DNA of 64,000 nt, taken from the NCBI RefSeq assembly GCF_009827315.1, contig NZ_WTYF01000004.1:372001-436000 (forward strand), written 5' to 3'. This DNA is from Qipengyuania gaetbuli. GTDB taxonomy: Bacteria > Pseudomonadota > Alphaproteobacteria > Sphingomonadales > Sphingomonadaceae. A program made the position numbers and the translations under genes. This document shows, one piece after another, positions 1 to 64,000 of this stretch (within the stretch, counting starts at the first letter, position 1; each line of letters begins with the position of its first letter). The notes beneath the pieces were generated by a model. It was not told the DNA's origin. It did not search any database and saw only the letters and a list, made by a program, of their open reading frames with translations.

Positions 1-416
1 TGCCGCGGCTTTACCCGACGATCCGGCCGGGTGCGCGCTACTACGCGTCGCTCCGCTTGCTGGAAGAGGTGAAGAGCCACGACCCGATAATCTTCACCAA
101 GTCAGGCATCATGCTCGGCCTCGGCGAACAGCGTCTCGAAGTGCACCAGGTCATGGACGACATGCGCAGTGCCGATGTCGATTTCATCACCATGGGCCAG
201 TATCTCCAGCCGACCCCGCGCCATGCCAAGGTCGAGGATTTCGTTACGCCGAAGGCGTTTGCGGCCTATGGTTCGATCGCGCGCGCGAAAGGCTTCCTGC
301 AGGTCGCTTCCAGCCCGCTGACACGCTCGAGCTACCATGCAGGGGACGACTTCGCGCAGATGAAGGCTGCCCGTGAAGAGCGTCTCGCAAAGGAGCGGGC
401 GAGGGCGAACGGCTGA
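1..416 (+). CDS. lipA: Lipoyl synthase, C-terminal part (5' end outside window)
   Basis: This is the C-terminal part of a radical SAM lipoyl synthase, which inserts two sulfurs into protein-bound octanoate to make the lipoyl cofactor. The reading frame is open from base 3. It begins with [20 protein letters not shown], the conserved LipA stretch before the last strands, and continues through [11 protein letters not shown] and [12 protein letters not shown], both hallmarks of the family. The radical SAM and auxiliary cysteine clusters lie upstream of the window, except for the conserved C-terminal serine region seen as PLTRSSYHA. The tail after it is basic. The stop codon shares a base with the start of the next gene (TGATG), so the two are probably co-translated. 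The lpd and pdhC genes, whose products use lipoate, lie about 31-34 kb away in the same window. Confidence 0.95.
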
Positions 417-871
417 TGCCGGGCATCCGGGAGACCCGACGCCTTCCCTACAGCTGCGAACAGATGTTCGATCTGGTCGCCGATGTGGGTAGCTATTCCA
501 AGTTCCTGCCCTGGGTGGTCGCCACCCGCATACGGAGCGACAGCGAAACGGAAATGGTTGCCGACATGTTGGTCGGCTTCAAGGCGATCCGCGAGAAGTT
601 CACCTCGCGCGTGGTGAAACGCCGCCCCGAATTCATCGAGGTGTTCTACGTTGACGGTCCGCTGAAGGACCTCGACAACAAGTGGACCTTTACCTGCCTT
701 CCCGATGGTGGATGCGAGATCGATTTCTGTGTCGATTTCACTTTCCGCAACGCCATGTTCGAAGCGTTGGCCGGCCAGTACTTCGACCGCGCGTTTCGCA
801 AGATGGTCGAAGCTTTCGAAAAGCGGGCGGACGAACTCTACGGCCGCGAGAACGCCGCAGCCAACCTCTAG
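416..871 (+). CDS. Coq10/RatA-type SRPBCC (START-like) lipid-binding protein
   Basis: This 151-residue protein belongs to the Coq10/RatA branch of the SRPBCC fold, a hydrophobic-pocket family that binds polyketide-like lipids such as ubiquinone. The start contains the typical RRLPYSCEQMFDLVADVGSY motif, followed by KFLPW. The segment ending in FDRAFRKMVEAFEKRA is the C-terminal amphipathic helix. In sphingomonads this gene commonly follows lipA, and here the two overlap by one base. A role in ubiquinone chaperoning for respiration is inferred from the family. The alternative name RatA (toxin) comes from E. coli and is not supported by anything here. Its 3' end overlaps the convergent cinA by four bases. 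Confidence 0.88.
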   Translation: MPGIRETRRLPYSCEQMFDLVADVGSYSKFLPWVVATRIRSDSETEMVADMLVGFKAIREKFTSRVVKRRPEFIEVFYVDGPLKDLDNKWTFTCLPDGGCEIDFCVDFTFRNAMFEALAGQYFDRAFRKMVEAFEKRADELYGRENAAANL

Positions 872-1371
872 GGCAACAGCAGTTCCAGCGCGCACAACGT
901 CGCTTCGCGCCGCACGCCTGCGCGCGAAGTAGGCTCGAAGCTTTTCAGCTCGCCTTCGGGCTCGCCTTCCTGGCCGCGAACGACCTTGGCGAAGACGACG
1001 GTCCCAACCGGCTTGAGCTGCGTGCCGCCACCCGGGCCTGCAACACCGCTGATGGCCACTGCGACATCCGCATCGCTTCGCGCGAGGGCGCCCTTGGCCA
1101 TGGCCCAGACACACGCGATCGAAACAGCCCCGAACGTCTCGATAATGTCGAGCGGTACGCCGAGCAGTTCCATCTTCGATTCGTTCGAATAGGTAACAAA
1201 GCCGCGATCGAGCACGGCGGATGAGCCGGCGATCTCGGTCAGGGCTGCGGCGACGAGGCCGCCAGTGCAGCTTTCTGCGACCACCACCTTACGCCCGGCA
1301 GCCGTGTTTTCTTCTATGACCCGCTTGGCGAGATCATCGATATCCGTGGGTAGTAGGGTTTCGAGCGCCAT
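868..1371 (-). CDS. pncC: CinA C-terminal-type nicotinamide-nucleotide amidohydrolase (PncC)
   Basis: A 167-residue stand-alone CinA C-terminal domain. The family deamidates nicotinamide mononucleotide to nicotinate mononucleotide, recycling NAD breakdown products. Diagnostic motifs are AESCTGGLVAAALTEIAGSS near residue 33 and SGVAGPGGGT near residue 109. The N-terminal MoCo-binding-like domain of full CinA is absent, as is normal for the short PncC form. The ATG is preceded by a good GAGGAG ribosome-binding site. It lies just downstream of ispDF on the same strand with a 15-bp gap, so co-transcription is likely. Confidence 0.92.
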   Translation of the reverse strand: MALETLLPTDIDDLAKRVIEENTAAGRKVVVAESCTGGLVAAALTEIAGSSAVLDRGFVTYSNESKMELLGVPLDIIETFGAVSIACVWAMAKGALARSDADVAVAISGVAGPGGGTQLKPVGTVVFAKVVRGQEGEPEGELKSFEPTSRAGVRREATLCALELLLP

Positions 1372-1386
1372 GCTCTCCTCGCAGTA

Positions 1387-2526
1387 TCAGTCGCGAATGA
1401 CGGTGGCGACGGCCTGGGCGGCGATGCCTTCGCCCCTGCCGGTGAAGCCCAGCCGTTCGGTCGTCGTCGCCTTCACCGATATTGCAGCGATGTCAACGCC
1501 GAGAAGTTCCGCAATCCGGCAGCGCATAGCCTCGCGGTGGGGACCGATCTTGGGCGCTTCGCAGATGATCGTCAGGTCGATGTTGCCGATCCGGTAACCG
1601 GCCTCTGCGGCAAGTCCGGCTGCATGCTGCAGGAAGCGGTCGCTGCTCGCACCGCGCCACTTGGGGTCGGAAGGGGGGAAATGGTCGCCGATGTCGCCCA
1701 TCGCAACCGCGCCCAGGATCGCATCGGTAATCGCATGGAGCGCGACGTCGGCATCGCTGTGTCCCGAAAGTCCCTTTTCGTGTTCGATGCGGATGCCACC
1801 GAGCCACAATTCCTCGCGGGCGACGAGGCGATGCACATCGAACCCGCTTCCCATGCGGACCAAGGGTAATTCGGTCACGAAATCCTCCGCGAAAGTGAGC
1901 TTCTTGAGGGCTTCGCTTCCCTCCACCAGGCCGACAGTCCCACCCGCCGCACGCAATACCTGCGCATCGTCGCCAGCGTCCTTCGGGCCGGGCCAAGCGC
2001 GATGCGCGGCAAGTATATCGTCATACCGGAAGGCTTGCGGTGTCTGGATCCGGCGCAGTGTCTCGCGATCCGCCGTACCGGCCATTACGCCGCCCTCGTC
2101 AACGGCGAGGCTGTCGACGACCGGAAGCGCCGGAATCGCTCCGGGGTTGGCTTCGAGCGACAACAGGAGTCGCTCGATAACTTCGACTGGCAACACGGGG
2201 CGCGCAGCATCATGGATCAGGACGCGTTCGGAACCGTTGAACGTCTCGAGTGCGTTCAATACAGAAGCCTGCCTGGTCTCGCCGCCCGTGACGAACTGGA
2301 CGTCCAAGCCGCTCAGAGCTGCTTTCGCTATGTCCTCACCGCCCTTCGGGATCGCGACGACCACCGCTGTCGCGCCGGCGTTCAGCAGAGTTTCGACCGA
2401 GTGCCTCACTACCGGCTTGCCACGCCAGGTCGCGAATTGCTTGGGGAGCCGCTGCCCGGCGCGCAGGCCTTGACCGGCGGCCACGACGATGGCGGCGAAC
2501 GGGGGAAGGGGGGCGACACGGGACAT
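1387..2526 (-). CDS. ispDF: Bifunctional IspD/IspF enzyme of the MEP isoprenoid pathway
   Basis: A 379-residue fusion of two non-consecutive MEP-pathway enzymes. Residues about 10-220 are the IspD cytidylyltransferase (nucleotide-binding VVAAGQGLRAGQRLPKQF; IHDAARP near residue 100), which makes CDP-ME from MEP and CTP. Residues about 223-379 are the IspF cyclodiphosphate synthase, starting at MGSGFDVHRL with the metal ligands in DVH and in GHSDADVALH. The IspD-IspF fusion is characteristic of many alphaproteobacteria and epsilonproteobacteria. IspE is not in the window. The start is ATG. The gene is divergent from dusB, with 77 bp between the two starts. Confidence 0.96.
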   Translation of the reverse strand: MSRVAPLPPFAAIVVAAGQGLRAGQRLPKQFATWRGKPVVRHSVETLLNAGATAVVVAIPKGGEDIAKAALSGLDVQFVTGGETRQASVLNALETFNGSERVLIHDAARPVLPVEVIERLLLSLEANPGAIPALPVVDSLAVDEGGVMAGTADRETLRRIQTPQAFRYDDILAAHRAWPGPKDAGDDAQVLRAAGGTVGLVEGSEALKKLTFAEDFVTELPLVRMGSGFDVHRLVAREELWLGGIRIEHEKGLSGHSDADVALHAITDAILGAVAMGDIGDHFPPSDPKWRGASSDRFLQHAAGLAAEAGYRIGNIDLTIICEAPKIGPHREAMRCRIAELLGVDIAAISVKATTTERLGFTGRGEGIAAQAVATVIRD

Positions 2527-2546
2527 TGCCCCCGCGCGCTAGCGGC

Positions 2547-2575
2547 TTGCCGTTTTCGCTGCAACGCACTATGTG
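2547..2575 (+). promoter_or_regulatory. Candidate sigma-70-type promoter for dusB-ntr operon
   Basis: TTGCCG (2547-2552) and TATGTG (2570-2575) are separated by 17 bp, about 30 bp upstream of the dusB ATG, in the gap between the divergent ispDF and dusB. The spacing is ideal but the -10 match is only moderate, so this is a pattern-based suggestion. Confidence 0.3.
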
Positions 2576-2603
2576 ACTGCCCAATTATTAGGCACACGCG
2601 AAA

Positions 2604-3623
2604 ATGAGCGCTCACCCCCTTCCTCCGGCACCCCCGAAGCCGATCTCTGTCGGCAATATCGTGATTGATACGCCGGTCGTGCTAGCGCCCATGACGGGCG
2701 TGACCGACCTGCCGTTCCGCAAGATGGTCCGGCGCTACGGGTCGGGCCTCAACGTCACCGAAATGATCGCCAGCGAGGCGGCCATTCGTGAAACGCGCCA
2801 GTCCGTGCAGAAGGCTGCCTGGGATCCGATCGAAGAGCCCGTCTCGATGCAGCTCGTGGGCTGCGATCCGTCGAGCATGGCAGAAGCCGCCAAGCTTCAG
2901 GAAGGCAACGGCGCGGAAATAATCGACATCAACTTCGGTTGTCCGGTCCGCAAGGTGGTAGGCCAGCTTGCCGGTTCGGCGCTGATGCGCGAAGTCCCGC
3001 TGGCTACCAAGCTCATGGAAGCTACCGTGAAGGCGGTGAACGTACCGGTCACGGTCAAGATGCGGATGGGCTGGGATCATTCCGACCTCAACGCCCCCGA
3101 ACTTGCCCGTATCGCCGAAGACCTGGGCGTGAAAATGGTGACGGTCCATGGCCGCACCCGCAACCAGATGTACAAGGGTAGCGCCGACTGGGCTTTCGTT
3201 CGCAAGGTCAAGGATGCGGTTTCGATCCCCGTCATCGTCAACGGCGATATCGGCACGGTCGATGACGCCGCCAAGGCGCTCGAACAGTCCGGTGCTGACG
3301 GCGTCATGATCGGACGCGGCGCCTACGGAAAGCCCTGGCTTCTCGCCCAGGTCATGCACTGGTGGAAGACGGGCGAATTGCTCGCCAGCCCCAGTTTCGA
3401 CGAACAATACGACGTGATCGTCGAACACTATCGGGACATGCTCGAGCTCTACGGCGAGGATGTCGGGGTCAAAATCGCTCGCAAGCACCTTGGCTGGTAC
3501 ACCAAGGGGATGCACGGCTCGGCCGAGTTCAGGAACCGGGTGAATTTTATTGATCAAGCTCCTGTTGTACTTGATGAACTCGAGCGGTTTTTCGAGCCGT
3601 TCCTTAAGCGGCGCGCTGCATGA
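2604..3623 (+). CDS. dusB: tRNA-dihydrouridine synthase DusB
   Basis: An FMN- and NADPH-dependent enzyme of 339 residues that reduces uridine to dihydrouridine in the tRNA D-loop. The TIM barrel shows [20 protein letters not shown] near residue 27, [10 protein letters not shown] with the catalytic Cys near residue 115, [23 protein letters not shown] and [11 protein letters not shown], all standard DusB/NifR3 motifs. In many alphaproteobacteria dusB (nifR3) is the first gene of the ntr operon. Here the ntrB start overlaps its stop as ATGA. The coupling suggests the sensor kinase is translated by ribosomes that have just finished dusB. Confidence 0.96.
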
Positions 3624-4681
3624 TCGAAGCGCCGTCGGCGTCCGACCAGATCGCCGGAATGGTCTTTGCGGTGTTGCTGGTCGATCCCGACGGGCGGGTC
3701 CGCGAGGCCAACCCGGCGGCGGAGGAGCTCCTTGGACGCAGTGTGCGACGGATTCTCGACGAAAGACTGTTCGAGATCATGGCGATCCGGCCGGAACGTG
3801 TGGCCGAGGCGGTCCTGACCACCGAAAGCCAGCTGATCGCGCGGGGCCTGACCCTGACGGCCGCCGGAAACGATCACATCGTCAATCTCAGCTGCTCTCC
3901 GATGCATGGCCATACGGGGTGGAAAGTCATCACGATTTCCGATGCCGGGCAGGGCGGGAATGAAGAGGAAGACCGGGAACGGACGGAATTGCGCGCGCCT
4001 GCGGTCCTTGCGCACGAGATCAAGAACCCGCTCTCTGCCATCCGCGGCGCAAGCCAGCTCCTGTCACGCCGGGCAGCTGAGAAAGATCGACCTCTTGCAA
4101 CGATGATCGAAACCGAGGTCGACCGGATCGCGCAACTAATCGACCGGATGCAGCAACTAGGAAGCAGCCGCCCCGCACAAACCGGCCCCTGCAATCTGCA
4201 TGAAGCCATCCGTTCGGCCATGGCCACCGTTCGCGCGGGACGCAGCGATGCCGGCGAATTGGTCGAGGAGTTCGATCCCTCGCTTCCCGCAGTGGAGGCG
4301 GATCAGGGCGCGCTCGAGCAGGTCCTGATCAACCTCATGGCCAATGCCTGTGACGCCTGCGCGGGGATAGACGCGCCGCGCATTGTGGTGCGCACCCGGT
4401 TCGTCAGCGGCCTGGTCTTTTCCGCGATCCGTTTCGGCAAGTCGGTCAGGCTGCCCATCGAAATATCCGTGATCGATCCCGGCCCCGGCATTCCTGCCGA
4501 ACTGCGTGATCACGTTTTCGAGCCTTTTGTGTCAGGCAAGCCACACGGACAGGGCCTCGGCCTCGCACTGGTCCGCAAGCTCTTGCGTGACATGGGTGGG
4601 CGGATTTCGCACGAGCGTGACGAGCGCGCCGGATACACCATTTTCAGGATAAACCTGCCCGTCGCGGCGAAGGAAAGCTGA
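3620..4681 (+). CDS. ntrB: Nitrogen regulation sensor histidine kinase NtrB
   Basis: A cytoplasmic histidine kinase of 353 residues that phosphorylates or dephosphorylates NtrC according to nitrogen status, usually signalled by PII. It has an N-terminal PAS domain (residues about 10-115), an H-box [19 protein letters not shown] near residue 133, an N-box NLMANACDA and G-boxes DPGPGIP and GQGLGLAL. There are no membrane segments. The ATG overlaps the dusB stop, and ntrC starts 3 bp after the ntrB stop. No glnB or glnA is present in the window. Confidence 0.95.
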
Positions 4682-4684
4682 CCG

Positions 4685-6100
4685 ATGACCACCCGCGTCC
4701 TCTTGGTTGAAGACGATCGCGCGATAGCTACCGTGATCACCGAGGCACTGCGTGACGAAGGGCATGACGTCACGACGTGCAGCAGCATCGAACGGCGTGA
4801 CGCACTGCTTGCCGGCCATGCGTTCGATATCATGCTGACCGACGTCATGCTGGAGGACGGCGACGGACTGGCAACCATCGATGCTGTGCGGGATGCGGCG
4901 CCGGACATGCCGGTTATCGTCTTGTCGGCGCAGAACACGCTTGATACCGCGGTTCGCGCAAGCGACAGCCAGGCTTTCGAGTATTTCCCGAAGCCGTTCG
5001 ACCTCGACGAATTGACACAGGCGGTACGGCAGGCCGTCAGCCGGTCCCCCAAGGCGGAAGCAGACGATCGCGGGGAAGGCGAGGGCGCGCTGCCCCTGAT
5101 CGGCCGCAGCCGTGCCATGCAGGACGTCTACCGGATGATCACCCGGGTCCTGCGCAACGACCTGTCTGTCCTCGTGACCGGCGAAAGTGGTACGGGCAAG
5201 GAACTGGTAGCCGAAGCGATCCACCAGCTCGGCGCGCGCCGGACCGGACCGTTCGTCGCGGTGAACATGGCGGCGATCCCGCATGACCTGCTGGAAAGCG
5301 AACTGTTCGGGCATGAACGCGGCGCCTTTACGGGGGCGGTTTCGCAGCAGATCGGCAAGTTCGAGCAGGCAAATGGCGGCACCCTGTTCCTCGACGAGAT
5401 CGGGGACATGCCGGCAGAAGCGCAAACTCGTCTGCTGAGAGCTCTTCAGTCCGGCCGGATCCGGCGTGTGGGCGGCCGACAGGAAATCGGCGTCGACGTG
5501 CGCATTATCGCGGCGACCAACCGAGACCTAGTGCCGATGATCGCGCAAGGCCGCTTCCGCGAGGATCTGTACTATCGATTGAACGTCGTCCCGATCCACC
5601 TCCCGCCACTGCGGGAACGCAAGGAGGATATTGGCGCGCTGGTGCGGCATTTCCTGTCCCAAGCGGTCGCCGAAGGACTTCCGGCGCACCGGATAGCCGA
5701 TGATGCAGTTGCCATCCTCGAGAACCAACTCTGGAAAGGCAATGTCCGCGAGTTACGCAATGTGGTTTTCCGCCTTGCCCTGCTCGCGCGCGACGACCTG
5801 ATTGATCGGCAGACCGTCGTCGATGCTCTTCCATCCGCTGTCGATGCGAATATTCCTTCTGCAAGAGACGGGATCGAGGAGGCATTGGAGGAATGGCTGT
5901 CTAGCAATCCCCAGCCTGCCGGCGCACTCTACCACGGCGCTCTCGCGGCTTTCGAAAAGCCGCTGTTCGAGCATGCGCTGCGGGAAACCGAAGGCAATCA
6001 GCTCAGGGCGGCCCAACTGCTGGGGATCAACCGCAACACGCTGCGAAAGCGCCTGAGCGACCTCCAAATCGAACTGGAGCGCTTCGTAAGGCGGCGTTGA
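4685..6100 (+). CDS. ntrC: Sigma-54-dependent response regulator NtrC
   Basis: A 471-residue NtrC-family activator. The receiver domain (1-120) carries the phospho-acceptor Asp in MLTDVMLEDGDG. The AAA+ domain has Walker A GESGTGKE, an intact sigma-54 contact loop ERGAFTGAV near residue 213, and Walker B TLFLDEIGDM. The C-terminal Fis-type helix-turn-helix includes GNQLRAAQLLGINRNTLRKR. It therefore looks fully competent to activate sigma-54 promoters, unlike the NtrX encoded two genes downstream. It is paired with ntrB 3 bp upstream. Targets are expected to be ammonium assimilation and nitrogen scavenging genes, inferred from the family. Confidence 0.96.
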   Translation: MTTRVLLVEDDRAIATVITEALRDEGHDVTTCSSIERRDALLAGHAFDIMLTDVMLEDGDGLATIDAVRDAAPDMPVIVLSAQNTLDTAVRASDSQAFEYFPKPFDLDELTQAVRQAVSRSPKAEADDRGEGEGALPLIGRSRAMQDVYRMITRVLRNDLSVLVTGESGTGKELVAEAIHQLGARRTGPFVAVNMAAIPHDLLESELFGHERGAFTGAVSQQIGKFEQANGGTLFLDEIGDMPAEAQTRLLRALQSGRIRRVGGRQEIGVDVRIIAATNRDLVPMIAQGRFREDLYYRLNVVPIHLPPLRERKEDIGALVRHFLSQAVAEGLPAHRIADDAVAILENQLWKGNVRELRNVVFRLALLARDDLIDRQTVVDALPSAVDANIPSARDGIEEALEEWLSSNPQPAGALYHGALAAFEKPLFEHALRETEGNQLRAAQLLGINRNTLRKRLSDLQIELERFVRRR

Positions 6101-6161
6101 TGGGCATTTCGTCGTTTTTGCCCTTGCAAAAGTGCAACAGAGGTGTCGTAACTTAGCCACG

Positions 6162-8402
6162 ATGGCGACGCTTGCCGGCACCTCGAAGAAACCTCCGCCG
6201 CGCTGGTGGCGCCGCTTCATTGTGGCCTCCCGCCGCGCCAACCTCTTCACGCTGGTCGAAATCATCGCGCTCGCCGCATTCGTCATAATGGTTGTGACGA
6301 CATGGGCCGCATTCACCACGGCCCCGCCGACAGGTGAATTGCTGCCGAGCAGGCAGGTTGCGGTGCTCCTGATCGGCACGCTGATACCGGCCATGGCGTT
6401 GCTTGTCCTCGCCGGACGAAGGCTGGCGCTACGCAGGGCGGCAGGGAGCACCGCGCGCCTCCACGTGCGCTTGGTGTTTTTCTTCTCGATGATAGCGGCT
6501 GTGCCGACGCTGCTGGTCTCGGCATTCGCCGCCGTCCTGTTCCAGTCGGGCGTCGATTTCTGGTTCTCGGACAATTCGCGCGGGCTGATGGAGAACGCCA
6601 ACGTCCTTGCCGAGCGATATTACGAGGACAACCAGCTCGACCTCGGGCAGGAAACGATCTCGATGGCTATGGATATGCGCGCCATCCTCCAGCAGGTCGA
6701 GATCACCGATCCCGACTTCCAACTGGTCTATAAGTACCAGGCCGATCCGCGCGACGTCATCGAGAGCGCAATCATGCAGGTGATGCCCGACGGAACCGCC
6801 CGCGTGGCCGTGGTCTATGGCATCAACCAGGGCAGCGATCCGGTCGGGTTTACAGAGGAAAGCCAGCGCGCCCTGCGCGGCGGAGAGCCGGTGATCATCC
6901 GGGGTAGCCCTGAACGTATCGAGGCGATCGCCCCGATCGACCGGACGGCCGGCATCTATCTCTACACGGCGCGAAATGCCGAGGCGGCGAGTTTCCGTAG
7001 CTGGGAAAGCGCGCGATCTATTTCCACCGCCTACGAGGAACTGACCAAGCGTGCCCGGGCGTTGCAGTTGCGGTTCAATCTGGCGCTCTATTTCGTCAGC
7101 CTTGCGCTGGTGGGGCTCGCCGTCTGGTTCGCCTTGCGATTTGCCGACCGCCAGGTCGAGCCGCTGACCGACCTCGTGGCGGCGGCTCGCAAGGTGGGTG
7201 CTGGTAACTTCTCGCTGCGTGTCGAAGGGCGGACCGGCGCAGACGAAATCGGCCTGCTCAACCGCGCGTTCAACCGCATGACTGCCCAGCTCGAAAAGCA
7301 GACCGACGCTCTAGTCGGCGCAAACGAGGAACTCGAGGAACGGCGCAGCTTCATCGAGGCAGTGCTGGAGTCCGTAAGCGCCGGTGTCATCACCATCGAT
7401 GGCAAACGCCGTGTGCTGCTGATGAATGCGCCGGCGCAGAACATGCTGCTCGAAGGCGGGGAGGGGAGTGAACACCCCGAAACCCTTGACGCCATGATCC
7501 CGCAAATTGCGGTCCTGGTCGAGGCGGGATTGGACCGGGGCGTGATCAGCCATTCGCGCCATGGCGAACTGATGACCCTCGCAGTCAGGCTGGTGCCGGA
7601 GGGCGACGGCCACGTGATCACCTTCGAGGACATTACCCGCCAATTGCTCGACCAGCGCCAGGCTGCTTGGTCGGATGTCGCGCGTCGTATCGCGCACGAA
7701 ATCAAGAACCCGCTTACGCCGATCCAGCTTGCCACGGAACGCCTCAAGCGGCGTTACCGCAAGCAGATCGAGCAAGATGGCGAATTGTTCGACGAACTGA
7801 CCAACACGATCGTGCGCCAGGTCGGCGAATTGCGGACCATGGTCGACGAGTTCTCGAGCTTCGCGCGGCTGCCCAAGCCGATGTTCCGACAGGAAGACGC
7901 GCTCGACATCATCCGCCAGTCGATGTTCCTGCAGGAGGTCGCCAATCCGCAGGTCAATTATGTACTTGCGACCGAAATCGAAGGGCCCTTGCGCCTTGAG
8001 GCAGACCGTCACCAGCTGGGGCAGGCCGTCACCAATATCCTGAAGAACGCCGCCGAGGCGATCGAGGCCCGTGCTGCAAATGCCGATGCCGATTATCGCG
8101 GCCGTATCGAGGTCGAGGTGGCGGAGAACGATGACTCAATAACGATCGCAGTGACCGACAACGGAATCGGCCTGCCGCAGGACCGCGAGCGGATCCTCGA
8201 ACCCTATGTAACTACGCGCGAGAAAGGCACGGGCCTGGGTCTCGCAATCGTTAACAAGATCGTCGAGGAACACGGCGGTGAAATGAACTTCTCCTCCATC
8301 GATGGGGGAGGGACGCGGGTCACGCTGAGGTTTGCGCGTGATCCCCACCGGATTGCCGCCAAGGGCGACGACCGGAACAGTACCGAGAAAGCAGAAGGGT
8401 AA
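6162..8402 (+). CDS. ntrY: Membrane sensor histidine kinase NtrY
   Basis: A 746-residue transmembrane kinase, partner of NtrX. Three hydrophobic helices lie in the first about 130 residues (around VEIIALAAFVIMVV, VAVLLIGTLIPAMALLVLAG and VFFFSMIAAVPTLLVSAF). An extracytoplasmic segment, a fourth helix (LYFVSLALVGLAVWFALRF) and a HAMP domain follow, then a PAS domain, the H-box [20 protein letters not shown] and an HATPase domain with DNGIGLP and GTGLGLAIVNK. I chose ATG 6162 rather than GTG 6132, because the ATG begins the conserved basic N-terminus just before the first helix. NtrY-NtrX respond to nitrogen and redox cues in other alphaproteobacteria; the signal here is unknown. Confidence 0.93.
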   Translation: MATLAGTSKKPPPRWWRRFIVASRRANLFTLVEIIALAAFVIMVVTTWAAFTTAPPTGELLPSRQVAVLLIGTLIPAMALLVLAGRRLALRRAAGSTARLHVRLVFFFSMIAAVPTLLVSAFAAVLFQSGVDFWFSDNSRGLMENANVLAERYYEDNQLDLGQETISMAMDMRAILQQVEITDPDFQLVYKYQADPRDVIESAIMQVMPDGTARVAVVYGINQGSDPVGFTEESQRALRGGEPVIIRGSPERIEAIAPIDRTAGIYLYTARNAEAASFRSWESARSISTAYEELTKRARALQLRFNLALYFVSLALVGLAVWFALRFADRQVEPLTDLVAAARKVGAGNFSLRVEGRTGADEIGLLNRAFNRMTAQLEKQTDALVGANEELEERRSFIEAVLESVSAGVITIDGKRRVLLMNAPAQNMLLEGGEGSEHPETLDAMIPQIAVLVEAGLDRGVISHSRHGELMTLAVRLVPEGDGHVITFEDITRQLLDQRQAAWSDVARRIAHEIKNPLTPIQLATERLKRRYRKQIEQDGELFDELTNTIVRQVGELRTMVDEFSSFARLPKPMFRQEDALDIIRQSMFLQEVANPQVNYVLATEIEGPLRLEADRHQLGQAVTNILKNAAEAIEARAANADADYRGRIEVEVAENDDSITIAVTDNGIGLPQDRERILEPYVTTREKGTGLGLAIVNKIVEEHGGEMNFSSIDGGGTRVTLRFARDPHRIAAKGDDRNSTEKAEG

Positions 8403-8406
8403 TTCA

Positions 8407-9789
8407 ATGGCACTCGACATCCTGATAGTCGACGACGAGCGCGATATTCGCGACCTGGTCGCAGGCGTCTTGAGCGACGAGGGCTATGAATGCCGCACCG
8501 CAGCCGATAGCTCCTCCGCGCTTGAGGCGGTCGATGCCAAGCGGCCCAGCCTTGTCCTGCTCGACGTCTGGCTCCACGGCAGCCAGATGGACGGGCTCGA
8601 AGTGCTCGACGCGATCAAGGCGCGCGAGCCCGAACTGCCGGTCATCATCTTCTCGGGTCACGGCAACATCGACACGGCCGTCTCGGCGGTCAGCCGCGGC
8701 GCGATGGACTTCATCGAGAAGCCGTTCGAGGCAGAGCGCCTCCTTCACTTGGTAGAACGCGCCACCGAAACGGAGCGGCTTCGCCGGGAAAACTCGCGGC
8801 TGCGCGAAGGCATGGGCGAGGGCGGCGAGTTCACCGGCAACTCGGCCGCAATCAATGCTGTTCGTGCCACCCTCAAGCGCGTGGCCAGCACCGGGAGCCG
8901 CGTGCTCATCAGCGGCCCGGCCGGCTCGGGCAAGGAAGTGGCAGCGCGCCTGCTCCACAGCTGGTCGACACGTGCCGACAAGCCGTTCGTGATCGTGAAT
9001 TCCGCGCGGATCACGCCGGAGCGCTTCGAGGAAGAGCTATTCGGCGAAGAAGCCGAAGGCAAGCTGGTGCGACCCGGCCTCCTGGAAACTGCTGACGGCG
9101 GCACGCTCTATCTCGACGAGGTCGCCGACATGCCCCTGTCGACGCAGGCTCGTATCCTGCGGGTCCTCACCGAGCAGAGCTTCGTCCGCGTGGGCGGGAC
9201 ACGGCAGATCGGGGTGGATGTCCGTGTGGTGTCCTCCACTGCGCGCGACCTCAAGGCAGAGATGGAGGAAAAGCGGTTTCGCGAAGACCTCTTCTATCGC
9301 CTGAACGTTGTTCCGGTCGAGGTCCCCTCGCTCGCCGAACGACGCGATGACATTCCCGCCCTGGCCGAGCATTTCTTCGCCCGTTACGCGATCGAACAAG
9401 GCATCCGTCCGCCGGAAATCAGCGAAGAAGCGATGGCCGCCCTGCAGGCATATGACTGGCCAGGCAACGTGCGCCAGCTTCGCAATGTGGTGGAGCGGAC
9501 GATCATCCTGACCCCGCGCGAACAATTGGACACGGTCGAAGCCGACATGCTTTCGGAGGAAGTGACCGGCGGCAAGCTTGGCGGCACCGGCGGTATGGCG
9601 CAGCTGATGGGTGCCCCCTTGCGTGAAGCGCGGGAAAGCTTTGAGCGGGAATATCTCGCCATCCAGATCCGTCGCTTCTCGGGAAACATCTCGAAAACGG
9701 CCAGCTTCATCGGGATGGAACGCTCGGCGCTCCATCGCAAGCTGAAGCTCCTCGGCATGGCAGAGCGCAAGAACGGCGAGCGCAAGTAG
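8407..9789 (+). CDS. ntrX: Response regulator NtrX (AAA+ domain without GAFTGA loop)
   Basis: A 460-residue NtrC-like regulator 4 bp after ntrY. The receiver has the phospho-acceptor Asp in LVLLDVWLHG. Walker A is GPAGSGKEVAARLL (about residue 171) and Walker B is GTLYLDEVADM. The C-terminal Fis-type helix-turn-helix contains GNISKTASFIGMERSALHRK. Where sigma-54 activators carry GAFTGA, this protein reads ELFGEEAEGKLVRPGLLE, so the sigma-54 contact loop is missing. It should therefore not remodel sigma-54 holoenzyme and may act as a repressor or with another sigma factor. The ATG at 8407 follows an AGAAGGG site; an upstream in-frame start at 8332 would lie inside ntrY. Confidence 0.94.
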   Translation: MALDILIVDDERDIRDLVAGVLSDEGYECRTAADSSSALEAVDAKRPSLVLLDVWLHGSQMDGLEVLDAIKAREPELPVIIFSGHGNIDTAVSAVSRGAMDFIEKPFEAERLLHLVERATETERLRRENSRLREGMGEGGEFTGNSAAINAVRATLKRVASTGSRVLISGPAGSGKEVAARLLHSWSTRADKPFVIVNSARITPERFEEELFGEEAEGKLVRPGLLETADGGTLYLDEVADMPLSTQARILRVLTEQSFVRVGGTRQIGVDVRVVSSTARDLKAEMEEKRFREDLFYRLNVVPVEVPSLAERRDDIPALAEHFFARYAIEQGIRPPEISEEAMAALQAYDWPGNVRQLRNVVERTIILTPREQLDTVEADMLSEEVTGGKLGGTGGMAQLMGAPLREARESFEREYLAIQIRRFSGNISKTASFIGMERSALHRKLKLLGMAERKNGERK

Positions 9790-9867
9790 GCCGCGACACC
9801 TTCATTTTTGGACGTGTGCAATAAATTTCATTGCGATTGCGCGATGAAATGCCACATATTGCGCAAG

Positions 9868-9887
9868 TTCCGGTGGCAACTCCGGAA
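9868..9887 (+). promoter_or_regulatory. Inverted repeat in the hfq leader region
   Basis: TTCCGG at 9868-9873 and CCGGAA at 9882-9887 form a 6-bp stem with an 8-nt loop, 66 bp upstream of the hfq start in the 164-bp gap after ntrX. It has no T-run, so it does not look like an intrinsic terminator. It could structure the hfq leader or be an operator. Confidence 0.3.
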
Positions 9888-9953
9888 TTCGGGCGCGGTG
9901 GTTGCGCCCAGATTGTGATCGCGAAAGCGTTCGCCAAGAAAAGGAGCAGGACA

Positions 9954-10493
9954 ATGGCCAGCGAACGCACGCTTTCCGCGCGCCCGCGACCCAAGCAGGA
10001 TGAAGCGCAGCACAAGGGCAAGGCGCCAAGCTTGCAGGACGCGTTTCTCAACCTCTTGCGGAAAAACAAGACGCCTGTAACCGTATTCCTGGTAAAGGGT
10101 GTGAAGCTGCAGGGCATCGTGACGTGGTTCGATAATTTCTCGATCCTGCTGCGCCGTGATGGACAGTCGCAACTCGTCTACAAGCATGCTGTCAGCACGA
10201 TCATGCCGGGGCAGCCGATCGATGCTGAACAGTTTGCCAGCCAAGGTTCGGGCGCCAAGCAGCGCTTATTGCAGGATGTGTTCCTGAGCCGTGTCCGAGA
10301 AGCCGAAGCGCAGGTGACGATGTTCCTCGTGAACGGCGTCATGCTCCAGGGCAAGATCGCGGCTTACGACCTTTTCTGCATGCTGCTCGAACGCGATGGC
10401 TATGTGCAGCTTGCCTACAAGCACGCGGTGTCGACGATCCAGCCGGCGACGCCGGTCGACCTTAGCGAAGACTGGGACGAGGACGAACACTGA
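9954..10493 (+). CDS. hfq: RNA chaperone Hfq with two tandem Sm domains
   Basis: Hfq is the RNA chaperone that pairs small RNAs with mRNAs. Usual bacterial Hfq is 70-110 residues with one Sm domain per chain. This one is 179 residues with two. Copy 1 (about 26-88) is canonical: [39 protein letters not shown] and [12 protein letters not shown]. Copy 2 (about 103-165) is diverged: [41 protein letters not shown] and [12 protein letters not shown]. Both keep the Sm2 YKH motif. The C-terminus is acidic (SEDWDEDEH). The start is the ATG at 9954 with an AGGAG site. A ring built from three two-domain chains would give a pseudo-hexamer (inference). hflX follows closely, as is usual. Confidence 0.95.
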
Positions 10494-10510
10494 GTTTCGA
10501 TGACAATTTG

Positions 10511-11812
10511 ATGGGCGAGGTCTCGCGCGGTGCGCGGGCCCTTGTCGTTTGCCCAGATATCCGGGGCATTCGCTATGACCTTGATGCCGATAGCCGGCTT
10601 CAGGAAGCGGAGGGACTTGCGCTGGCGATCGGTATCGTCATTGCCGACAGTTTCGTGCTGCCGGTTCGCGATGTGAAACCTAATCTGCTGTTCGGTGCGG
10701 GGCAGGTGGAAAACATCCGCATCGCGTGCGAGCAAAACGATGCCGAGCTTGTTGTGGTGGACGGTTCTCTCAGCCCGATCCAGCAGCGCAATCTCGAGGA
10801 CAAGCTGGCGCGGAAGGTCATTGACCGCACCGGCTTGATCCTTGAAATTTTCGGCGAGCGTGCTGCGACCGCGGAAGGGCGCTTGCAGGTCGAATTGGCC
10901 CATCTGGATTATCAGCAGAGCAGGCTGGTGCGCAGTTGGACCCACCTGGAGCGGCAGCGCGGTGGTTTCGGTTTCCTCGGTGGTCCGGGTGAAACCCAGA
11001 TCGAGGCTGACCGGCGCATGATCCGCCAGCGCATGGCGCGCCTGCGCAAGGAACTGGAACAGGTCCGAAAAACCCGAGGTCTCCATCGCGAAAGGCGAGA
11101 GCGGGCACCTTGGCCGGTCGTTGCCCTCGTCGGCTATACGAACGCGGGAAAATCCACTCTATTCAATCGCTTGACCGGTGCGGATGTCATGGCCGAGGAC
11201 CTGCTTTTCGCAACACTCGACCCGACGATGCGGGCCATTTCCTTGCCCGGTGTCGAAAAGGCCATCCTGTCCGATACGGTCGGTTTCATTTCGGACTTGC
11301 CGACGCAGCTTGTCGCCGCCTTCCGCGCGACGCTTGAGGAAGTAACCGCCGCAGACCTGATCTGCCACGTCCGTGACATTTCCAATCCATCGTCAGAAGC
11401 GCAGAAGCTCCAGGTACTCGAGGTCCTGGGGGAGCTTGGGGTGATTGACGGGGAAGGGGAGGACCCGAAAGTCCCCATCCTGGAGGTCTGGAACAAGTGG
11501 GATCTGCTGGATGCCGTCCAGGCGGAGGAACTGGCCAAGGTTGCCGAGGATGACGAGGGCATAATCGCGCTTTCCGCACTAACCGGAGCGGGCGTCGATG
11601 GTTTTCTCGACCGAGTTGGCCAAATGCTGACTTCGCGGGCGACGGTCCGCGAATTCGTCTTGCCATCCAGCGACGGCAAGCGGATCGCCTGGCTTCATGC
11701 GCACGGGGATGTACTTGAGGAAGCCGACGCAGGCGAAAGCGACGGGCAATCATTGCGACGGTTCACCGTCACGCTCAATCCCAAAGAACTGGGCCAGTTC
11801 CAGTCGCTATAA
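10511..11812 (+). CDS. hflX: Ribosome-associated GTPase HflX
   Basis: A 433-residue HflX GTPase, which splits stalled or hibernating ribosomes in stress. The N-terminal HflX domain includes LFGAGQVENI and GGPGETQIEADRR. The G domain has G1 GYTNAGKSTLFN, G3 DTVGFISDLP and G4 NKWD. The start is uncertain. ATG 10511 and TTG 10508 are both possible, and the frame is open back to a CTG that overlaps the hfq stop (10490), with a plausible SFDDN leader in between. The gene is co-directional with hfq, 17 bp apart. Its 3' end overlaps the convergent mazG by 6 bp. Confidence 0.94.
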   Translation: MGEVSRGARALVVCPDIRGIRYDLDADSRLQEAEGLALAIGIVIADSFVLPVRDVKPNLLFGAGQVENIRIACEQNDAELVVVDGSLSPIQQRNLEDKLARKVIDRTGLILEIFGERAATAEGRLQVELAHLDYQQSRLVRSWTHLERQRGGFGFLGGPGETQIEADRRMIRQRMARLRKELEQVRKTRGLHRERRERAPWPVVALVGYTNAGKSTLFNRLTGADVMAEDLLFATLDPTMRAISLPGVEKAILSDTVGFISDLPTQLVAAFRATLEEVTAADLICHVRDISNPSSEAQKLQVLEVLGELGVIDGEGEDPKVPILEVWNKWDLLDAVQAEELAKVAEDDEGIIALSALTGAGVDGFLDRVGQMLTSRATVREFVLPSSDGKRIAWLHAHGDVLEEADAGESDGQSLRRFTVTLNPKELGQFQSL

Positions 11813-12568
11813 CCGCGCTTTCTCGCGCCGCTTGACCTCCTGCCAGAGCTCTTCCTGCTGCTCGAGATTGCGTTGCTCGAAGTCGCCTCCGGCTAGCTCC
11901 TCCATCTCGCGGAAACGTCTTTCGAATTTTCGGTTTGCTGCCCGCAACGCTTCTTCTGCATCTATTCCGTATGCGCGGACCAGATTGACGGCCGCGAAAA
12001 GGAAATCGCCTGCTTCTTCAGCGCGCTGGTCAGGAGTGGCAGTGTCGAGCTCCTCGATCTCTTCGACGACCTTTGCTCGCGGGCCTTCGGTATCGGGCCA
12101 ATCGAAGCCGTGACGTGCGGCACGTTTCTGGAGTTTCTGCGCTCGCAGCAAGGCAGGTAGTGCCGACGCAACGCCATCCATCGCGCTGGTTGACCCGTCA
12201 GCCTGGCGTTCAGCGGCCTTGAGGTCTTCCCAGCGAGATTCCTCCATCACGCCACCTTCGGAGCCGAAAATGTGTGGGTGGCGTGCTTCCATCTTGTCTG
12301 AAATTGTCTTGGCAACTTCTTCGAAGCCGAAATGACCGGCTTCCTTCGCCATCTGTGCGTGGAAGACGACCTGGAACAGGAGATCTCCGAGTTCACCGCG
12401 CAATTCTTCCATATCTTCGCGCTCGATAGCGTCAGCTACCTCGTAGGCTTCCTCTATGGTGTAGGGTGCGATCGTCTGGAACGTTTGCGCTGTGTCCCAT
12501 TCGCAACCTCGTTCCTTGTCGCGCAGCCGCGCCATTATCCGCAGGAGTCGATTGATCTCGTTTGCCAT
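11807..12568 (-). CDS. mazG: Nucleoside triphosphate pyrophosphohydrolase MazG
   Basis: A 253-residue all-alpha NTP pyrophosphatase with the tandem MazG-domain layout of the E. coli enzyme. It hydrolyses NTPs and dNTPs to monophosphates and cleans the nucleotide pool. Metal-binding acidic motifs appear twice: EEAYEVADAIE with ELGDLLFQVVFHAQ in the first half, and VVEEIEELD with EEAGDFLFAAVNLVRA in the second. A position next to hflX and hfq is common in sphingomonads. The ATG at 12568 is preceded by about 104 bp of non-coding sequence containing a stem-loop and an AT-rich palindrome. Confidence 0.94.
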   Translation of the reverse strand: MANEINRLLRIMARLRDKERGCEWDTAQTFQTIAPYTIEEAYEVADAIEREDMEELRGELGDLLFQVVFHAQMAKEAGHFGFEEVAKTISDKMEARHPHIFGSEGGVMEESRWEDLKAAERQADGSTSAMDGVASALPALLRAQKLQKRAARHGFDWPDTEGPRAKVVEEIEELDTATPDQRAEEAGDFLFAAVNLVRAYGIDAEEALRAANRKFERRFREMEELAGGDFEQRNLEQQEELWQEVKRREKARL

Positions 12569-12584
12569 GATGCTGGTTTACGTG

Positions 12585-12607
12585 AGGCTTCGGGAGGGGG
12601 GAAGCCT
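12585..12607. repeat. Stem-loop upstream of mazG
   Basis: AGGCTTC (12585-12591) and GAAGCCT (12601-12607) form a perfect 7-bp stem around a 9-nt loop, 17 bp upstream of the mazG ATG. It may lie in the mazG 5' leader. In the other direction no gene ends nearby, so it is not obviously a terminator. Confidence 0.3.
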
Positions 12608-12637
12608 ACGATACGGCTTGTTTCAACGTCAGGATGG

Positions 12638-12651
12638 ATAATATATATTAT
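12638..12651. repeat. AT-only 14-bp palindrome
   Basis: A perfect palindrome of alternating A/T (ATAATATATATTAT) sits between mazG and the small membrane gene, in otherwise GC-rich DNA. It may be part of the mazG promoter or a regulator site. No matching -35 box at good spacing is evident. Confidence 0.3.
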
Positions 12652-12672
12652 GTTAAATAATCTGTAAGGCGG

Positions 12673-12849
12673 TTATGACATTCCGGTCAGCCAGCTGACG
12701 ATCACATATGCCCCCAGGATGATTGCCACCCATACCAAGGCAATCTTGAGCATCTTGTTGCCGGTGAGCCCGTCGGACCGCATCCCTCTCAGGTATACTA
12801 TGGCCAAAGCAGCCATCACCGCCGCCCACATCCATGCTCCGATGCTCAT
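12673..12849 (-). CDS. Small two-helix membrane protein, 58 residues
   Basis: I do not recognise this family. The ATG at 12849 overlaps the stop of the upstream MBL gene as ATGA, and the frame ends at TAA 12673. The protein has two clear hydrophobic helices (WMWAAVMAALAIVYL near residues 6-20 and IALVWVAIILGAYVIVSWL near 36-54) joined by a short basic loop (RGMRSDGLTGNK). The overlapping start, the hydrophobic pattern and the position at the end of a coupled gene run make it a real gene rather than a chance frame. It is the last gene of the dac-tmk-holB-metG-tatD-MBL series. Its function is unknown. Confidence 0.72.
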   Translation of the reverse strand: MSIGAWMWAAVMAALAIVYLRGMRSDGLTGNKMLKIALVWVAIILGAYVIVSWLTGMS

Positions 12850-13613
12850 GCGCGCAACTCCAATCCGTCATACCCGACTACGATGCCGCTCGGGACTTCG
12901 TCCACCAGCGAGGCGTAATCCATAGTCTTGTCGAGATGCGTCAGTACGGCAGTTTTCGCTTTGCATCGCCGAGCCAGGTCGATTGCCATGTCCAGGTGGG
13001 CATGCGTTGGATGCGGCCGGCGGCGCAGGCAATCGACCACCAGAATGTCGGTGCCTTTGAAGCAATCGATCATGTCTTTAGTGATCTCGCTGAAATCCGT
13101 CGCGTAAACGATGGACTTCCCGTCGGCCTCAAACCGGAAACCGGTGCTTGTCACCGGCCCGTGCGGCATCTCGACATAATCGAAAGAAAATCCAGCAACC
13201 AGTTGAACTTGCGACACTTCTTTGAGGCTCATCAAGGTCGGATAACCGTGCTGGCCGTCGAAAATATAGTCGAAACGTCGCAGCAGGTTCTTGCATGTCC
13301 TGGTATTGGCGAAACCGGGCAATGGATTGCTTCGATCATAGCGCATGACGCGCAAGTCATCGATGCCGTGGCAATGATCTGCGTGGTCGTGCGTCCAGAA
13401 GACCGCATCGACTTTCTCTATTCCATTGGCCAGCAGTTGGGCCCTCAGATCGGTCGAGGTGTCTACGAGGATACGCTGCCGGGCGTCGTTCTCGACTATG
13501 ATCGATACACGGCTACGGCGGTTGCGTGGCTCCGATGGATCGCATTCGCCCCAGTCATTCCCGATACGTGGAACGCCGGTGGACGTTCCTGATCCGAGCA
13601 TGATGACTTTCAC
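12846..13613 (-). CDS. MBL-fold metal-dependent hydrolase, PhnP-like
   Basis: A 255-residue metallo-beta-lactamase-fold hydrolase. The N-terminus MKVIMLGSGTSTGVPRIG and the metal motif THDHADHCHG place it near the PhnP / RNase Z-like phosphodiesterase group. Later ligands are in YATDFSE and THLDKTMDY. Members cleave cyclic phosphodiesters, but the substrate here is unknown. This gene commonly follows tatD in alphaproteobacteria, and the conserved linkage suggests a housekeeping role. The GTG start overlaps the tatD stop (GTGA). Confidence 0.85.
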   Translation of the reverse strand: MKVIMLGSGTSTGVPRIGNDWGECDPSEPRNRRSRVSIIVENDARQRILVDTSTDLRAQLLANGIEKVDAVFWTHDHADHCHGIDDLRVMRYDRSNPLPGFANTRTCKNLLRRFDYIFDGQHGYPTLMSLKEVSQVQLVAGFSFDYVEMPHGPVTSTGFRFEADGKSIVYATDFSEITKDMIDCFKGTDILVVDCLRRRPHPTHAHLDMAIDLARRCKAKTAVLTHLDKTMDYASLVDEVPSGIVVGYDGLELRA

Positions 13614-14386
13614 GCGGCTGCCTTGGAAAAGAGGCGGTAGAAATTGTCGGTCGTCACGCGCGATAGCTCATCGAAGCTTTCGCCGCGAAGATCGGCGAGG
13701 AAGCGCGCGGTGTCGCCGACGTAGCCCGGTTCGCAAGTCTTGCCGCGATGAGGAACAGGGGCAAGGAACGGGCTGTCGGTTTCAACGAGCAGCCTGTCCT
13801 GAGGAATTTCCCGTGCGAATTCCTGCAGTTCTTTGGCGTTCTTGAAGGTCACGATGCCCGATATGGAGATCGACAGGCCGAGCTCCAGCACCCGCTGCCC
13901 GAATTCAGGCGAGGCGGTAAAGCAATGGATCAGAGCGGGGAACGCCCCCTTCCCCATCTCTTCCGACAAGATGGCGAGGGTGTCTTCTTCCGCATTGCGC
14001 GTGTGGATGATCACCGGAAGCTGCACTTCACGCGCCACGCCGATATGCAGGCGGAAAAGCTCGCGCTGCGCATCGCGATCAGAGTGGTTGTAGTAATAGT
14101 CGAGCCCCGTCTCGCCGATGCCGATCACCCTGGGATCGTGGGTGGCCTCCAGCAGTTCGTCCCGCGTCAGCCCGGGGTGATCATCCGCATTGTGAGGGTG
14201 GATCCCGACGCTGGCCCAGACATCCGGCTGTGCGTTGGCCGTGCCCACGACTTGCGGCCATTCCGCCTGCTTGGTGGAGATATTGAGGAAAGCGCCCACG
14301 CCTGCTTCGCGGGCTCGCGTGAGTACTTCGTCGCGCTCTTCCACCAAGCCCTTGTACTCGAGATGGCAATGGCTATCGACAAGCAT
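13610..14386 (-). CDS. tatD: TatD-family metal-dependent deoxyribonuclease
   Basis: A 258-residue TIM-barrel hydrolase of the TatD/YcfH family (3'-5' exonuclease and D-aminoacyl-tRNA deacylase-like activities are reported for members). Metal ligands are visible in DSHCHLE at the start, GIGETGLDYYY near residue 92, IIHTRNAEEDT and VETDSPFLAP. ATG 14386 shares one base with the metG stop (TGATG), so I preferred it to a TTG one codon upstream. metG-tatD adjacency is widely conserved. Confidence 0.93.
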   Translation of the reverse strand: MLVDSHCHLEYKGLVEERDEVLTRAREAGVGAFLNISTKQAEWPQVVGTANAQPDVWASVGIHPHNADDHPGLTRDELLEATHDPRVIGIGETGLDYYYNHSDRDAQRELFRLHIGVAREVQLPVIIHTRNAEEDTLAILSEEMGKGAFPALIHCFTASPEFGQRVLELGLSISISGIVTFKNAKELQEFAREIPQDRLLVETDSPFLAPVPHRGKTCEPGYVGDTARFLADLRGESFDELSRVTTDNFYRLFSKAAA

Positions 14387-15945
14387 CAAGCGGCCTCGGG
14401 TTCGGGCAGTTCGAGGCGCGGGAACACGGGCGTGGGCTTGTCGACAATATGTCCGGCCGAGACCAGTTCATCGAACCATCTGTAATCCGCAAGGTCGGCA
14501 TAGGTACGCCGTTCGCCCGGGACACCGAGCTGGTCGAGTACCGCGGCCGCCTTGGTCGGAACGACAGGCTGGATCGCGATCGCCAGGTCGCGAATGGCGA
14601 GAAAAAGCGTCTGAAGGACCGCCTTCATGCGTTCCGGATCGGTCTTCTTCAGACCCCATGGCGCCTGTTCGTCGACATAGGCATTACAAGCGAAGACTGC
14701 CTTGAGCCACGCTTCGATGCCCACGCTGAAATTCAGCGCGTCGAATTCCTGGGGCAGGACCTCGGCGCAAGCATTGCGGACAGTTGAAAGAAGCGCCTTG
14801 TCATCGTCATTGGTCTCGAAAGCCTCGAGCTTGCCGTCCATGTTCTTCGAGATCATCGAAAGCGTGCGCTGGGCGAGGTTGCCGAAGCTGTTTGCCAGTT
14901 CCGCATTCACCTTGTTTACAAGGGCTTCGGCCGAATAGCTTCCATCCTTGCCGAAGATGACTTCGGCCATCAGGAAATACCGGAGGGAATCCACTCCGAA
15001 CAGATCGACCAGATCGTTGGGATCGGTGACATTCCCCGCGGACTTGGATTCCTTGACGCCGCGATTGAGCAGGAACCCGTGCCCGAAAACCTTCTGCGGG
15101 ACCGGGATGCCGGCGCTTATGAGGAAGGCGGGCCAATAGATGGTGTGGAACCGGACGATGTCCTTGCCGATCAAGTGCAGGCTGGCCGGCCAGTACTTCT
15201 GCCAGAGCTCGCCGCCATCCGGATAACCGAGGCCGGTGATGTAGTTCGTCAGGGCATCGACCCACACATACATGACATGATTTTCATGCCCCGGCACTTT
15301 CACGCCCCAATCGAAGCTGGTGCGCGAAACCGACAGGTCTTTCAGGCCTCCTTCGACGAAGGCGATCATCTCGTTGCGGCGACTTGCCGGCTCGAGAAAT
15401 CCCGGAGTGTTGAGGAGTTCGAGGAGCGGCTTTGCGTAGTTGGACAGCCGGAAAAACCAGGTTTCTTCCTCGGTCCATTCGACCGGAGTGCCTTGGGGCG
15501 AGAGCTTTTCACCCCCTTCCCCCTCGACAAGTTCCTTTTCGTCGTAATAGGCCTCGTCACGGACCGAGTACCATCCTTCGTAGCGGTCGAGGTACAGGTC
15601 ACCCTTCGCCTCCATCGCTTCCCAGATCGCGCGGCTTGCCTTGTGATGATCCTCGTCCGTGGTGCGGATGAAGCGATCATAGGTGATGTCGAGCCTGTCG
15701 AAGAGCTCGCGGAAAGCCCCGGACATTTCGTCCGCAAGCTCGCGCGGTGTCTTCCCGAGGTCGCGGGCTTTCTGGGCCATTTTCAGACCATGCTCGTCGG
15801 TCCCGGTCTGGAAGCGTACGTCGCGCCCCATCAGACGGTGGAAACGAGCGATGACGTCGGCAGCAATCGTTTCGTAGGCATGGCCGATATGCGGCTTGCC
15901 GTTGGGATAGTGGATTGCGGTGGTAATGTAGAAAGGGTCAGCCAT
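14386..15945 (-). CDS. metG: Methionyl-tRNA synthetase
   Basis: A class I aminoacyl-tRNA synthetase of 519 residues that charges tRNA-Met. It has the HIGH-type motif YPNGKPHIGHAYE and the KMSKS-type motif KESKSAGN. The C-terminal dimerisation (Trbp111-like) domain found in E. coli MetG is absent; the protein ends after the anticodon-binding helical domain. I chose ATG 15945 (MADPFYITT) because the upstream extension is unconserved. This start lies within the last codons of holB, giving an 8-bp overlap. No methionine-related riboswitch was seen, consistent with the gene being in the middle of an operon. Confidence 0.96.
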   Translation of the reverse strand: MADPFYITTAIHYPNGKPHIGHAYETIAADVIARFHRLMGRDVRFQTGTDEHGLKMAQKARDLGKTPRELADEMSGAFRELFDRLDITYDRFIRTTDEDHHKASRAIWEAMEAKGDLYLDRYEGWYSVRDEAYYDEKELVEGEGGEKLSPQGTPVEWTEEETWFFRLSNYAKPLLELLNTPGFLEPASRRNEMIAFVEGGLKDLSVSRTSFDWGVKVPGHENHVMYVWVDALTNYITGLGYPDGGELWQKYWPASLHLIGKDIVRFHTIYWPAFLISAGIPVPQKVFGHGFLLNRGVKESKSAGNVTDPNDLVDLFGVDSLRYFLMAEVIFGKDGSYSAEALVNKVNAELANSFGNLAQRTLSMISKNMDGKLEAFETNDDDKALLSTVRNACAEVLPQEFDALNFSVGIEAWLKAVFACNAYVDEQAPWGLKKTDPERMKAVLQTLFLAIRDLAIAIQPVVPTKAAAVLDQLGVPGERRTYADLADYRWFDELVSAGHIVDKPTPVFPRLELPEPEAA

Positions 15946-16888
15946 TTGCGCGCTCGCTAGCCTCACCAGCAGAGACGAGCAAGGTTCCGATTTCCATCGC
16001 GAGCAATCCGGGATCGAAATTGTACGTGGGCTGCTCTGCCGACAGCCTCACGAGCTCGGCGTGCTTTTCCACCAAGATGCGTGGATCAGGTCCAGCTTGC
16101 TCGATGCGTTCGGCGAGGATGGCGCGCGCAAGGTCGAGGATTGCCTGCAGCCTCGGAATATCCTGCTTCATCCCGATTTCGCTTGCGAGCTGGCCGCGTA
16201 GCGAAAAGTCACGGTCGCCCGTTTCCACTATCCGGCGCATCAATTGGCCCGCTTGGCCGAGGCCGAGGGCCACGAACGACAGCGCATTACCCGGCGACCC
16301 GGCTGCCGCCGCGATTGCCGCATCCCGTGTCGCGATGTCCGTATCGGGAGATAGTTCGCGCAAGAGGCGGTCCATCTCCTCCTTGGCCAGCGAAGGAAAC
16401 CTCAAGGTCCGGCAACGGGAGCGAATGGTCGGAAGAAGCCGCGCCGGATTATGCGCGATCAGCAGGAAGAAAGTCCCCGCCGGCGGTTCTTCTAGGCTCT
16501 TGAGCAGCGCGTTCGAGGCGCCCACCTCCATGTCGTCCGACGGGTCGATGATTACCGCGCGTCGGCTTCCCATCGTCGGCCTGGTGGTGAGACGACGTTG
16601 CACTTCGCGCACCTGCTCCACCTTGATGCCGCGCGCCAGTTCGAAAGGCTTCCCGTCGTCGCGCTTCTTGGCCTCTTCCTTGTTCTTCGGACCATAGGTA
16701 AGCGTAAGAATATCGGGGTGGTCACCTGTGTCCGGGCCGGCCCCGACCAGTTCGCGAGCTGCCGCCTGTGCGAAACTCGCCTTTCCCAGACCCTTCCGGC
16801 CCGCGAGGAGCCAGGCATGATGCATTCGCTCGCCTCCCATCGCGCTGCGCCATTCGCTCCAGGCGCGATCATGGCCGAGCAACGTCAT
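15938..16888 (-). CDS. holB: DNA polymerase III subunit delta-prime
   Basis: A 316-residue clamp-loader subunit. The AAA+ core shows HHAWLLAGRKGLGKASFAQ (P-loop-like) near residue 22, then VRRVIDPSDD-type and SLEEPPAGTFFLLIAHNP segments and the SRC-like motif TIRSRCRTLRF, the arginine finger seen in delta-prime. The start ATG 16888 overlaps the tmk stop as TAATG. The tmk-holB-metG-tatD order is conserved in alphaproteobacteria and supports the identification. Confidence 0.92.
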   Translation of the reverse strand: MTLLGHDRAWSEWRSAMGGERMHHAWLLAGRKGLGKASFAQAAARELVGAGPDTGDHPDILTLTYGPKNKEEAKKRDDGKPFELARGIKVEQVREVQRRLTTRPTMGSRRAVIIDPSDDMEVGASNALLKSLEEPPAGTFFLLIAHNPARLLPTIRSRCRTLRFPSLAKEEMDRLLRELSPDTDIATRDAAIAAAAGSPGNALSFVALGLGQAGQLMRRIVETGDRDFSLRGQLASEIGMKQDIPRLQAILDLARAILAERIEQAGPDPRILVEKHAELVRLSAEQPTYNFDPGLLAMEIGTLLVSAGEASERANG

Positions 16889-17526
16889 TAATTCCCTGCC
16901 TCGAACAGCGGGGCGACGGCTTGCCATACCCGCTCGCGAACTTCGTCGATCGAGCCGTCACCGTTGATCATGCGGAAACGCGCGGGTTCCTCGTCAGCGA
17001 ATCTCGCGAAGGCGGCATTCACCTCACTATGATAGGCCTCGCTGCGCCCTCCGATCGCATCCGCCTCGTCGCCATCGCGTTTGCGCAAGCGTTGCGCCAC
17101 TTGGGACGTTTCTGCGGCGAGGACGAGAGTTAGGTCTGGCAAAAGGCCGCCGCTACCGATCGCATGCAGGCCCAGCACGGCCTCATCGCCTACTCCCCCT
17201 GCCCTACCCTGGTAGGCCCTGCTGGAATCGAGGAACCGATCGCAAACGACCCACTCGCCCCGTTCGAGCGCTGGGCGAATAAGCCGGGCCACGTGATCGG
17301 CCCGAGCGGCAGCAAACAGCAGGGCCTCGGCTTCCGGCCCCCACCCGTCGCCGGGGGGATCGAGCAAGAGGGAGCGTATCGCTTCGGCCCCGGGAGTGCC
17401 GCCCGGTTCACGTGTCAATCGGACCGTAAGACCATGCTTTTCCAGAGCTTCGACAAGCAGACGAGCTTGGGTAGACTTGCCCATCCCCTCCCCGCCTTCG
17501 AAAACGATGAACCGGCCGCTCGTCAT
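16888..17526 (-). CDS. tmk: Thymidylate kinase
   Basis: A 212-residue kinase that phosphorylates dTMP to dTDP for DNA synthesis. It has the P-loop FEGGEGMGKSTQARLL near residue 8, the DRX-type motif CDRFLDSSRAYQG, and a lid region with RLRKRDGDEAD. ATG 17526 was chosen because it overlaps the dac stop as ATGA. It lies in the dac-tmk-holB-metG coupled run. Confidence 0.95.
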   Translation of the reverse strand: MTSGRFIVFEGGEGMGKSTQARLLVEALEKHGLTVRLTREPGGTPGAEAIRSLLLDPPGDGWGPEAEALLFAAARADHVARLIRPALERGEWVVCDRFLDSSRAYQGRAGGVGDEAVLGLHAIGSGGLLPDLTLVLAAETSQVAQRLRKRDGDEADAIGGRSEAYHSEVNAAFARFADEEPARFRMINGDGSIDEVRERVWQAVAPLFEAGN

Positions 17527-18686
17527 CTGAGCCACCCGCGTACGCCGTTGATGACCCGGTCGAAGAAGCCAGCTTCCTCGACCGCCTCTTCCGCCACCAG
17601 CGGTACGGAGTATTCGGGCAGGCCTTCAACCTGCACGAGCAATTCGGCAATCTTCTCGCTTGTAGCAACGGGTGCGCGCAGCGGCCCGTCGTACCGAATT
17701 GTCATCGAGACCTTGCCTTGGTGGTTCTTCGGCATGCTCAGGAAGACGCCTCGCCGCGCGACAAGGCGGACCGAACCGCTGTCTCCGCCTTGGACATCAG
17801 CCTCTCCGAGAACAGTCCCGGGCGCGAAGAACTGCTGCTGGTCGAATGTGCGGAACCCCCATTCGAGCAGGGCGCGCGAAGCCCGGTCCCGTACCCGCGC
17901 GCGTGGCGCTCCGGCGACGACCATGACCAGCCTGCGGCCGTTGCGCTGCGCCGATCCCAGGAAGCCGTATCCCGCCTGGTTGGTGAAACCGGTCTTGATA
18001 CCGTCCGCACCCGGGACCTTGCCGCTGATGGGATCGTGATTTGGCTGGGTGATCTCGTTGTAGGTGAACTCGGTCTGCCCGACGAAATGGCGGTATTTTG
18101 TGGGATGCTTGCGGATCAAGGCCGCTGCCAGAGTGGACAGGTCGCGCGCGGTGACGAACGTCCTGCCATCATCCATCCATCCATTCGGAGTGCCGAAATG
18201 GCTGTCTCTCATCCCGATTTCGGAGGCTTTCGCGTTCATCGCGGCGACCCATGCATCCACCGATCCGGCGGCGCCTTCGGCCAAGACGGCGGCACCGTCA
18301 TTTGCGGAAACCGTCGTCACTCCGTGTACGAGGTCATCCATGGTCACGCGCGCGCCGCTGGCCAGGAACATGGTCGAGCCGACGCCTCGCCACTTTCGCC
18401 ACAACTCGGGCCTGACCGTAACCACCTGCTGGGGGAGAATCTTGCCTTCTTCCATCCACTCGAACGCCAGAAAGGTCGTCATCACTTTCGTGATTGATGC
18501 AGGCATGAAACGCCGATCCGCTTCGCGAGCGAAAAGGACTTGCCCACTGGTGAGGTCGAGCAGGAATGCGATCGGGGCATCATTCGCGTTTGGCGGCCCA
18601 GCAGGCTGGCGATCCTGCGCGCTCGCTTGCCCTGCAAACAGCAGGGCAAAAGAGGGGATCAGGGCAAATCGGGAAATTTTACGCAA
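17523..18686 (-). CDS. dacA: D-alanyl-D-alanine carboxypeptidase (PBP5/6-type)
   Basis: A secreted serine carboxypeptidase of 387 residues that trims the terminal D-Ala of peptidoglycan stem peptides. The TTG start is followed by a signal peptide (RKISRFALIPSFALLFAG then QASA-Q). Active-site motifs of the class are MPASITKVMTTF (SxxK), VSANDGA (SxN) and DGIKTGFTN (KTG). A C-terminal PBP5-like beta domain and an amphipathic tail (FFDRVINGVRGWLR) suggest membrane anchoring. The ribosome-binding site lies in a hairpin directly upstream. Confidence 0.94.
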   Translation of the reverse strand: MRKISRFALIPSFALLFAGQASAQDRQPAGPPNANDAPIAFLLDLTSGQVLFAREADRRFMPASITKVMTTFLAFEWMEEGKILPQQVVTVRPELWRKWRGVGSTMFLASGARVTMDDLVHGVTTVSANDGAAVLAEGAAGSVDAWVAAMNAKASEIGMRDSHFGTPNGWMDDGRTFVTARDLSTLAAALIRKHPTKYRHFVGQTEFTYNEITQPNHDPISGKVPGADGIKTGFTNQAGYGFLGSAQRNGRRLVMVVAGAPRARVRDRASRALLEWGFRTFDQQQFFAPGTVLGEADVQGGDSGSVRLVARRGVFLSMPKNHQGKVSMTIRYDGPLRAPVATSEKIAELLVQVEGLPEYSVPLVAEEAVEEAGFFDRVINGVRGWLR

Positions 18687-18703
18687 GCCGGCTCCGCGCC
18701 GGC
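18687..18703 (-). promoter_or_regulatory. Hairpin carrying the dacA ribosome-binding site
   Basis: Two GCCGGC arms (18687-18692 and 18698-18703) enclose a 5-nt loop immediately before the TTG start of dacA. On the minus strand the GGAG of the ribosome-binding site spans the loop and the first base of the arm. Such a placement can lower or modulate initiation; no regulator is evident. Confidence 0.35.
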
Positions 18704-18774
18704 ATTCCGGCGAAACTACAGGGGTGTCGAGGTGGGATTACCTATAACCACGCGTGGCAGCCATTGCGAGAGGA

Positions 18775-18852
18775 TCAACGGGCTGTCCACGGCTGAGGCA
18801 GCGACACGGGCAGCGCCAAGGCAAGGCGGGCGAACGCGCCCGATTTCGCCAT
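18775..18852 (-). pseudogene. Possible remnant or small ORF after mltB (25 residues, signal-peptide-like)
   Basis: Twelve bases after the mltB stop, with AAGGA upstream, an ATG opens a 25-codon frame. It reads like the start of an exported protein (MAKSGAFARLALALPVSL) and then stops. In related sphingomonads, as I recall it, an RlpA-type lipoprotein gene often lies between mltB and dacA. This could be its decayed N-terminus, but the gap is only 178 bp and nothing further is recognisable. It may also be chance. Confidence 0.2.
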
Positions 18853-18864
18853 CGGCACTGTTCC

Positions 18865-19884
18865 TTATCGCGTGATTTCGTCTGCCAGCAAGCCGACGCT
18901 CATCGCGTAATAGTTCGAGCAATTGTACTCCAATATCACGCGGTAATTCGAGGTGAGCAGCCACGCCGGGGTGCCGGGGCCATCGGGTTGGAAGATGGTG
19001 GCTTGCGTGCCGGCAGCAAGCGGACGCTGGGGCTGCACGCCCAGCTCGCGCCATTCCTCGACCGTTTTGTACTGGCTATGGCGTTCATGAACGCGCGAGC
19101 AGACCGGCGCATCGATCCTGGTGCGGTAGCGGTCGATGTCGAACCCGCTTGGAACGTAGGCGCGCACACCCCACGGTTGACCGCTGCGCCACCCGGCATC
19201 GCGGAAATAGTTGGCGATCGACGCCAGCGTGTCGGCACGACTATTCATGATGTCGGCACGGCCATCGCCATTCCCGTCGGTCGCGAGCCGCAGATATACG
19301 CTCGGCAGAAATTGCGGGTTGCCGAAGGCTCCGGCCCAGCTGCCCTTGAGTTGGCTGCGGGGGTAACCCTTGTCGGCTACCTTCATAAGGGCGACGAATT
19401 CGTCGGCGAACAATTCGCGCCTGCGCCCTTCCCATGCCAGCGTAGCGAGCGCCTGAGCGAGGTCGAAGCCGCCCTTGACCGCGCCATAGGCAGTTTCATG
19501 ACCCCAGATGGCCGTCAGTATTTCGCCGGGAACACCGTATTCCCGCTCGATTGCTGCAAGCTCTCCCCTTGCAGCCGAATAGGCTCGTCGTCCGCCGGAG
19601 ATGCGCGCGTCGTCGACATGCGTTGCGATATACGGTGCGAGCGGCGGGTACCCCGTACCGGTGGATGACCCCGGCTGTGACCGGTCCAGCTGGATGACCC
19701 GCTGGCTGGGCTCCAGCCCTTCCGTCATGCGCTGCAGTGTTGCCTCGCTCACACCTTCCGCCCTCGCCCGGGCGATCAGCAATTGCAGATAGGCATCGAA
19801 AGGCATCGACTGTGCGCTGGCAGGTGCCACCGGGATGCAAAGCAATAGCGCGGTCGCGAAGGACAAAATCGGGCGTAAGGTCAT
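18865..19884 (-). CDS. mltB: Lytic murein transglycosylase, MltB family
   Basis: A periplasmic lytic transglycosylase of 339 residues that cleaves the glycan strand with formation of 1,6-anhydroMurNAc. It has a signal peptide (MTLRPILSFATALLLCIPVA, cleavage after ASA). The catalytic Glu is in WGHETAYGAVKGGFDLAQAL, and the family signatures GAFGNPQFLPS and DGNGDGRADIMNS follow. The C-terminus carries the peptidoglycan-binding-like segment. I chose ATG 19884, with GAAG eight bases upstream; ATG 19890 is also possible. Adjacency to dacA suggests a cell-wall remodelling group. Confidence 0.92.
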   Translation of the reverse strand: MTLRPILSFATALLLCIPVAPASAQSMPFDAYLQLLIARARAEGVSEATLQRMTEGLEPSQRVIQLDRSQPGSSTGTGYPPLAPYIATHVDDARISGGRRAYSAARGELAAIEREYGVPGEILTAIWGHETAYGAVKGGFDLAQALATLAWEGRRRELFADEFVALMKVADKGYPRSQLKGSWAGAFGNPQFLPSVYLRLATDGNGDGRADIMNSRADTLASIANYFRDAGWRSGQPWGVRAYVPSGFDIDRYRTRIDAPVCSRVHERHSQYKTVEEWRELGVQPQRPLAAGTQATIFQPDGPGTPAWLLTSNYRVILEYNCSNYYAMSVGLLADEITR

Positions 19885-20004
19885 GAGCATAGCTTCGCAG
19901 TAACCAAGTGAACGGCAGATGTCATGTGAAGCATTATCCCTGAGAACTGTCACGAGTTCCGGGATGACAAGTGCATTCCTTGCCGCTAGCGCCTCTTTCG
20001 CTGC

Positions 20005-20094
20005 GGACAGGTGGCAGAGTGGTTGAATGCAGCGGTCTTGAAAACCGCCGTGGGTTCACGCCCACCGTGGGTTCGAATCCCACCCTGTCCGCCA
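20005..20094 (+). tRNA. tRNA-Ser (anticodon TGA), CCA encoded
   Basis: The 90-nt gene folds as a type II tRNA. Acceptor GGACAGG (20005-20011) pairs with CCTGTCC (20084-20090), followed by discriminator G and an encoded CCA. The anticodon loop CTTGAAA has anticodon TGA and is flanked by GCGGT/ACCGC. The long variable arm (CGTGGGTTCACGCCCACC) and the T-arm GTGGGTTCGAATCCCAC are clear. It reads UCA (and, by wobble, UCG) serine codons. Confidence 0.97.
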
Positions 20095-20429
20095 CATTTC
20101 GCTTCTGGCTACCTTTGTGGCAGCGACGGCGCTGAAATGTATAGAAGCGTCAAAAAACGCTCGCCAAAACAAAGCGGTTGACTTGGTAGCATGCGTGGTT
20201 AACTTTTCGTTAACCCTGTTGGATCGAGTCGTTTCATCTCCTGCAACCGGGCATAACAACAAACTCTGGGCCGCCTTGCGATGCAGCGAACCGAACGAAA
20301 AGTTCGGGCGCGTCGAGGGCTGTTTCTTCTGCCTTCAACAAGCTGCGATGCGAGAAAATTGCATCAAATCAGAGCGGTATAAACCGCCTGGGTCAGCTTC
20401 TTGAACATTCAGGCACCGGGAGAAGCGAA
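20095..20429 (+). promoter_or_regulatory. Long regulatory region and structured leader of the type I secretion substrate
   Basis: This 335-bp gap has no convincing gene. It holds a TTGACT -35-like box (20178-20183), a perfect CtrA-type box (20199-20214), a GANTC methylation site (20226-20230), and three small stem-loops in the presumed 5' leader: 20291-20307 (CCGAAC, loop GAAAA, GTTCGG), 20347-20365 (GATGC and GCATC) and 20374-20387 (GCGGT, loop ATAA, ACCGC). A GGGAGAAG ribosome-binding site precedes the ATG at 20430. The transcription start is not determined. Confidence 0.5.
20199..20214. promoter_or_regulatory. CtrA-type operator, TTAA-N7-TTAAC
   Basis: The sequence matches the full CtrA consensus TTAA-N7-TTAAC and is also a near-palindrome (GGTTAAC, five bases, GTTAACC at 20197-20215). 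CtrA is the cell-cycle and motility master regulator of alphaproteobacteria. A TTGACT -35-like box is 15 bp upstream and a GAGTC CcrM-type site is 12 bp downstream. It would place the surface protein gene under cell-cycle or motile/sessile control (inference). Confidence 0.55.
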
Positions 20430-23400
20430 ATGCCTATTCGAGTAGACGAAAACGGCGACGGCATCTGGGACAAGGAACTGGACGACGACACGGTTGGCCT
20501 TCCGCCCATCACTGACAAAACCGGCGATGGGAAACTCGATGTCGACCTGACAACTGCCAATTCCTCTGCGGTGATCAATGGCGCTGTCTTTCTCGATGCT
20601 GCCAATGTTGGCGCCGGTACCGGCAATTATAACACCTTCCTTGCTATTCAGGACGACAATGATCCCGGAAGTGTGGAGGAAGGGTTCAACTCCGATGACA
20701 AGAACCCGCTACATCCCAGCAACGACGAGATCGACCAGTCCAAGACTGAGACGATCCTCCTCGGCTCTATTCCCATCACGTACTACGATGCGGATGGTGA
20801 TGGCATTGAGGAAGCGTACTTCGAATTCCGCGTCGATCTGAACGAAAGCAATTCGAGCCCCGATACACAGATCTCGCTCGATTCCTTCCAGCTCTACGCA
20901 TCGCAAGACGGCACGATCGAGGACCTCGCGGTCCTGCAAGCGCAGAACAAGATTTACGACATGGATGCCGGCCAGGACGTGTCGGTCCTGTTGAGCGAGG
21001 CCAATTCGTCCGGCTCCGGCAACGACGACTATTCCGTGCTGGTCCCTGTAGAAGCCTTCGGCAATGCCGATCCGGCCACGACTTACGTCTACCTGTATGT
21101 GAAGATGGGCGAAGCGGGAGCGACTTGGACCGTCCAGGGCGGGTTCGAAGAATGGAACCTGCAGAATGCGGTGATCCTCCAGGGCACGAAGTTCGAGGAT
21201 ACCGATGGCGACGGCGTTCGCGACGATGGCGAAGGCGGTCTCGGCGGCGTGAAGATATTCATCGACAATGACCTCGACGGGATTGTCGAGGCCACCGATG
21301 GCAACGGCGTCCTCGACCCGGGCGAACGCTTTACCTTCACCAATCCGGACGGATCATACTCCTTCGGGAGCATCCCGCTTTTCGATTCAAGCTACACCAT
21401 CCAGGTCCGGGAAGTGGTGCCTGACGGCTATGTCAGGACCACGGGCGATTTCGAAACCGTGCTGATTTCTTCCAACGCCGATGCCGGGGACATCCTGCAG
21501 GTCGATCCGATCGGTAACAAGCCGCTGACCCCCAGCATCGATCTGGACAAGGAAATTCCGGAAATCGAGGGCGGCGTCGGTTTGAACGGCCTTGGCGGAG
21601 CCAACAGCGCTGGTGACAAGATCATCTACCAGTTCACCGTCACCAATGATGGCGAGCTGGATCTCACCAACGTAGTACTGACCGATCCCAATATCGATGT
21701 CGGTTCGCTCGTGCGGGGTGACGACATCGTTGGTGACAACGATAACATCCTCGAGGTCGGAGAAGTCTGGTCCTACACTGCAAGTCATACCGTCACACAG
21801 GACGAACTGGACAGCAACGGCAACGACAGTGCCGATGGCGCCGACGGTGACATCGACAATACTGCCGGCGTCACGGGTGACTCGGCCCGCGGCCAGGTTT
21901 CCGACAGTGACAGCGAGGATGCCCCGCTCGTCCGCGTAGCGGCGATCGACGTGGTGAAATCGGTCACGTCCATCGAAGATGGCGACGACTTCGGAGGAAC
22001 GGGCCAAGTCGATAGCCCCGGTGACGTGATCAATTACCTCCTGACCATTTCGAACGAAGGCAACTACGCGCTTTCCGGCGTGACCATGGAAGATCAGGTC
22101 GAAGGTTACGCATCGGTCGATGCGACACCCGTCGACGATGGCTTCGGCTACAATATCGGCGACCTCGACCAGGACAACCTGCTCGATGTCAATGAAACGT
22201 GGCAGTATACCGCCAGCTACACGGTCACGCAGGAAGATATCGATTCCAACGGGTTTGGCGATGGAGACATCGATAACATCGCAACTGGCGACACTGCGGA
22301 AACCGGTCCGGACACTGACGTGGAAGCTGTGCCCATCGTGGACGATCCGGCGATCAAGATCGTCAAAGACGCGGAATCGAGCGATCCGGAATGCACCGAT
22401 GCCGGGGATACGATCACCTACACCTACACGGTGACGAACGAGGGTAATGTCTCGCTCGACAACGTGGTGGTGGTCGACGATGCGGCAACGCCGGGCGATG
22501 ACACCGACGACTTCTCGCCGACCTATGTCAGCGGCGATACCGATGCCGACGGCGAGCTCGATGTGGGCGAGACCTGGACCTACACCGCGCAGTATGTGGT
22601 GACCCAGGCCGACGTCGACGGCGGCGGCCCGATCGTGAACACGGCGACCGCCAATGGCGACTCGGTTGCGAGCGGCGATGCGGCAGAGGAATCCTCTGAC
22701 GATGCAAGCGTCGAACTGTGCGACGATCCGGCGATCAAGATCGTCAAAGACGCGGAATCGAGCGATCCGGAATGCACCGATGCCGGGGATACGATCACCT
22801 ACACCTACACGGTGACGAACGAGGGTAATGTCTCGCTCGACAACGTGGTGGTGGTCGACGATGCGGCAACGCCGGGCGATGACACCGACGACTTCTCGCC
22901 GACCTATGTCAGCGGCGATACCGATGCCGACGGCGAGCTCGATGTGGGCGAGACCTGGACCTACACCGCGCAGTATGTGGTGACCCAGGCCGACGTCGAC
23001 GCGAACACACCTATCGTGAATACCGCGATCGCCAATGCTGTCTCGGTAGCCTCGGGAGATGCGGCTGAAGAATCCTCGGACGACGCAAGTGTCGACGTGT
23101 GCTGGGAGCCTGCAATCGACGTCGAAAAACTCGTCTCGATCAGCGGCAACGCCTTCGATCCGGTGCTCGACGATCACGACAGTCCGACAGGGCCGCAGGC
23201 GACAACTGCGAATACGCCGATCTACTTCCTCGTATCGGTAGCCAATATCGGCAACGTCACTCTGACGGCGCTCGACTTCAGCGATATCCTGTCGTCACCG
23301 GGAGGTTCCGTCTTCGCCGGAGAGCTCAACTACGCTGATCCCTCGATCGATGCGTGGGTCGATCTCGACGGCAACGGTTCGCGCGATGCCAACGAGGACT

Positions 23401-24347
23401 GGGCGCTGAACGACGTCAATGCCGACGGGGTGCTGGACACTGTCGAACTCGCTCCGGGCGAGACGATCAATGTCTATTACACCATGCCGTTCGAGGCCGG
23501 GCAGCACATCAACACCGTTACGGTCACGACCGCAGAAGGTGTGTCCGACAGCGATGCGGCGCATTACTTCGGGCTCAACGATCCCGGGTCCGGCGTCCGC
23601 ACCCCGGGCTTCTGGCAGGGCCCGAACAATGGCCTCACTTTCTGGGACGGCATTGCCGACAACCAGGCGCATGATGGCGAAGGCTTCCCCGATGGCGATC
23701 CGTCGACAGAGGGTAACCAGGACCTGCTTTACGCGGTGGACAGCAATGGTGATGGCGTAATCGACGGCGCGGACAAGCAAGGCCTGCTCGTCGGCGACTA
23801 CAACGGCGATGGGCTGGGCACTGGTGAAGATGTGTTCTTCATCTCACTCAAGGATGCCCAGGACTTGGTCGACGCATCGACCAAGAGCGGGAACGACGTC
23901 ATCTCCAAGATGGGCCGTGACGTTGTGGCGACCTGGCTGAACTTCCTTGCCGGAAACAGCCTGGGCGACGGTTCGGAAGGCACGGCAAAGCATTACCTCG
24001 ATGATGCCATCGACTGGATGCAGAGCTTCGCCGACGGCACGCCCAAGGTCTCCGAACTTGGCGAGGCCTTCGACGATTACGTAGCCGGTTCGCGCATCAA
24101 GACGAGCGAGAACAGCTGGAAGTCCCCGCAAGGTGACAGCGATCACTCTGGCGCGGACATCCACAACGCTCTCGCCGAGTACAACGAGAGCGGCACGGTG
24201 AACGGCCTGTTCGTTGCCGGCGACGGTGACAGCGCGGCCTTCCAGGCGGCATTGTCCGAGGCAGTGAACAGCGGGCTCTTCATGGTGGCACCGATCGGGG
24301 ACGACCCGCTCGTGGTGGGAGATGGCATGACCATCGCCATCGCCTGA
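20430..24347 (+). CDS. Giant acidic Ca-loop surface protein, predicted type I secretion substrate
   Basis: I recognise domains but not a named protein. The 1305-residue chain is extremely rich in Asp, Glu, Gly, Thr and Val, with almost no Cys or Lys, and starts without a signal peptide ([17 protein letters not shown]). Residues about 1-250 form an unknown region with DADGDGIEE loops. About 252-347 is SdrD-B/prealbumin-like ([12 protein letters not shown] ... GSYSF). About 370-1045 holds five DUF11-like beta repeats with a recurring TYTAxYxVTQxD strand; repeats at 638 and 765 have a 127-residue period. About 1046-1305 starts with [11 protein letters not shown], has a dockerin-like pair ([24 protein letters not shown]) and ends hydrophobically (MTIAIA), as type I signals often do. 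No RTX nonapeptides are present. The exporter genes follow directly. A role as an S-layer, sheath or adhesin is inferred. Confidence 0.85.
22341..22620 (+). repeat. Perfect 280-bp direct repeat, copy 1
   Basis: Identical base for base to 22722-23001, offset 381 bp (127 codons). It encodes residues 638-730 of the secreted protein, a DUF11-like unit with [10 protein letters not shown] and [14 protein letters not shown]. Flanking codons of the same repeat unit (22621-22721) are diverged from their counterpart, so the identity ends abruptly. Confidence 0.95.
22722..23001 (+). repeat. Perfect 280-bp direct repeat, copy 2
   Basis: Second copy of the repeat at 22341-22620, encoding residues from 765 on. 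After 23001 the DNA diverges from copy 1, while the protein remains similar ([21 protein letters not shown]). This suggests gene conversion or selection on a core rather than a simple fresh duplication. Confidence 0.95.
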
Positions 24348-24364
24348 GGAGGCACTGTCCGGGA

Positions 24365-24397
24365 CCGGCATCGCTGCCATCGCGGCAGCGGTGCCGG
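24365..24397 (+). terminator. Strong hairpin between secreted-protein gene and exporter gene
   Basis: Fourteen-base arms (24365-24378 and 24384-24397, one G-T wobble) enclose a 5-nt loop, 17 bp after the stop of the surface protein gene. Only a short T-run (CCTTTC) follows, so it could be a leaky terminator or a 3' mRNA stabiliser. Either would give much more substrate than exporter mRNA, as seen in known type I systems with substrate-first operons. Confidence 0.6.
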
Positions 24398-24423
24398 ACC
24401 TTTCATTGGGGGGAGGATTGGAC

Positions 24424-26154
24424 TTGGCAGACTTGGAACATGAATCGGATGGGCCGAAGCCGCGCATAGCGCCATGGCTATCGGGTCCGCTGAAAAAAAG
24501 TCGCCCGCTCTACATGCGGGTCCTTGTCGCAGCCTTCCTGATCAATTGCTTCGCCCTCGTCACCGCCCTGTTCACGATGACGGTCTATGATCGCATCGTC
24601 CCGAACAATGCGACCGAAAGCCTGATCGGCCTCGCCATTGGGCTCGGTATCGTCCTGATCTTCGATTTCGTCCTGAAGCTCCTGCGGTCCTATTTCGTGG
24701 ACATTGCCGGTGCCCGAGTGGACCGTGATATCGGCCGCGCCATTTTCGAGCGTATCCTCGCACTGCGACTGGATCTCAGCCGGCACACCACTGGCGGGCT
24801 TGCGGGCCTCGTCCGCGAAATCGAAACTCTGCGCGACTTCTTCGCCTCCGCCACCATCACCGCGATGGTCGACGTTCCCTTCACGATCATTACACTGCTG
24901 GTGATCGCCATGATCGGCGGTTGGCTGGTCATGGTGCCCTTGGTGATGATCCCGGTGGTCATCCTTGCTGCCCTCGCAACGCAGCCGGCCATGCGGCGGC
25001 TTTCGTCGCAGGCTCTCGATGAAGCGCTGGGGAAACAGGCCGTGCTGGTCGAAACCATCGGCAGCCTGGAAACGGTCAAATCGTCGAATGCCGGCGACAT
25101 GCTCAGCAAGCGCTGGGAAGAGGCGATGAAAGGCCATGCCGGCGTATCGCTGCGCCAGCGCCTGACCGCCAACCTCGCCACTACGGTCGCTGGCAGTGCG
25201 CAAACAATGGCCTATACCGGCATGGTGATTTTCGGCGTCTTTGCGATTGCCGACCAGTCGCTGACGATGGGCGGCCTGATCGCCTGTTCGATCCTTGCCG
25301 GACGCGCTGTCGCACCCCTCGGGGCGATTTCCGTGCTGCTGACGCGGATCCATGCAGCGCGCACCGCTTATCGCCGCATCGATGCGATGATGGAAATGCC
25401 CGCCGAAGGGCCCGAAGGCCTCGGTCTTGCTCCTGCAAAACTGGAAGGCGGGATAGAGTTCCGAGACGTCGATTTCCGCTATCCCGGCGCAGCTGAAATG
25501 GCCCTGACGGGTGTCAACTTCAACATCCGACCGGGCGAGCACGTAGCCCTGATCGGCCCGATCGGGTCGGGCAAATCGACCGTCGCACGGCTGTTGATCG
25601 GGCTTTACCCTCCCACGAGCGGCCTGGTCATGATCGACGGCACCGATATCCGGCAGCTAACGCCCAAGTCGCTGCGTGCGAAAGTAGGCGCGCTGCTGCA
25701 GGACAATGCCCTGCTTACCGGCACCATCCGCGAGAACATCATGCTCGGCCGCCCTGATGCCGATGACGAGGAAATGATCAGGGCTGCCAAGCTCAGCCAT
25801 GCTCACGACTTCATCTCACGCATGCCGAACGGATACGACCTCAGGCTGGCAGACCGCGGTTCGGGGCTTTCCGGCGGGCAGCGGCAGGCCATCGCCATGG
25901 CGCGGGCACTCGTGGGGCAGCCGCCCATCCTCGTGTTCGACGAGCCGACATCGGCAGTCGATACCGAGACAGAGGCACTGCTGATGAACAATCTGCGCCA
26001 CGAATTCCAGGGACGGACGCTGATCCTGATCACCCACCGCCCCTCCCTCCTCGGCCTGGTGGACCGGGTCATCCTCATGTCGCGCGGAAGGGTGGCGATG
26101 GACGGCACCCCTGAAGACATCACGCGCAAGGTTACAAGGATAGCGGCACGATGA
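24424..26154 (+). CDS. Type I secretion ABC transporter (PrtD/RsaD type, no C39 domain)
   Basis: A 576-residue fused membrane-ATPase exporter. Transmembrane helices span about residues 20-290 (ALVTALFTMTVYDRIVPNN is a typical first-helix motif). The ATPase has Walker A GPIGSGKST, signature LSGGQRQAIAMARAL, Walker B ILVFDEPTSA and H-loop ITHRPS. There is no N-terminal C39 peptidase or C39-like domain, so it falls in the PrtD/RsaD size class rather than LapB/HlyB. I chose TTG 24424, seven bases after a GGGGGGAGG site; GTG 24391 lies inside the preceding hairpin and lacks a ribosome-binding site. The next gene overlaps as ATGA. The substrate is presumably the protein encoded just upstream. Confidence 0.93.
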   Translation: MADLEHESDGPKPRIAPWLSGPLKKSRPLYMRVLVAAFLINCFALVTALFTMTVYDRIVPNNATESLIGLAIGLGIVLIFDFVLKLLRSYFVDIAGARVDRDIGRAIFERILALRLDLSRHTTGGLAGLVREIETLRDFFASATITAMVDVPFTIITLLVIAMIGGWLVMVPLVMIPVVILAALATQPAMRRLSSQALDEALGKQAVLVETIGSLETVKSSNAGDMLSKRWEEAMKGHAGVSLRQRLTANLATTVAGSAQTMAYTGMVIFGVFAIADQSLTMGGLIACSILAGRAVAPLGAISVLLTRIHAARTAYRRIDAMMEMPAEGPEGLGLAPAKLEGGIEFRDVDFRYPGAAEMALTGVNFNIRPGEHVALIGPIGSGKSTVARLLIGLYPPTSGLVMIDGTDIRQLTPKSLRAKVGALLQDNALLTGTIRENIMLGRPDADDEEMIRAAKLSHAHDFISRMPNGYDLRLADRGSGLSGGQRQAIAMARALVGQPPILVFDEPTSAVDTETEALLMNNLRHEFQGRTLILITHRPSLLGLVDRVILMSRGRVAMDGTPEDITRKVTRIAAR

Positions 26155-27467
26155 ACGCCTTCTCCAAGATAACGAGCAGCCTCCTTGGCGAGGAAGAGGA
26201 ATTCGAAGAGCAGGAGCTCAAGGCGAAGAAATCGTCGAACCTGATCCTGTGGTCGATTGCCGCCTTTACATTGATCGCGGTTGTCTGGGCAGCCTTTGCA
26301 ACCGTCGAAAGGACAGTACGGGCGTCAGGCCGCGTCGTTCCGAGTTCAAAGCTGCAGGTCGCCTCGAACCTCGAAGGCGGCGTGGTGGAAGAGATCCTTG
26401 TGACCGCAGGACAGGACGTCAGGCGCGGCCAGGTCCTCGTTCGCCTGAACCCTGCGATTACCGGCTCTGCGCTTGGCAGTTCGGAAGCCAGTGTCGACGC
26501 CTTGGAGGCGCGTATTGCGAGGCTTCGTGCCGAGGTTAGCGGCGGGGCACCAGAATACGGCAATTTGCCGGACAGCCAGGTTACTATCGAGCGCTCGCTT
26601 CATTCGGCCCGGTCGGCGGAGTTGAGCAGCCTGCGGTCGGCGGGACAGGCGCGTGTCGTCCAAGCCCAGCGTTCGGTTGCGGAAGCGCAATCGATCCTCG
26701 CTGCACGCGAATCCAATCTCGTCACGGCAAACCGAGAGCTGGAAATGCTGCGGCCCCTTGCGGCCCAGAGGATCGTGCCGGAGATTGAGCTCATTCAGGC
26801 CGAGAACGCGGCCCAGATCGCTGCCAGCGAGGTAGCTGCGGCAAGGGCCTCCCTCGCCCGCTCCCAGTCCAGCATTGCCGAAGCTCAGGCGGCGTTGGCG
26901 CAGCAGGTCAGCGATTGGCGCAGCCGGGCGGGCATGGAACTCTCGCAAGCGCAGGCCGACCTGTCGGTGCAAAAGATGACTCTCCCCGGCCTCGAGGACA
27001 GGGTCGACCGTACGGTGATCCGCGCTCCCATGACCGGGCGGGTGAACCGCGTGTTCGTCACCACTGTCGGGGGAAGCGTAGGTTCGGGCGAGCCGATCGT
27101 CGAGATCGTGCCGACCGACGATGCTCTCTATATCGAGGCCATGGTGCGCCCGCAGGACATTGCCAACGTCGGTCTCGGCCAAAGAGCGTTCGTCGAAATC
27201 ACCGCCTACAATCCGGCGATCTTCGGCAAGATGGCCGGGACCGTAACGTCGATTTCGCCCGATGCCGTCGTAAACGAGGAGACGGGCGAAAGCTTCTATA
27301 CCGTCGAGGTCAGGACGACAGAGGTGCTGAAAGACCAGGACGGCGAGCCGCTCGACATCGGACCCGGCATGGTGGCCAATGTCAGCCTGCTGGGCGAGGA
27401 GCGTTCGATCCTCTCGTACCTCTTCACGCCGATCACCTGGCTGAAGGAAAACGCCTTCAGGGAATAG
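26151..27467 (+). CDS. Type I secretion membrane fusion protein, HlyD family
   Basis: A 438-residue periplasmic adaptor linking the inner-membrane ABC exporter to an outer-membrane TolC-type channel. It has an N-terminal cytoplasmic tail rich in Glu and Lys, one membrane helix (LILWSIAAFTLIAVVWAAF, about 32-50), a split lipoyl domain (VASNLEGGVVEEILVTAGQ and APMTGRVNRVF), long alpha-helical coiled-coil arms between them, and a beta-barrel C-terminus ending ILSYLFTPITWLKENAFRE, typical of HlyD/PrtE/RsaE. Its start overlaps the ABC gene. No TolC/OMF gene is in the window, so the channel must be encoded elsewhere. Confidence 0.94.
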   Translation: MNAFSKITSSLLGEEEEFEEQELKAKKSSNLILWSIAAFTLIAVVWAAFATVERTVRASGRVVPSSKLQVASNLEGGVVEEILVTAGQDVRRGQVLVRLNPAITGSALGSSEASVDALEARIARLRAEVSGGAPEYGNLPDSQVTIERSLHSARSAELSSLRSAGQARVVQAQRSVAEAQSILAARESNLVTANRELEMLRPLAAQRIVPEIELIQAENAAQIAASEVAAARASLARSQSSIAEAQAALAQQVSDWRSRAGMELSQAQADLSVQKMTLPGLEDRVDRTVIRAPMTGRVNRVFVTTVGGSVGSGEPIVEIVPTDDALYIEAMVRPQDIANVGLGQRAFVEITAYNPAIFGKMAGTVTSISPDAVVNEETGESFYTVEVRTTEVLKDQDGEPLDIGPGMVANVSLLGEERSILSYLFTPITWLKENAFRE

Positions 27468-27567
27468 GGGCGCGAATGGTCCCTGAACTGCTCGCGTGCA
27501 TCGTCACCCATATAGTATTCCACGGCGGAGCTCCTTTGCACGTGGAGCGCATAAAAATGCTGTAAGT

Positions 27568-28296
27568 TCAGGCGGTTATGCGATAGGTCGCCAAGGCCTC
27601 GTAATCTGCCCGGCAAGCTTCGGCCACTTCTTCGAATTCGGGCGCGAGATCGGGTAGGCCACCCGGGGGGGAGCCAAACCCGGTCGAGGCATTTACCTTG
27701 TCATACCAGTGAGTGCCCCAGATCCCGTCTTCGGGATGCGGTCCTTTTGTCCAGGACAACATTGTTGGGTCCCATTCAATACCGAGCCTTTCACACAGCT
27801 TCGCAAGAAGGCCTCCGGGGTTGTGGAGGATGTCACTGGTGTCGACCACCGGCGGTGCGTAACCCAACCGGTCGGATTCCATCTCGAAATACAATCGTTG
27901 CCGCGTGACCCCGAGATGCTCTGGCCGGATAGAGCTCCGCTTGTTGGCGTAGCTTGCCGCGACGCGGCGAGGATCCCGGATGAGGAAGGCGTGCCTGGTC
28001 TCGGGAAAATCCCGGATGTCGACCGGGCCTTCCATGTGGTGAGGCATATGTTTCTGATACCAGATCGGACTGCCGTCAGGACATTCGCCCCGCATCGCTT
28101 CGGCGACGGAGTTCCAGTCGCAGTCCATATCGGCGATTACCGCATCGGCCATGGGTTGGGGATCGCCGGTTTCCTTCAGATAGGCACCATAGAAAGGCTC
28201 GTCACTCACGAAGGTGTCCGGTCGAGCCCCGAAGCTGCGCATCATCGCAGTCGAAATGTTGCGCGGTCCCGACCACATGGCGATGCGGATGGTCAC
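27568..28296 (-). CDS. Sulfotransferase-like P-loop protein
   Basis: A 242-residue protein of the sulfotransferase family found next to class IV aminotransferases in many bacteria. The N-terminal P-loop-like motif is MWSGPRNISTAMMRSF and the 3'-phosphate motif region is FLIRDPRRVAASYANKRS. The substrate is unknown, and whether it uses PAPS is inferred from the motif pair only. The GTG start overlaps the aminotransferase stop (GTGA), so the two work from one transcript and probably in one pathway. Confidence 0.75.
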   Translation of the reverse strand: MTIRIAMWSGPRNISTAMMRSFGARPDTFVSDEPFYGAYLKETGDPQPMADAVIADMDCDWNSVAEAMRGECPDGSPIWYQKHMPHHMEGPVDIRDFPETRHAFLIRDPRRVAASYANKRSSIRPEHLGVTRQRLYFEMESDRLGYAPPVVDTSDILHNPGGLLAKLCERLGIEWDPTMLSWTKGPHPEDGIWGTHWYDKVNASTGFGSPPGGLPDLAPEFEEVAEACRADYEALATYRITA

Positions 28297-29231
28297 GGGC
28301 TGGCCCTGCCCTTCGTGTCCGCAGCCAGCCGCGCGAGATACAGCTTCTGGAGGCGTTCGACCATCGGCCCGCGCCGGGTACCAAGCACCCTGCCATCGAT
28401 CTGTCCCACCGGGGCAACGCCGGCGAACGTGCCGGTCGTGAAAGCTTCGTCCGCGCCGTAGACATGCGTCAGCGAGAAGTTACGCTCGCGTACGGTAATG
28501 CCTGCCTCGCGTGCGACTTCAATGACCATGCCCCGCGTGATGCCGTCGAGGCAGTAGTCGCCGCTGGAGGTCCAGATCTCCCCGTCCTTCACGATGAAGA
28601 AGTGGGTGGAATTGCAGGTCGCGACGAAACCGTGCGGGTCAAGCATCAGCCCCTCGTCGGCACCCGCTTGCGCTGCCTGGATACACGCCGTGATGCAATT
28701 GAGCTTGCTGTGCGAATTGAGCATCGGGTCCTGCACGTCGGGATATCCGCGGCGGACATGGACCGTGGCGAGGCGTAGCATTCGCGTTGAGGTTTCGGGT
28801 GCGGGCTCCTTCCATTCCGGAATGATCACGATGGTCGCGGGCGTCACGACCACACGCGGGTCCTGGTAAGGTGTCGAGCGGATACCGCGCGTGCACATCA
28901 GGCGGACATGCACGCCATCTTCGGTCATGCCATTCGCATCGCAGACGGCGTAGAGCCGTTTTTCCAGCTCTTCACGCGTGACGCCAAGGTCCATAAGGAT
29001 TGCCTTCGCGCCCCGCCACAACCGGTCGAAATGGCGGTCGAGGAAAGCGAAGCGTCCGGCGTGCATCCGGATGCCCTCCCAGACGCCGTCACCGAGCATG
29101 AAACCGCTGTCGAACACGCTGATCTTCGCATCTGGCCGTCGGTAATGGTCGCCGTTGATATCGATCCAGACGTTCTCGTTGCGCCTATCGGGGACGTACA
29201 GGTGGGTGCCGCGCTCTTCCTTGTCGGTCAT
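28293..29231 (-). CDS. Class IV (branched-chain/D-amino-acid type) aminotransferase
   Basis: A 312-residue PLP enzyme of fold type IV. Motifs include VFDSGFMLGDGVWEGIRMH near the N-terminus, MLNSHSKLNCITACIQAAQ with the PLP Lys, GFVATCNSTHFFIV and the late GTFAGVAPVGQIDGR. It is closest in layout to branched-chain or D-amino-acid aminotransferases. Linkage to a sulfotransferase rather than ilv genes suggests a specialised substrate. ATG 29231 overlaps the stop of the upstream Kef gene as ATGA; a longer upstream frame runs inside that gene. Confidence 0.88.
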   Translation of the reverse strand: MTDKEERGTHLYVPDRRNENVWIDINGDHYRRPDAKISVFDSGFMLGDGVWEGIRMHAGRFAFLDRHFDRLWRGAKAILMDLGVTREELEKRLYAVCDANGMTEDGVHVRLMCTRGIRSTPYQDPRVVVTPATIVIIPEWKEPAPETSTRMLRLATVHVRRGYPDVQDPMLNSHSKLNCITACIQAAQAGADEGLMLDPHGFVATCNSTHFFIVKDGEIWTSSGDYCLDGITRGMVIEVAREAGITVRERNFSLTHVYGADEAFTTGTFAGVAPVGQIDGRVLGTRRGPMVERLQKLYLARLAADTKGRASP

Positions 29232-31027
29232 TTGCCCCTCTTGAGGATTTCGTCCATCTGCGCGGTGAGGATCGGATCCCATTCGCTGCGCAGTTCCTTG
29301 ACCCGCTGCATCAGCGGCTCGTTCTCGTGATACGGGATGTCCAGCCGGTAGAGACTGGCCACCTCGGGCATGAACCTACGGTCCATTTCTTCGAAGGCAT
29401 CGGTCGCCGCCTGTGCCTGCTGGCGGTCCATGCCGAGCGCCTCGAAGGCCGAGCGGCCCATGCGCAGGCTGCTGTCGTAGGTTTCGCGAATGATGTCGCG
29501 GCAACCATAGGCCCACAGCTCGTAGACATGATTGCGGTCGATCGCGCGCGCGATGACGTGCAGTTTGGGATAGTGCTTGGTCGCGTACTTCACGAGCTTG
29601 TCGATCTGCTCACGCTCATCCATCGCGACGACCAGAAGCCGCGCCTTATCGATGCCGGCGGAGTGCAGCAGGTCTGGCCTTGTCGCATCGCCGAAATAGG
29701 TGCGGAAGCCGAACTTGCGAACGATTTCGAGCTGGTGGCTGTCATAGTCGATGACGGTGGTGGAATGACCCGCCGCTTGCAGCATGCGGTCGACGATGCC
29801 GCCTACCCTGCCCCTGCCCGCGATAATCACGGGGTTCTCTTCGTCGATCGTATCCGGTTCCAATTCGTCGCCCGTGCAGTAGGCATGCGCGATGAGCTTG
29901 TCGTAGAGGATGAACAGCAGCGGCGTGACCAGCATGGTGAGCGCCACGATGAGCAGCAACAGGTCCGCGAATTCAGGGGCGAAGACCGCATTGGCGACCG
30001 CGAAGGCGATCAGCACAAAGGCAAACTCGCCCGCTTGCGGAAGACTGAGACAGAACAGCCAGAGCGCCTGCCTCCTCAGACCATAAAGCCTCCCCACCAC
30101 AAACAGCACGGCCAGTTTCGCCGCGATGGTGACGGCCGCCCAGAAGACTACGTCTTGCCAGACTTGCTGGGCGAGCACGAAGTCGATGCCCGCTCCCACC
30201 GTGATGAAGAACAGGCCAAGTAGCAGCCCCTTGAAGGGATTGATGTCGCTTTCGAGTTCGTGCCGGTATTCGCTCGTGGCGAGGACTACGCCTGCGACAA
30301 AGGCACCAAGCGCGGGCGACAGGCCGACGAGCGACATGAGAAGGGCAATCCCGATGACAACCACGAGAGCGGCGGCCGTGAACAGTTCGCGCAGGTTCGC
30401 CGCTGCGATGTAACGGAAAAGCGGGCGGATCGCGTAAATGCCGATGCCGACGACCGCTGCCACCGCCGCGATGCGCGACAGGGCGGCGAGCCACACCGAC
30501 ATGTTCGCCGTCAGGTCAAGTCCACCATGTCCTCCTTCGCCATGGCCGGTACCACTGGCGTAGAGTTCCGGCATGGCCAAAACGGGCAGCAGCGCCAGGA
30601 TCGGAATCACCGCGACGTCCTGCACCAGCAGGACCGAGAAGCTGGCTTCCCCGCCTTCGCTGCGCAACAGGTTCTTCTCGGTCAGCGTCTGGACGATGAT
30701 TGCGGTCGAGGAGAGCGCCAGCACCATGCCGATCGCCAGTGCAGTCTGCCATGGCTGGGCATCGATCAGGGCAATTCCCATGATGGCGAGCGTAGTCAGC
30801 ACAACCTGCCCGCCGCCCAGCCCCAGCAGCTTGCCGCGCATCGCCCAGAGCCGCTTCGGCTCCATCTCGAGGCCGATGATGAACAGCATCATCACCACCC
30901 CGAATTCGGCGAAGACCTGAAGCGCCTCGACATCGACATTCAGCGCGCCCAGCACGGGACTGATCGCCATGCCGGCAAGGAGGTAGCCGAGCACCGAACC
31001 GAGCCCGAACCGGCTCGCCAGCGGCAC
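29228..31027 (-). CDS. Kef-type K+/H+ antiporter with RCK (TrkA-N) domain; start unresolved
   Basis: A CPA2 monovalent cation:proton antiporter. About 12 membrane helices (residues about 1-375) precede an RCK/TrkA-N domain with the Rossmann motif IIAGRGRVGGIVDRMLQAAG and DATRPDLLHSAG. As read from GTG 31027 the protein is 599 residues, but this removes the first half of helix 1. The frame stays open upstream for about 22 more codons, encoding a good helix (FLILAFLILVAGVVAVPL), yet has no ATG, GTG or TTG. An ATG at 31089 would supply the expected N-terminus if one base were restored. Export of K+ in stress is inferred from the family. Confidence 0.85.
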   Translation of the reverse strand: MPLASRFGLGSVLGYLLAGMAISPVLGALNVDVEALQVFAEFGVVMMLFIIGLEMEPKRLWAMRGKLLGLGGGQVVLTTLAIMGIALIDAQPWQTALAIGMVLALSSTAIIVQTLTEKNLLRSEGGEASFSVLLVQDVAVIPILALLPVLAMPELYASGTGHGEGGHGGLDLTANMSVWLAALSRIAAVAAVVGIGIYAIRPLFRYIAAANLRELFTAAALVVVIGIALLMSLVGLSPALGAFVAGVVLATSEYRHELESDINPFKGLLLGLFFITVGAGIDFVLAQQVWQDVVFWAAVTIAAKLAVLFVVGRLYGLRRQALWLFCLSLPQAGEFAFVLIAFAVANAVFAPEFADLLLLIVALTMLVTPLLFILYDKLIAHAYCTGDELEPDTIDEENPVIIAGRGRVGGIVDRMLQAAGHSTTVIDYDSHQLEIVRKFGFRTYFGDATRPDLLHSAGIDKARLLVVAMDEREQIDKLVKYATKHYPKLHVIARAIDRNHVYELWAYGCRDIIRETYDSSLRMGRSAFEALGMDRQQAQAATDAFEEMDRRFMPEVASLYRLDIPYHENEPLMQRVKELRSEWDPILTAQMDEILKRGK

Positions 31028-31109
31028 GGCAACAACCCCCGCAACGAGGATCAGGAAGGCGAGGATCAGGAAACCGGTTATCTCGCCATCCCCCTAATTG
31101 CGGCGCAGC

Positions 31110-32522
31110 TCAGATATGCAGCGCCCTGCCGTAGCTCGCAAGCACGCTCTCGTGCATACTTTCGCTTATGGTCGGGTGCGGGAAGACGGTGTTCATCAGC
31201 TCCGCTTCCGTAGTCTCCAGCGTCTTGCCGACGACGAAGCCCTGGATCATCTCGGTCACTTCCGCGCCGACCATGTGCGCGCCGAGCAGTTCGCCTGTCT
31301 TCGCATCGAACACGGTCTTCACGAAGCCTTCCGCCTCGCCCAGCGCAATGGCCTTGCCATTGCCGATGAAGGGGAAGGTGCCCGCCTTGACATTGTAGCC
31401 CGCTTCCTTGGCTTTTTCTTCGGTCAGGCCGACGCTGGCGATCTGCGGGTGGCAGTAGGTGCAGCCGGGGATGTTGCCACGGTCGAGCGGGTGCGGATGG
31501 ACGTCCTTGTTGCCCAATTCCTTGGCGATCGCCTCTGCAGTGGTGACGCCTTCATGGCTCGCCTTGTGCGCAAGCCACGGACCCGGCGTGCAGTCGCCGA
31601 TGGCCCACAGGCCCTTGGACTTGGTACGGCCATAGGGATCGATCTGGATGAAGCCGCGGTCCATTTCGACCAGCTTTTCGAGGCCGACGTTCTCCGTGTT
31701 CGGCACAATGCCGATGGCGACGATGCAGTGGCTGAACTCGGTCTCGGAGACCTTGCCGTCCTTGGCCTTGATCTTGGCCTTCACGCCCTTGTCGGAGACC
31801 TTGATGTCCTCGACGCCCGCGCCGGTCATGATGGTCATGCCCTGCTTGGTCAGGCTCTTCTCGAGGAAGGCGGAGACGTCCTTGTCCTCCACCGGCACGA
31901 TCCGGTCGAGCATTTCGACCACGGTCACATCGACCCCCATGTCGTTGTAGAAGCTGGCAAACTCGATCCCGATCGCGCCTGACCCGATCACAAGCAGCTT
32001 CTTGGGCATTTCGGCCGGCGTCATCGCATGGCGATAGGTCCACACGCGCTTGCCGTCGGCAGGCGCGAACGAAAGGTCACGGGCGCGGGCGCCGGTGGCG
32101 ACAATCACGTGCTTGGCGGTGAGCTTTTCCTCGCCCTTCTCGCCCTTCACGGTGAGGCTGGTCGGGCCGGTCAGAGTGCCCGTTCCCATGTGCACCGTGA
32201 TCTTGTTCTTCTTCATCAGGTGCGTGACGCCCTGGTTCAGCTGCTTGGCGACGCCGCGGCTGCGCTTCACCACCGCTTCGAGGTCGGCTTCGATCTTGCC
32301 CGCCACCTTCAGGCCATAGGATGCGGCGTGTTCCATGTAGTGCTTGATCTCGGCCGAACGCAGCAGCGCCTTGGTCGGGATGCAGCCCCAGTTGAGGCAG
32401 ATGCCGCCGAGCAGTTCGCGTTCGACGATGGCGGTCTTCAGGCCCAGCTGCGCGCAGCGGATCGCCGCGACATAGCCGCCGGGTCCGGAGCCGAGAACGA
32501 TGACGTCGTAATTGGTAGCCAT
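31110..32522 (-). CDS. lpdA: Dihydrolipoyl dehydrogenase (E3)
   Basis: A 470-residue flavoprotein disulfide reductase that reoxidises dihydrolipoyl groups of 2-oxoacid dehydrogenase complexes with NAD+. It has FAD-binding GSGPGGYVAAIRCAQLG, the redox-active pair in GGICLNWGCIPTKALL, the NAD-binding GSGAIGIEFASFYNDMG, and the His-Glu dyad in HPHPTISESMHESV. pdhC lies 0.9 kb upstream on the same strand, separated by two small genes, which supports membership of the pyruvate dehydrogenase complex. Confidence 0.96.
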   Translation of the reverse strand: MATNYDVIVLGSGPGGYVAAIRCAQLGLKTAIVERELLGGICLNWGCIPTKALLRSAEIKHYMEHAASYGLKVAGKIEADLEAVVKRSRGVAKQLNQGVTHLMKKNKITVHMGTGTLTGPTSLTVKGEKGEEKLTAKHVIVATGARARDLSFAPADGKRVWTYRHAMTPAEMPKKLLVIGSGAIGIEFASFYNDMGVDVTVVEMLDRIVPVEDKDVSAFLEKSLTKQGMTIMTGAGVEDIKVSDKGVKAKIKAKDGKVSETEFSHCIVAIGIVPNTENVGLEKLVEMDRGFIQIDPYGRTKSKGLWAIGDCTPGPWLAHKASHEGVTTAEAIAKELGNKDVHPHPLDRGNIPGCTYCHPQIASVGLTEEKAKEAGYNVKAGTFPFIGNGKAIALGEAEGFVKTVFDAKTGELLGAHMVGAEVTEMIQGFVVGKTLETTEAELMNTVFPHPTISESMHESVLASYGRALHI

Positions 32523-32689
32523 TTGGATTTAGCCTTCGGTTGGTCCGACAGGATGGAACACTTGGAACACGGTCCTGGCACTAAAAAGCCGCCCGGACGC
32601 GCGAGGGGAAACGGAATAGGTATTCGGGTGGGAATGGCGTGCGGTCATGCGGCCATTCATGCCACGCGGCGCGGTGTGTAGGACAGCGC

Positions 32690-33067
32690 TCATGCCCACC
32701 GCTCCGCCACCGCGCGGGGACGGTTGTTCTCGTCGAGCAGTACGAATTTGAACGTGCCCTGCGCCACCTTGGTCTCGGCCTCGCCGTTCCGTTCGCGGGC
32801 GATGGCTTCGGCACTGATGGTGAGCGAGGTGTTTCCGGTCGCCACGATCTCGCAATAGACCGAGAGTTCGTCGCCCACCTGCATCGCGCCGGGGAAGGCG
32901 AAATCGGTAGCCGAGACGACCACCGCCTTGCCCTTACCCTCGCGGCTCGCGAGCGAGCCTGCGCCAAGCGCCATCTGGCTCATCAGCCAGCCGCCGAACA
33001 CCCCGCCATAGGGGTTGAGGTCGGTCGGCATGGCCGTGACGCGGATGAGGGGGGAGCGGTTAGGCAT
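32690..33067 (-). CDS. Hotdog-fold acyl-CoA thioesterase, YciA-like
   Basis: A 125-residue hotdog protein. The motif LNPYGGVFGGWLMSQMALGA is the family's substrate-binding helix, and DFAFPGAMQVGDELSVYCEI matches acyl-CoA thioesterases of the YciA/BFIT group, which release free CoA from acyl-CoAs. I chose ATG 33067; longer frames reach into the neighbouring gene without conservation. It overlaps the stop of the upstream membrane gene by 8 bp. In sphingomonads such a gene often sits between pdhC and lpd. Confidence 0.86.
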   Translation of the reverse strand: MPNRSPLIRVTAMPTDLNPYGGVFGGWLMSQMALGAGSLASREGKGKAVVVSATDFAFPGAMQVGDELSVYCEIVATGNTSLTISAEAIARERNGEAETKVAQGTFKFVLLDENNRPRAVAERWA

Positions 33068-33437
33068 TGCGGCGCTTGGACTCAACCATCTCGAACCACA
33101 GAAGAGCGGAAAGAACTCCTCCGAGGACACCGTAAAGAAGGGCAAGCGGCAAAACGGCCAGACCTAACCAACCAACGAGCATCAGGACCGAAGTCAGGGT
33201 TCCCACGATAGTTCCGACAATCAACATGACGCTCCGTGAGTGCGCCGTATTTGATTTTCGAAGAACTATCAGTGTCGGGAGACCAGCGACAAGGCCACCG
33301 ATTGAAACGAACACGGTGATAAACGGCACCAAAAATAATGGACCAACGAAAAGGTCAGAAACGGTTGCTGAGCCATCGATCAGCGAAAGGAATCCTCCCG
33401 CGTATGCAAGGACAAGCGAAACCAAGATCGCAATCAT
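33060..33437 (-). CDS. Small membrane protein of unknown function, low GC
   Basis: I do not recognise it. From ATG 33437 it is 125 residues with about four hydrophobic helices (IAILVSLVLAYAGGFLSLI, LFVGPLFLVPFITVFVSIGG, VMLIVGTIVGTLTSVLMLVG and VLPLALLYGVLGGVLSALL) and a basic tail. A TTG at 33470 overlapping the pdhC stop is an alternative start. Base composition is visibly less GC-rich than pdhC or lpdA on either side, with A-rich stretches and codons such as AAT and AAA that are rare nearby. It may be a recent insertion into the pdhC-thioesterase-lpd group. Confidence 0.6.
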   Translation of the reverse strand: MIAILVSLVLAYAGGFLSLIDGSATVSDLFVGPLFLVPFITVFVSIGGLVAGLPTLIVLRKSNTAHSRSVMLIVGTIVGTLTSVLMLVGWLGLAVLPLALLYGVLGGVLSALLWFEMVESKRRNA

Positions 33438-33466
33438 GACAAATGCCCGGATTTGACCGGTAGCTG

Positions 33467-34741
33467 TCAAACCAGCAGCCCCATCGGGTTTTCGCACAGC
33501 TGCTTGAATGCCTCCATCAGCTGCGCGCCGTCCGCGCCGTCGATGGCGCGGTGGTCGAAGCTGCCGGTCGCGCTCATCACGGTGGCGACGCCCAGCGCGC
33601 CGTCGATCACCCAAGGGCGCTGCTCGCCCGCACCGACCGCGAGGATCATCGCCTGCGGCGGATTGATCACCGCGTCGAACTGCTTGGTGCCGAACATGCC
33701 GAGGTTGGAGAGCGAGGCGGTGCCGCCCTGGAATTCATGCGGCTGCAGCTTGCCGTCCTTGGCCTTGCCCGCCAGTTCCTTCATCTCTGTGCTGATCTGC
33801 GCGAGGCCCTTGCGGCCCGCATCCCGGATGATCGGCGTGATCAGGCCCGAAGGCGCGGCCACGGCGACCGAGATATCTTCCCGGGTGTACTGGAACAGTT
33901 CGTCGCCCTGGAAGCTGACGTTGCACTTGGGCACGCGCTGCATCGCGCGGGCGAGAGCCTTGATGAGCAGGTCGTTGACCGACAGCTTCACGCCGTCCGC
34001 CTCGAGGCTCTTGTTGAGTTCAGCCCGCAGCTTAAGCAGCGCATCGAGACGCACGTCCACGGTGAGGTAGATGTGCGGGATGGTCTGCTTCGCCTCGGTC
34101 AGGCGGCGCGCAATGACCTTGCGGACATTGTTGAGCTTCTGCGCTTCGTAAGGCGCATCGAGATCGCCGCCCATCGTCGCGGGTTTTGCCGGAGCAGGTG
34201 CGGGAGCCGCCGCATCCGCCTTGGCCGGGGCCGCGCCGGGGCTCGCACCCTCGACGTCCGCCTTGACGATACGGCCATTGGGGCCGCTGCCCTTCACGCC
34301 TGCAAGGTCGATGCCCTTCTGTTCGGCAATGCGCTTGGCGAGCGGCGAGGCAAGGATGCGGTCGCCAGCAGCTTTGGGTGCAGCCGCGGCAGGTGCCGGA
34401 GCGGGTGCGGGTGCCGCGGCGGGAGCTTCTGCGGCCTTGGGTTCTTCCTTGGGGGGATCACCAGCAGGAGCGGCGGATGCTGCAGCATCGACATCCTCTC
34501 CTTCTTCGGCGAGCATGGCGATGACCGTGCCGACCTTAACGCCTTCGGTGCCTTCATCGACCATGATCGAGGCGATCGTGCCTTCGTCAACGGCTTCGAA
34601 TTCCATCGTTGCCTTGTCGGTCTCGATCTCGGCCATGATGTCGCCCGCTTCGACCTTGTCGCCCGGCTTCACCAGCCACTTGGCGAGCGTGCCTTCTTCC
34701 ATGGTGGGCGAAAGGGCGGGCATCTTGATCGGCGTGGGCAT
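33467..34741 (-). CDS. pdhC: Pyruvate dehydrogenase complex E2, dihydrolipoamide acetyltransferase
   Basis: A 424-residue E2 core protein. One lipoyl domain (residues 1-80, lipoyl Lys in [12 protein letters not shown]) is followed by an Ala/Pro-rich linker, a peripheral-subunit-binding domain ([20 protein letters not shown]) and the catalytic acetyltransferase domain ending with [20 protein letters not shown], which contains the active-site HxxxDG. It transfers acetyl groups from lipoate to CoA. The E1 subunit genes are not in the window. Upstream is a 130-bp divergent gap to the universal stress protein gene. Confidence 0.95.
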
Positions 34742-34871
34742 GTGCTGACGTTACGTCCTCGCTGGAAATACTGTTGCTGCGACCTCTGACCAAATCGCAG
34801 CCGTATCGCAAGGTCCTTGCGCAGAATACGAATTAGCGGATAACCCACGCGTGCGAGAGGGGAGCCGGGGC

Positions 34872-35324
34872 ATGCGCGTTTATCTGGTGGTGATGGACGA
34901 GACGGAGGAAGCACAGCGGGCGCTGCGCTTTGCCTCGCTGCGGGCGCAGCAGACGGGCGGATCGGTGCATATCCTCGCCCTCGTGCCGCAGCAGACCTTC
35001 AACGCTTTCGGAGGCGTGCAGGCGACGATCGAGCAGGAAGCGCGCGAACGTGCCGAGGTCATGGCCAACAATGCCGCCGGCAACATCTTCGCGGAAATGG
35101 GCAAGATGCCGGTCATCGCCGTGCGGCCCGGTGCGCCTGCCGATGTTATCAACAAGTACCTCGAAGAACACGGCGAAGTTGCCGCACTCGTCCTCGGCAC
35201 GGCCAAGGCCGGCGGCAAGGATCCGCTGGTGCAGCATTTCTCCGCCCGGGCGAGCGAGCTGCCCTGCCCGCTCTACATCGTGCCCGGATCGCTGACTCGC
35301 GAACAGATCGACGCGCTGGGTTAG
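34872..35324 (+). CDS. Universal stress protein (UspA family)
   Basis: A 150-residue single-domain Usp (YLVVMDETEEAQRALRFASL at the start, LVLGTAKAGGKDPLVQHFSA near the ATP-binding C-terminal loop). The nucleotide motif G-2x-G-9x-G(S/T) is only partly matched, so ATP binding is uncertain. I chose ATG 34872, preceded by GGGGAG; longer frames begin in the divergent promoter region. The 3' end overlaps the convergent RNase R gene by 4 bp. Confidence 0.86.
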   Translation: MRVYLVVMDETEEAQRALRFASLRAQQTGGSVHILALVPQQTFNAFGGVQATIEQEARERAEVMANNAAGNIFAEMGKMPVIAVRPGAPADVINKYLEEHGEVAALVLGTAKAGGKDPLVQHFSARASELPCPLYIVPGSLTREQIDALG

Positions 35325-37630
35325 CGCTTCTTGCCGCGCCCCTGGTGGCGGATGTTCTTGGGCCGCCCGCGCTGGCCCTGCGAATGCTTCTGGCGGGGGG
35401 CGCCCTGCCCTTTCACGAACGGCTTCTTCTTGGGCGCAGGGCGTTCGCCGCGCCGTTCGATCGGCGCACCGTCGCTGTCGGGCACCTCAAATTTGAGCGC
35501 ACCGGTCAGCGCGTTCGCCTCAGCCAGCTTGAGCTTCAGCCTGTCGCCCACGGCATAGGTCGTACCCGAGCTTTCGCCGGTCAGCTTCTGCGCCGCTTCG
35601 TCATAGCTGAAATATTCGCGGCCGAGCGTTGAAACGGGGACCAGCCCGTCGCCGCCCAGTTTCTCGATCGTGGCGAAGAAGCCGAAGCCCTGCACGCCGG
35701 TAATGCGGGTGTCGAACACTTCGCCCACGCGGCCCGACAGCCAAGCAGCGACATAGCGGTCGATGGTATCGCGCTCCGCCTCCATCGCACGGCGCTCGGT
35801 CTGGCTGATGGCATCGGTGATCTGGCTGAGCGCGGTCCTGTCACGGTCCGACAGGCCGGAGCTTTCCGGGATGTCATGGTTCTTCGGCCGCGGCTGTTCG
35901 AGCTTGTAGGCATCGACCAGCGCGCGGTGGACGAGCAGGTCCGCATAGCGGCGGATAGGCGATGTGAAATGCGCATAGCTGCCCAGCGCCAGGCCGAAGT
36001 GGCCCGCATTGGCCGGACCGTAATAGGCCTGCGTCTGGCTGCGCAGGACAGCCTCCATGATCAGCGCCTTTTCGGCCGGATCGGCAATGTCCTTGAGCAT
36101 GCGGTTGAACAGGCCCGGCGTGATCACCTGGCCCAGCGCGAAATTGCGGCCCTGCGTGGCGAGATAATCCTTGAACGCGGTCAGCTTCTCGCGGCTCGGG
36201 GTTTCGTGAATGCGGTAGACGACGGGCGCCTTCTTCGCTTCCAGCGCCTTGGCTGCGGCGACATTGGCGGCGATCATGAAGTCTTCCACCACGCGGTGCG
36301 CATCGAGGCGTTCGCGCACGGCGATTTCCTCGATCTGGCCGGCATCGTTGAGGCGCACCTGCCGTTCGGGCAGTTCGAGGTCGAGCGGGTCGCGCGCCAC
36401 GCGCGCCCGGTGGAGCAGCTTCCACGCGCCCCACAGGTGCTTGAGCACATCGTCGGCGCTGCCATCGTCGATGGCCTTCTGCGCGTCCTCATAGGCGATG
36501 TTGCCCGAAATGCGGACGATGGCGCGGGTGAAGCGCCAGTCGGTGACCTTGCCGTCCTTGTCGATGTGCATGTGGCAGGCCATCGCCGCACGGTCCTCGC
36601 CTTCGACGAGCGAGCACACATTGGCGCTGAGGATTTCGGGTAGCATCGGGACGACGCGGTCGGGGAAATAGACCGAGTTGCCGCGCTTCCTCGCCTCGCG
36701 GTCGAGCGCGCCGCCGGGGCGGACGTAGAAGCTGACATCGGCAATGGCGACGATGGCGCGGTAGCCGCCCTTGTCGTCGGGTTCAGCCCAGATGGCATCG
36801 TCGTGGTCGCGCGCGTCGGCGGGGTCGATGGCGACGATCGGCACGTCGCGCAGGTCTTCGCGCTGGTCCACGCTCAGCGGCAGGTCGGAGACGGCGTTCG
36901 CCTCCTCCATAGCGCCATCGGGGAAGATGTGCGGGATGCCGTGCTTGGCGATGGCGATGAGGCTGAAGCTCTTGGGCGCCAGCGGGTCGCCGATGACCTC
37001 AATCACCTTGACCTTGGCGCGAGGGCTCTTGCCCATGCGCTCGGCAAGGACGAGCTCGCCTTCCTTCGCTTCGCCGAGGTCACCGATGGGCGCGCTTTCG
37101 CGCACGCGCTTGTCGACCGGAGCGAGCCACGGCTTGCCGCCGCCGTCCATCTCGACGACGCCCATGAGCCCTTCGGTGCGGGCCGGGAGCTTCTTCATCG
37201 GATGGGCGATCCACCCGCGGTCGGTCTCTTCGGTGCGGGCAAGGAAGCGGTCGCCGCGCTTCAATGCGGCAAGTTTCTTGCTTTCCTTGACCACGAGGCG
37301 CGGCGGTTTCTGGCCGCCGTCGGTCTCCCAGTTCTCGGGCACGGCGACGGGCGCGCCATCCTCGATCTCGACGACCTTGAGCACGGTGACCTTCGGCACG
37401 CCGCCCATGCGGTGATAGGCGGTGCGCTTGCCGTCGATCAGGCCTTCTTCGGCCATGTCCTTGAGACGCTTTTTGAGCGCGATCTTTTCCTGCCCCTTGA
37501 GGCCGAATGCCTTGGCGATTTCGCGCTTGCCCGCCGGTGTCGGCGAACCCTGGATGAATTCGAGTATCTGTGTCTTTGAGGGCAGCCCCTGCGGGAGCCC
37601 CGTCCTGTTCTGTTTTTTCATGCGCGCCAT
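35321..37630 (-). CDS. rnr: Ribonuclease R
   Basis: A 769-residue 3'-5' exoribonuclease that degrades structured RNA and takes part in rRNA quality control and trans-translation. It has an N-terminal winged helix (LPSKTQILEFIQGSPTPAG), cold-shock domains, and the RNB catalytic core with IDPADARDHDDAIW carrying the metal-binding aspartates. A C-terminal S1 domain (RVGEVFDTRITGVQGFGFFA) and a very basic tail rich in Lys, Arg and Gln follow. Two ATGs (37630 and 37621) are possible starts. The M28 peptidase gene ends 12 bp upstream. Confidence 0.95.
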   Translation of the reverse strand: MARMKKQNRTGLPQGLPSKTQILEFIQGSPTPAGKREIAKAFGLKGQEKIALKKRLKDMAEEGLIDGKRTAYHRMGGVPKVTVLKVVEIEDGAPVAVPENWETDGGQKPPRLVVKESKKLAALKRGDRFLARTEETDRGWIAHPMKKLPARTEGLMGVVEMDGGGKPWLAPVDKRVRESAPIGDLGEAKEGELVLAERMGKSPRAKVKVIEVIGDPLAPKSFSLIAIAKHGIPHIFPDGAMEEANAVSDLPLSVDQREDLRDVPIVAIDPADARDHDDAIWAEPDDKGGYRAIVAIADVSFYVRPGGALDREARKRGNSVYFPDRVVPMLPEILSANVCSLVEGEDRAAMACHMHIDKDGKVTDWRFTRAIVRISGNIAYEDAQKAIDDGSADDVLKHLWGAWKLLHRARVARDPLDLELPERQVRLNDAGQIEEIAVRERLDAHRVVEDFMIAANVAAAKALEAKKAPVVYRIHETPSREKLTAFKDYLATQGRNFALGQVITPGLFNRMLKDIADPAEKALIMEAVLRSQTQAYYGPANAGHFGLALGSYAHFTSPIRRYADLLVHRALVDAYKLEQPRPKNHDIPESSGLSDRDRTALSQITDAISQTERRAMEAERDTIDRYVAAWLSGRVGEVFDTRITGVQGFGFFATIEKLGGDGLVPVSTLGREYFSYDEAAQKLTGESSGTTYAVGDRLKLKLAEANALTGALKFEVPDSDGAPIERRGERPAPKKKPFVKGQGAPRQKHSQGQRGRPKNIRHQGRGKKR

Positions 37631-37642
37631 ATGGGGACGCGT

Positions 37643-39025
37643 TTACTCGGTTTCACCCTCTGCCGCAGCAATTGGTGCGAATTGTCCGGCGGGGACCGCG
37701 CTGGCGAAGGGGCTGCAGGCACCGCCCGAAGAGCAGGCGGCGACACCGAAGATCCAGTCGTCGCCGCGAACTGGTTCGATATGGCTGAGCTTGCGCTCTT
37801 CCATGGGCGTGGCCTCCCCGACAGGGGTTTCGAAAGCCATGATGGCCACCTGGTCTTCGCGCCATGCGGGCTCGTCTGTCCGGCGCTTGCCGACGAGGTA
37901 GTAGCTGGCGCCTTCCACGCCCTGCCATTCGATCAGCGTGTCGGTGCGGACCGCGGCATTGGCAGTCACGACCGGCGGCTTGGGCGTGCTCGCCAGCTTG
38001 TCGAGCGCACGGATGTTGAACTGCGTTACCTTGGCGAGATAGGGGAAATCCATCTCGTCGGGGGTGTCGCCATAGACCGTGCCATCCTCAGTGCGCAGGT
38101 CCTGGTGCTGGTGTTCGTAATCCTCGACCGCGACGGTGATGCGCACGGCGGGATAGCCCTTTTCGAGGAAGGGGATCTGGTCCCCGCCCCGACCCATGCG
38201 GTCGGTCCGCCAGATCTGGCGCACGTCGAGGACGCCTTCGGCCTTGTCGGCCAGTCCGTCGAGCCAGCGGGAGAGGTTGCGGCTCGGCGTATCGTTCTCG
38301 CCGCCTTCGCGCCGCTGGGCAGCGCGCAGTTCTTCGGTCAGGTCGGCACGCGGGCCTTCGGAGAACACGCGGACGTGCTCGTCGTCGCAATAGCCGTCGC
38401 TGCCGCAGGAACCGCCGACGATGTCGTTGTTGAGCACGGCCTTCACATCCCAGCCCTGCTCTGCAGCATAATCCGCCATCAGGCGTCCGCCGTAGAGGCC
38501 CTGCTCTTCGCCCGAAAGCAGCGCGTAGACGATGGTCACGGGGTAGCTGCGCTGCGATAGCTGCCGCGCCGCCTCCAGGACGAGGACCGTGCCTGAACCA
38601 TCGTCGTTCGCGCCCGGTGCATCAACCTTCCAGTCGAGCGGGTCGGAGCCGCGGCTGTCGATATGCGCCTGGACGATGACGACCTCGTTCGGCCGTTCGG
38701 TCCCTCGCTGGATGGCGACGGCATTGCGCAGGCGCGTGGGCTGCGGGATGCGGCGGCCCTCGACCACGGTTTCGGGTGCCACGACTTCGAGGCAATCACC
38801 GCAAGCAGCACCGATCCGGCGGAATTCGGCAAGGCCCCAATCCACGGCAGCGCCGATGCCGCGCTTAGGATTGTCCTGTTCGGACAGGGTGTGGCGCGTG
38901 CCGAAAGCGACCAGCGTGTCGATATCGGCGCGCAGGCGCGCTTCGGAAACATCGGCAGCGGGATCGGCGTCCTGTGCAGCTAGAGGGGTGGCGACGAGTG
39001 CGGCTAGAAGGGCGAGCTTTTTCAT
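37643..39025 (-). CDS. Secreted M28-family metallopeptidase
   Basis: A 460-residue zinc aminopeptidase-like protein with a signal peptide (MKKLALLAALVATPLAA). Metal-ligand motifs of the M28 group are AHIDSRG, APGANDDGSGTVLVLEAARQ (bridging Asp) and LLSGEEQGLYGG (catalytic Glu-Glu), with a later D/H in TVAVEDYEHQHQD. A C-terminal fibronectin-like stretch (about 350-460) ends in a Cys pair (ACSSGGACS). It is likely periplasmic or secreted and degrades peptides, with the substrate unknown. It is 12 bp from rnr on the same strand, so co-transcription is possible but not functionally obvious. Confidence 0.88.
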   Translation of the reverse strand: MKKLALLAALVATPLAAQDADPAADVSEARLRADIDTLVAFGTRHTLSEQDNPKRGIGAAVDWGLAEFRRIGAACGDCLEVVAPETVVEGRRIPQPTRLRNAVAIQRGTERPNEVVIVQAHIDSRGSDPLDWKVDAPGANDDGSGTVLVLEAARQLSQRSYPVTIVYALLSGEEQGLYGGRLMADYAAEQGWDVKAVLNNDIVGGSCGSDGYCDDEHVRVFSEGPRADLTEELRAAQRREGGENDTPSRNLSRWLDGLADKAEGVLDVRQIWRTDRMGRGGDQIPFLEKGYPAVRITVAVEDYEHQHQDLRTEDGTVYGDTPDEMDFPYLAKVTQFNIRALDKLASTPKPPVVTANAAVRTDTLIEWQGVEGASYYLVGKRRTDEPAWREDQVAIMAFETPVGEATPMEERKLSHIEPVRGDDWIFGVAACSSGGACSPFASAVPAGQFAPIAAAEGETE

Positions 39026-39061
39026 GCCGCCTGTCTTCCGCAGAAGCGCGCTCAGATCAAG

Positions 39062-40603
39062 CTAGTATGCCTTCGCCAGCAGCACGCGTTCGATAGCCGG
39101 CTTGCCGGTGAAGATGCATGCGCCGTCTGCGGGCCCCGAACCGAGCGGCACGTTGCGCATGGTCAACTTGAGCGCCTTGAGGCGTTCGACGACCTGCTCC
39201 AGATCTGCGCCGGTGGGCTTCGACCACTGGACCTCGACCCAGCCCGGATAACGGGACGCGGCGAAGAATTTTTCCACCTCGGCGAAATCGGTCACGCCGC
39301 GCGTGATGTTCGCCTCGCGGCGCTCCTGCGCTTCGGAGAAGATCGCGTCCTGCATATCGGCAAGGATGGCAGGGATGGTTCGCCCTGCTTCCTCGCGCGT
39401 CGGGGTCTGGAAATCGGGCTTGCCGGTCGCCTCGTCCCACAGTCGGTCGCGGCGCAGCAGGCTGACGACGCCGTTTTCCATGTCGCGGCCGCCGACCTCG
39501 ACGATGATCGGAGCGCCCTTGCGCACCCAGTCCCAGCGCTTGGCGGCAGCCTTGCCGGGGCGCGTGTCGAGCAGCACGCGGATCGGCTCGCCGACGGCAA
39601 ACTGGGCGGCGAGCGTTGCGCGCAGCGCTTCGCAATATTCGACCAGCGCATCGTCTTCGGGCTTGTCGCGCAGCATCGGCAGGATCACGACCTGCTGCGG
39701 AGCAATCTTGGGCGGCAGGCGCAGCCCGTCATCGTCGCCATGCGTCATGATGACGCCGCCCACCATGCGGGTCGAAACGCCCCAGCTGGTGGTGTGGCAC
39801 AGGCTCTCGCCGCCTTCCTTGTTCTGGTACTTGATGCCGCTGGCATGGGCGAAATTCGTGCCGAGATAGTGGCTGGTGCCCGCCTGCAGGGCCTTGCCGT
39901 CCTGCATCATGGCCTCGATCGACCAGGTCTCGACCGCACCCGGGAAACGCTCGTTCTCGGGCTTTTCGCCGGCAATGACGGGTAGCGACAGATCCTCTTC
40001 CGCAAAGGCGCGGTAGACTTCCAGCATGGTCAGCGTGTGTTCGCGCGCCTCTGCCTCGTCGGCATGGGCGGTATGGCCTTCCTGCCAGAGGAATTCGCTG
40101 GTGCGCAGGAACATGCGGGTGCGCATTTCCCAGCGCACGACGTTCGCCCACTGGTTGAGCTTCAGCGGCAGGTCGCGCCAGCTCTGCACCCAGCGCGCCA
40201 TGGCATCGCCGATGATCGTTTCCGAAGTCGGGCGGACGACCAGCGGCTCTTCCAGCTTCGCTTCGGGATCGGGGATCAGCCCGCCTTCCGGTCCCGCGAT
40301 CAGGCGGTGGTGCGTGACGACCGCCATTTCCTTGGCGAAGCCTTCGACATGCTCTGCCTCGCGCTCGAAATTCGACAGCGGGATGAAGATCGGGAAATAG
40401 GCGTTGGAATGGCCCGTCGCCTTGATCCGGTCATCCAGCAGGCGCTGCATGCGTTCCCAGATGCCGTAGCCCCACGGGCGGATGACCATGCAGCCGCGCA
40501 CCCCCGATTCCTCGGCCATTTCGGCGGCGGAGATGACTTCCTGGTACCAGGCGGCGAAGTCGTCGGCGCGCTTGGTGTTCAAGGCATGGCGGATCTGGGC
40601 CAC
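39062..40603 (-). CDS. proS: Prolyl-tRNA synthetase, eukaryote/archaea-like form
   Basis: A class II aminoacyl-tRNA synthetase of 513 residues. KRADDFAAWYQEVI and VRGCMVIRPWGYGIWERMQ at the start, plus the absence of the large editing insertion, mark the eukaryote/archaea-like type instead of the long E. coli type. Motif 2/3 regions include VRWEMRTRMFLRTSEFLWQE. I chose GTG 40603, preceded by AGGAA, since the upstream extension is not conserved. phaR lies 48 bp upstream on the same strand. Confidence 0.93.
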   Translation of the reverse strand: MAQIRHALNTKRADDFAAWYQEVISAAEMAEESGVRGCMVIRPWGYGIWERMQRLLDDRIKATGHSNAYFPIFIPLSNFEREAEHVEGFAKEMAVVTHHRLIAGPEGGLIPDPEAKLEEPLVVRPTSETIIGDAMARWVQSWRDLPLKLNQWANVVRWEMRTRMFLRTSEFLWQEGHTAHADEAEAREHTLTMLEVYRAFAEEDLSLPVIAGEKPENERFPGAVETWSIEAMMQDGKALQAGTSHYLGTNFAHASGIKYQNKEGGESLCHTTSWGVSTRMVGGVIMTHGDDDGLRLPPKIAPQQVVILPMLRDKPEDDALVEYCEALRATLAAQFAVGEPIRVLLDTRPGKAAAKRWDWVRKGAPIIVEVGGRDMENGVVSLLRRDRLWDEATGKPDFQTPTREEAGRTIPAILADMQDAIFSEAQERREANITRGVTDFAEVEKFFAASRYPGWVEVQWSKPTGADLEQVVERLKALKLTMRNVPLGSGPADGACIFTGKPAIERVLLAKAY

Positions 40604-40651
40604 GGGGCAATTCCTGTATCTGGGTGGGTGTCGGCGCGCGGGCCGATGCAA

Positions 40652-41200
40652 TTATTTGCCGAGTTCGTCCAGCTTCTTCTGCATGGCGGCCATCTGCTTG
40701 CGCATCTCGGCCAGTTCGTCGGCCTGGTCCGGCTTCGGCGGCGATTTGCGCGCACCCGGGATCAGCGCCTCGGCTGCGTTCTGCATCATCTTGAAGTTGG
40801 CTTCCGCCATCTTGGCGAGCGGATTGGCCTCGATCCCCTTGGCGAAGGCGGCTTGCAGCTGTTCCCGGTTCTTACGGAAATTCGCCATGCTGGCTTCGAG
40901 ATAGCTCGGCATCATCGACTGCATCGAATTGCCGTACATTGAGATTAGGTCGCGCAGGAAGCTGACGGGCAGCATCTGCTGCGAACCGTGGCTTTCCTCT
41001 TCCACGATGATCTGGGTCAGGATCGTATGGGTGATGTCGTCGCCGCTCTTGGCGTCGAGCACCTGGAAGTCGACATTCTCGCGGACCATCTTTGCCAGGT
41101 CGTCGAGCGTGATGTAGCTGGACGTGTCGGTGTTGTAGAGTCGACGGTTGGCGTACTTCTTGATCGTGATCGGTTCGCCTTCGGCGGTCCGCTTTGCCAT
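40652..41200 (-). CDS. phaR: Polyhydroxyalkanoate synthesis repressor PhaR
   Basis: A 182-residue DNA-binding repressor that also binds PHA granules. The N-terminal domain is canonical (ITIKKYANRRLYNTDTSSYI, then LDDLAKMVRENVDFQVLDAK). The middle contains ISMYGNSMQSMMPSYLEASM, typical of the PHB-accumulation regulator domain. The C-terminus is a short coiled coil (ELAEMRKQMAAMQKKLDEL). Its presence implies PHA metabolism, though no phaC or phasin gene is in the window. TGC-rich boxes lie directly upstream and may be its own operators. Confidence 0.94.
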   Translation of the reverse strand: MAKRTAEGEPITIKKYANRRLYNTDTSSYITLDDLAKMVRENVDFQVLDAKSGDDITHTILTQIIVEEESHGSQQMLPVSFLRDLISMYGNSMQSMMPSYLEASMANFRKNREQLQAAFAKGIEANPLAKMAEANFKMMQNAAEALIPGARKSPPKPDQADELAEMRKQMAAMQKKLDELGK

Positions 41201-41220
41201 GGATTGCTTCCCCCAATCTA

Positions 41221-41259
41221 TTGTGCAGTGCAGCCCCGCTTAGCAGCCGCACAATGTGC
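41221..41259. promoter_or_regulatory. TGC-rich boxes upstream of phaR, candidate PhaR operators
   Basis: TTGTGCAGTGCAG (41221-41233) and the near-palindrome GCACAATGTGC (41249-41259) lie 20-60 bp upstream of the phaR start. PhaR proteins of other alphaproteobacteria bind TGC-rich sites in phasin and phaR promoters. Autoregulation here is an inference. Confidence 0.4.
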
Positions 41260-41276
41260 AGCGCAACACGAGAGAT

Positions 41277-42314
41277 TCACCGTGCGAAGCGGTGTCCCAG
41301 AATGGTCAGCAGTTCGTATTGGGAAACAGCGGTTTGCTGCGCAGCATCGGGAAGGTAATAGGGCAGTTCGACCCAGTCGCCCTCCCCGATTTCGGGAGCT
41401 GCGCCGAGGTCGATCACGATCATGTCCATCGACACCTTGCCGAGGATGGGGAGGCTGCGTCCCGCGTGGGCGAAGGCCGCGCCGCCCCATGCGCGCAGGA
41501 TGCCGTCGGCATAGCCGAGCGAGACTACACCGGTGCGCATCCGCGCCTGCGCGGTGAAGGTGGCGTTGTAGCCGACCGTATCGCCCGCCTCGATCGTCCG
41601 GGACTGGATGATCGCTGCGCGCGGTGTGACGACCTGCCTGATCTGACCGGCAAGTTCCTCGCGCGGGACTCCTCCGTAAAGTGAAAGGCCCGGGCGGGTC
41701 AGGTCGAAATGATAGTCGGGCCCAAGGGCAATGCCTGCGCTGTTCGCAAGGCTTTTGGCCTTGTGCGGGATCAGCTTCGCTGCTGCGTCGAAGCGGTCGC
41801 GCTGGGCCGCGTTCATCGGGCTGTCTTCGTCCGCGCACGCGAGATGGCTCATGATGACCTCGACCTGCAGCGAACGGATCACCGGGTCTGCAGCCTCAGC
41901 AGCGCTGATGCCGAGCCGGTTGATGCCCGTGTCCACCATGAGATGGCACCCACCGCCGCCACTCTCGCTCCACAGCCTTGCCTGCCGGAGGGAATCGATC
42001 ACCGGTCTCACGCCTGTCTGGCGCGCAAAGGCCGCATCGGCGTCGCTTTGGGGACCGTGGAGCACGGCGACCTGTTCGGGCGGCACGTGCGTTATGACCG
42101 CAGGAACTTCGGACCAGTGGGCGACGAAGAAATCGCGGCAACCGGCATCGCGCAGGACCGGCACGCAGTGCTCCACGCCCAGCCCGTAACAATTGGCTTT
42201 CACTGCCGCCCCGGCACGCGCAGACCCGCTCAACCGGTCGAGCGTGCGCCAGTTGTGCGCCAGCGCCTCGCGATCGATATCGAGCCTGAGTGTGGGCGGC
42301 GGAAGCTCAGCCAT
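41277..42314 (-). CDS. alr: Alanine racemase
   Basis: A 345-residue PLP enzyme that makes D-alanine for peptidoglycan. The N-terminal barrel carries the PLP Lys in GAAVKANCYGLGVEH (residue about 32; the usual motif is VKADAYGLG). VDTGINRLGIS holds the pyridine-contacting region, and VGYNATFTAQ supplies the catalytic Tyr of the second site. The metal/domain-swap motif region is KVSMDMIVIDL. ATG 42314 overlaps the MFS stop by 8 bp; the longer frame within that gene is unlikely. Confidence 0.93.
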   Translation of the reverse strand: MAELPPPTLRLDIDREALAHNWRTLDRLSGSARAGAAVKANCYGLGVEHCVPVLRDAGCRDFFVAHWSEVPAVITHVPPEQVAVLHGPQSDADAAFARQTGVRPVIDSLRQARLWSESGGGGCHLMVDTGINRLGISAAEAADPVIRSLQVEVIMSHLACADEDSPMNAAQRDRFDAAAKLIPHKAKSLANSAGIALGPDYHFDLTRPGLSLYGGVPREELAGQIRQVVTPRAAIIQSRTIEAGDTVGYNATFTAQARMRTGVVSLGYADGILRAWGGAAFAHAGRSLPILGKVSMDMIVIDLGAAPEIGEGDWVELPYYLPDAAQQTAVSQYELLTILGHRFAR

Positions 42315-43944
42315 TGGCCTCTTCGAAGTCCTTGGGCGGTCCGTCGGGAATGCCCCACCAGGCGACAACCAGGCCGAAAGCGACGATGGCGATGGTGTAC
42401 CACAGGCCCGAATAGACGTCGCCGGTCATGGCCACGATGTAGCCGGCAATCAGCGGCAGGAACCCTCCGAGATAGCCTGCACCGATGTGGTAGGGGATGG
42501 ACATGGAGCTGTAGCGGATACGCGCGGGGAACATCTCGCACAGCAGCGCGGCCACCGAGCCATAAGTCAGTGCCGACAGCATGCCGCAAACCAGCAGCAG
42601 GCCGATGGTGCCGAGAATGCTCGACATTGGCGGGGACTGCCGTTCGAAACTGTAGCCGCTCTTTTCAAGCCAACCCTGGATGGTCGCGCGCCGGTCGGCA
42701 TCGCCCAGCGCGGCATAGCTGTGGCGCGTTTCGCCGACGCCAATTTCGGCAGCCGCTTCGCCCGTCGCCGGCGCGCCGGTGTCGATCGTATAGGGCACGC
42801 CCAGCGCGGTCAGATCCTGCAGCACGCGGCCGCAGGCGCTGGCCTGTACCTCGGCAAAGGGATCGTAGTCGCACTCAAGGCCGCTGACCGTGACAGGCGC
42901 CGCCTTGGCGCTGGCCGACAGGCCCGGGTTCGCAAGCGCTCCCATCCCCCAAAACACGGGGAATAGCAGCACGAGCGAGGCAATCGCGCCGATGATGATC
43001 GGCTTCTTGCGCCCCACGCGGTCGGACCATTTCCCGACCATGATGTAGAACGCCATCGAGATAGTGCCAGCGATCAGCAGCATCCATTCGACGATGCCTT
43101 CCTCGACCCGCATCGGGCCGCGCAGGAACGACAGGCCCGAGAAGAACGCGGTGTACCAGATCGTCGTCAGGATGCCGGTGATGCCGAACAGCGCGACGAA
43201 GATGCGCTTCGGATTGCCCGGATAGGTCATGCTTTCCTTGAACGGGTTGGCCGAAGTTTCGCCCGCTTCCTTCATGGCCTGGAACACCGGGCTTTCGGAC
43301 AGTTTCAAGCGCATCCACAAAGAGATGCCGAGCAGGATGATCGAGAGCAGGAAGGGAATGCGCCAGCCCCATGCCGCGAAATCTTCCGCCGGGATCAGCG
43401 CCCGGCAGGCGAGGACCACGATGATCGAGAGGACGAAGCCGCCGACCACGCTTGCCTGGATGAAGCTGGTGTAGAAACCGCGCTTTTCCGGCGGGGCATG
43501 CTCGGCAACGTAGATAGCCGCGCCGCCATATTCACCGCCCAGCGCCAACCCCTGCAGGATGCGCAGCCCAATGACAATGATCGGGGCGGCAATCCCGATG
43601 CTCGCGGCGCTGGGGATCAGGCCCACGCCCGCGGTCGCGATGCCCATCAGCGTAACGGTGACGAGGAATGTGTATTTGCGCCCGAGCCTGTCGCCGAGGA
43701 AGCCGAACAGGATCGCGCCAAGCGGGCGGAAACCGAAACCGACGGCGAAACCTGCCCAGACGAGCAGGACCTGCAGGGTCTCGTTGTCGCTCGGGAAGAA
43801 GGCAGCGCCGATCAGGCCGGCCAGTGTTCCGTAGATGAAGAAATCGTACCATTCGAAAATCGTGCCGGCACTGCTGGCGGCGATAACGAGGCGGATTTCC
43901 TTTTCGGTCGGCTCCCTTTGCAGAGCCCCCTCACCTGCGGACAT
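42307..43944 (-). CDS. MHS-family (ProP-like) MFS symporter with a large inserted loop
   Basis: A 545-residue proton symporter of the metabolite:H+ symporter family. Helix 1 signature SAGTIFEWYDFFIYGTLA, the loop 2-3 motif GFLGDRLGRKYTF, LRILQGLALGGEYGGAAIYV and the second-half motif GKWSDRVGRKKPII are typical. It is about 100 residues longer than ProP-type relatives because a polar segment (about 338-437) sits between membrane helices, probably outside the cytoplasm. It contains two Cys (GLECDYD, ASACGRV) that could form a disulfide. The substrate is unknown. The alanine racemase gene overlaps downstream. Confidence 0.88.
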   Translation of the reverse strand: MSAGEGALQREPTEKEIRLVIAASSAGTIFEWYDFFIYGTLAGLIGAAFFPSDNETLQVLLVWAGFAVGFGFRPLGAILFGFLGDRLGRKYTFLVTVTLMGIATAGVGLIPSAASIGIAAPIIVIGLRILQGLALGGEYGGAAIYVAEHAPPEKRGFYTSFIQASVVGGFVLSIIVVLACRALIPAEDFAAWGWRIPFLLSIILLGISLWMRLKLSESPVFQAMKEAGETSANPFKESMTYPGNPKRIFVALFGITGILTTIWYTAFFSGLSFLRGPMRVEEGIVEWMLLIAGTISMAFYIMVGKWSDRVGRKKPIIIGAIASLVLLFPVFWGMGALANPGLSASAKAAPVTVSGLECDYDPFAEVQASACGRVLQDLTALGVPYTIDTGAPATGEAAAEIGVGETRHSYAALGDADRRATIQGWLEKSGYSFERQSPPMSSILGTIGLLLVCGMLSALTYGSVAALLCEMFPARIRYSSMSIPYHIGAGYLGGFLPLIAGYIVAMTGDVYSGLWYTIAIVAFGLVVAWWGIPDGPPKDFEEANG

Positions 43945-43984
43945 GCTTGCGCTCCCCTTCCAGTTCTCTCGAGCGAAGCGCGGT

Positions 43985-44413
43985 TTAGCGGGCGTCGCCA
44001 GCCTTGCCTAGCGCGTCCACGGCCGCTCTCCACGGCAGCAGGATCGCGCCATGGCGACCGGGATACTCTTTGGCAGGTGCCAGCATTTCCAGGTCGGGCC
44101 AATCCGGCAGCGGCCCGTCGCCCGAAAGCCAGTCCTCTACATCGGAGGGCATGGCCAACAACCGGTCGCGACCTGCGTCGCCGCAATGGCGCGCGAATAT
44201 CGCACTCGCTGCCTGCCCTACTGCACACGCCGTGACCCTGAGGCCGGGAGTAACGAATGCCGGATCGGCGGAAAGCGAAAGCGTGCTGCCGCAAGTGCGC
44301 GAGTGGCTTTCACCCTGCAGCGGTGCGTCGGGATCGTAGGGATATTGCGCCAGCTCGACCGCGAGAGACAGGAAGGCGGGAGAATAGAGTGCGCCGCCCG
44401 GTGCGGCGCTCAC
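43985..44413 (-). CDS. IscU/SufU-like iron-sulfur scaffold family protein
   Basis: A 142-residue NifU N-terminal/IscU-type protein. The three cysteines expected of the family appear in HSRTCGS (about residue 41), RVTACAVGQAASAIF (about 63) and FARHCGD (about 76). The spacing after the third is shorter than in classical IscU, so it may be a divergent form. It follows cvpA with a 4-bp overlap. It may help assemble or carry Fe-S clusters; there are no other isc or suf genes nearby. Confidence 0.78.
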   Translation of the reverse strand: MSAAPGGALYSPAFLSLAVELAQYPYDPDAPLQGESHSRTCGSTLSLSADPAFVTPGLRVTACAVGQAASAIFARHCGDAGRDRLLAMPSDVEDWLSGDGPLPDWPDLEMLAPAKEYPGRHGAILLPWRAAVDALGKAGDAR

Positions 44414-44934
44414 TCTTCCGTGGCCCGTTCTTCGCCCAGCAGGCGGGCGCGGCGTTCGGCGAGCACTTCGACGAGCGTACGCGAGCCGCCGTCGACCAGT
44501 TCATAGCTGCGCGCAGTCGTGATCCATGCCGGACGGCCGCGATAATCCCACACGCTGTCATAGCCGAGCACCAGCAGCGAGAAGGCGATGACCACTATGA
44601 CCACACCCTTCAACGCGCCGAAACCGAAGCCGAGCACGCGATCGATCGGGCCGAGGACGGAACCGCGCGATGCCTTGCCGACGTTGTTGGCGATAACCTT
44701 CATCGCGGCATAGGGGATCAGCAGCAGCAGCGCGAAGGCGAGGACCGAGGTCGCAATTCCCTGCCCCAGAAAGTCCTGCATGGCGAGCGTCAGCGGCGTG
44801 TGCAGGAATCGGATCGCAAAGGCTGCAAGGACCCATGCGGCGAGCGACAGAACTTCCTGCATGAAACCACGCATGAAGCCGCCCGCTGCGGCCACTCCCA
44901 CGATCAGGAGAACGATGAAGTCAAAACCCGTCAT
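44410..44934 (-). CDS. cvpA: CvpA family membrane protein
   Basis: A 174-residue inner-membrane protein with four helices (FIVLLIVGVAAAGGFMRGF, LSLAAWVLAAFAIRFL, SVLAFALLLLIPYAAMKVIA and GFGFGALKGVVIVVIAFSLL) and the family motif DRVLGFGFGALKG. CvpA proteins are tied to envelope stress and colicin V production in E. coli, with an unclear mechanism. radA and the IscU-like gene flank it on the same strand, a conserved group in sphingomonads. Confidence 0.9.
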   Translation of the reverse strand: MTGFDFIVLLIVGVAAAGGFMRGFMQEVLSLAAWVLAAFAIRFLHTPLTLAMQDFLGQGIATSVLAFALLLLIPYAAMKVIANNVGKASRGSVLGPIDRVLGFGFGALKGVVIVVIAFSLLVLGYDSVWDYRGRPAWITTARSYELVDGGSRTLVEVLAERRARLLGEERATEE

Positions 44935-44951
44935 AGACCCGGGGTTAGTGC

Positions 44952-46319
44952 TTATTGCGTCCCTATAATCCGGTCAACGAGGTTGGAGAGTTGTCCCAAG
45001 CCCGAGTAATCGAGTTCTGCCGAGCCGGTCTTTGCATCGGACGGACCGAAACCACGCCCGAAGCCGAGCTTGGCAGCTTCGCGCAAGCGCACATTGCCAT
45101 GCGCGACGGGCCGCACTTCGCCTGCAAGACTTACCTCGCCCAGCCAGACGCTGCGATCGGGTAGCGGCTTGTCCGCCAGCGCGCTCACGAGCGCGGCGGC
45201 AACCGCAAGGTCGGCGGCAGGGTCCGAAAGGCGATAACCGCCTGCAACATTGAGATAGACTTCCGCCGAGCTGAAGTTCAGCCCGCAGCGCGATTCCAGC
45301 ACGGCCAGCAACATGGCAAGACGGCCATTATCCCATCCGACTACCGCGCGGCGCGGCGTCGCACCCGATTGCAGTCGCACGATCAGGGCCTGGATTTCGA
45401 CCAGCACCGGCCGCGTTCCCTCCATCGCCGGAAACACCGCGCTGCCGGCCATGGGCTGGTCGCGTCCCGACAGGAACAGCATCGAGGGATTCTCGACCTC
45501 TTCCAGCCCTTCGCTGGCCATGGAGAAGACGCCGATTTCGTCGACCGCGCCGAAACGGTTCTTGAGCGCGCGCAGGATGCGGTACTGGTGCGAGCGTTCG
45601 CCTTCGAAGCTCATCACCACGTCGACCATGTGTTCGAGCACGCGCGGTCCGGCGATACTGCCATCCTTGGTCACGTGCCCGACGAGGACCAGAGCCACGC
45701 CGTTTTCCTTGGCGTAGCGGATCAGTTCGAACGCGCAGCCGCGCACCTGGCTGACCGTGCCGGGTGCACCCTCGATCGTGTCGGAATGCATCGTCTGGAT
45801 GGAATCGATCACGAGGAACTTGGGCGGAGCCATCGTGCCGAGCGTGGTGAGGATGTCGCGCACACCGGTGGCGGCGGCCAGCTTGACCGGCGCATCGGAC
45901 AGGCCGAGCCGCGATGCGCGCATCCGCACCTGTCCGGCCGCTTCTTCGCCGCTCACATAGACGACGCCGTGCCCTTCGCGAGCGACCTTTGCCGCGGCCT
46001 GCAGCAACAGCGTCGATTTGCCGATTCCGGGATCACCGCTCATCAGAATTGCGCTGCCCGGTACGAGGCCGCCGCCAAGGGCGCGGTCGAATTCGGCAAG
46101 GCCGGTCTTCTGGCGAACGGGCATTTCGCCCGGCTTGTCGAGGTCCACGAATTTCACCGCGCGACCGCCGCTCGACAGATCGTGCTTCAGCGAGAACACC
46201 GTCGCGGGCGCATCTTCGACCAGCGTGTTCCATTCCGCGCAATCGGCGCACTGGCCCTGCCAGCGGTGCGAAACATCGCCACAGGCCTGACAGACATAGC
46301 GTTTCTTGGGTTTAGCCAT
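44952..46319 (-). CDS. radA: DNA repair protein RadA
   Basis: A 455-residue RecA-like DnaB-type helicase that extends branches during recombination and repair. It has an N-terminal zinc finger (YVCQACGDVSHRWQGQCADC, about residues 7-26), Walker A GDPGIGKSTLLLQ, the RadA-specific KNRFG motif in RALKNRFGAVDEIG, and a C-terminal Lon-protease-like domain (LNVAGGYRLSDPAADLAVAA). I chose ATG 46319, two codons inside a longer frame. Confidence 0.95.
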   Translation of the reverse strand: MAKPKKRYVCQACGDVSHRWQGQCADCAEWNTLVEDAPATVFSLKHDLSSGGRAVKFVDLDKPGEMPVRQKTGLAEFDRALGGGLVPGSAILMSGDPGIGKSTLLLQAAAKVAREGHGVVYVSGEEAAGQVRMRASRLGLSDAPVKLAAATGVRDILTTLGTMAPPKFLVIDSIQTMHSDTIEGAPGTVSQVRGCAFELIRYAKENGVALVLVGHVTKDGSIAGPRVLEHMVDVVMSFEGERSHQYRILRALKNRFGAVDEIGVFSMASEGLEEVENPSMLFLSGRDQPMAGSAVFPAMEGTRPVLVEIQALIVRLQSGATPRRAVVGWDNGRLAMLLAVLESRCGLNFSSAEVYLNVAGGYRLSDPAADLAVAAALVSALADKPLPDRSVWLGEVSLAGEVRPVAHGNVRLREAAKLGFGRGFGPSDAKTGSAELDYSGLGQLSNLVDRIIGTQ

Positions 46320-46390
46320 CCACAAGAGCTAGCCGGAACATTTGAGGAACGCAATTGCCAATCCATGCGATGATGTGCACAAGGATGGCG

Positions 46391-48706
46391 ATGCGGCAGA
46401 AGGAACTGAGGATCGCACTCGTCTGCTACGGCGGGGTCAGCCTGGCGGTCTATATGCACGGCGTCACGCGGGAGCTGTGGCACCTCGCCCGCGCCAGCCG
46501 CGACTACCATTCCGGCGTAGCGCCGCGCAGCGGAGTGGACGGGGTCTACACCGAACTCCTCGCCGCGATCGAGGACAAGCACGCCCTGCGGCTGCGCGTC
46601 GTGCCCGACATCATGAGCGGGGCCAGTGCGGGCGGCATCAATGCGGTATTCCTCGCGCAGGCTATCCATTCGGGGCAGAGCCTGGAGCCGCTTACCGACC
46701 TGTGGCTGGAAGTCGCCGATGTCGACATTCTCACCGATCCCGACGCCAAGCTGCGCTGGCGCGGCGGCAAAATCTGGGCGCAACCGGTCGCCAGCTTCAT
46801 CCTTAGCCGGCCGGGCACCGAATTGGCGGATCAGGTCGCTCCCGAAACGCGCGCCGAGGTTCGGCGCAAGGTATCGCACCTCATCCGCGGGCGTTGGTTT
46901 GAGCCGCCCTTTTCGGGTCTCGGTTTCTCCAAGCTGCTGGAGCGCGCGTTCACAGCCATGGCGGCCGCGCCGCACGAGGCCCCGCTCCTTCCGCCTGGCC
47001 ATCCGCTCGACCTCTTCGTCACGACGACGGACTTCCATGGCTACCGCGAACTGCTGCGGCTCAACAGCCCACCCGTGGTTGAGGATACCGAACACCGCCT
47101 GCCTATTTACATGAGGTCAAACACGCCGGTTGAGGGTGGGCGCGATCTAGCAAATCCGCTGGAACTTGTGTTTGCGGCGCGGGCGACGGCGAGCTTTCCA
47201 GGCGCGTTTCCGCCGCTAAAAATAAAGGAGATTGACCTTCTTGCAGCCGAGACCGGGCGGCATTGGCCGGGAAAGGCAGAATTTCTCGATCGCATCATGC
47301 CAATACACGTTATGCGGGGCGGTACGCAGAACGTCTCGCTGATCGACGGGTCGGTGCTGGTGAACAAGCCCTTTGCCGGTGCCATAACGGCGCTGCGTGG
47401 CCGCCCTGCCCAGCGCGAGGTCGATCGCCGCTTCGTCTATGTCGATCCGCGCCCCGAGGGCCTCAATCCGCGTGATGAAAGGCTGGCGCGCGATGTCGGG
47501 TTTTTCTCCGCCATCTTCGGCTCGCTTTCCACGATCCCGCGCGAGCAACCCATCCGCGACAACCTCGAACAGCTGCAGGAACAGAGCCGTGAGGCGGAGC
47601 GCCTTGGCCGTATCGTCGCCGCGCTACGTCCGGAAGTCGATGCGACCGTCGAGCGCCTGTTCGGACGCACGCTGTTTCTCGACCGTCCCACGCCAAAGCG
47701 CCTCAAGGCATGGCGACAGAAGGCCCAGCAGGCAGCCGCGCAACAGGCGGGATACGCCTTCCACTCCTATGCGCAGGCCAAGTTCAGCGGCATCGTGACG
47801 CGGCTTGCACGCCTCGCCTACGAGGCCGCTCCTTCGCTCCACCTGCCCGACCCCTTGGCAGTGGAGGAAGTCCTGCGGGAAGAGCTAGGCCGTCGCGGAC
47901 TGGTGAAGCTATCCGAAGGCACTTCCGGCGCAACGCCCGAGGCGATCGGCTTCTTCCGCGAACACGACATCGGTTTTCGCATCCGCCGCCTGCGTCTGCT
48001 GGCGCGCCGGCTAGCCCGCGATTGGGAGGCCGATCCCGACATCCCGGACGATGCGCTGGAGAAAGGCCGCGACGCGATCTACGCGATCCTCGCGCTCTAT
48101 TTCGAAAAGGAAGGCGTTGCCTCGCTGGGCGACGATTTCGGGGACGTGGCGCAGCATGTCCTCGCCGATCCGGGGCGGTTGCTCGACACGCTGGATGCCA
48201 AGCGCCACCTCATCGAAACGGACGACGAGGCAGAGGTCATGCTGGCCGATGCGCTCGAGCTGATGCCGGCAAACCTCAAGCGGCGGATGCTGTTCGCCTA
48301 TCTCGGCTTCCCGTTCTACGACGTCGCCACCTTGCCGCTGCTGCGCAACGAAGGGCTGACCGAATTCGATCCGGTCAAGGTCGACCGCATCAGCCCCGAC
48401 GATGCGCGCAGCATCCGTGACGGTGGTACCTCCGCCACCCTGCGCGGCATCGAATTCTACAATTTCGGTGCGTTCTTCAGCCGTTCCTATCGCGAGAACG
48501 ATTACCTGTGGGGACGCCTCCACGGAGCGGAACGGATGATCGACCTCGTCTGCTCCACCATGGAGCACGAGCATGATGAGCCGTTACTGCGCGCCTTCAA
48601 GCGCAAGGCGTTCCTCGCCATCCTGGACGAGGAATATGCCTCCGGGCGCTGTGCACGCAGCCTGCTCGACGAAGTTCGCGCCGAGGTGCTGGAACGGGTG
48701 GTCTGA
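46391..48706 (+). CDS. Large patatin-like phospholipase
   Basis: A 771-residue protein with an N-terminal patatin domain and a long C-terminal region, the layout of the bacterial patatin-related family with DUF3376. Oxyanion motif VCYGGVSLAVYMHGVTREL, catalytic Ser79 in MSGASAGGINAVFLAQ and catalytic Asp319 in LIDGSVLVNKPF form the Ser-Asp dyad of lipid acyl hydrolases. No signal peptide is seen, so it is likely cytoplasmic or membrane-peripheral. I chose ATG 46391, five bases after AAGGA; ATG 46385 is also possible. A stretch near 47140-47245 uses codons unlike the rest of the gene. Confidence 0.88.
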   Translation: MRQKELRIALVCYGGVSLAVYMHGVTRELWHLARASRDYHSGVAPRSGVDGVYTELLAAIEDKHALRLRVVPDIMSGASAGGINAVFLAQAIHSGQSLEPLTDLWLEVADVDILTDPDAKLRWRGGKIWAQPVASFILSRPGTELADQVAPETRAEVRRKVSHLIRGRWFEPPFSGLGFSKLLERAFTAMAAAPHEAPLLPPGHPLDLFVTTTDFHGYRELLRLNSPPVVEDTEHRLPIYMRSNTPVEGGRDLANPLELVFAARATASFPGAFPPLKIKEIDLLAAETGRHWPGKAEFLDRIMPIHVMRGGTQNVSLIDGSVLVNKPFAGAITALRGRPAQREVDRRFVYVDPRPEGLNPRDERLARDVGFFSAIFGSLSTIPREQPIRDNLEQLQEQSREAERLGRIVAALRPEVDATVERLFGRTLFLDRPTPKRLKAWRQKAQQAAAQQAGYAFHSYAQAKFSGIVTRLARLAYEAAPSLHLPDPLAVEEVLREELGRRGLVKLSEGTSGATPEAIGFFREHDIGFRIRRLRLLARRLARDWEADPDIPDDALEKGRDAIYAILALYFEKEGVASLGDDFGDVAQHVLADPGRLLDTLDAKRHLIETDDEAEVMLADALELMPANLKRRMLFAYLGFPFYDVATLPLLRNEGLTEFDPVKVDRISPDDARSIRDGGTSATLRGIEFYNFGAFFSRSYRENDYLWGRLHGAERMIDLVCSTMEHEHDEPLLRAFKRKAFLAILDEEYASGRCARSLLDEVRAEVLERVV

Positions 48707-48707
48707 C

Positions 48708-49595
48708 CTATTCCGCCTCGAGGCTCTGGTAGATCGCGGTCACGAAGGCATCGGGGCCGATGAAACCCTCGCCCCGGTTAAAACTGGCAAGCGGCTTTGC
48801 GGCGACCGCTTCTTCGACGCTGGCACCGCCATCCTTCAACTCACGAACCAGCCCGACCGCTTCGCCGATCATCCCGCGATAGGCGACGAGGCCCGCTTTG
48901 TCGCTCATCGGGCCGTGGCCCGGAATGACCTGCGTCTTGTCGTCGATCGCCCGAATGACCGTGTCGAGCGAGGTCATGGCATGGAGCACACTGCCGCCCG
49001 ATTCCAGGTCGATGAAGGGATAGCCCGGGCTGTTGAAATAGAGATCGCCCATGTGGACGATGTTGTCTTCCTTCCAGAACACGATGCTGTCGCCATCTGT
49101 GTGGCCGCCGCCGACGAACATCACGTCGATCGTGTCGCCGTTGCGGTGCATGCGGACACCCTGTTCGTACGTCACGACGGGTAGCGCCGCGGCGGGCGCG
49201 GGCGGCACTTCGAACCGGCCGGAGCTTCCCTCAATCATGCGCGCGCGCACGTTATGATGCGCGAAAATCAGCGCGCCCTTCTCGCCGAAATTCTCGTTCC
49301 CGCCGGTGTGGTCGAAATGCCAGTGGGTGTTGATAACGAAGGCCGTGGGCGAGGCACCGAGCCCGGCGACTGCCGCTTCGATCTTCTCGCTGAGTGGGGC
49401 GAACTGGTCGTCGATCAGGATCGTGCCGTCCTCGCCATGGCTGACCCCGATATTGCCGCCTGCGCCGAACAACACTGCGATGCCGGGCGCGAGTTCCTGC
49501 GCCTTGATTTCCACCTGGCTGAAATCGCGCTGGGCATGGACGGGCGAGGCAAGCAGCACGGCTGCCCCTGCCAGAATGATGGCTTTGCTGTTCAT
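48708..49595 (-). CDS. Exported MBL-fold metallohydrolase
   Basis: A 295-residue metallo-beta-lactamase-fold protein with a signal peptide (MNSKAIILAGAAVLLASPVHA). Zinc motif INTHWHFDHTGGN (HxHxDH), VGGGHTDGDSIVFW and IPGHGP give the ligand set of the periplasmic BLA-like/quinoprotein-relay group. Whether it hydrolyses beta-lactams is unknown; related periplasmic enzymes of sphingomonads can be weakly active. It is convergent with the patatin gene (1-bp gap). Its GGGGAG ribosome-binding site lies in an inverted repeat. Confidence 0.85.
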   Translation of the reverse strand: MNSKAIILAGAAVLLASPVHAQRDFSQVEIKAQELAPGIAVLFGAGGNIGVSHGEDGTILIDDQFAPLSEKIEAAVAGLGASPTAFVINTHWHFDHTGGNENFGEKGALIFAHHNVRARMIEGSSGRFEVPPAPAAALPVVTYEQGVRMHRNGDTIDVMFVGGGHTDGDSIVFWKEDNIVHMGDLYFNSPGYPFIDLESGGSVLHAMTSLDTVIRAIDDKTQVIPGHGPMSDKAGLVAYRGMIGEAVGLVRELKDGGASVEEAVAAKPLASFNRGEGFIGPDAFVTAIYQSLEAE

Positions 49596-49600
49596 GAAGT

Positions 49601-49630
49601 CTCCCCTTTCGCAGCGACGCTAGAGGGGAG
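49601..49630 (-). promoter_or_regulatory. Inverted repeat covering the MBL ribosome-binding site
   Basis: AGGGGAG (49630-49624 on the + strand, read as CTCCCCT on minus) pairs with the AGGGGAG ribosome-binding site at 49607-49601, giving a 7-bp stem with a 16-nt loop just before the ATG at 49595. Because it also follows dnaJ (stop at 49657), it could act as a terminator hairpin or mask the site. Confidence 0.4.
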
Positions 49631-49656
49631 CAATCAACCTGTCGAGCCTGCGCGGA

Positions 49657-50781
49657 TCAACCGCCGAAAGCGTCCTTGAGCTTGTCGAAGAAGCTGCGGC
49701 TTTCGGGGCATTCGTCGCCGGTTTCCAGTTCGCGGAACTGTTCGAGCAGCGCGCGCTGTTCCTTGGTCAGCTTCGTCGGCGTCTCTACCGCGATCTCCAC
49801 GACCATGTCGCCGCGCCCGCGTCCCTGGAGGACCGGCATGCCTGCACCGCGCTGGCGCAGTTGCTTGCCCGACTGGATGCCCGCCGGGATTTCCAGCGTG
49901 AGTTCCTCGCCGTCGAGGCCGGGGATCTCGATCGAACCGCCAAGGGCTGCCTTGGTGAAGCTGATCGGCACGCGGGTCGCCAGCGTGGTGCCCTCGCGCA
50001 CGAAGATCGGGTGCTGCTTCACATGGACGAAGATGTAGAGGTCGCCGGGTGCCGCACCGCGCGGACCGGCTTCGCCCTTGCCTGACAGACGGATACGCGT
50101 GCCGGTATCGACGCCGGGCGGAATGTCGATCTGCAGTTTCTGCGGGCGGTCGACCTGCCCTTCCCCGCGGCAATCGCGGCAGGGGCTGGTGATGATCTCG
50201 CCGGCACCGTGACAGTTCGGACAGGGCCGTTCGACGACAAAGAAGCCCTGCTTTGCGCGGACCTTGCCTTGCCCGGCGCACAGATTGCAGGTGCGCTTCT
50301 GCGTTCCCGGCGTAGCGCCCGAACCCTGGCAGGTGTCGCAGGTCTGGCTGACTTCGATCTCGATTTCGGAAGACTTGCCGTGGAAGGCTTCTTCCAGCGT
50401 AACTTCCATGTCGTAGCGCAGGTCGGCGCCGCGGCGTGCCTGGGCACGACCACCGCCACCGAAGGCGCTGCCGAAAATGGTCTCGAAGATATCGCCGATG
50501 TCGCCGAAATCGGCCCCCGGATGGCCGCCGCCACCGCCGTTCATGCCTTGCGTGAAGGCGGCATGGCCGAAGCGGTCGTAGGCCGCGCGCTTCTGCGGGT
50601 CCTTCAGGCAGTCATAGGCCTCGGAGACGGCCTTGAATTTGGCCTCGTTCTCCTTGCAGCCTTGGTTACGGTCGGGATGGTATTTCATCGCGAGCTTGCG
50701 ATAGGCGGACTTGATCGTCGCCCCGTCGGCATCGCGGCTCACCCCGAGCTGCTCGTAATAGTCGATATCGGTCGCTGACAT
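49657..50781 (-). CDS. dnaJ: Chaperone DnaJ
   Basis: A 374-residue type I Hsp40. The J domain (DYYEQLGVSRDADGATIKSA, HPD motif in KYHPDRN) stimulates DnaK ATPase. A Gly/Phe-rich stretch with GGGGHPG follows. Four CxxCxGxG zinc repeats (CDTCQGSG, CNLCAGQG, CPNCHGAG, CRDCRGEG) and a C-terminal substrate-binding domain complete it. dnaK is 67 bp upstream on the same strand with a hairpin between, so both are likely driven by the dnaK heat-shock promoter. Confidence 0.97.
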   Translation of the reverse strand: MSATDIDYYEQLGVSRDADGATIKSAYRKLAMKYHPDRNQGCKENEAKFKAVSEAYDCLKDPQKRAAYDRFGHAAFTQGMNGGGGGHPGADFGDIGDIFETIFGSAFGGGGRAQARRGADLRYDMEVTLEEAFHGKSSEIEIEVSQTCDTCQGSGATPGTQKRTCNLCAGQGKVRAKQGFFVVERPCPNCHGAGEIITSPCRDCRGEGQVDRPQKLQIDIPPGVDTGTRIRLSGKGEAGPRGAAPGDLYIFVHVKQHPIFVREGTTLATRVPISFTKAALGGSIEIPGLDGEELTLEIPAGIQSGKQLRQRGAGMPVLQGRGRGDMVVEIAVETPTKLTKEQRALLEQFRELETGDECPESRSFFDKLKDAFGG

Positions 50782-50795
50782 GGTTCAAATGCCTA

Positions 50796-50826
50796 GCCGC
50801 CACCGGGACCAAAAGGCACCGGCGGC
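50796..50826 (-). repeat. Hairpin in the dnaK-dnaJ gap
   Basis: GCCGCC (50796-50801) and GGCGGC (50821-50826) enclose a partly self-complementary loop with AAAA at its centre. A dnaK-dnaJ intercistronic hairpin could attenuate dnaJ expression or stabilise dnaK mRNA. There is no clear T-tract on the minus strand. Confidence 0.35.
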
Positions 50827-50848
50827 GACGAGGTTTTCATCAACAGTC

Positions 50849-52774
<1,926 letters not shown>

Positions 52775-52875
52775 GGTTTCCCCATAAGTTTCACATTGTT
52801 GGACACCGCGCGATTGGATCCCCACGAAGGGCGGAACCGGTCGGCGGCTCGTTCGGGTGGTGTGTTACTCAGGCG

Positions 52876-52903
52876 ATATAGGTGCGGTTTCGCTTGGCAC
52901 AAG
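52876..52903 (-). promoter_or_regulatory. Heat-shock (sigma-32) promoter of dnaK
   Basis: Read on the minus strand, CTTG (52903-52900) and CCTATAT (52882-52876) are 17 bp apart, fitting the alphaproteobacterial heat-shock consensus CTTG-N17/18-CYTATNT exactly in these positions. A leader of about 95 nt to the dnaK ATG follows. No CIRCE element is present. Confidence 0.75.
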
Positions 52904-52953
52904 GGAGGTCGCCCGCTAGTTTTTTCGGTCTCAGACAGGAGGGAAAATTACCG

Positions 52954-53433
52954 ATGATGAAACCCGTTTTCGCCGCCATGATGCTCGCCGGGACCAGCCT
53001 GGGCCTCGCCGCCTGCGGTGGTGCAGAGACCGAAGCGCCCGCCGCAACCGATGATGCCGCCGGCCTCGAAATCGCCAATGCGCGCATGGTCCTGCCTGCT
53101 GTCGCCGGCAATCCGGCCGCGATCTATTTCGACCTGAAGAACAGTGGCGAGCGCGGCGTGGCCGTGCGCAAGGCCGAAGTCGCCGGTGCCGGCAAGACCG
53201 AAGTGCACGGCACGATGGAATGGGACGGCAAGATGGAAATGAGCGAGACGGGACCGCAGGCCGTGCAGCCTGGCGAAACGCTCAAGTTCGAACCCGGCGG
53301 CCTGCACGTCATGGTGTTCGACCTTTCGCCCGATCTCGTCGCTGGCAGCGAAACCGCGATGACCCTGACCGTGGCAGGCGGCAAGGCCGCGACCTTCAAC
53401 GTTCCGATCCAGGAAGCCGGGGACGATCGCTGA
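52954..53433 (+). CDS. Periplasmic copper chaperone PCuAC-type lipoprotein
   Basis: A 159-residue DUF461/PCuAC family protein. The N-terminus is a lipoprotein signal with lipobox LGLAAC, so it is probably membrane-anchored in the periplasm. The family's Cu(I)-binding H/M set is visible: TEVHGTMEWDGKMEMSE and the later GLHVMVFDL. PCuAC proteins deliver copper to the Cu-A or Cu-B site of cytochrome oxidase. ATG 52954 follows an AGGAGGG site. The three genes that follow are close behind on the same strand. Confidence 0.9.
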   Translation: MMKPVFAAMMLAGTSLGLAACGGAETEAPAATDDAAGLEIANARMVLPAVAGNPAAIYFDLKNSGERGVAVRKAEVAGAGKTEVHGTMEWDGKMEMSETGPQAVQPGETLKFEPGGLHVMVFDLSPDLVAGSETAMTLTVAGGKAATFNVPIQEAGDDR

Positions 53434-53438
53434 ACGAC

Positions 53439-53966
53439 TTGCGCGACACGCTCGGGGTTGAAAGCCACACCGCCGCTCCCGCAACTTGCGAGATCGGCGG
53501 GCAGCGGGCGCTCACCCCGGGCGAAGTCGCGCTTGCCCGCAGCGTGTTCGGGGATGCCATAGACTATGCCCGCGTGACCGTGCGCCGGCGCAAGTGGTTT
53601 CCCTTCCAGCCCCGCCGCGTCACCATGGCGCCGCGGGGGCACCTACATTTCCATCCGCACTCAGAAAATTACTGCGACGATTTCTCGCAGGCCAACGTGC
53701 TGCGCCAGGGGCTCTTCATCCACGAGATGGTGCATGTCTGGCAGGTGCAGACACTCGGCCAGTGGTATCTCGTCACCCGGCGGATGCCTTGGGCCCGCTA
53801 TGACTACAGCCTCAAGCCGGGGTGGAAGCTGGAACGCTATGGAATCGAACAGCAGGCCGAAATCGTGAAGCACGCTTTCTGGCTGCGGAATGGGATCAAG
53901 GTCGCCGGAGTTGGCGATGCGGCGCCTTACGAAATGCTCGTGAATTTTCCCGGGGCAGGCGCATGA
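53439..53966 (+). CDS. Protein with HEXXH motif (annotated elsewhere as vgr-related), function unknown
   Basis: A conserved sphingomonad protein of 175 residues sometimes labelled vgr-related. The sequence has a zincin-like GLFIHEMVHVWQVQTLGQ (His95, Glu96, His99), preceded by a His-rich stretch (GHLHFHPHSENYCDDF). It may be a metalloprotease or a metal-binding protein; no third ligand is certain. There is no signal peptide. The start is not clear: TTG 53439 is used here, while a CTG at 53430 overlapping the previous stop is in frame. Its stop overlaps the next start (ATGA). Confidence 0.7.
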   Translation: MRDTLGVESHTAAPATCEIGGQRALTPGEVALARSVFGDAIDYARVTVRRRKWFPFQPRRVTMAPRGHLHFHPHSENYCDDFSQANVLRQGLFIHEMVHVWQVQTLGQWYLVTRRMPWARYDYSLKPGWKLERYGIEQQAEIVKHAFWLRNGIKVAGVGDAAPYEMLVNFPGAGA

Positions 53967-54535
53967 CCGAGTTCGAATTCGTCTTTCTGCTCTACGCCTT
54001 GTTGCTGGGCCTTTCGCTGATCGAGTTGCTGGCCGGAATGGGCCGCGCTCTGGAGCTCAAGTTCGCCAGCGACGCCGGCGGGCAGAGCTTCAAGATCGGA
54101 TGGCTGACCCCGGCCCTTGCGGTCTTCGTCATGCTGGACCTGCTGAGCTTCTGGATCTTCGCATGGCGCGTACGCGACCTCATGACGGTCAGTGCATTGT
54201 CGCTCCTTGCGGTGATGATGTTCGCCTCGTCCTATTATCTTGCCGCACGCCTGGTCTTTCCGAGCGAACCCGACCGCTTTGCTGATCTCGATACCCACTA
54301 CCAGAGGGTGAAAGGGGTCGTCATGGTCATCCTGATCGCCCTGGTCGGGGTGCAATGGCTTTACCTGCTTTCTATCGAGAGCATCCGCGACGGCCTGCTG
54401 ACGCCGCTCGCCGCTGGCATGACGCTGGTACTGGTCGGGCTGATGGCGGCGGTGATTTTCGTACGCTCACCTCGCTGGAGCCTGATACTGCTCCTGTTGC
54501 TGGTGGCGCGGTACCTTGTCATTTACGCGCTCTGA
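53963..54535 (+). CDS. Conserved integral membrane protein, unknown
   Basis: I do not recognise the family. The 190-residue protein has about six hydrophobic helices, including FVFLLYALLLGLSLIELLAG, LAVFVMLDLLSFWIFAW, LLAVMMFASSYYLAARLVF, VVMVILIALVGVQWLYLL and a C-terminal WSLILLLLLVARYLVIYAL. The ATG overlaps the stop of the HEXXH gene, so the two are likely co-translated. A role in the same process (perhaps envelope or copper-related) is only suggested by position. Confidence 0.75.
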   Translation: MTEFEFVFLLYALLLGLSLIELLAGMGRALELKFASDAGGQSFKIGWLTPALAVFVMLDLLSFWIFAWRVRDLMTVSALSLLAVMMFASSYYLAARLVFPSEPDRFADLDTHYQRVKGVVMVILIALVGVQWLYLLSIESIRDGLLTPLAAGMTLVLVGLMAAVIFVRSPRWSLILLLLLVARYLVIYAL

Positions 54536-54617
54536 CGCCCGAGAAGAGCCGCGCGTTCATTGGGGTGCAAGGTCACAGGCGCAAGAGTGCCCGGGTCCGG
54601 CAAGGTGGGAGGCATTC

Positions 54618-55418
54618 TTGGACAAACGGTACCTGTTTTCGGTCGCAGCAGTCTGCACACTAGGACTGCAGCCCCTCACTGCCCCTGCCCAGGACGGACC
54701 GGATGCCGCAGTCCTCGTGGAACAAGCCTTCGCCGAAGCCCGCCGTGCGCAGCCGAACATCGAGGTGCAGGCGCTCACCTGCGGCGAAAACCAGCGCCAG
54801 ATCGCGATCAGCGACGGCGTGACGATCCTTTACCCCTGCGGCCTCAGGGACGTGGTCGAGGACAGATTTGACGCGACCATGCTCGTCACACTGTTGCTCG
54901 CAGAACCTGCCGCGATCGTGCCAACCTTCGACAAGGGCGTTCCCTTGCCCGAAGCGGTTGCAGCCATCGGTGCCGCAGCTCTTGGAGCGGGGCTGGATCC
55001 GGAAACGGGTGTCGAGAAAATCCAGCGCAATGCTTCTGCGCACACGGGTGAGCCCAGCCCGCCTCTTTCCGCCTATCTTGCGCGCGATTCCAAGGCCTAC
55101 AAGCAGGAGGTCGCCCGCGCCGAGAGCGAAGACAACCTGCGCCGGACCTCGGAACGCAGCGAGGAACGTCGCCGTGAACGCGCCGCCGAAGAGCGGGCCG
55201 AGGAGCAGGCACGGGAAGCCCGTTACCGCTCGGTCACCGATTTCCTCAATCTGGCTCATGCACAAGGCTTCTGCCCGGCCGACGGTCGCGCCTTCCTGAA
55301 GCGCGCGACGGCCTATTCGACCAGTCCGCTACAGAACGACCGGCCGATGGGCCTGTGGGCCGACGACCGCCGCCATGCGCTGGAACCTTATCTCAACGAC
55401 ATGACCCGCTGCCGCTGA
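54618..55418 (+). CDS. Secreted protein with charged coiled coil, unknown
   Basis: A 266-residue protein with no recognised family. TTG 54618, preceded by GGGAGG, starts a signal peptide (MDKRYLFSVAAVCTLGLQPL, cleavage near PAQ). The mature part has two Cys pairs (LTCGENQ, LYPCGLRD and, late, GFCPADG, MTRCR), and a long Arg/Glu-rich helix (about 195-230, RRTSERSEERRRERAAEER). It is likely periplasmic. It converges on the DUF885 gene, with 7 bp between stops. Confidence 0.68.
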   Translation: MDKRYLFSVAAVCTLGLQPLTAPAQDGPDAAVLVEQAFAEARRAQPNIEVQALTCGENQRQIAISDGVTILYPCGLRDVVEDRFDATMLVTLLLAEPAAIVPTFDKGVPLPEAVAAIGAAALGAGLDPETGVEKIQRNASAHTGEPSPPLSAYLARDSKAYKQEVARAESEDNLRRTSERSEERRRERAAEERAEEQAREARYRSVTDFLNLAHAQGFCPADGRAFLKRATAYSTSPLQNDRPMGLWADDRRHALEPYLNDMTRCR

Positions 55419-55425
55419 GACAGCC

Positions 55426-57168
55426 TCAGTCGTAGTTCACGCCGGGCAGCCCCTGCCCGCCATCGGCGATGAATGCGTCGATCCGCTCTTCCAGCACCGG
55501 AAGCGGGACGGAACCGAGCGAAAGCACCACATCGTGGAACTTGCGGATGTCGAATGCGGACCCAAGCTCGCTTTCGGCTTTCGCGCGCACGCGGCGGATG
55601 GTCATTTCACCGAGCTTGTAGGCCAGCGCCTGGCCCGGCCAACTAATGTAGCGATCGACCTCGGTCCCGACCTCATGCTGAGAAAGCGCGGTGCGCGAGG
55701 CCAGATATTCCATCGCCTGGTCGCGGGTCCAGCCATAGTGGTGGATGCCGGTGTCGATGACGAGGCGCACCGCGCGCCACATCTCGTAGCTCAGCTGGCC
55801 GAACCGTTCGTAGGGCGTGCGGTAGATGCCCATCTCGTTGCCGAGATATTCGGTGTAAAGACCCCAGCCCTCGCCGAAGCCCGAGAAATAGACCTGTCGG
55901 CGGAAGGGAGGCGCTTCTTCGCGTTCGAGTGCGATGGCGGCCTGGAACGAATGGCCGGGCGCGCATTCGTGCAGCGTGAGGGCCGGGATATTGTAGACCG
56001 GCCGCGAAGGCAGGTCGTAGGTATTGATCTGGCAGTAGTCGAGCCCACCGCGACCTGCGGTATAGAACGGCGCGATGGCAGGATCGACGGGTCGCAGGCC
56101 GTTCCGGTAGCGCGGCAGGAAACCGAAATATTCGTCCAGGCGGTCGTCCACGCGTTTTGCCGCATAGGCCGCAACGCCCATCAGCTCATCTGCCGACCCC
56201 GCGACGAATTGCGGATCGGTGCGGAGGAATTGCACGAATTCGGGCAGCGTGCCGGTAAAGCCGGCCTCCGCCTTCGCCTTCTCCATTTCCGCAGTGATCC
56301 GGGCGACTTCCGACAAGCCGATCCGGTGGATCTCTTCGGCAGTCAGGTCCAGCGTCGTGTATTCCTTAATCTGCTGCGCGTAATAGGCCTGTCCTTCGGG
56401 CATCTCGCGCGCCCCGAGGCTAGTGCGCGTTTGCGGCAGATATTCTTCGCGATAGAATTCGAGGAAGTCGCGGTAGGCGGGTGTGACCACCTGCTCGATG
56501 ACCTCTCGCGCTTCCTGCCGCAGCCCGCCTTGCTCGAACGACGAAACCGTGAGCGGCGACATGATCGCAAACGCACCCCAGAAAGGGCTCTTTTCCGGGT
56601 CGTCGACGACATAGGCGGCAAGGCTGCGATCGCGACCTTCAAGCGTCACGCGCGGCACGCTGAACCCGCGCGCCAGCCCCGCGCGGGCATTGGCTTTCTG
56701 TTCGGCGAAATAGCGCGGGATATCGCGCATGCGCTCGATATAGCGCCGGTATTCCTCCTCGCTTTGCAGCGGGAAGCGCTGGGCCAGATAGCTCCAGAAG
56801 TTGTTGTCGCTGTCGAAGGGCATTTCCCACTCGCGGAAGCGGGCATCGCCGATTTCGGTTTCGAGCAGGTGACGGAAAACCGCCGCATCGATCCGCCCCT
56901 GTGCCGACAAGGTCGCCACCTCGATCGCGTCCAGGCGGGCAAGCATCTCCTCGGCATAATCGGCACGGGCCATGTTGGCTTCCGGCGTGACCGACCAGAG
57001 CTGCGCGCCTTGCGAGGTAGAACCGTCGGCCTCCACGACCTGCCCGAAATCGGCAAGGCGCTGCTTGTGCCAGCTGTCGGCCAGCGCCAGTACCGCCGCG
57101 TCGTCGGCCAGTGCGGGAGATGCATACAGGGCGGCAAGGACCGCCATCGATTTGAGAGCGGTCCTCAT
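55426..57168 (-). CDS. DUF885 family exported protein (M32-like carboxypeptidase fold)
   Basis: A 580-residue protein with a signal peptide (MRTALKSMAVLAALYASPAL, then ADDA). DUF885 proteins resemble zinc peptidases. The motif ALTLHECAPGHSFQAAI (HECxPGH) and the following GFGEGWGLYTEYLGNE glutamate are the expected metal-binding and catalytic elements, so a metallopeptidase activity is likely (family inference). It follows grpE by 23 bp on the same strand but is not obviously heat-shock-related. Confidence 0.85.
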   Translation of the reverse strand: MRTALKSMAVLAALYASPALADDAAVLALADSWHKQRLADFGQVVEADGSTSQGAQLWSVTPEANMARADYAEEMLARLDAIEVATLSAQGRIDAAVFRHLLETEIGDARFREWEMPFDSDNNFWSYLAQRFPLQSEEEYRRYIERMRDIPRYFAEQKANARAGLARGFSVPRVTLEGRDRSLAAYVVDDPEKSPFWGAFAIMSPLTVSSFEQGGLRQEAREVIEQVVTPAYRDFLEFYREEYLPQTRTSLGAREMPEGQAYYAQQIKEYTTLDLTAEEIHRIGLSEVARITAEMEKAKAEAGFTGTLPEFVQFLRTDPQFVAGSADELMGVAAYAAKRVDDRLDEYFGFLPRYRNGLRPVDPAIAPFYTAGRGGLDYCQINTYDLPSRPVYNIPALTLHECAPGHSFQAAIALEREEAPPFRRQVYFSGFGEGWGLYTEYLGNEMGIYRTPYERFGQLSYEMWRAVRLVIDTGIHHYGWTRDQAMEYLASRTALSQHEVGTEVDRYISWPGQALAYKLGEMTIRRVRAKAESELGSAFDIRKFHDVVLSLGSVPLPVLEERIDAFIADGGQGLPGVNYD

Positions 57169-57191
57169 GTTCAACCCCTCGTCAGGCAAAA

Positions 57192-57791
57192 TCAGTCGGG
57201 CTTCTTGGCGACGCCGACCATGGCCGGGCGCAGCAGGCGATCCTTGATCTTGTAACCTGCCTGCATTTCCTGGACGATGGTGCCCGGCTCGACCTCGTCG
57301 GTCGGGATTTCCATCATCGCCTGGTGCTCGTTCGGGTCGAGCGGCATGCCCATCGCAGCGACGCGGGTGATGCCGTTCTGCGTGAACACCTTGTCCAGCT
57401 CGCGGCGGGTCGCCTCGATACCGGCGATGAAGCCTTTGAGCTTCTCGTCCTCGCGCTGTTCCGCCGGAATGGCATCGAGTGCACGCCCGAGATTGTCTGC
57501 CACGCTCAGGATATCGCGGGCGAAACCGGTCGCGGCATAGTTGCGTGCGTCCTGGATGTCCTTTTCCATGCGGCGGCGAACGTTCTGCGTTTCGGCGCGG
57601 GCATACAGCGCGTCCTGCTTGGCAGCTTCCAGGTCACTGCGCAGGCTGGCGAGCGCATCTTCGAGCGAGTCCGCTCCGTCTTCATCGTCCTCGCCATTGT
57701 CGCGCAGGTGTTCCGGCACGCCTTCCATCTCGCGCGCCACTTCTTCGTCGACCGCACTGTCTTGCGGTTCGTTGTTGTTTCCGTTGCTCAC
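57192..57791 (-). CDS. grpE: Nucleotide exchange factor GrpE
   Basis: A 199-residue DnaK exchange factor. A long acidic N-terminus and coiled coil (LEAAKQDALYARAETQNVRR) precede the beta domain with GVTRVAAMG-type sequence GITRVAAMGMPLDPNEHQAM and the family ending GYKIKDRLLRPAMV. The start is GTG 57791. hrcA is 12 bp upstream, the classical hrcA-grpE pair. Confidence 0.96.
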   Translation of the reverse strand: MSNGNNNEPQDSAVDEEVAREMEGVPEHLRDNGEDDEDGADSLEDALASLRSDLEAAKQDALYARAETQNVRRRMEKDIQDARNYAATGFARDILSVADNLGRALDAIPAEQREDEKLKGFIAGIEATRRELDKVFTQNGITRVAAMGMPLDPNEHQAMMEIPTDEVEPGTIVQEMQAGYKIKDRLLRPAMVGVAKKPD

Positions 57792-57803
57792 TGAATAACC
57801 CTG

Positions 57804-58847
57804 TCAGCCAATTCTCTTGCCCAATGATCGGGCCGTGAAATCCACCATGGGGACGACGCGCGCGTAATTCAACCGAGTCGGGCCGATCACGCCCAGCACG
57901 CCGACCACCTTTCCGTCGCGGTCGCGGTAGGGCGCGGCGATAACGGAGGAACCGGAAAGCGAGAACAGGCGGTTCTCGCTGCCGATGAAAATTCGCAAGG
58001 CTTCGGCTTCGCGCGCATTTTCCAGCAGGGCCGCCACCGATTGCTTGTTTTCGAGGTCGTCGAGGAGCGAGCGCACCCGCTCGATGTCGGACAGGGCAGT
58101 CTCGTCGAGCAGGTTCGCCTGTCCCCGCACAATCAGGACGGGCCTGTCGGCGGTGTCCTGTGTCCAGGTGGCAAGTCCGCGCGCAACGAGATCGCGGCTC
58201 GCCTCGTCGAGCGCGCTGTGGCCGCTCGCGATCTCCTGCTCCACCATTCGTGCTGCCTCGGCCAGCGTGCGGCCTGCGCTGCGGGCAGTTAGGTAATTGC
58301 TCGCTTGCTCCAGCGAAACGCCGAGCGCGCCGGACGGCACCGCGAGAATACGGTTCTCCACATGCCCGTCCTCGCCCACCAGCACAGCCAGCACGCGGTT
58401 CGCATTGAGCGGTGTGAGCGATATTTGCGACAGGCGCGGTTCGCGGCGGGGGACCATGACCATGCCTGCTGCCCCGGAAAGATCGGACAGGAGAGCGCTG
58501 GTTTCCTCCAGCGCGCGTTCGATCGGGCCGGGTTCGCCAAGGCGCTGCTCGATCGCGGCACGTTCTTCCCGTGTCGGCTCGGCCACCTGCATCATCGCGT
58601 CCACGAACAGGCGCAGGCCGCTTTCGGTCGGCATCCGTCCCGCGCTGGTGTGCGGGGCCGCGAGCAGGCCGCGATGTTCGAGCTCCGCCAGCACCGAGCG
58701 GATCGAGGCCGGAGAAAGGTTCACCCCGCCCTCGCCCGCAAGCGCCTTCGACCCGACCGGCGTGCCGGTGTCGAGATAGCCTTCGACCACGAGGCGGAAG
58801 ATTTCGCGGGCGCGGTCGGACAGGTCGGTGAGCGGAGGGCCGTTCAT
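57804..58847 (-). CDS. hrcA: Heat-inducible transcription repressor HrcA
   Basis: A 347-residue repressor of class I heat-shock genes that binds the CIRCE operator with GroEL help. The N-terminal winged helix is clear ([29 protein letters not shown]), followed by the HrcA domain ([36 protein letters not shown]). No CIRCE repeat was seen before grpE, hrcA, dnaK or dnaJ, so the groESL operon elsewhere is the likely target, with dnaK under sigma-32. It is divergent from rph. Confidence 0.95.
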
Positions 58848-58866
58848 ACCCCCCTATCTAGCCGCT

Positions 58867-58886
58867 CCCCTTGCGGCCTCAAGGGG
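58867..58886. repeat. Inverted repeat between hrcA and rph
   Basis: CCCCTTG (58867-58873) and CAAGGGG (58880-58886) are separated by 6 bp in the 85-bp gap between the divergent starts. Each arm contains a CTTG like a sigma-32 -35 element, and toward hrcA an imperfect CTAGATA lies 18 bp on. It may be a two-way operator or promoter. The evidence is weak. Confidence 0.3.
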
Positions 58887-58932
58887 CTTGCGCCAAAGCC
58901 GTGCACGAGATTCGACTGCATTGGAGACACAG

Positions 58933-59649
58933 ATGCGACCTTCCGGACGCGCGCCCGACGAGATGCGCGCCATCACCATCGAAACCGGCTACACCAAGCA
59001 CGCAGAAGGCAGTTGCCTCATCAGTTTCGGTGAAACGAAGGTGCTGTGCACCGCCAGCGTGGAACGCAACGTGCCGCCTTGGATGCGTGGCAAGGGCGAA
59101 GGCTGGGTCACGGGCGAATACTCGATGCTCCCGCGTGCTACCCACACTCGCGGCCAGCGTGAGGCGGCCAAGGGCAAGCAGAGCGGAAGAACGCAGGAAA
59201 TCCAGCGTCTTATCGGGCGCAGTTTGCGCGCTGTCGTGGACCTGCGAAAGCTCGGTGAACGCCAGATCACGCTCGATTGCGACGTAATCCAGGCCGATGG
59301 CGGCACGCGCACGGCGTCGATTTCCGGTGCATGGGTTGCGCTGCGCCTGGCCGTGGACGGCCTGATGAAAAGCGGCGACATCGTCGAGGACCCGATCAGC
59401 GCCAAGGTCGCCGCGATTTCCTGCGGCATCTACAACGGCACGCCGGTGCTCGACCTCGATTACCCCGAAGACAGTTCGGCCGATGCCGATGCGAACTTCG
59501 TGCTGATCGAAGGCGGCAAAATCGCCGAGGCACAAGCGACTGCCGAAGGTGCACCGTATGATGAGGAAGCGTTCCTGCGCCTTCTGCGCTTGGCCCAGAT
59601 GGGCTGCGCCCAAGTCTTTCGTGCCCAGGACGAGGCGACCCGCAAGTGA
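58933..59649 (+). CDS. rph: Ribonuclease PH
   Basis: A 238-residue phosphorolytic 3'-5' exoribonuclease that trims tRNA 3' ends. The motifs [40 protein letters not shown] and [20 protein letters not shown] are nearly invariant in the family. ATG 58933 starts the conserved protein. rdgB overlaps the stop as GTGA, and the rph-rdgB-hemW order is conserved in alphaproteobacteria. Confidence 0.96.
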
Positions 59650-60272
59650 CCCGCCGGCTCGGTTCAGGAAGCCTCGTGATTGCCACGCATAATGCGGGCA
59701 AGCTGAAGGAGATTTCCTCCCTTCTCGCGCCCTATGGCGTGAAGTGCATCTCGGCGGGATCGCTGGGCCTGCCCGAACCGGCCGAAACCGGCACGACCTT
59801 CGTCCAGAACGCCTTGTTGAAGGCGCGTGCTGCAGCAGAGGCTTCGGGCCTTCCTGCGCTTGCCGACGATAGCGGGTTGTCAGTCGAGGCTCTGGACGGC
59901 CGCCCTGGTGTCTACACCGCCGACTGGGCCGAACGGCAGTGGTTTGAAGGCGATCCGGGCCGCGACTGGTACATGGCGATGGGCAAGGTCGAAGGGATGC
60001 TCCAGCAGAAGGGCAACGGTGTGGACCGTTCCTGCGCATTTCACTGCGTGCTGGCGATCGCATGGCCCGATGGCGAGATGGCGGTTTACGAAGGCACTGC
60101 GCCAGGCACCTTCACTTGGCCTCCGCGCGGCACGTTGGGCTTCGGCTACGACCCCGTGTTCGTGCCGCAGGGCATGGAGCAGACTTTCGCGGAGATCGAT
60201 CCGGAAGAGAAGCACCGCATCAGCCACCGCGCCGATGCCTTTGCCAAGCTCGTCGCCGAACAATACGCCTAG
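59646..60272 (+). CDS. rdgB: XTP/dITP diphosphatase (RdgB/HAM1)
   Basis: A 208-residue house-cleaning pyrophosphatase for ITP, dITP and XTP. It has the N-terminal substrate motif [17 protein letters not shown], the conserved [20 protein letters not shown], and [20 protein letters not shown]. The GTG start overlaps the rph stop. The 3' end overlaps the convergent CAP-domain gene by 4 bp. Confidence 0.95.
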
Positions 60273-60838
60273 TAGGCTTTACGGCCCCAGACATTGCCAG
60301 CGGGCCAGTACCGGCACACCAGCACGTCCCATCCGTGGTCGTTCACGACCGAACAACCGACTTCCTGCGTGTCACGCCAGATAACCTGCGTGTAGTGGGC
60401 AACGTCCGCCCATTTGCCGGTGCGCGAGATTTCGGGGAAGTTGCCGTGCCGGTAGTGGCGCTTTTCGTCGATGAACATGTTGACCATGGTTTCGACCGGC
60501 CATTGTCCGGCAGTACCCATCCACAGGTTCTCGCCCGTGCCGTTACGCACGGCATTGTCGGCGTGCTGGAGCCTGCCCATCCTGGCAAGCTCGTGCCCCC
60601 AATGCTTGGCCTCGCGTTCCAGCGCGCGGTTCCATTTGAGCTTCGGCAGACCCAGAGCCTCGCGCTCGCGGTTGTGGAGCGCAAGGATGTGCGACGCCTG
60701 GCGGTCGCTCATCCGGTTGTCATATCGCGCTTGGGGCAGTCCCGAGGCACTGCGCGCGCTTGCAGCAACGCTCGCACCCGTGGCACAGAGCATTCCGAGA
60801 GATGCCAGTACGGCAGCAAGAAGTTTCGACCCGTCCAT
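60269..60838 (-). CDS. CAP/SCP-domain secreted protein
   Basis: A 189-residue exported protein with a signal peptide (SKLLAAVLASLGMLCATGAS) and a CAP (SCP/PR1) domain. The family His and Glu residues lie in ALEREAKHWGHELA and GTGENLWMG, with VAHYTQVIWRDTQEVGCS and DVLVCRYWPAGNVWG as the CAP signatures and a likely disulfide between the two late Cys. Bacterial CAP proteins have diverse or unknown roles. It is inserted on the opposite strand in the otherwise conserved rph-rdgB-hemW group. Confidence 0.9.
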   Translation of the reverse strand: MDGSKLLAAVLASLGMLCATGASVAASARSASGLPQARYDNRMSDRQASHILALHNREREALGLPKLKWNRALEREAKHWGHELARMGRLQHADNAVRNGTGENLWMGTAGQWPVETMVNMFIDEKRHYRHGNFPEISRTGKWADVAHYTQVIWRDTQEVGCSVVNDHGWDVLVCRYWPAGNVWGRKAY

Positions 60839-60873
60839 TGCCCGCGATTAAACAGCGCGCACCTTAAAGATCA

Positions 60874-62040
60874 ATGAAGGCAAACTTGGCCAAAGCCCTC
60901 TACATCCACTGGCCCTTCTGCCTCGCAAAGTGCCCCTATTGCGACTTCAACAGCCATGTGCGCGAACGGACAGACATGGCCGCGTGGGAAGCGGCACTGC
61001 TCGCCGACATGTGCCGCGAAGGAGGTGAGGTCGGATCGCAGGAACGGCTCGCAAGTATCTTTTTTGGCGGGGGAACTCCATCCCTGATGCCTCCTGCACT
61101 GGTGGGACGCCTGCTCGAGGAAGCGGAGCATTTGTGGGGCTTTGAGGACGGGATCGAGATCACGCTGGAAGGCAATCCGTCGTCCGTCGAAGCGGCGAAT
61201 TTCGCCTCTTTGGCGAGCGCCGGAGTGAACCGCGTATCGCTGGGCGTTCAGTCATTGCGCGACGAAACGCTCCGTTTTCTGGGCAGGCTGCACGGCGCGC
61301 AGGAAGCGCTCGACGCGCTGGAGACTGCGCAGAGCCATTTCCAGCGGGTTTCTATCGATCTCATCTATGCCCGGCCCGGCCAGTCGATGGGTGACTGGGA
61401 ACAAGAACTGGCGCAGGCGCTGGCACTCGGGACCGACCATCTCTCGCTCTACCAGCTGACGATCGAGCCCACGACGCGCTTCGCCACCGACGTGCGGCGG
61501 GGCATGTTCACGCCGCTGGAAGACGACCCCGCAGCCGACCTGTTCGCCCTGACCCGCGAGATGACTACTGCTGCTGGCCTTCCGGCATACGAGATAAGCA
61601 ATCACGCACGGCCGGGCCAGGAAAGCCGGCACAACCTCACATATTGGCGATACCAGGACTATTGCGGGATCGGTCCCGGTGCGCACGGAAGGCGTGGCGG
61701 TGTAGCGACTACGCGGCACAAGAAACCGGAAAATTACCTCGCCGCGGCGGAGGCGCAGGGTGACGGCATCGTAGAAGCGCGCACACTGACCTTGCGAGAA
61801 CAGGCCTCCGAAGCCCTGATGATGGGTTTGCGCCTCAACGAAGGCGTCGACCTTGCCGAAATGTCCCGCCGCTTCGACGTCGCGAAGGAAGAGCTCGTCG
61901 ATGACGCCAAGCTGGCGCTCTATCGCGGCCTAGGCCTCGCATGGTCGGAGGACGAGCGGATTGGCGTCACCGAGGCCGGAATGCCGCTGCTCGATGCCCT
62001 GCTCGGCGAGCTTGTTCCTGCGGAACTGGTCGAGGGGTGA
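60874..62040 (+). CDS. hemW: Radical SAM heme chaperone HemW
   Basis: A 388-residue radical SAM protein of the HemN-like/HemW group. The CxxxCxxC cluster motif is in IHWPFCLAKCPYCDFNSH, followed by IFFGGGTPSLM. It lacks the extra N-terminal features of coproporphyrinogen III oxidase HemN, so the heme-chaperone HemW name fits best; it delivers heme to respiratory proteins. It lies next to rph-rdgB. The xerC gene overlaps its stop as GTGA. Confidence 0.92.
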   Translation: MKANLAKALYIHWPFCLAKCPYCDFNSHVRERTDMAAWEAALLADMCREGGEVGSQERLASIFFGGGTPSLMPPALVGRLLEEAEHLWGFEDGIEITLEGNPSSVEAANFASLASAGVNRVSLGVQSLRDETLRFLGRLHGAQEALDALETAQSHFQRVSIDLIYARPGQSMGDWEQELAQALALGTDHLSLYQLTIEPTTRFATDVRRGMFTPLEDDPAADLFALTREMTTAAGLPAYEISNHARPGQESRHNLTYWRYQDYCGIGPGAHGRRGGVATTRHKKPENYLAAAEAQGDGIVEARTLTLREQASEALMMGLRLNEGVDLAEMSRRFDVAKEELVDDAKLALYRGLGLAWSEDERIGVTEAGMPLLDALLGELVPAELVEG

Positions 62041-62933
62041 GCAGCCCCGAATGCCTCGAGGCGTGGCAGAGCCACCTTTCCCTCGCCCAGCGACGCTCGG
62101 CACACACGGTTCGTGCCTATACAGCTGCCGCCCGGAGACTGATGGTGCACCTGAACCTCGAAACTTTCGAGGATGTGGCGGCCTTGTCGGCGCAGGAAGT
62201 CAGGGCACACCTAGCGTCGCGGCGCAGCGACGGGCTGGCGAACGCATCGGCGGCGCGGGAGCTGTCCGCGCTGAAGGGCTTCATCGCCTTTGCCAAGGCA
62301 CAAGCCGGGCATGACGTCACGCAGCCCCCGCGACTTCGCGGGCCGCGCTTGAAGAAGGGCCTGCCCCGCCCGGTGTCGCCCGATGACGCGCAAGGGTTGG
62401 CCGAAACCGTTGATGCGCTGGCTGCTGAAGAATGGATCGGCGCACGCGACCGGGCGGTCTTGCTACTACTTTACGGAGCGGGCTTGCGCATTTCGGAGGC
62501 GCTTTCCCTGACCGGGGTAGACCTGCCGCTCGGAGAGCGCCTGACCGTAACCGGCAAGGGCTCGAAACAACGCGTGGTGCCGATCCTGCCGATCGTGCGC
62601 GAGGCGGTGGAGGAATATTGCCACCTTAATCCGTGGCCGACCCGGCGCGAAGATCCGGTCTTCCGCGGCGCGAAGGGCGGTCCGCTATCGCAAGGAGTGG
62701 TCCAGAAAGCGACTGCGCGGGCCCGCCGCGCGCTCGGCTTGCCCGACACGGCCACGCCCCACGCCTTGCGGCACAGTTTTGCCACCCATCTGCTTGGCGC
62801 AGGTGCGGATTTACGCAGCCTGCAGGAATTGCTCGGCCATGCGAGCTTGGGGTCAACGCAAATCTATACGAAAGTCGATGCGGCCAGCCTGCTCGACACC
62901 TATCGCAACGCCCATCCGCGCGACCGCGACTGA
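62037..62933 (+). CDS. xerC: Site-specific tyrosine recombinase XerC
   Basis: A 298-residue tyrosine recombinase that resolves chromosome dimers at dif together with XerD. The catalytic set is Arg151 in YGAGLRISEAL, His242 and Arg245 in PHALRHSFATHLL, the LLGHASLGSTQIYTKVD motif and the nucleophile Tyr277. The N-terminal SAM-like domain is complete. I chose GTG 62037, which overlaps the hemW stop. Only one xer gene is here, and no phage or integron context suggests otherwise. XerC versus XerD is inferred from similarity in layout. Confidence 0.88.
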   Translation: MSSPECLEAWQSHLSLAQRRSAHTVRAYTAAARRLMVHLNLETFEDVAALSAQEVRAHLASRRSDGLANASAARELSALKGFIAFAKAQAGHDVTQPPRLRGPRLKKGLPRPVSPDDAQGLAETVDALAAEEWIGARDRAVLLLLYGAGLRISEALSLTGVDLPLGERLTVTGKGSKQRVVPILPIVREAVEEYCHLNPWPTRREDPVFRGAKGGPLSQGVVQKATARARRALGLPDTATPHALRHSFATHLLGAGADLRSLQELLGHASLGSTQIYTKVDAASLLDTYRNAHPRDRD

Positions 62934-63902
62934 TTACATTGCCGCGTGGCGGCGCTCGATCGCGTCCCATATGAGGGCCGGCGTATCGGTGCCGTTGAAC
63001 TTGTCGATGGCCACGATCCCCGTGGGCGAGGTGACGTTGATTTCGGTCAGGTACCTGCCGCCGATGACGTCGATGCCGACGAACACGAGCCCGCGCCGCT
63101 TGAGTTCGGGGCCCATGGCCGCGCAAATCTCTTCCTCGCGCTCGGTCAATGTCGTCGCTTCGGCATAACCGCCCTGCGCAAGGTTCGAACGGAACTCACC
63201 TTCGCCAGGGAAGCGATTGATTGCGCCTGTGAATTCTCCGTCGATTAGGACGATACGCTTGTCGCCTTCGGCCACCTCGGGAAGGAAGGGCTGGACCATA
63301 TGCGGTTCGGGCCAGGTCTGGTTGAACACCTCGCTCAGAGCGGAAAGGTTGGTGCCATCCGCATCGATCCGGAAGATCGCCTTTCCGCCATTGCCATGCA
63401 GCGGCTTAACTACGACCGAGCCGTGCTTCTTCTGGAACTCGCGAATGTCCTCCAGCTTTCGCGCAACCAGCGTCGGCGGCATGAAGCGGGCGTAATCGAG
63501 CACGAACATCTTTTCGGGCGCGTTCACGACTTCGCGCGGGTCGTTGACGACCAGCGTCGTGCCTTTAAGCCGGTCGAGCAGCAGGGCCGAGCTGATATAG
63601 CCAAGGTGGAACGGCGGATCCTGCCGCATCAGTACCACGTCGATGTCCCGCGCAAGGTCGATACGGCGCCGTTCACCTGCCTTGAAATGGTCGCCAGCCA
63701 CGCGCTGGACCGTCACCGGCGCGGCATGGGCCGTGATGCGCCCCGCAGGCGTGCCGTCGCTTTCATAAGCCAGCGTAGTGACGTCGTAATGCCAGACCTC
63801 GTGTCCGCGCTCCTGCGCAGCCAGCATCAGGGCAAAGCTGCTGTCGCCCGCGATATTGATGCTTTCGAGTGGGTCCATCTGGACGGCTACGCGTAAGGGC
63901 AT
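62934..63902 (-). CDS. gshB: Glutathione synthetase
   Basis: A 322-residue ATP-grasp enzyme that joins glycine to gamma-glutamylcysteine. Motifs include VQMDPLESINIAGDSSFALM, RQDPPFHLGYISSALLLDRL, GSVVVKPLHGNGGKAIFRI and TEINVTSPTGIVAIDKFNG. Its stop abuts that of xerC (convergent, no gap). A YraN-type gene ends just upstream on the same strand, the usual arrangement. Confidence 0.95.
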   Translation of the reverse strand: MPLRVAVQMDPLESINIAGDSSFALMLAAQERGHEVWHYDVTTLAYESDGTPAGRITAHAAPVTVQRVAGDHFKAGERRRIDLARDIDVVLMRQDPPFHLGYISSALLLDRLKGTTLVVNDPREVVNAPEKMFVLDYARFMPPTLVARKLEDIREFQKKHGSVVVKPLHGNGGKAIFRIDADGTNLSALSEVFNQTWPEPHMVQPFLPEVAEGDKRIVLIDGEFTGAINRFPGEGEFRSNLAQGGYAEATTLTEREEEICAAMGPELKRRGLVFVGIDVIGGRYLTEINVTSPTGIVAIDKFNGTDTPALIWDAIERRHAAM

Positions 63903-63912
63903 GGATTATCCT

Positions 63913-64000
63913 TCAGGGTTGCCAGGCATTGGCGATGTGGCGAGGGAATGCGCCGGGCGCAAGGAGGATGACGTCGATGCGGATATCCTCACCTTGCGTG
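63913..64000 (-). CDS. yraN: YraN/UPF0102 family protein, C-terminal end only
   Basis: The last 28 codons of a frame running off the window: EDIRIDVILLAPGAFPRHIA then NAWQP and stop. The RxDVxLxAPxxxPRHIxNAW pattern is the C-terminus of the YraN/UPF0102 endonuclease-like family, and yraN-gshB adjacency is common. The rest lies beyond base 64000. Confidence 0.72.
   Translation of the reverse strand, partial: TQGEDIRIDVILLAPGAFPRHIANAWQP

Follow-up and report, generated by a model that had tools for sequence, protein, structure and literature searches.

A probable type I secretion cassette of Qipengyuania gaetbuli with a stalk-like repeat protein and a recurrent C-terminal domain

Tandem DUF7507/DUF11 repeats are presented, in PMC12617251, as isopeptide-type stalk domains of fibrillar adhesins, with Lys-Asp-Asn triads present in CLIPPER-type families and a signal peptide typical of DUF11 proteins. 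The locus described here resembles the CLIPPER and CLIPPER_2 proteins of that source in its tandem DUF7507/DUF11 repeats, candidate triads, long modular chain and SdrD_B-like module, but differs from them in that neither a signal peptide nor a recognised sorting domain was seen and in combining a type I exporter with a C-terminal domain for which no model was found. With RsaA/RsaD/RsaE, as described in PMC3034196, it shares the order substrate, ABC exporter, membrane fusion protein (MFP), a non-adjacent gene for the outer-membrane partner and an acidic substrate expected to be calcium-dependent; here, however, there is no RTX match and the exporter is LssB, RsaA and RsaD being set apart by description and not by sequence. 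The likeness to LapA/LapB/LapC lies in an ABC protein passing TIGR03375 and an MFP passing TIGR01843, whereas here there is no C39-like domain, no linked TolC and no RTX match, and the LapG-like gene lies elsewhere. Finally, ten other sphingomonad loci that were retrieved carry exporters of the same class that are 54-61% identical to the present one; they differ by a TolC gene, found in nine of the ten, and the C-terminal domain was not found in them. At 584-647 aa, the open frames of the exporters in these TolC-ABC-MFP loci leave no space for a C39-like domain, and the substrate at one of them (L091) looks RTX-like by eye.

The window, that is, the whole stretch of 64,000 nucleotides of Q. 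gaetbuli DNA analysed here, contains the following features.

20005..20094, + strand: tRNA-Ser(TGA), bordering the cassette on its left and landmark of the empty site in the genus
20199..20213, + strand: CtrA-like box TTAACTTTTCGTTAA, starting 231 nt upstream of the start codon
20268..20325, + strand: 5'-UTR hairpin, its sequence kept in four Qipengyuania genomes
20430..24347, + strand: substrate coding sequence, 1305 aa, 136 kDa
20430..21179, + strand: N-terminal domain, residues 1-250, kept in relatives (47 proteins)
21192..21449, + strand: SdrD_B-like module, residues 255-340, 25.7 bits, below the Pfam cut-off of 29.7
21525..23564, + strand: five DUF7507/DUF11-like repeats, residues 366-1045, from Pfam and repeat comparison
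23517..24344, + strand: C-terminal domain, residues 1030-1305 (about), with conserved motifs and no library model
24365..24397, + strand: 14-bp stem-loop in the gap that separates the substrate stop from the exporter
24391/24424..26154, + strand: type I secretion ABC permease/ATPase, LssB/LapB class, without C39-like domain
26151..27467, + strand: HlyD-family MFP, 438 aa, matching TIGR01843

An open reading frame check finds all three genes of the cassette, substrate, ABC exporter and HlyD, on one strand and in the order and at the sizes (1305, 576 and 438 residues) given in the original prediction. The ABC gene may start at a GTG (24391, 587 aa) or at a TTG (24424, 576 aa), the latter closely preceded by GGGGGGAGGA, and the HlyD start overlaps the ABC stop by 4 nt. 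The ABC protein passes the LssB model TIGR03375 (724.7 bits, cut-off 693.1) and fails the PrtD model (374.5 bits, cut-off 510.15), the class to which RsaD presumably belongs; HlyD passes TIGR01843 with 318.5 bits against a cut-off of 208.65. The exporter had been described as free of a C39 domain, and this is borne out by its alignment to the LssB model, which begins at position 134 of 696 and leaves no N-terminal C39-like domain; for the genome's other LssB ABC the alignment starts at position 1. No LssB match over the cut-off occurred in any genome of a 14-genome control that included Caulobacter vibrioides. The search for a linked TolC, advised together with the prediction, found none linked, all PF02321 matches lying outside the window and tblastn giving no match within it.

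The substrate is strongly acidic (pI 4.05; 191 D and 71 E against 26 K and 13 R). No hydrophobic N-terminus was detected, the highest nine-residue hydropathy mean within the first 50 residues being 0.64, and 68 of 75 Met-starting relatives likewise fall below the hydropathy threshold used, so that on this measure alone the predicted lack of a signal peptide is upheld. The chain thus presents what is generally expected of a type I substrate, namely no visible Sec signal and an adjacent ABC and MFP pair. Its modules had been read as SdrD-B, DUF11 and dockerin/EF-hand-like units in place of RTX repeats; of these, DUF11 stands, together with DUF7507, as does the absence of RTX, no such model being among the Pfam matches of the substrate, whereas SdrD_B stays below its cut-off and the dockerin/EF-hand label derives from loop motifs, the sole Pfam EF-hand match having an E value of 0.11. 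Eight loops of the form D-x-[DNS]-x-[DNS]-G-x5-[DE] are present, against a mean of 0.34 and a maximum of 3 in 1000 shuffles, for a DxDxDG-type pattern picked after the sequence had already been seen; two of them lie in the SdrD_B-like module. The N-terminal domain, with nothing over cut-off in Pfam or NCBIfam, is predicted to be a beta-sandwich (pTM 0.81). Chain lengths differ strongly between relatives.

DUF7507 is matched with 239.6 bits (cut-off 27) in four tandem stretches and DUF11 with 57.8 (cut-off 24.6); the last of the five repeats, taken alone, is below the Pfam cut-off. Repeats 3 and 4 form a 381-nt tandem unit in which 354 of 381 nt are identical. Candidate Lys-Asp-Asn triads, hand-picked by motif, can be placed in all five repeats, the K to N distance of 128 in the fifth being outside the 80-107 of the examples listed in PMC12617251. 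In this context the repeat modules point to the stalk of a fibrillar adhesin.

The C-terminal domain, passed over by the original prediction, is the new element of this locus and its most informative part. It carries the motif RTPGFW...FWDG...GDYN..G..ED...RDVVAtWLN.LAGN...YN..G and two calcium-type loops, and is without a Pfam or NCBIfam model. A profile of the domain matches 103 of 110 proteins, and in every one of these 103 at most 56 residues lie between the end of the match and the C-terminus. At three Bradyrhizobium loci the chain terminates at YNNFG[ST]V, straight after the conserved motif, and a C-terminal signal would therefore have to sit inside the domain. Searching with the N-terminal domain recovers 47 proteins, 40 of which also have the C-terminal one; of the seven without it, five carry a partial label. 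P0105 and P0109 have the N-terminal domain too, yet their chains finish with a GFWK[TN]H variant, which raises the possibility that the domain forms part of a broader family of surface proteins and is not specific to an exporter.

How regularly the domain accompanies an exporter was surveyed at 68 genome loci. Of the 49 non-cyanobacterial loci that have room downstream, 37 show an ABC and MFP pair there on the same strand, spread over 17 named genera and two MAGs without genus; in 35 of them no more than 1.1 kb separates the stop from the ABC match, and in the other two no more than 5.1 kb. The homologues are thus not consistently unlinked from type I exporters, which the prediction had named as telling against it, and its proposal of a sphingomonad substrate without RTX that is accompanied by a type I exporter of its own is supported. 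The exporter beside the domain is LssB in three of three sphingomonad ABCs tested and PrtD in six of six others tested, from Caulobacter, Rhizobiales, Rhodobacterales and Reyranella. In the exporter-class tree the LssB-linked rows share one 17-row cluster with unlinked rows and the PrtD-linked rows fall outside; many branches are weak and the cluster is drawn open, and the tree is therefore not taken as evidence of one single change of exporter. LssB is matched over cut-off twice in the 2.78 Mb of the Q. gaetbuli genome, and simple arithmetic on this LssB figure alone would place an LssB gene within 10 kb of a random position in about 1.4% of cases. At the remaining 12 loci no ABC and MFP pair was found within about 10 kb downstream, two of them (L019 and L021) coming from the genus of the window or its kin; these 12 genomes have ABC exporters elsewhere, at a cut-off that admits other ABC classes too. 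Among the cyanobacterial loci, most of which match just part of the domain, linkage was found in 0 of 17. With these and the 12 unlinked loci, the domain is not tied to a linked exporter.

Within the genus the operon has a patchy distribution, this cassette next to tRNA-Ser(TGA) being either there or missing as a whole: the site is empty in 17 of 21 genomes with the marker gene, and the C-terminal domain occurs in 11 of 60 genomes, nine of the 11 having it linked to the exporter. The values for Q. aquimaris (ABC 92%, MFP 87%, N-terminal domain 78%, C-terminal domain 73%) indicate that the exporter is slower to diverge than the substrate. The CtrA-like box is the only TTAA-N7-TTAA in the window, a pattern that shows no enrichment across the genome, with 4 sites where its reverse has 6. 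The CtrA-box count leaves out the upstream regions of L015 and L134, where none was seen but the frame is cut inside the gene. The upper stem of the 5'-UTR hairpin has changed bases among the four Qipengyuania genomes, and other Qipengyuania have a stem-loop at the same place after the substrate stop, again with changed bases; as a class, terminator-like stem-loops in the region are no more frequent than expected by chance (6 against 5.6). The box, putatively a site of CtrA control, and the two hairpins together suggest dedicated control.

We consider it likely that the three genes are a dedicated operon for a type I-exported, Sec-independent fibrillar adhesin or matrix protein. The 1305-aa chain, having no signal peptide, would avoid the Sec pathway; the LssB-class ABC protein and HlyD would recognise it by the conserved C-terminal domain, and it would leave the cell unfolded and C-terminus first via a TolC encoded elsewhere. 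On the outside, folding could begin with the calcium loops in the C-terminal domain, which would stand in for RTX repeats. The DUF7507/DUF11 modules would then fold singly, and Lys-Asn isopeptide bonds should lock them; the product would be a stiff rod, resistant to proteases, with the N-terminal beta-sandwich carried on it, and a fibrillar adhesin or matrix protein would be its likeliest role. A broader proposal, quite possible but which we advance tentatively, is that the C-terminal domain is a previously unnamed alphaproteobacterial type I cargo domain, a calcium-loop module replacing both the RTX block and the C-terminal signal, accepted by the non-orthologous LssB and PrtD exporters, which would have shifted isopeptide-stalk adhesins, elsewhere as a rule equipped with signal peptides, to type I export, the cross-links then forming only outside and beginning with the C-terminal module.

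The same acidic, calcium-loop chain could instead be a true S-layer or sheath protein of RsaA-like function, very abundant and tiling the cell in a calcium-dependent lattice, a reading that we find unlikely. Gene order and the non-adjacent outer-membrane partner are as PMC3034196 describes for rsaA, and the stem-loop that follows the substrate stop could tilt the mRNA balance towards the substrate and away from the exporter; no RTX model was matched, however, the exporter is not of the PrtD class, the domain is as sparse in the genus and the relatives as variable in length as noted above, and tandem isopeptide-type repeats, as portrayed in PMC12617251, suit a rod better than a tile. The likeness to Caulobacter drawn in the original prediction holds for gene order but is not supported for exporter kinship, and the surface layer that it envisaged has nothing beyond that order in its favour. 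Rather less probable is a LapA-type regulated adhesin, plugged by its N-terminus in the outer membrane and released by a LapG-like protease: the exporter is of the LapB/LssB class and the genome has two PF06035 (Peptidase_C93) matches, yet one of these (C4:2072046) adjoins another type I locus with its own TolC and full-length ABC, the second (C4:2258361) is far from the operon, the exporter is without a C39-like domain and the N-terminal region matches no named family over cut-off. That the neighbouring exporter serves another substrate, the large protein being adjacent by chance or leaving otherwise, is very improbable, for all that 12 loci with room are unlinked and that similar exporters serve ten sphingomonad loci where the domain was not found, nine with TolC, given that the linkage returns in 17 named genera and with exporters of two classes, and that the operon comes and goes as a whole at tRNA-Ser.

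RTX repeats are what reveals many type I substrates in genomes, and non-RTX substrates are therefore easily missed. A conserved C-terminal domain marking such substrates would allow them to be found by sequence, and its co-occurrence with two exporter classes would make C-terminal recognition by the exporter directly testable. Ultimately, the preferred reading of a type I-exported fibrillar adhesin or matrix protein would couple self-cross-linking stalk domains with unfolded export, posing a problem of the order of assembly that is itself open to test.

The genome around the window (2.78 Mb in 4 contigs, 100% complete) has its nearest named kin in Qipengyuania, a Q. gaetbuli locus (L011) encoding an ABC protein 99.7% and an HlyD protein 99% identical. 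The original prediction of a type I secretion cassette is borne out at the level of gene coordinates and sizes, all three genes being found as described, and the features on which the following argument depends are these:

20005-20094, tRNA-Ser(TGA), with three co-directional genes downstream
20268-20325, 5'-UTR hairpin, between a CtrA-like box and the start codon
20430-24347, gene for the 1305-aa protein, first of the three co-directional genes
24424-26154 from TTG, or with a start at 24391 from GTG, ABC exporter gene
26151-27467, HlyD-family gene, its first 4 nt shared with the end of the ABC gene
20005-20094 and 27571-28296, tRNA-Ser(TGA)/sulfotransferase junction
own-genome contig C4, 2058001-2078000 (L079, 1-14486), second type I locus, made up of genes for a giant repeat protein, a 261-aa product, TolC, LssB ABC and HlyD, with an adjoining Peptidase_C93 match (LapG-like)

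The 1305-aa protein has a pI of 4.05, lacks a hydrophobic N-terminus and carries eight calcium-type loops where shuffled sequences would give 0.34, the pattern having been chosen post hoc with the sequence already seen. Its N-terminal domain (residues 1-250), a predicted beta-sandwich (pTM 0.81), is followed by an SdrD_B-like module scoring under the Pfam cut-off and by five DUF7507/DUF11-like repeats (residues 366-1045), of which Pfam counts four, the fifth by itself reaching 17.4 bits against a cut-off of 27; two of the five form a tandem duplication of 381 nt, the copies agreeing at 354 of the 381 positions. A 596-aa open reading frame on the opposite strand of the repeats (21387-23177, minus strand) is most likely spurious, a by-product of the biased codon usage of an acidic chain. 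A 2025 survey renamed DUF11 as CLIPPER and DUF7507 as CLIPPER_2, assigned both to the stalks of fibrillar adhesins and solved a DUF11 structure containing a Lys-Asn isopeptide bond (PMC12617251). Candidate Lys, Asp and Asn residues, hand-picked from motifs, are present in all five repeats, with spacings of 37-52 (K to D) and 91, 91, 103, 106 and 128 residues (K to N); the DUF examples listed in that survey span 33-56 and 80-107, respectively, and the candidate K to N spacing of the fifth repeat falls outside this listed span (PMC12617251). In the window, the CLIPPER stalk belongs to a protein that is devoid of a signal peptide, as judged by hydropathy, and ends in an unmodelled domain.

This C-terminal domain is the key part of the protein. 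No model of Pfam or NCBIfam scored above its cut-off on residues ~1030-1305, and the predicted structure (pTM 0.75) found no convincing match among solved structures. A protein search with this region returned 78 proteins, conservation being centred on [23 protein letters not shown] and YNN.G, and 45 of 47 aligned rows contain one or more D.[DNS].[DNS]G loops (a raw count without shuffled control). Likewise, a search with the N-terminal domain returned 47 proteins, 40 of which possess the C-terminal domain; the remaining seven comprise five entries marked as partial and two (P0105, P0109) with a GFWKTH or GFWKNH variant at the end. The domain profile matches 103 of 110 proteins, a set that is not a random sample because it was picked by searches with both ends of the 1305-aa protein, and in all 103 the match ends within 56 residues of the C-terminus. 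Since the chains of three Bradyrhizobium loci (L026, L027, L034) terminate at YNNFG[ST]V, any C-terminal signal would have to lie inside the domain itself.

A scan of GTDB genomes for the domain yielded 68 loci, which were searched with the ABC and HlyD proteins of the window. Two of the 51 non-cyanobacterial loci (L033, L053) extend less than 320 nt past the gene, leaving 49 to count, and 37 of these hold same-strand ABC and HlyD matches downstream, the ABC match lying within 1.1 kb of the stop in 35 and within 5.1 kb in two (L046, L075); the 37 are not independent, deriving from 17 named genera and two MAGs without genus. The downstream pair is absent from the other 12, with ~10 kb available, and all 12 genomes encode ABC exporters elsewhere (E up to 1e-45, a cut-off admitting other ABC classes too). 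In a family sample the domain was detected in 4 of 199 genomes (E up to 1e-15), with an adjoining exporter in three, and in the genus in 11 of 60 (E up to 1e-10), with an adjoining ABC and HlyD pair in nine; many copies lie at contig ends, probably due to the repeats, and the presence counts are therefore likely lower bounds. None of the 17 cyanobacterial loci has a same-strand downstream ABC or HlyD match, four of them holding less than 5 kb downstream, and these relatives may use another export route. The cyanobacterial loci (L047-L052, L054, L055, L057-L063, L067, L070) contain part of the domain, the RTPGFW to LNY region.

By tblastn, the 37 linked exporters comprise ten like that of the window (63-99.7% identity), from sphingomonads and one unclassified MAG, and 27 distant ones (27-31%), from Caulobacter, Mesorhizobium, Bradyrhizobium, Reyranella, Devosia, a Beijerinckiaceae MAG and Rhodobacterales. 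NCBIfam models were run on nine, of which L012, L016 and L045 pass LssB and L023, L024, L026, L030, L073 and L074 pass PrtD, the class of the other 28 being assigned by identity only. On the domain tree, many branches of which are weak, exporter class tracks host lineage. Because one domain thus pairs with two exporter classes, the simplest explanation is that it is itself a type I cargo.

Two ABC proteins of the own genome pass LssB, that of the window and that at C4:2067596-2069671, whose N-terminal region is full; the giant repeat protein of the second locus is visible over 2458 aa, its start being cut off. The linked TolC sought on the original prediction was not found, the window operon having none of its own, and it must therefore borrow one. 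In this it resembles RsaA, whose outer membrane protein genes lie at a distance from the locus (PMC3034196). Other sphingomonads encode exporters 54-61% identical to that of the window in open frames of 584-647 aa, and among ten loci of this kind examined nine have a TolC gene, the C-terminal domain being found in none. A divergent TolC-type gene (4726-6033, minus strand), 38% identical to the TolC of the own genome, lies upstream of the substrate gene in the Novosphingobium kunmingense locus L016.

A right-hand marker gene was matched in 21 of 60 genus genomes, the own included. In 17 of these tRNA-Ser adjoins the sulfotransferase gene without an intervening operon, and the left-hand lytic-enzyme gene is also in view in 16 of the 17; three (G000, G272, G209) carry the operon at the site and one (L119) was counted in neither class. 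Filled and empty sites thus indicate that the operon is either there as one block or missing altogether. In Q. aquimaris it again lies at this tRNA, but the stretch examined there yielded neither the sulfotransferase nor the marker gene.

The motif TTAA-N7-TTAA, the pattern of the CtrA site, occurs once in the 64-kb window (0.06 expected), starting 231 nt ahead of the substrate start codon. It also precedes the substrate gene in Q. aquimaris (L012, the genome of L097), G209 and G228, and three Sphingomonas loci and N. kunmingense have it with a different spacing to the gene, whereas it was not found upstream in L064. The count of sphingomonad upstream regions with the motif is eight out of nine, and four of the eight belong to closely related genomes. 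For seven of these nine regions 1000 shuffled versions were made, and in no case did more than 10 of them contain a site. Outside the sphingomonads, 4 of 34 loci that include the start have the motif no more than 450 nt away, and it is not enriched genome-wide (four sites versus six for the reversed pattern). Four Qipengyuania genomes retain the sequence of the 5'-UTR hairpin, with changes in the upper stem (two of the four folded), and the hairpin has no Rfam match at the gathering threshold. A further stem-loop lies 3' of the substrate stop: among 17 linked loci folded, the five Qipengyuania share it, with base changes and total energies of -35 to -41 kcal/mol, several others have a strong one, and L015 and L037 have weak ones only.

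Between Q. aquimaris and the window, identity amounts to 92% for ABC, 87% for HlyD, 78% for the N-terminal and 73% for the C-terminal domain, the faster evolution of the substrate being as expected of an exposed protein. Formation of an S-layer is possible, the one positive piece of evidence being the gene order. Every part of the system has a known relative; searches of open-licence literature did not turn up the combination of an unmodelled cargo domain, a CLIPPER stalk without signal peptide and two exporter classes. In the most likely mechanism, with the C-terminal domain as cargo, the ABC/HlyD pair would engage this domain and the chain would exit unfolded, C-terminus first, as HlyA does. 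Calcium-driven folding outside could then stop back-sliding in the manner of RTX blocks, whereupon the repeats may fold and cross-link one after another. The narrow PrtD channel appears unable to hold a folded substrate (PMC8277102), and covalent cross-links would therefore have to form after export. A stiff fibre on the surface would result.
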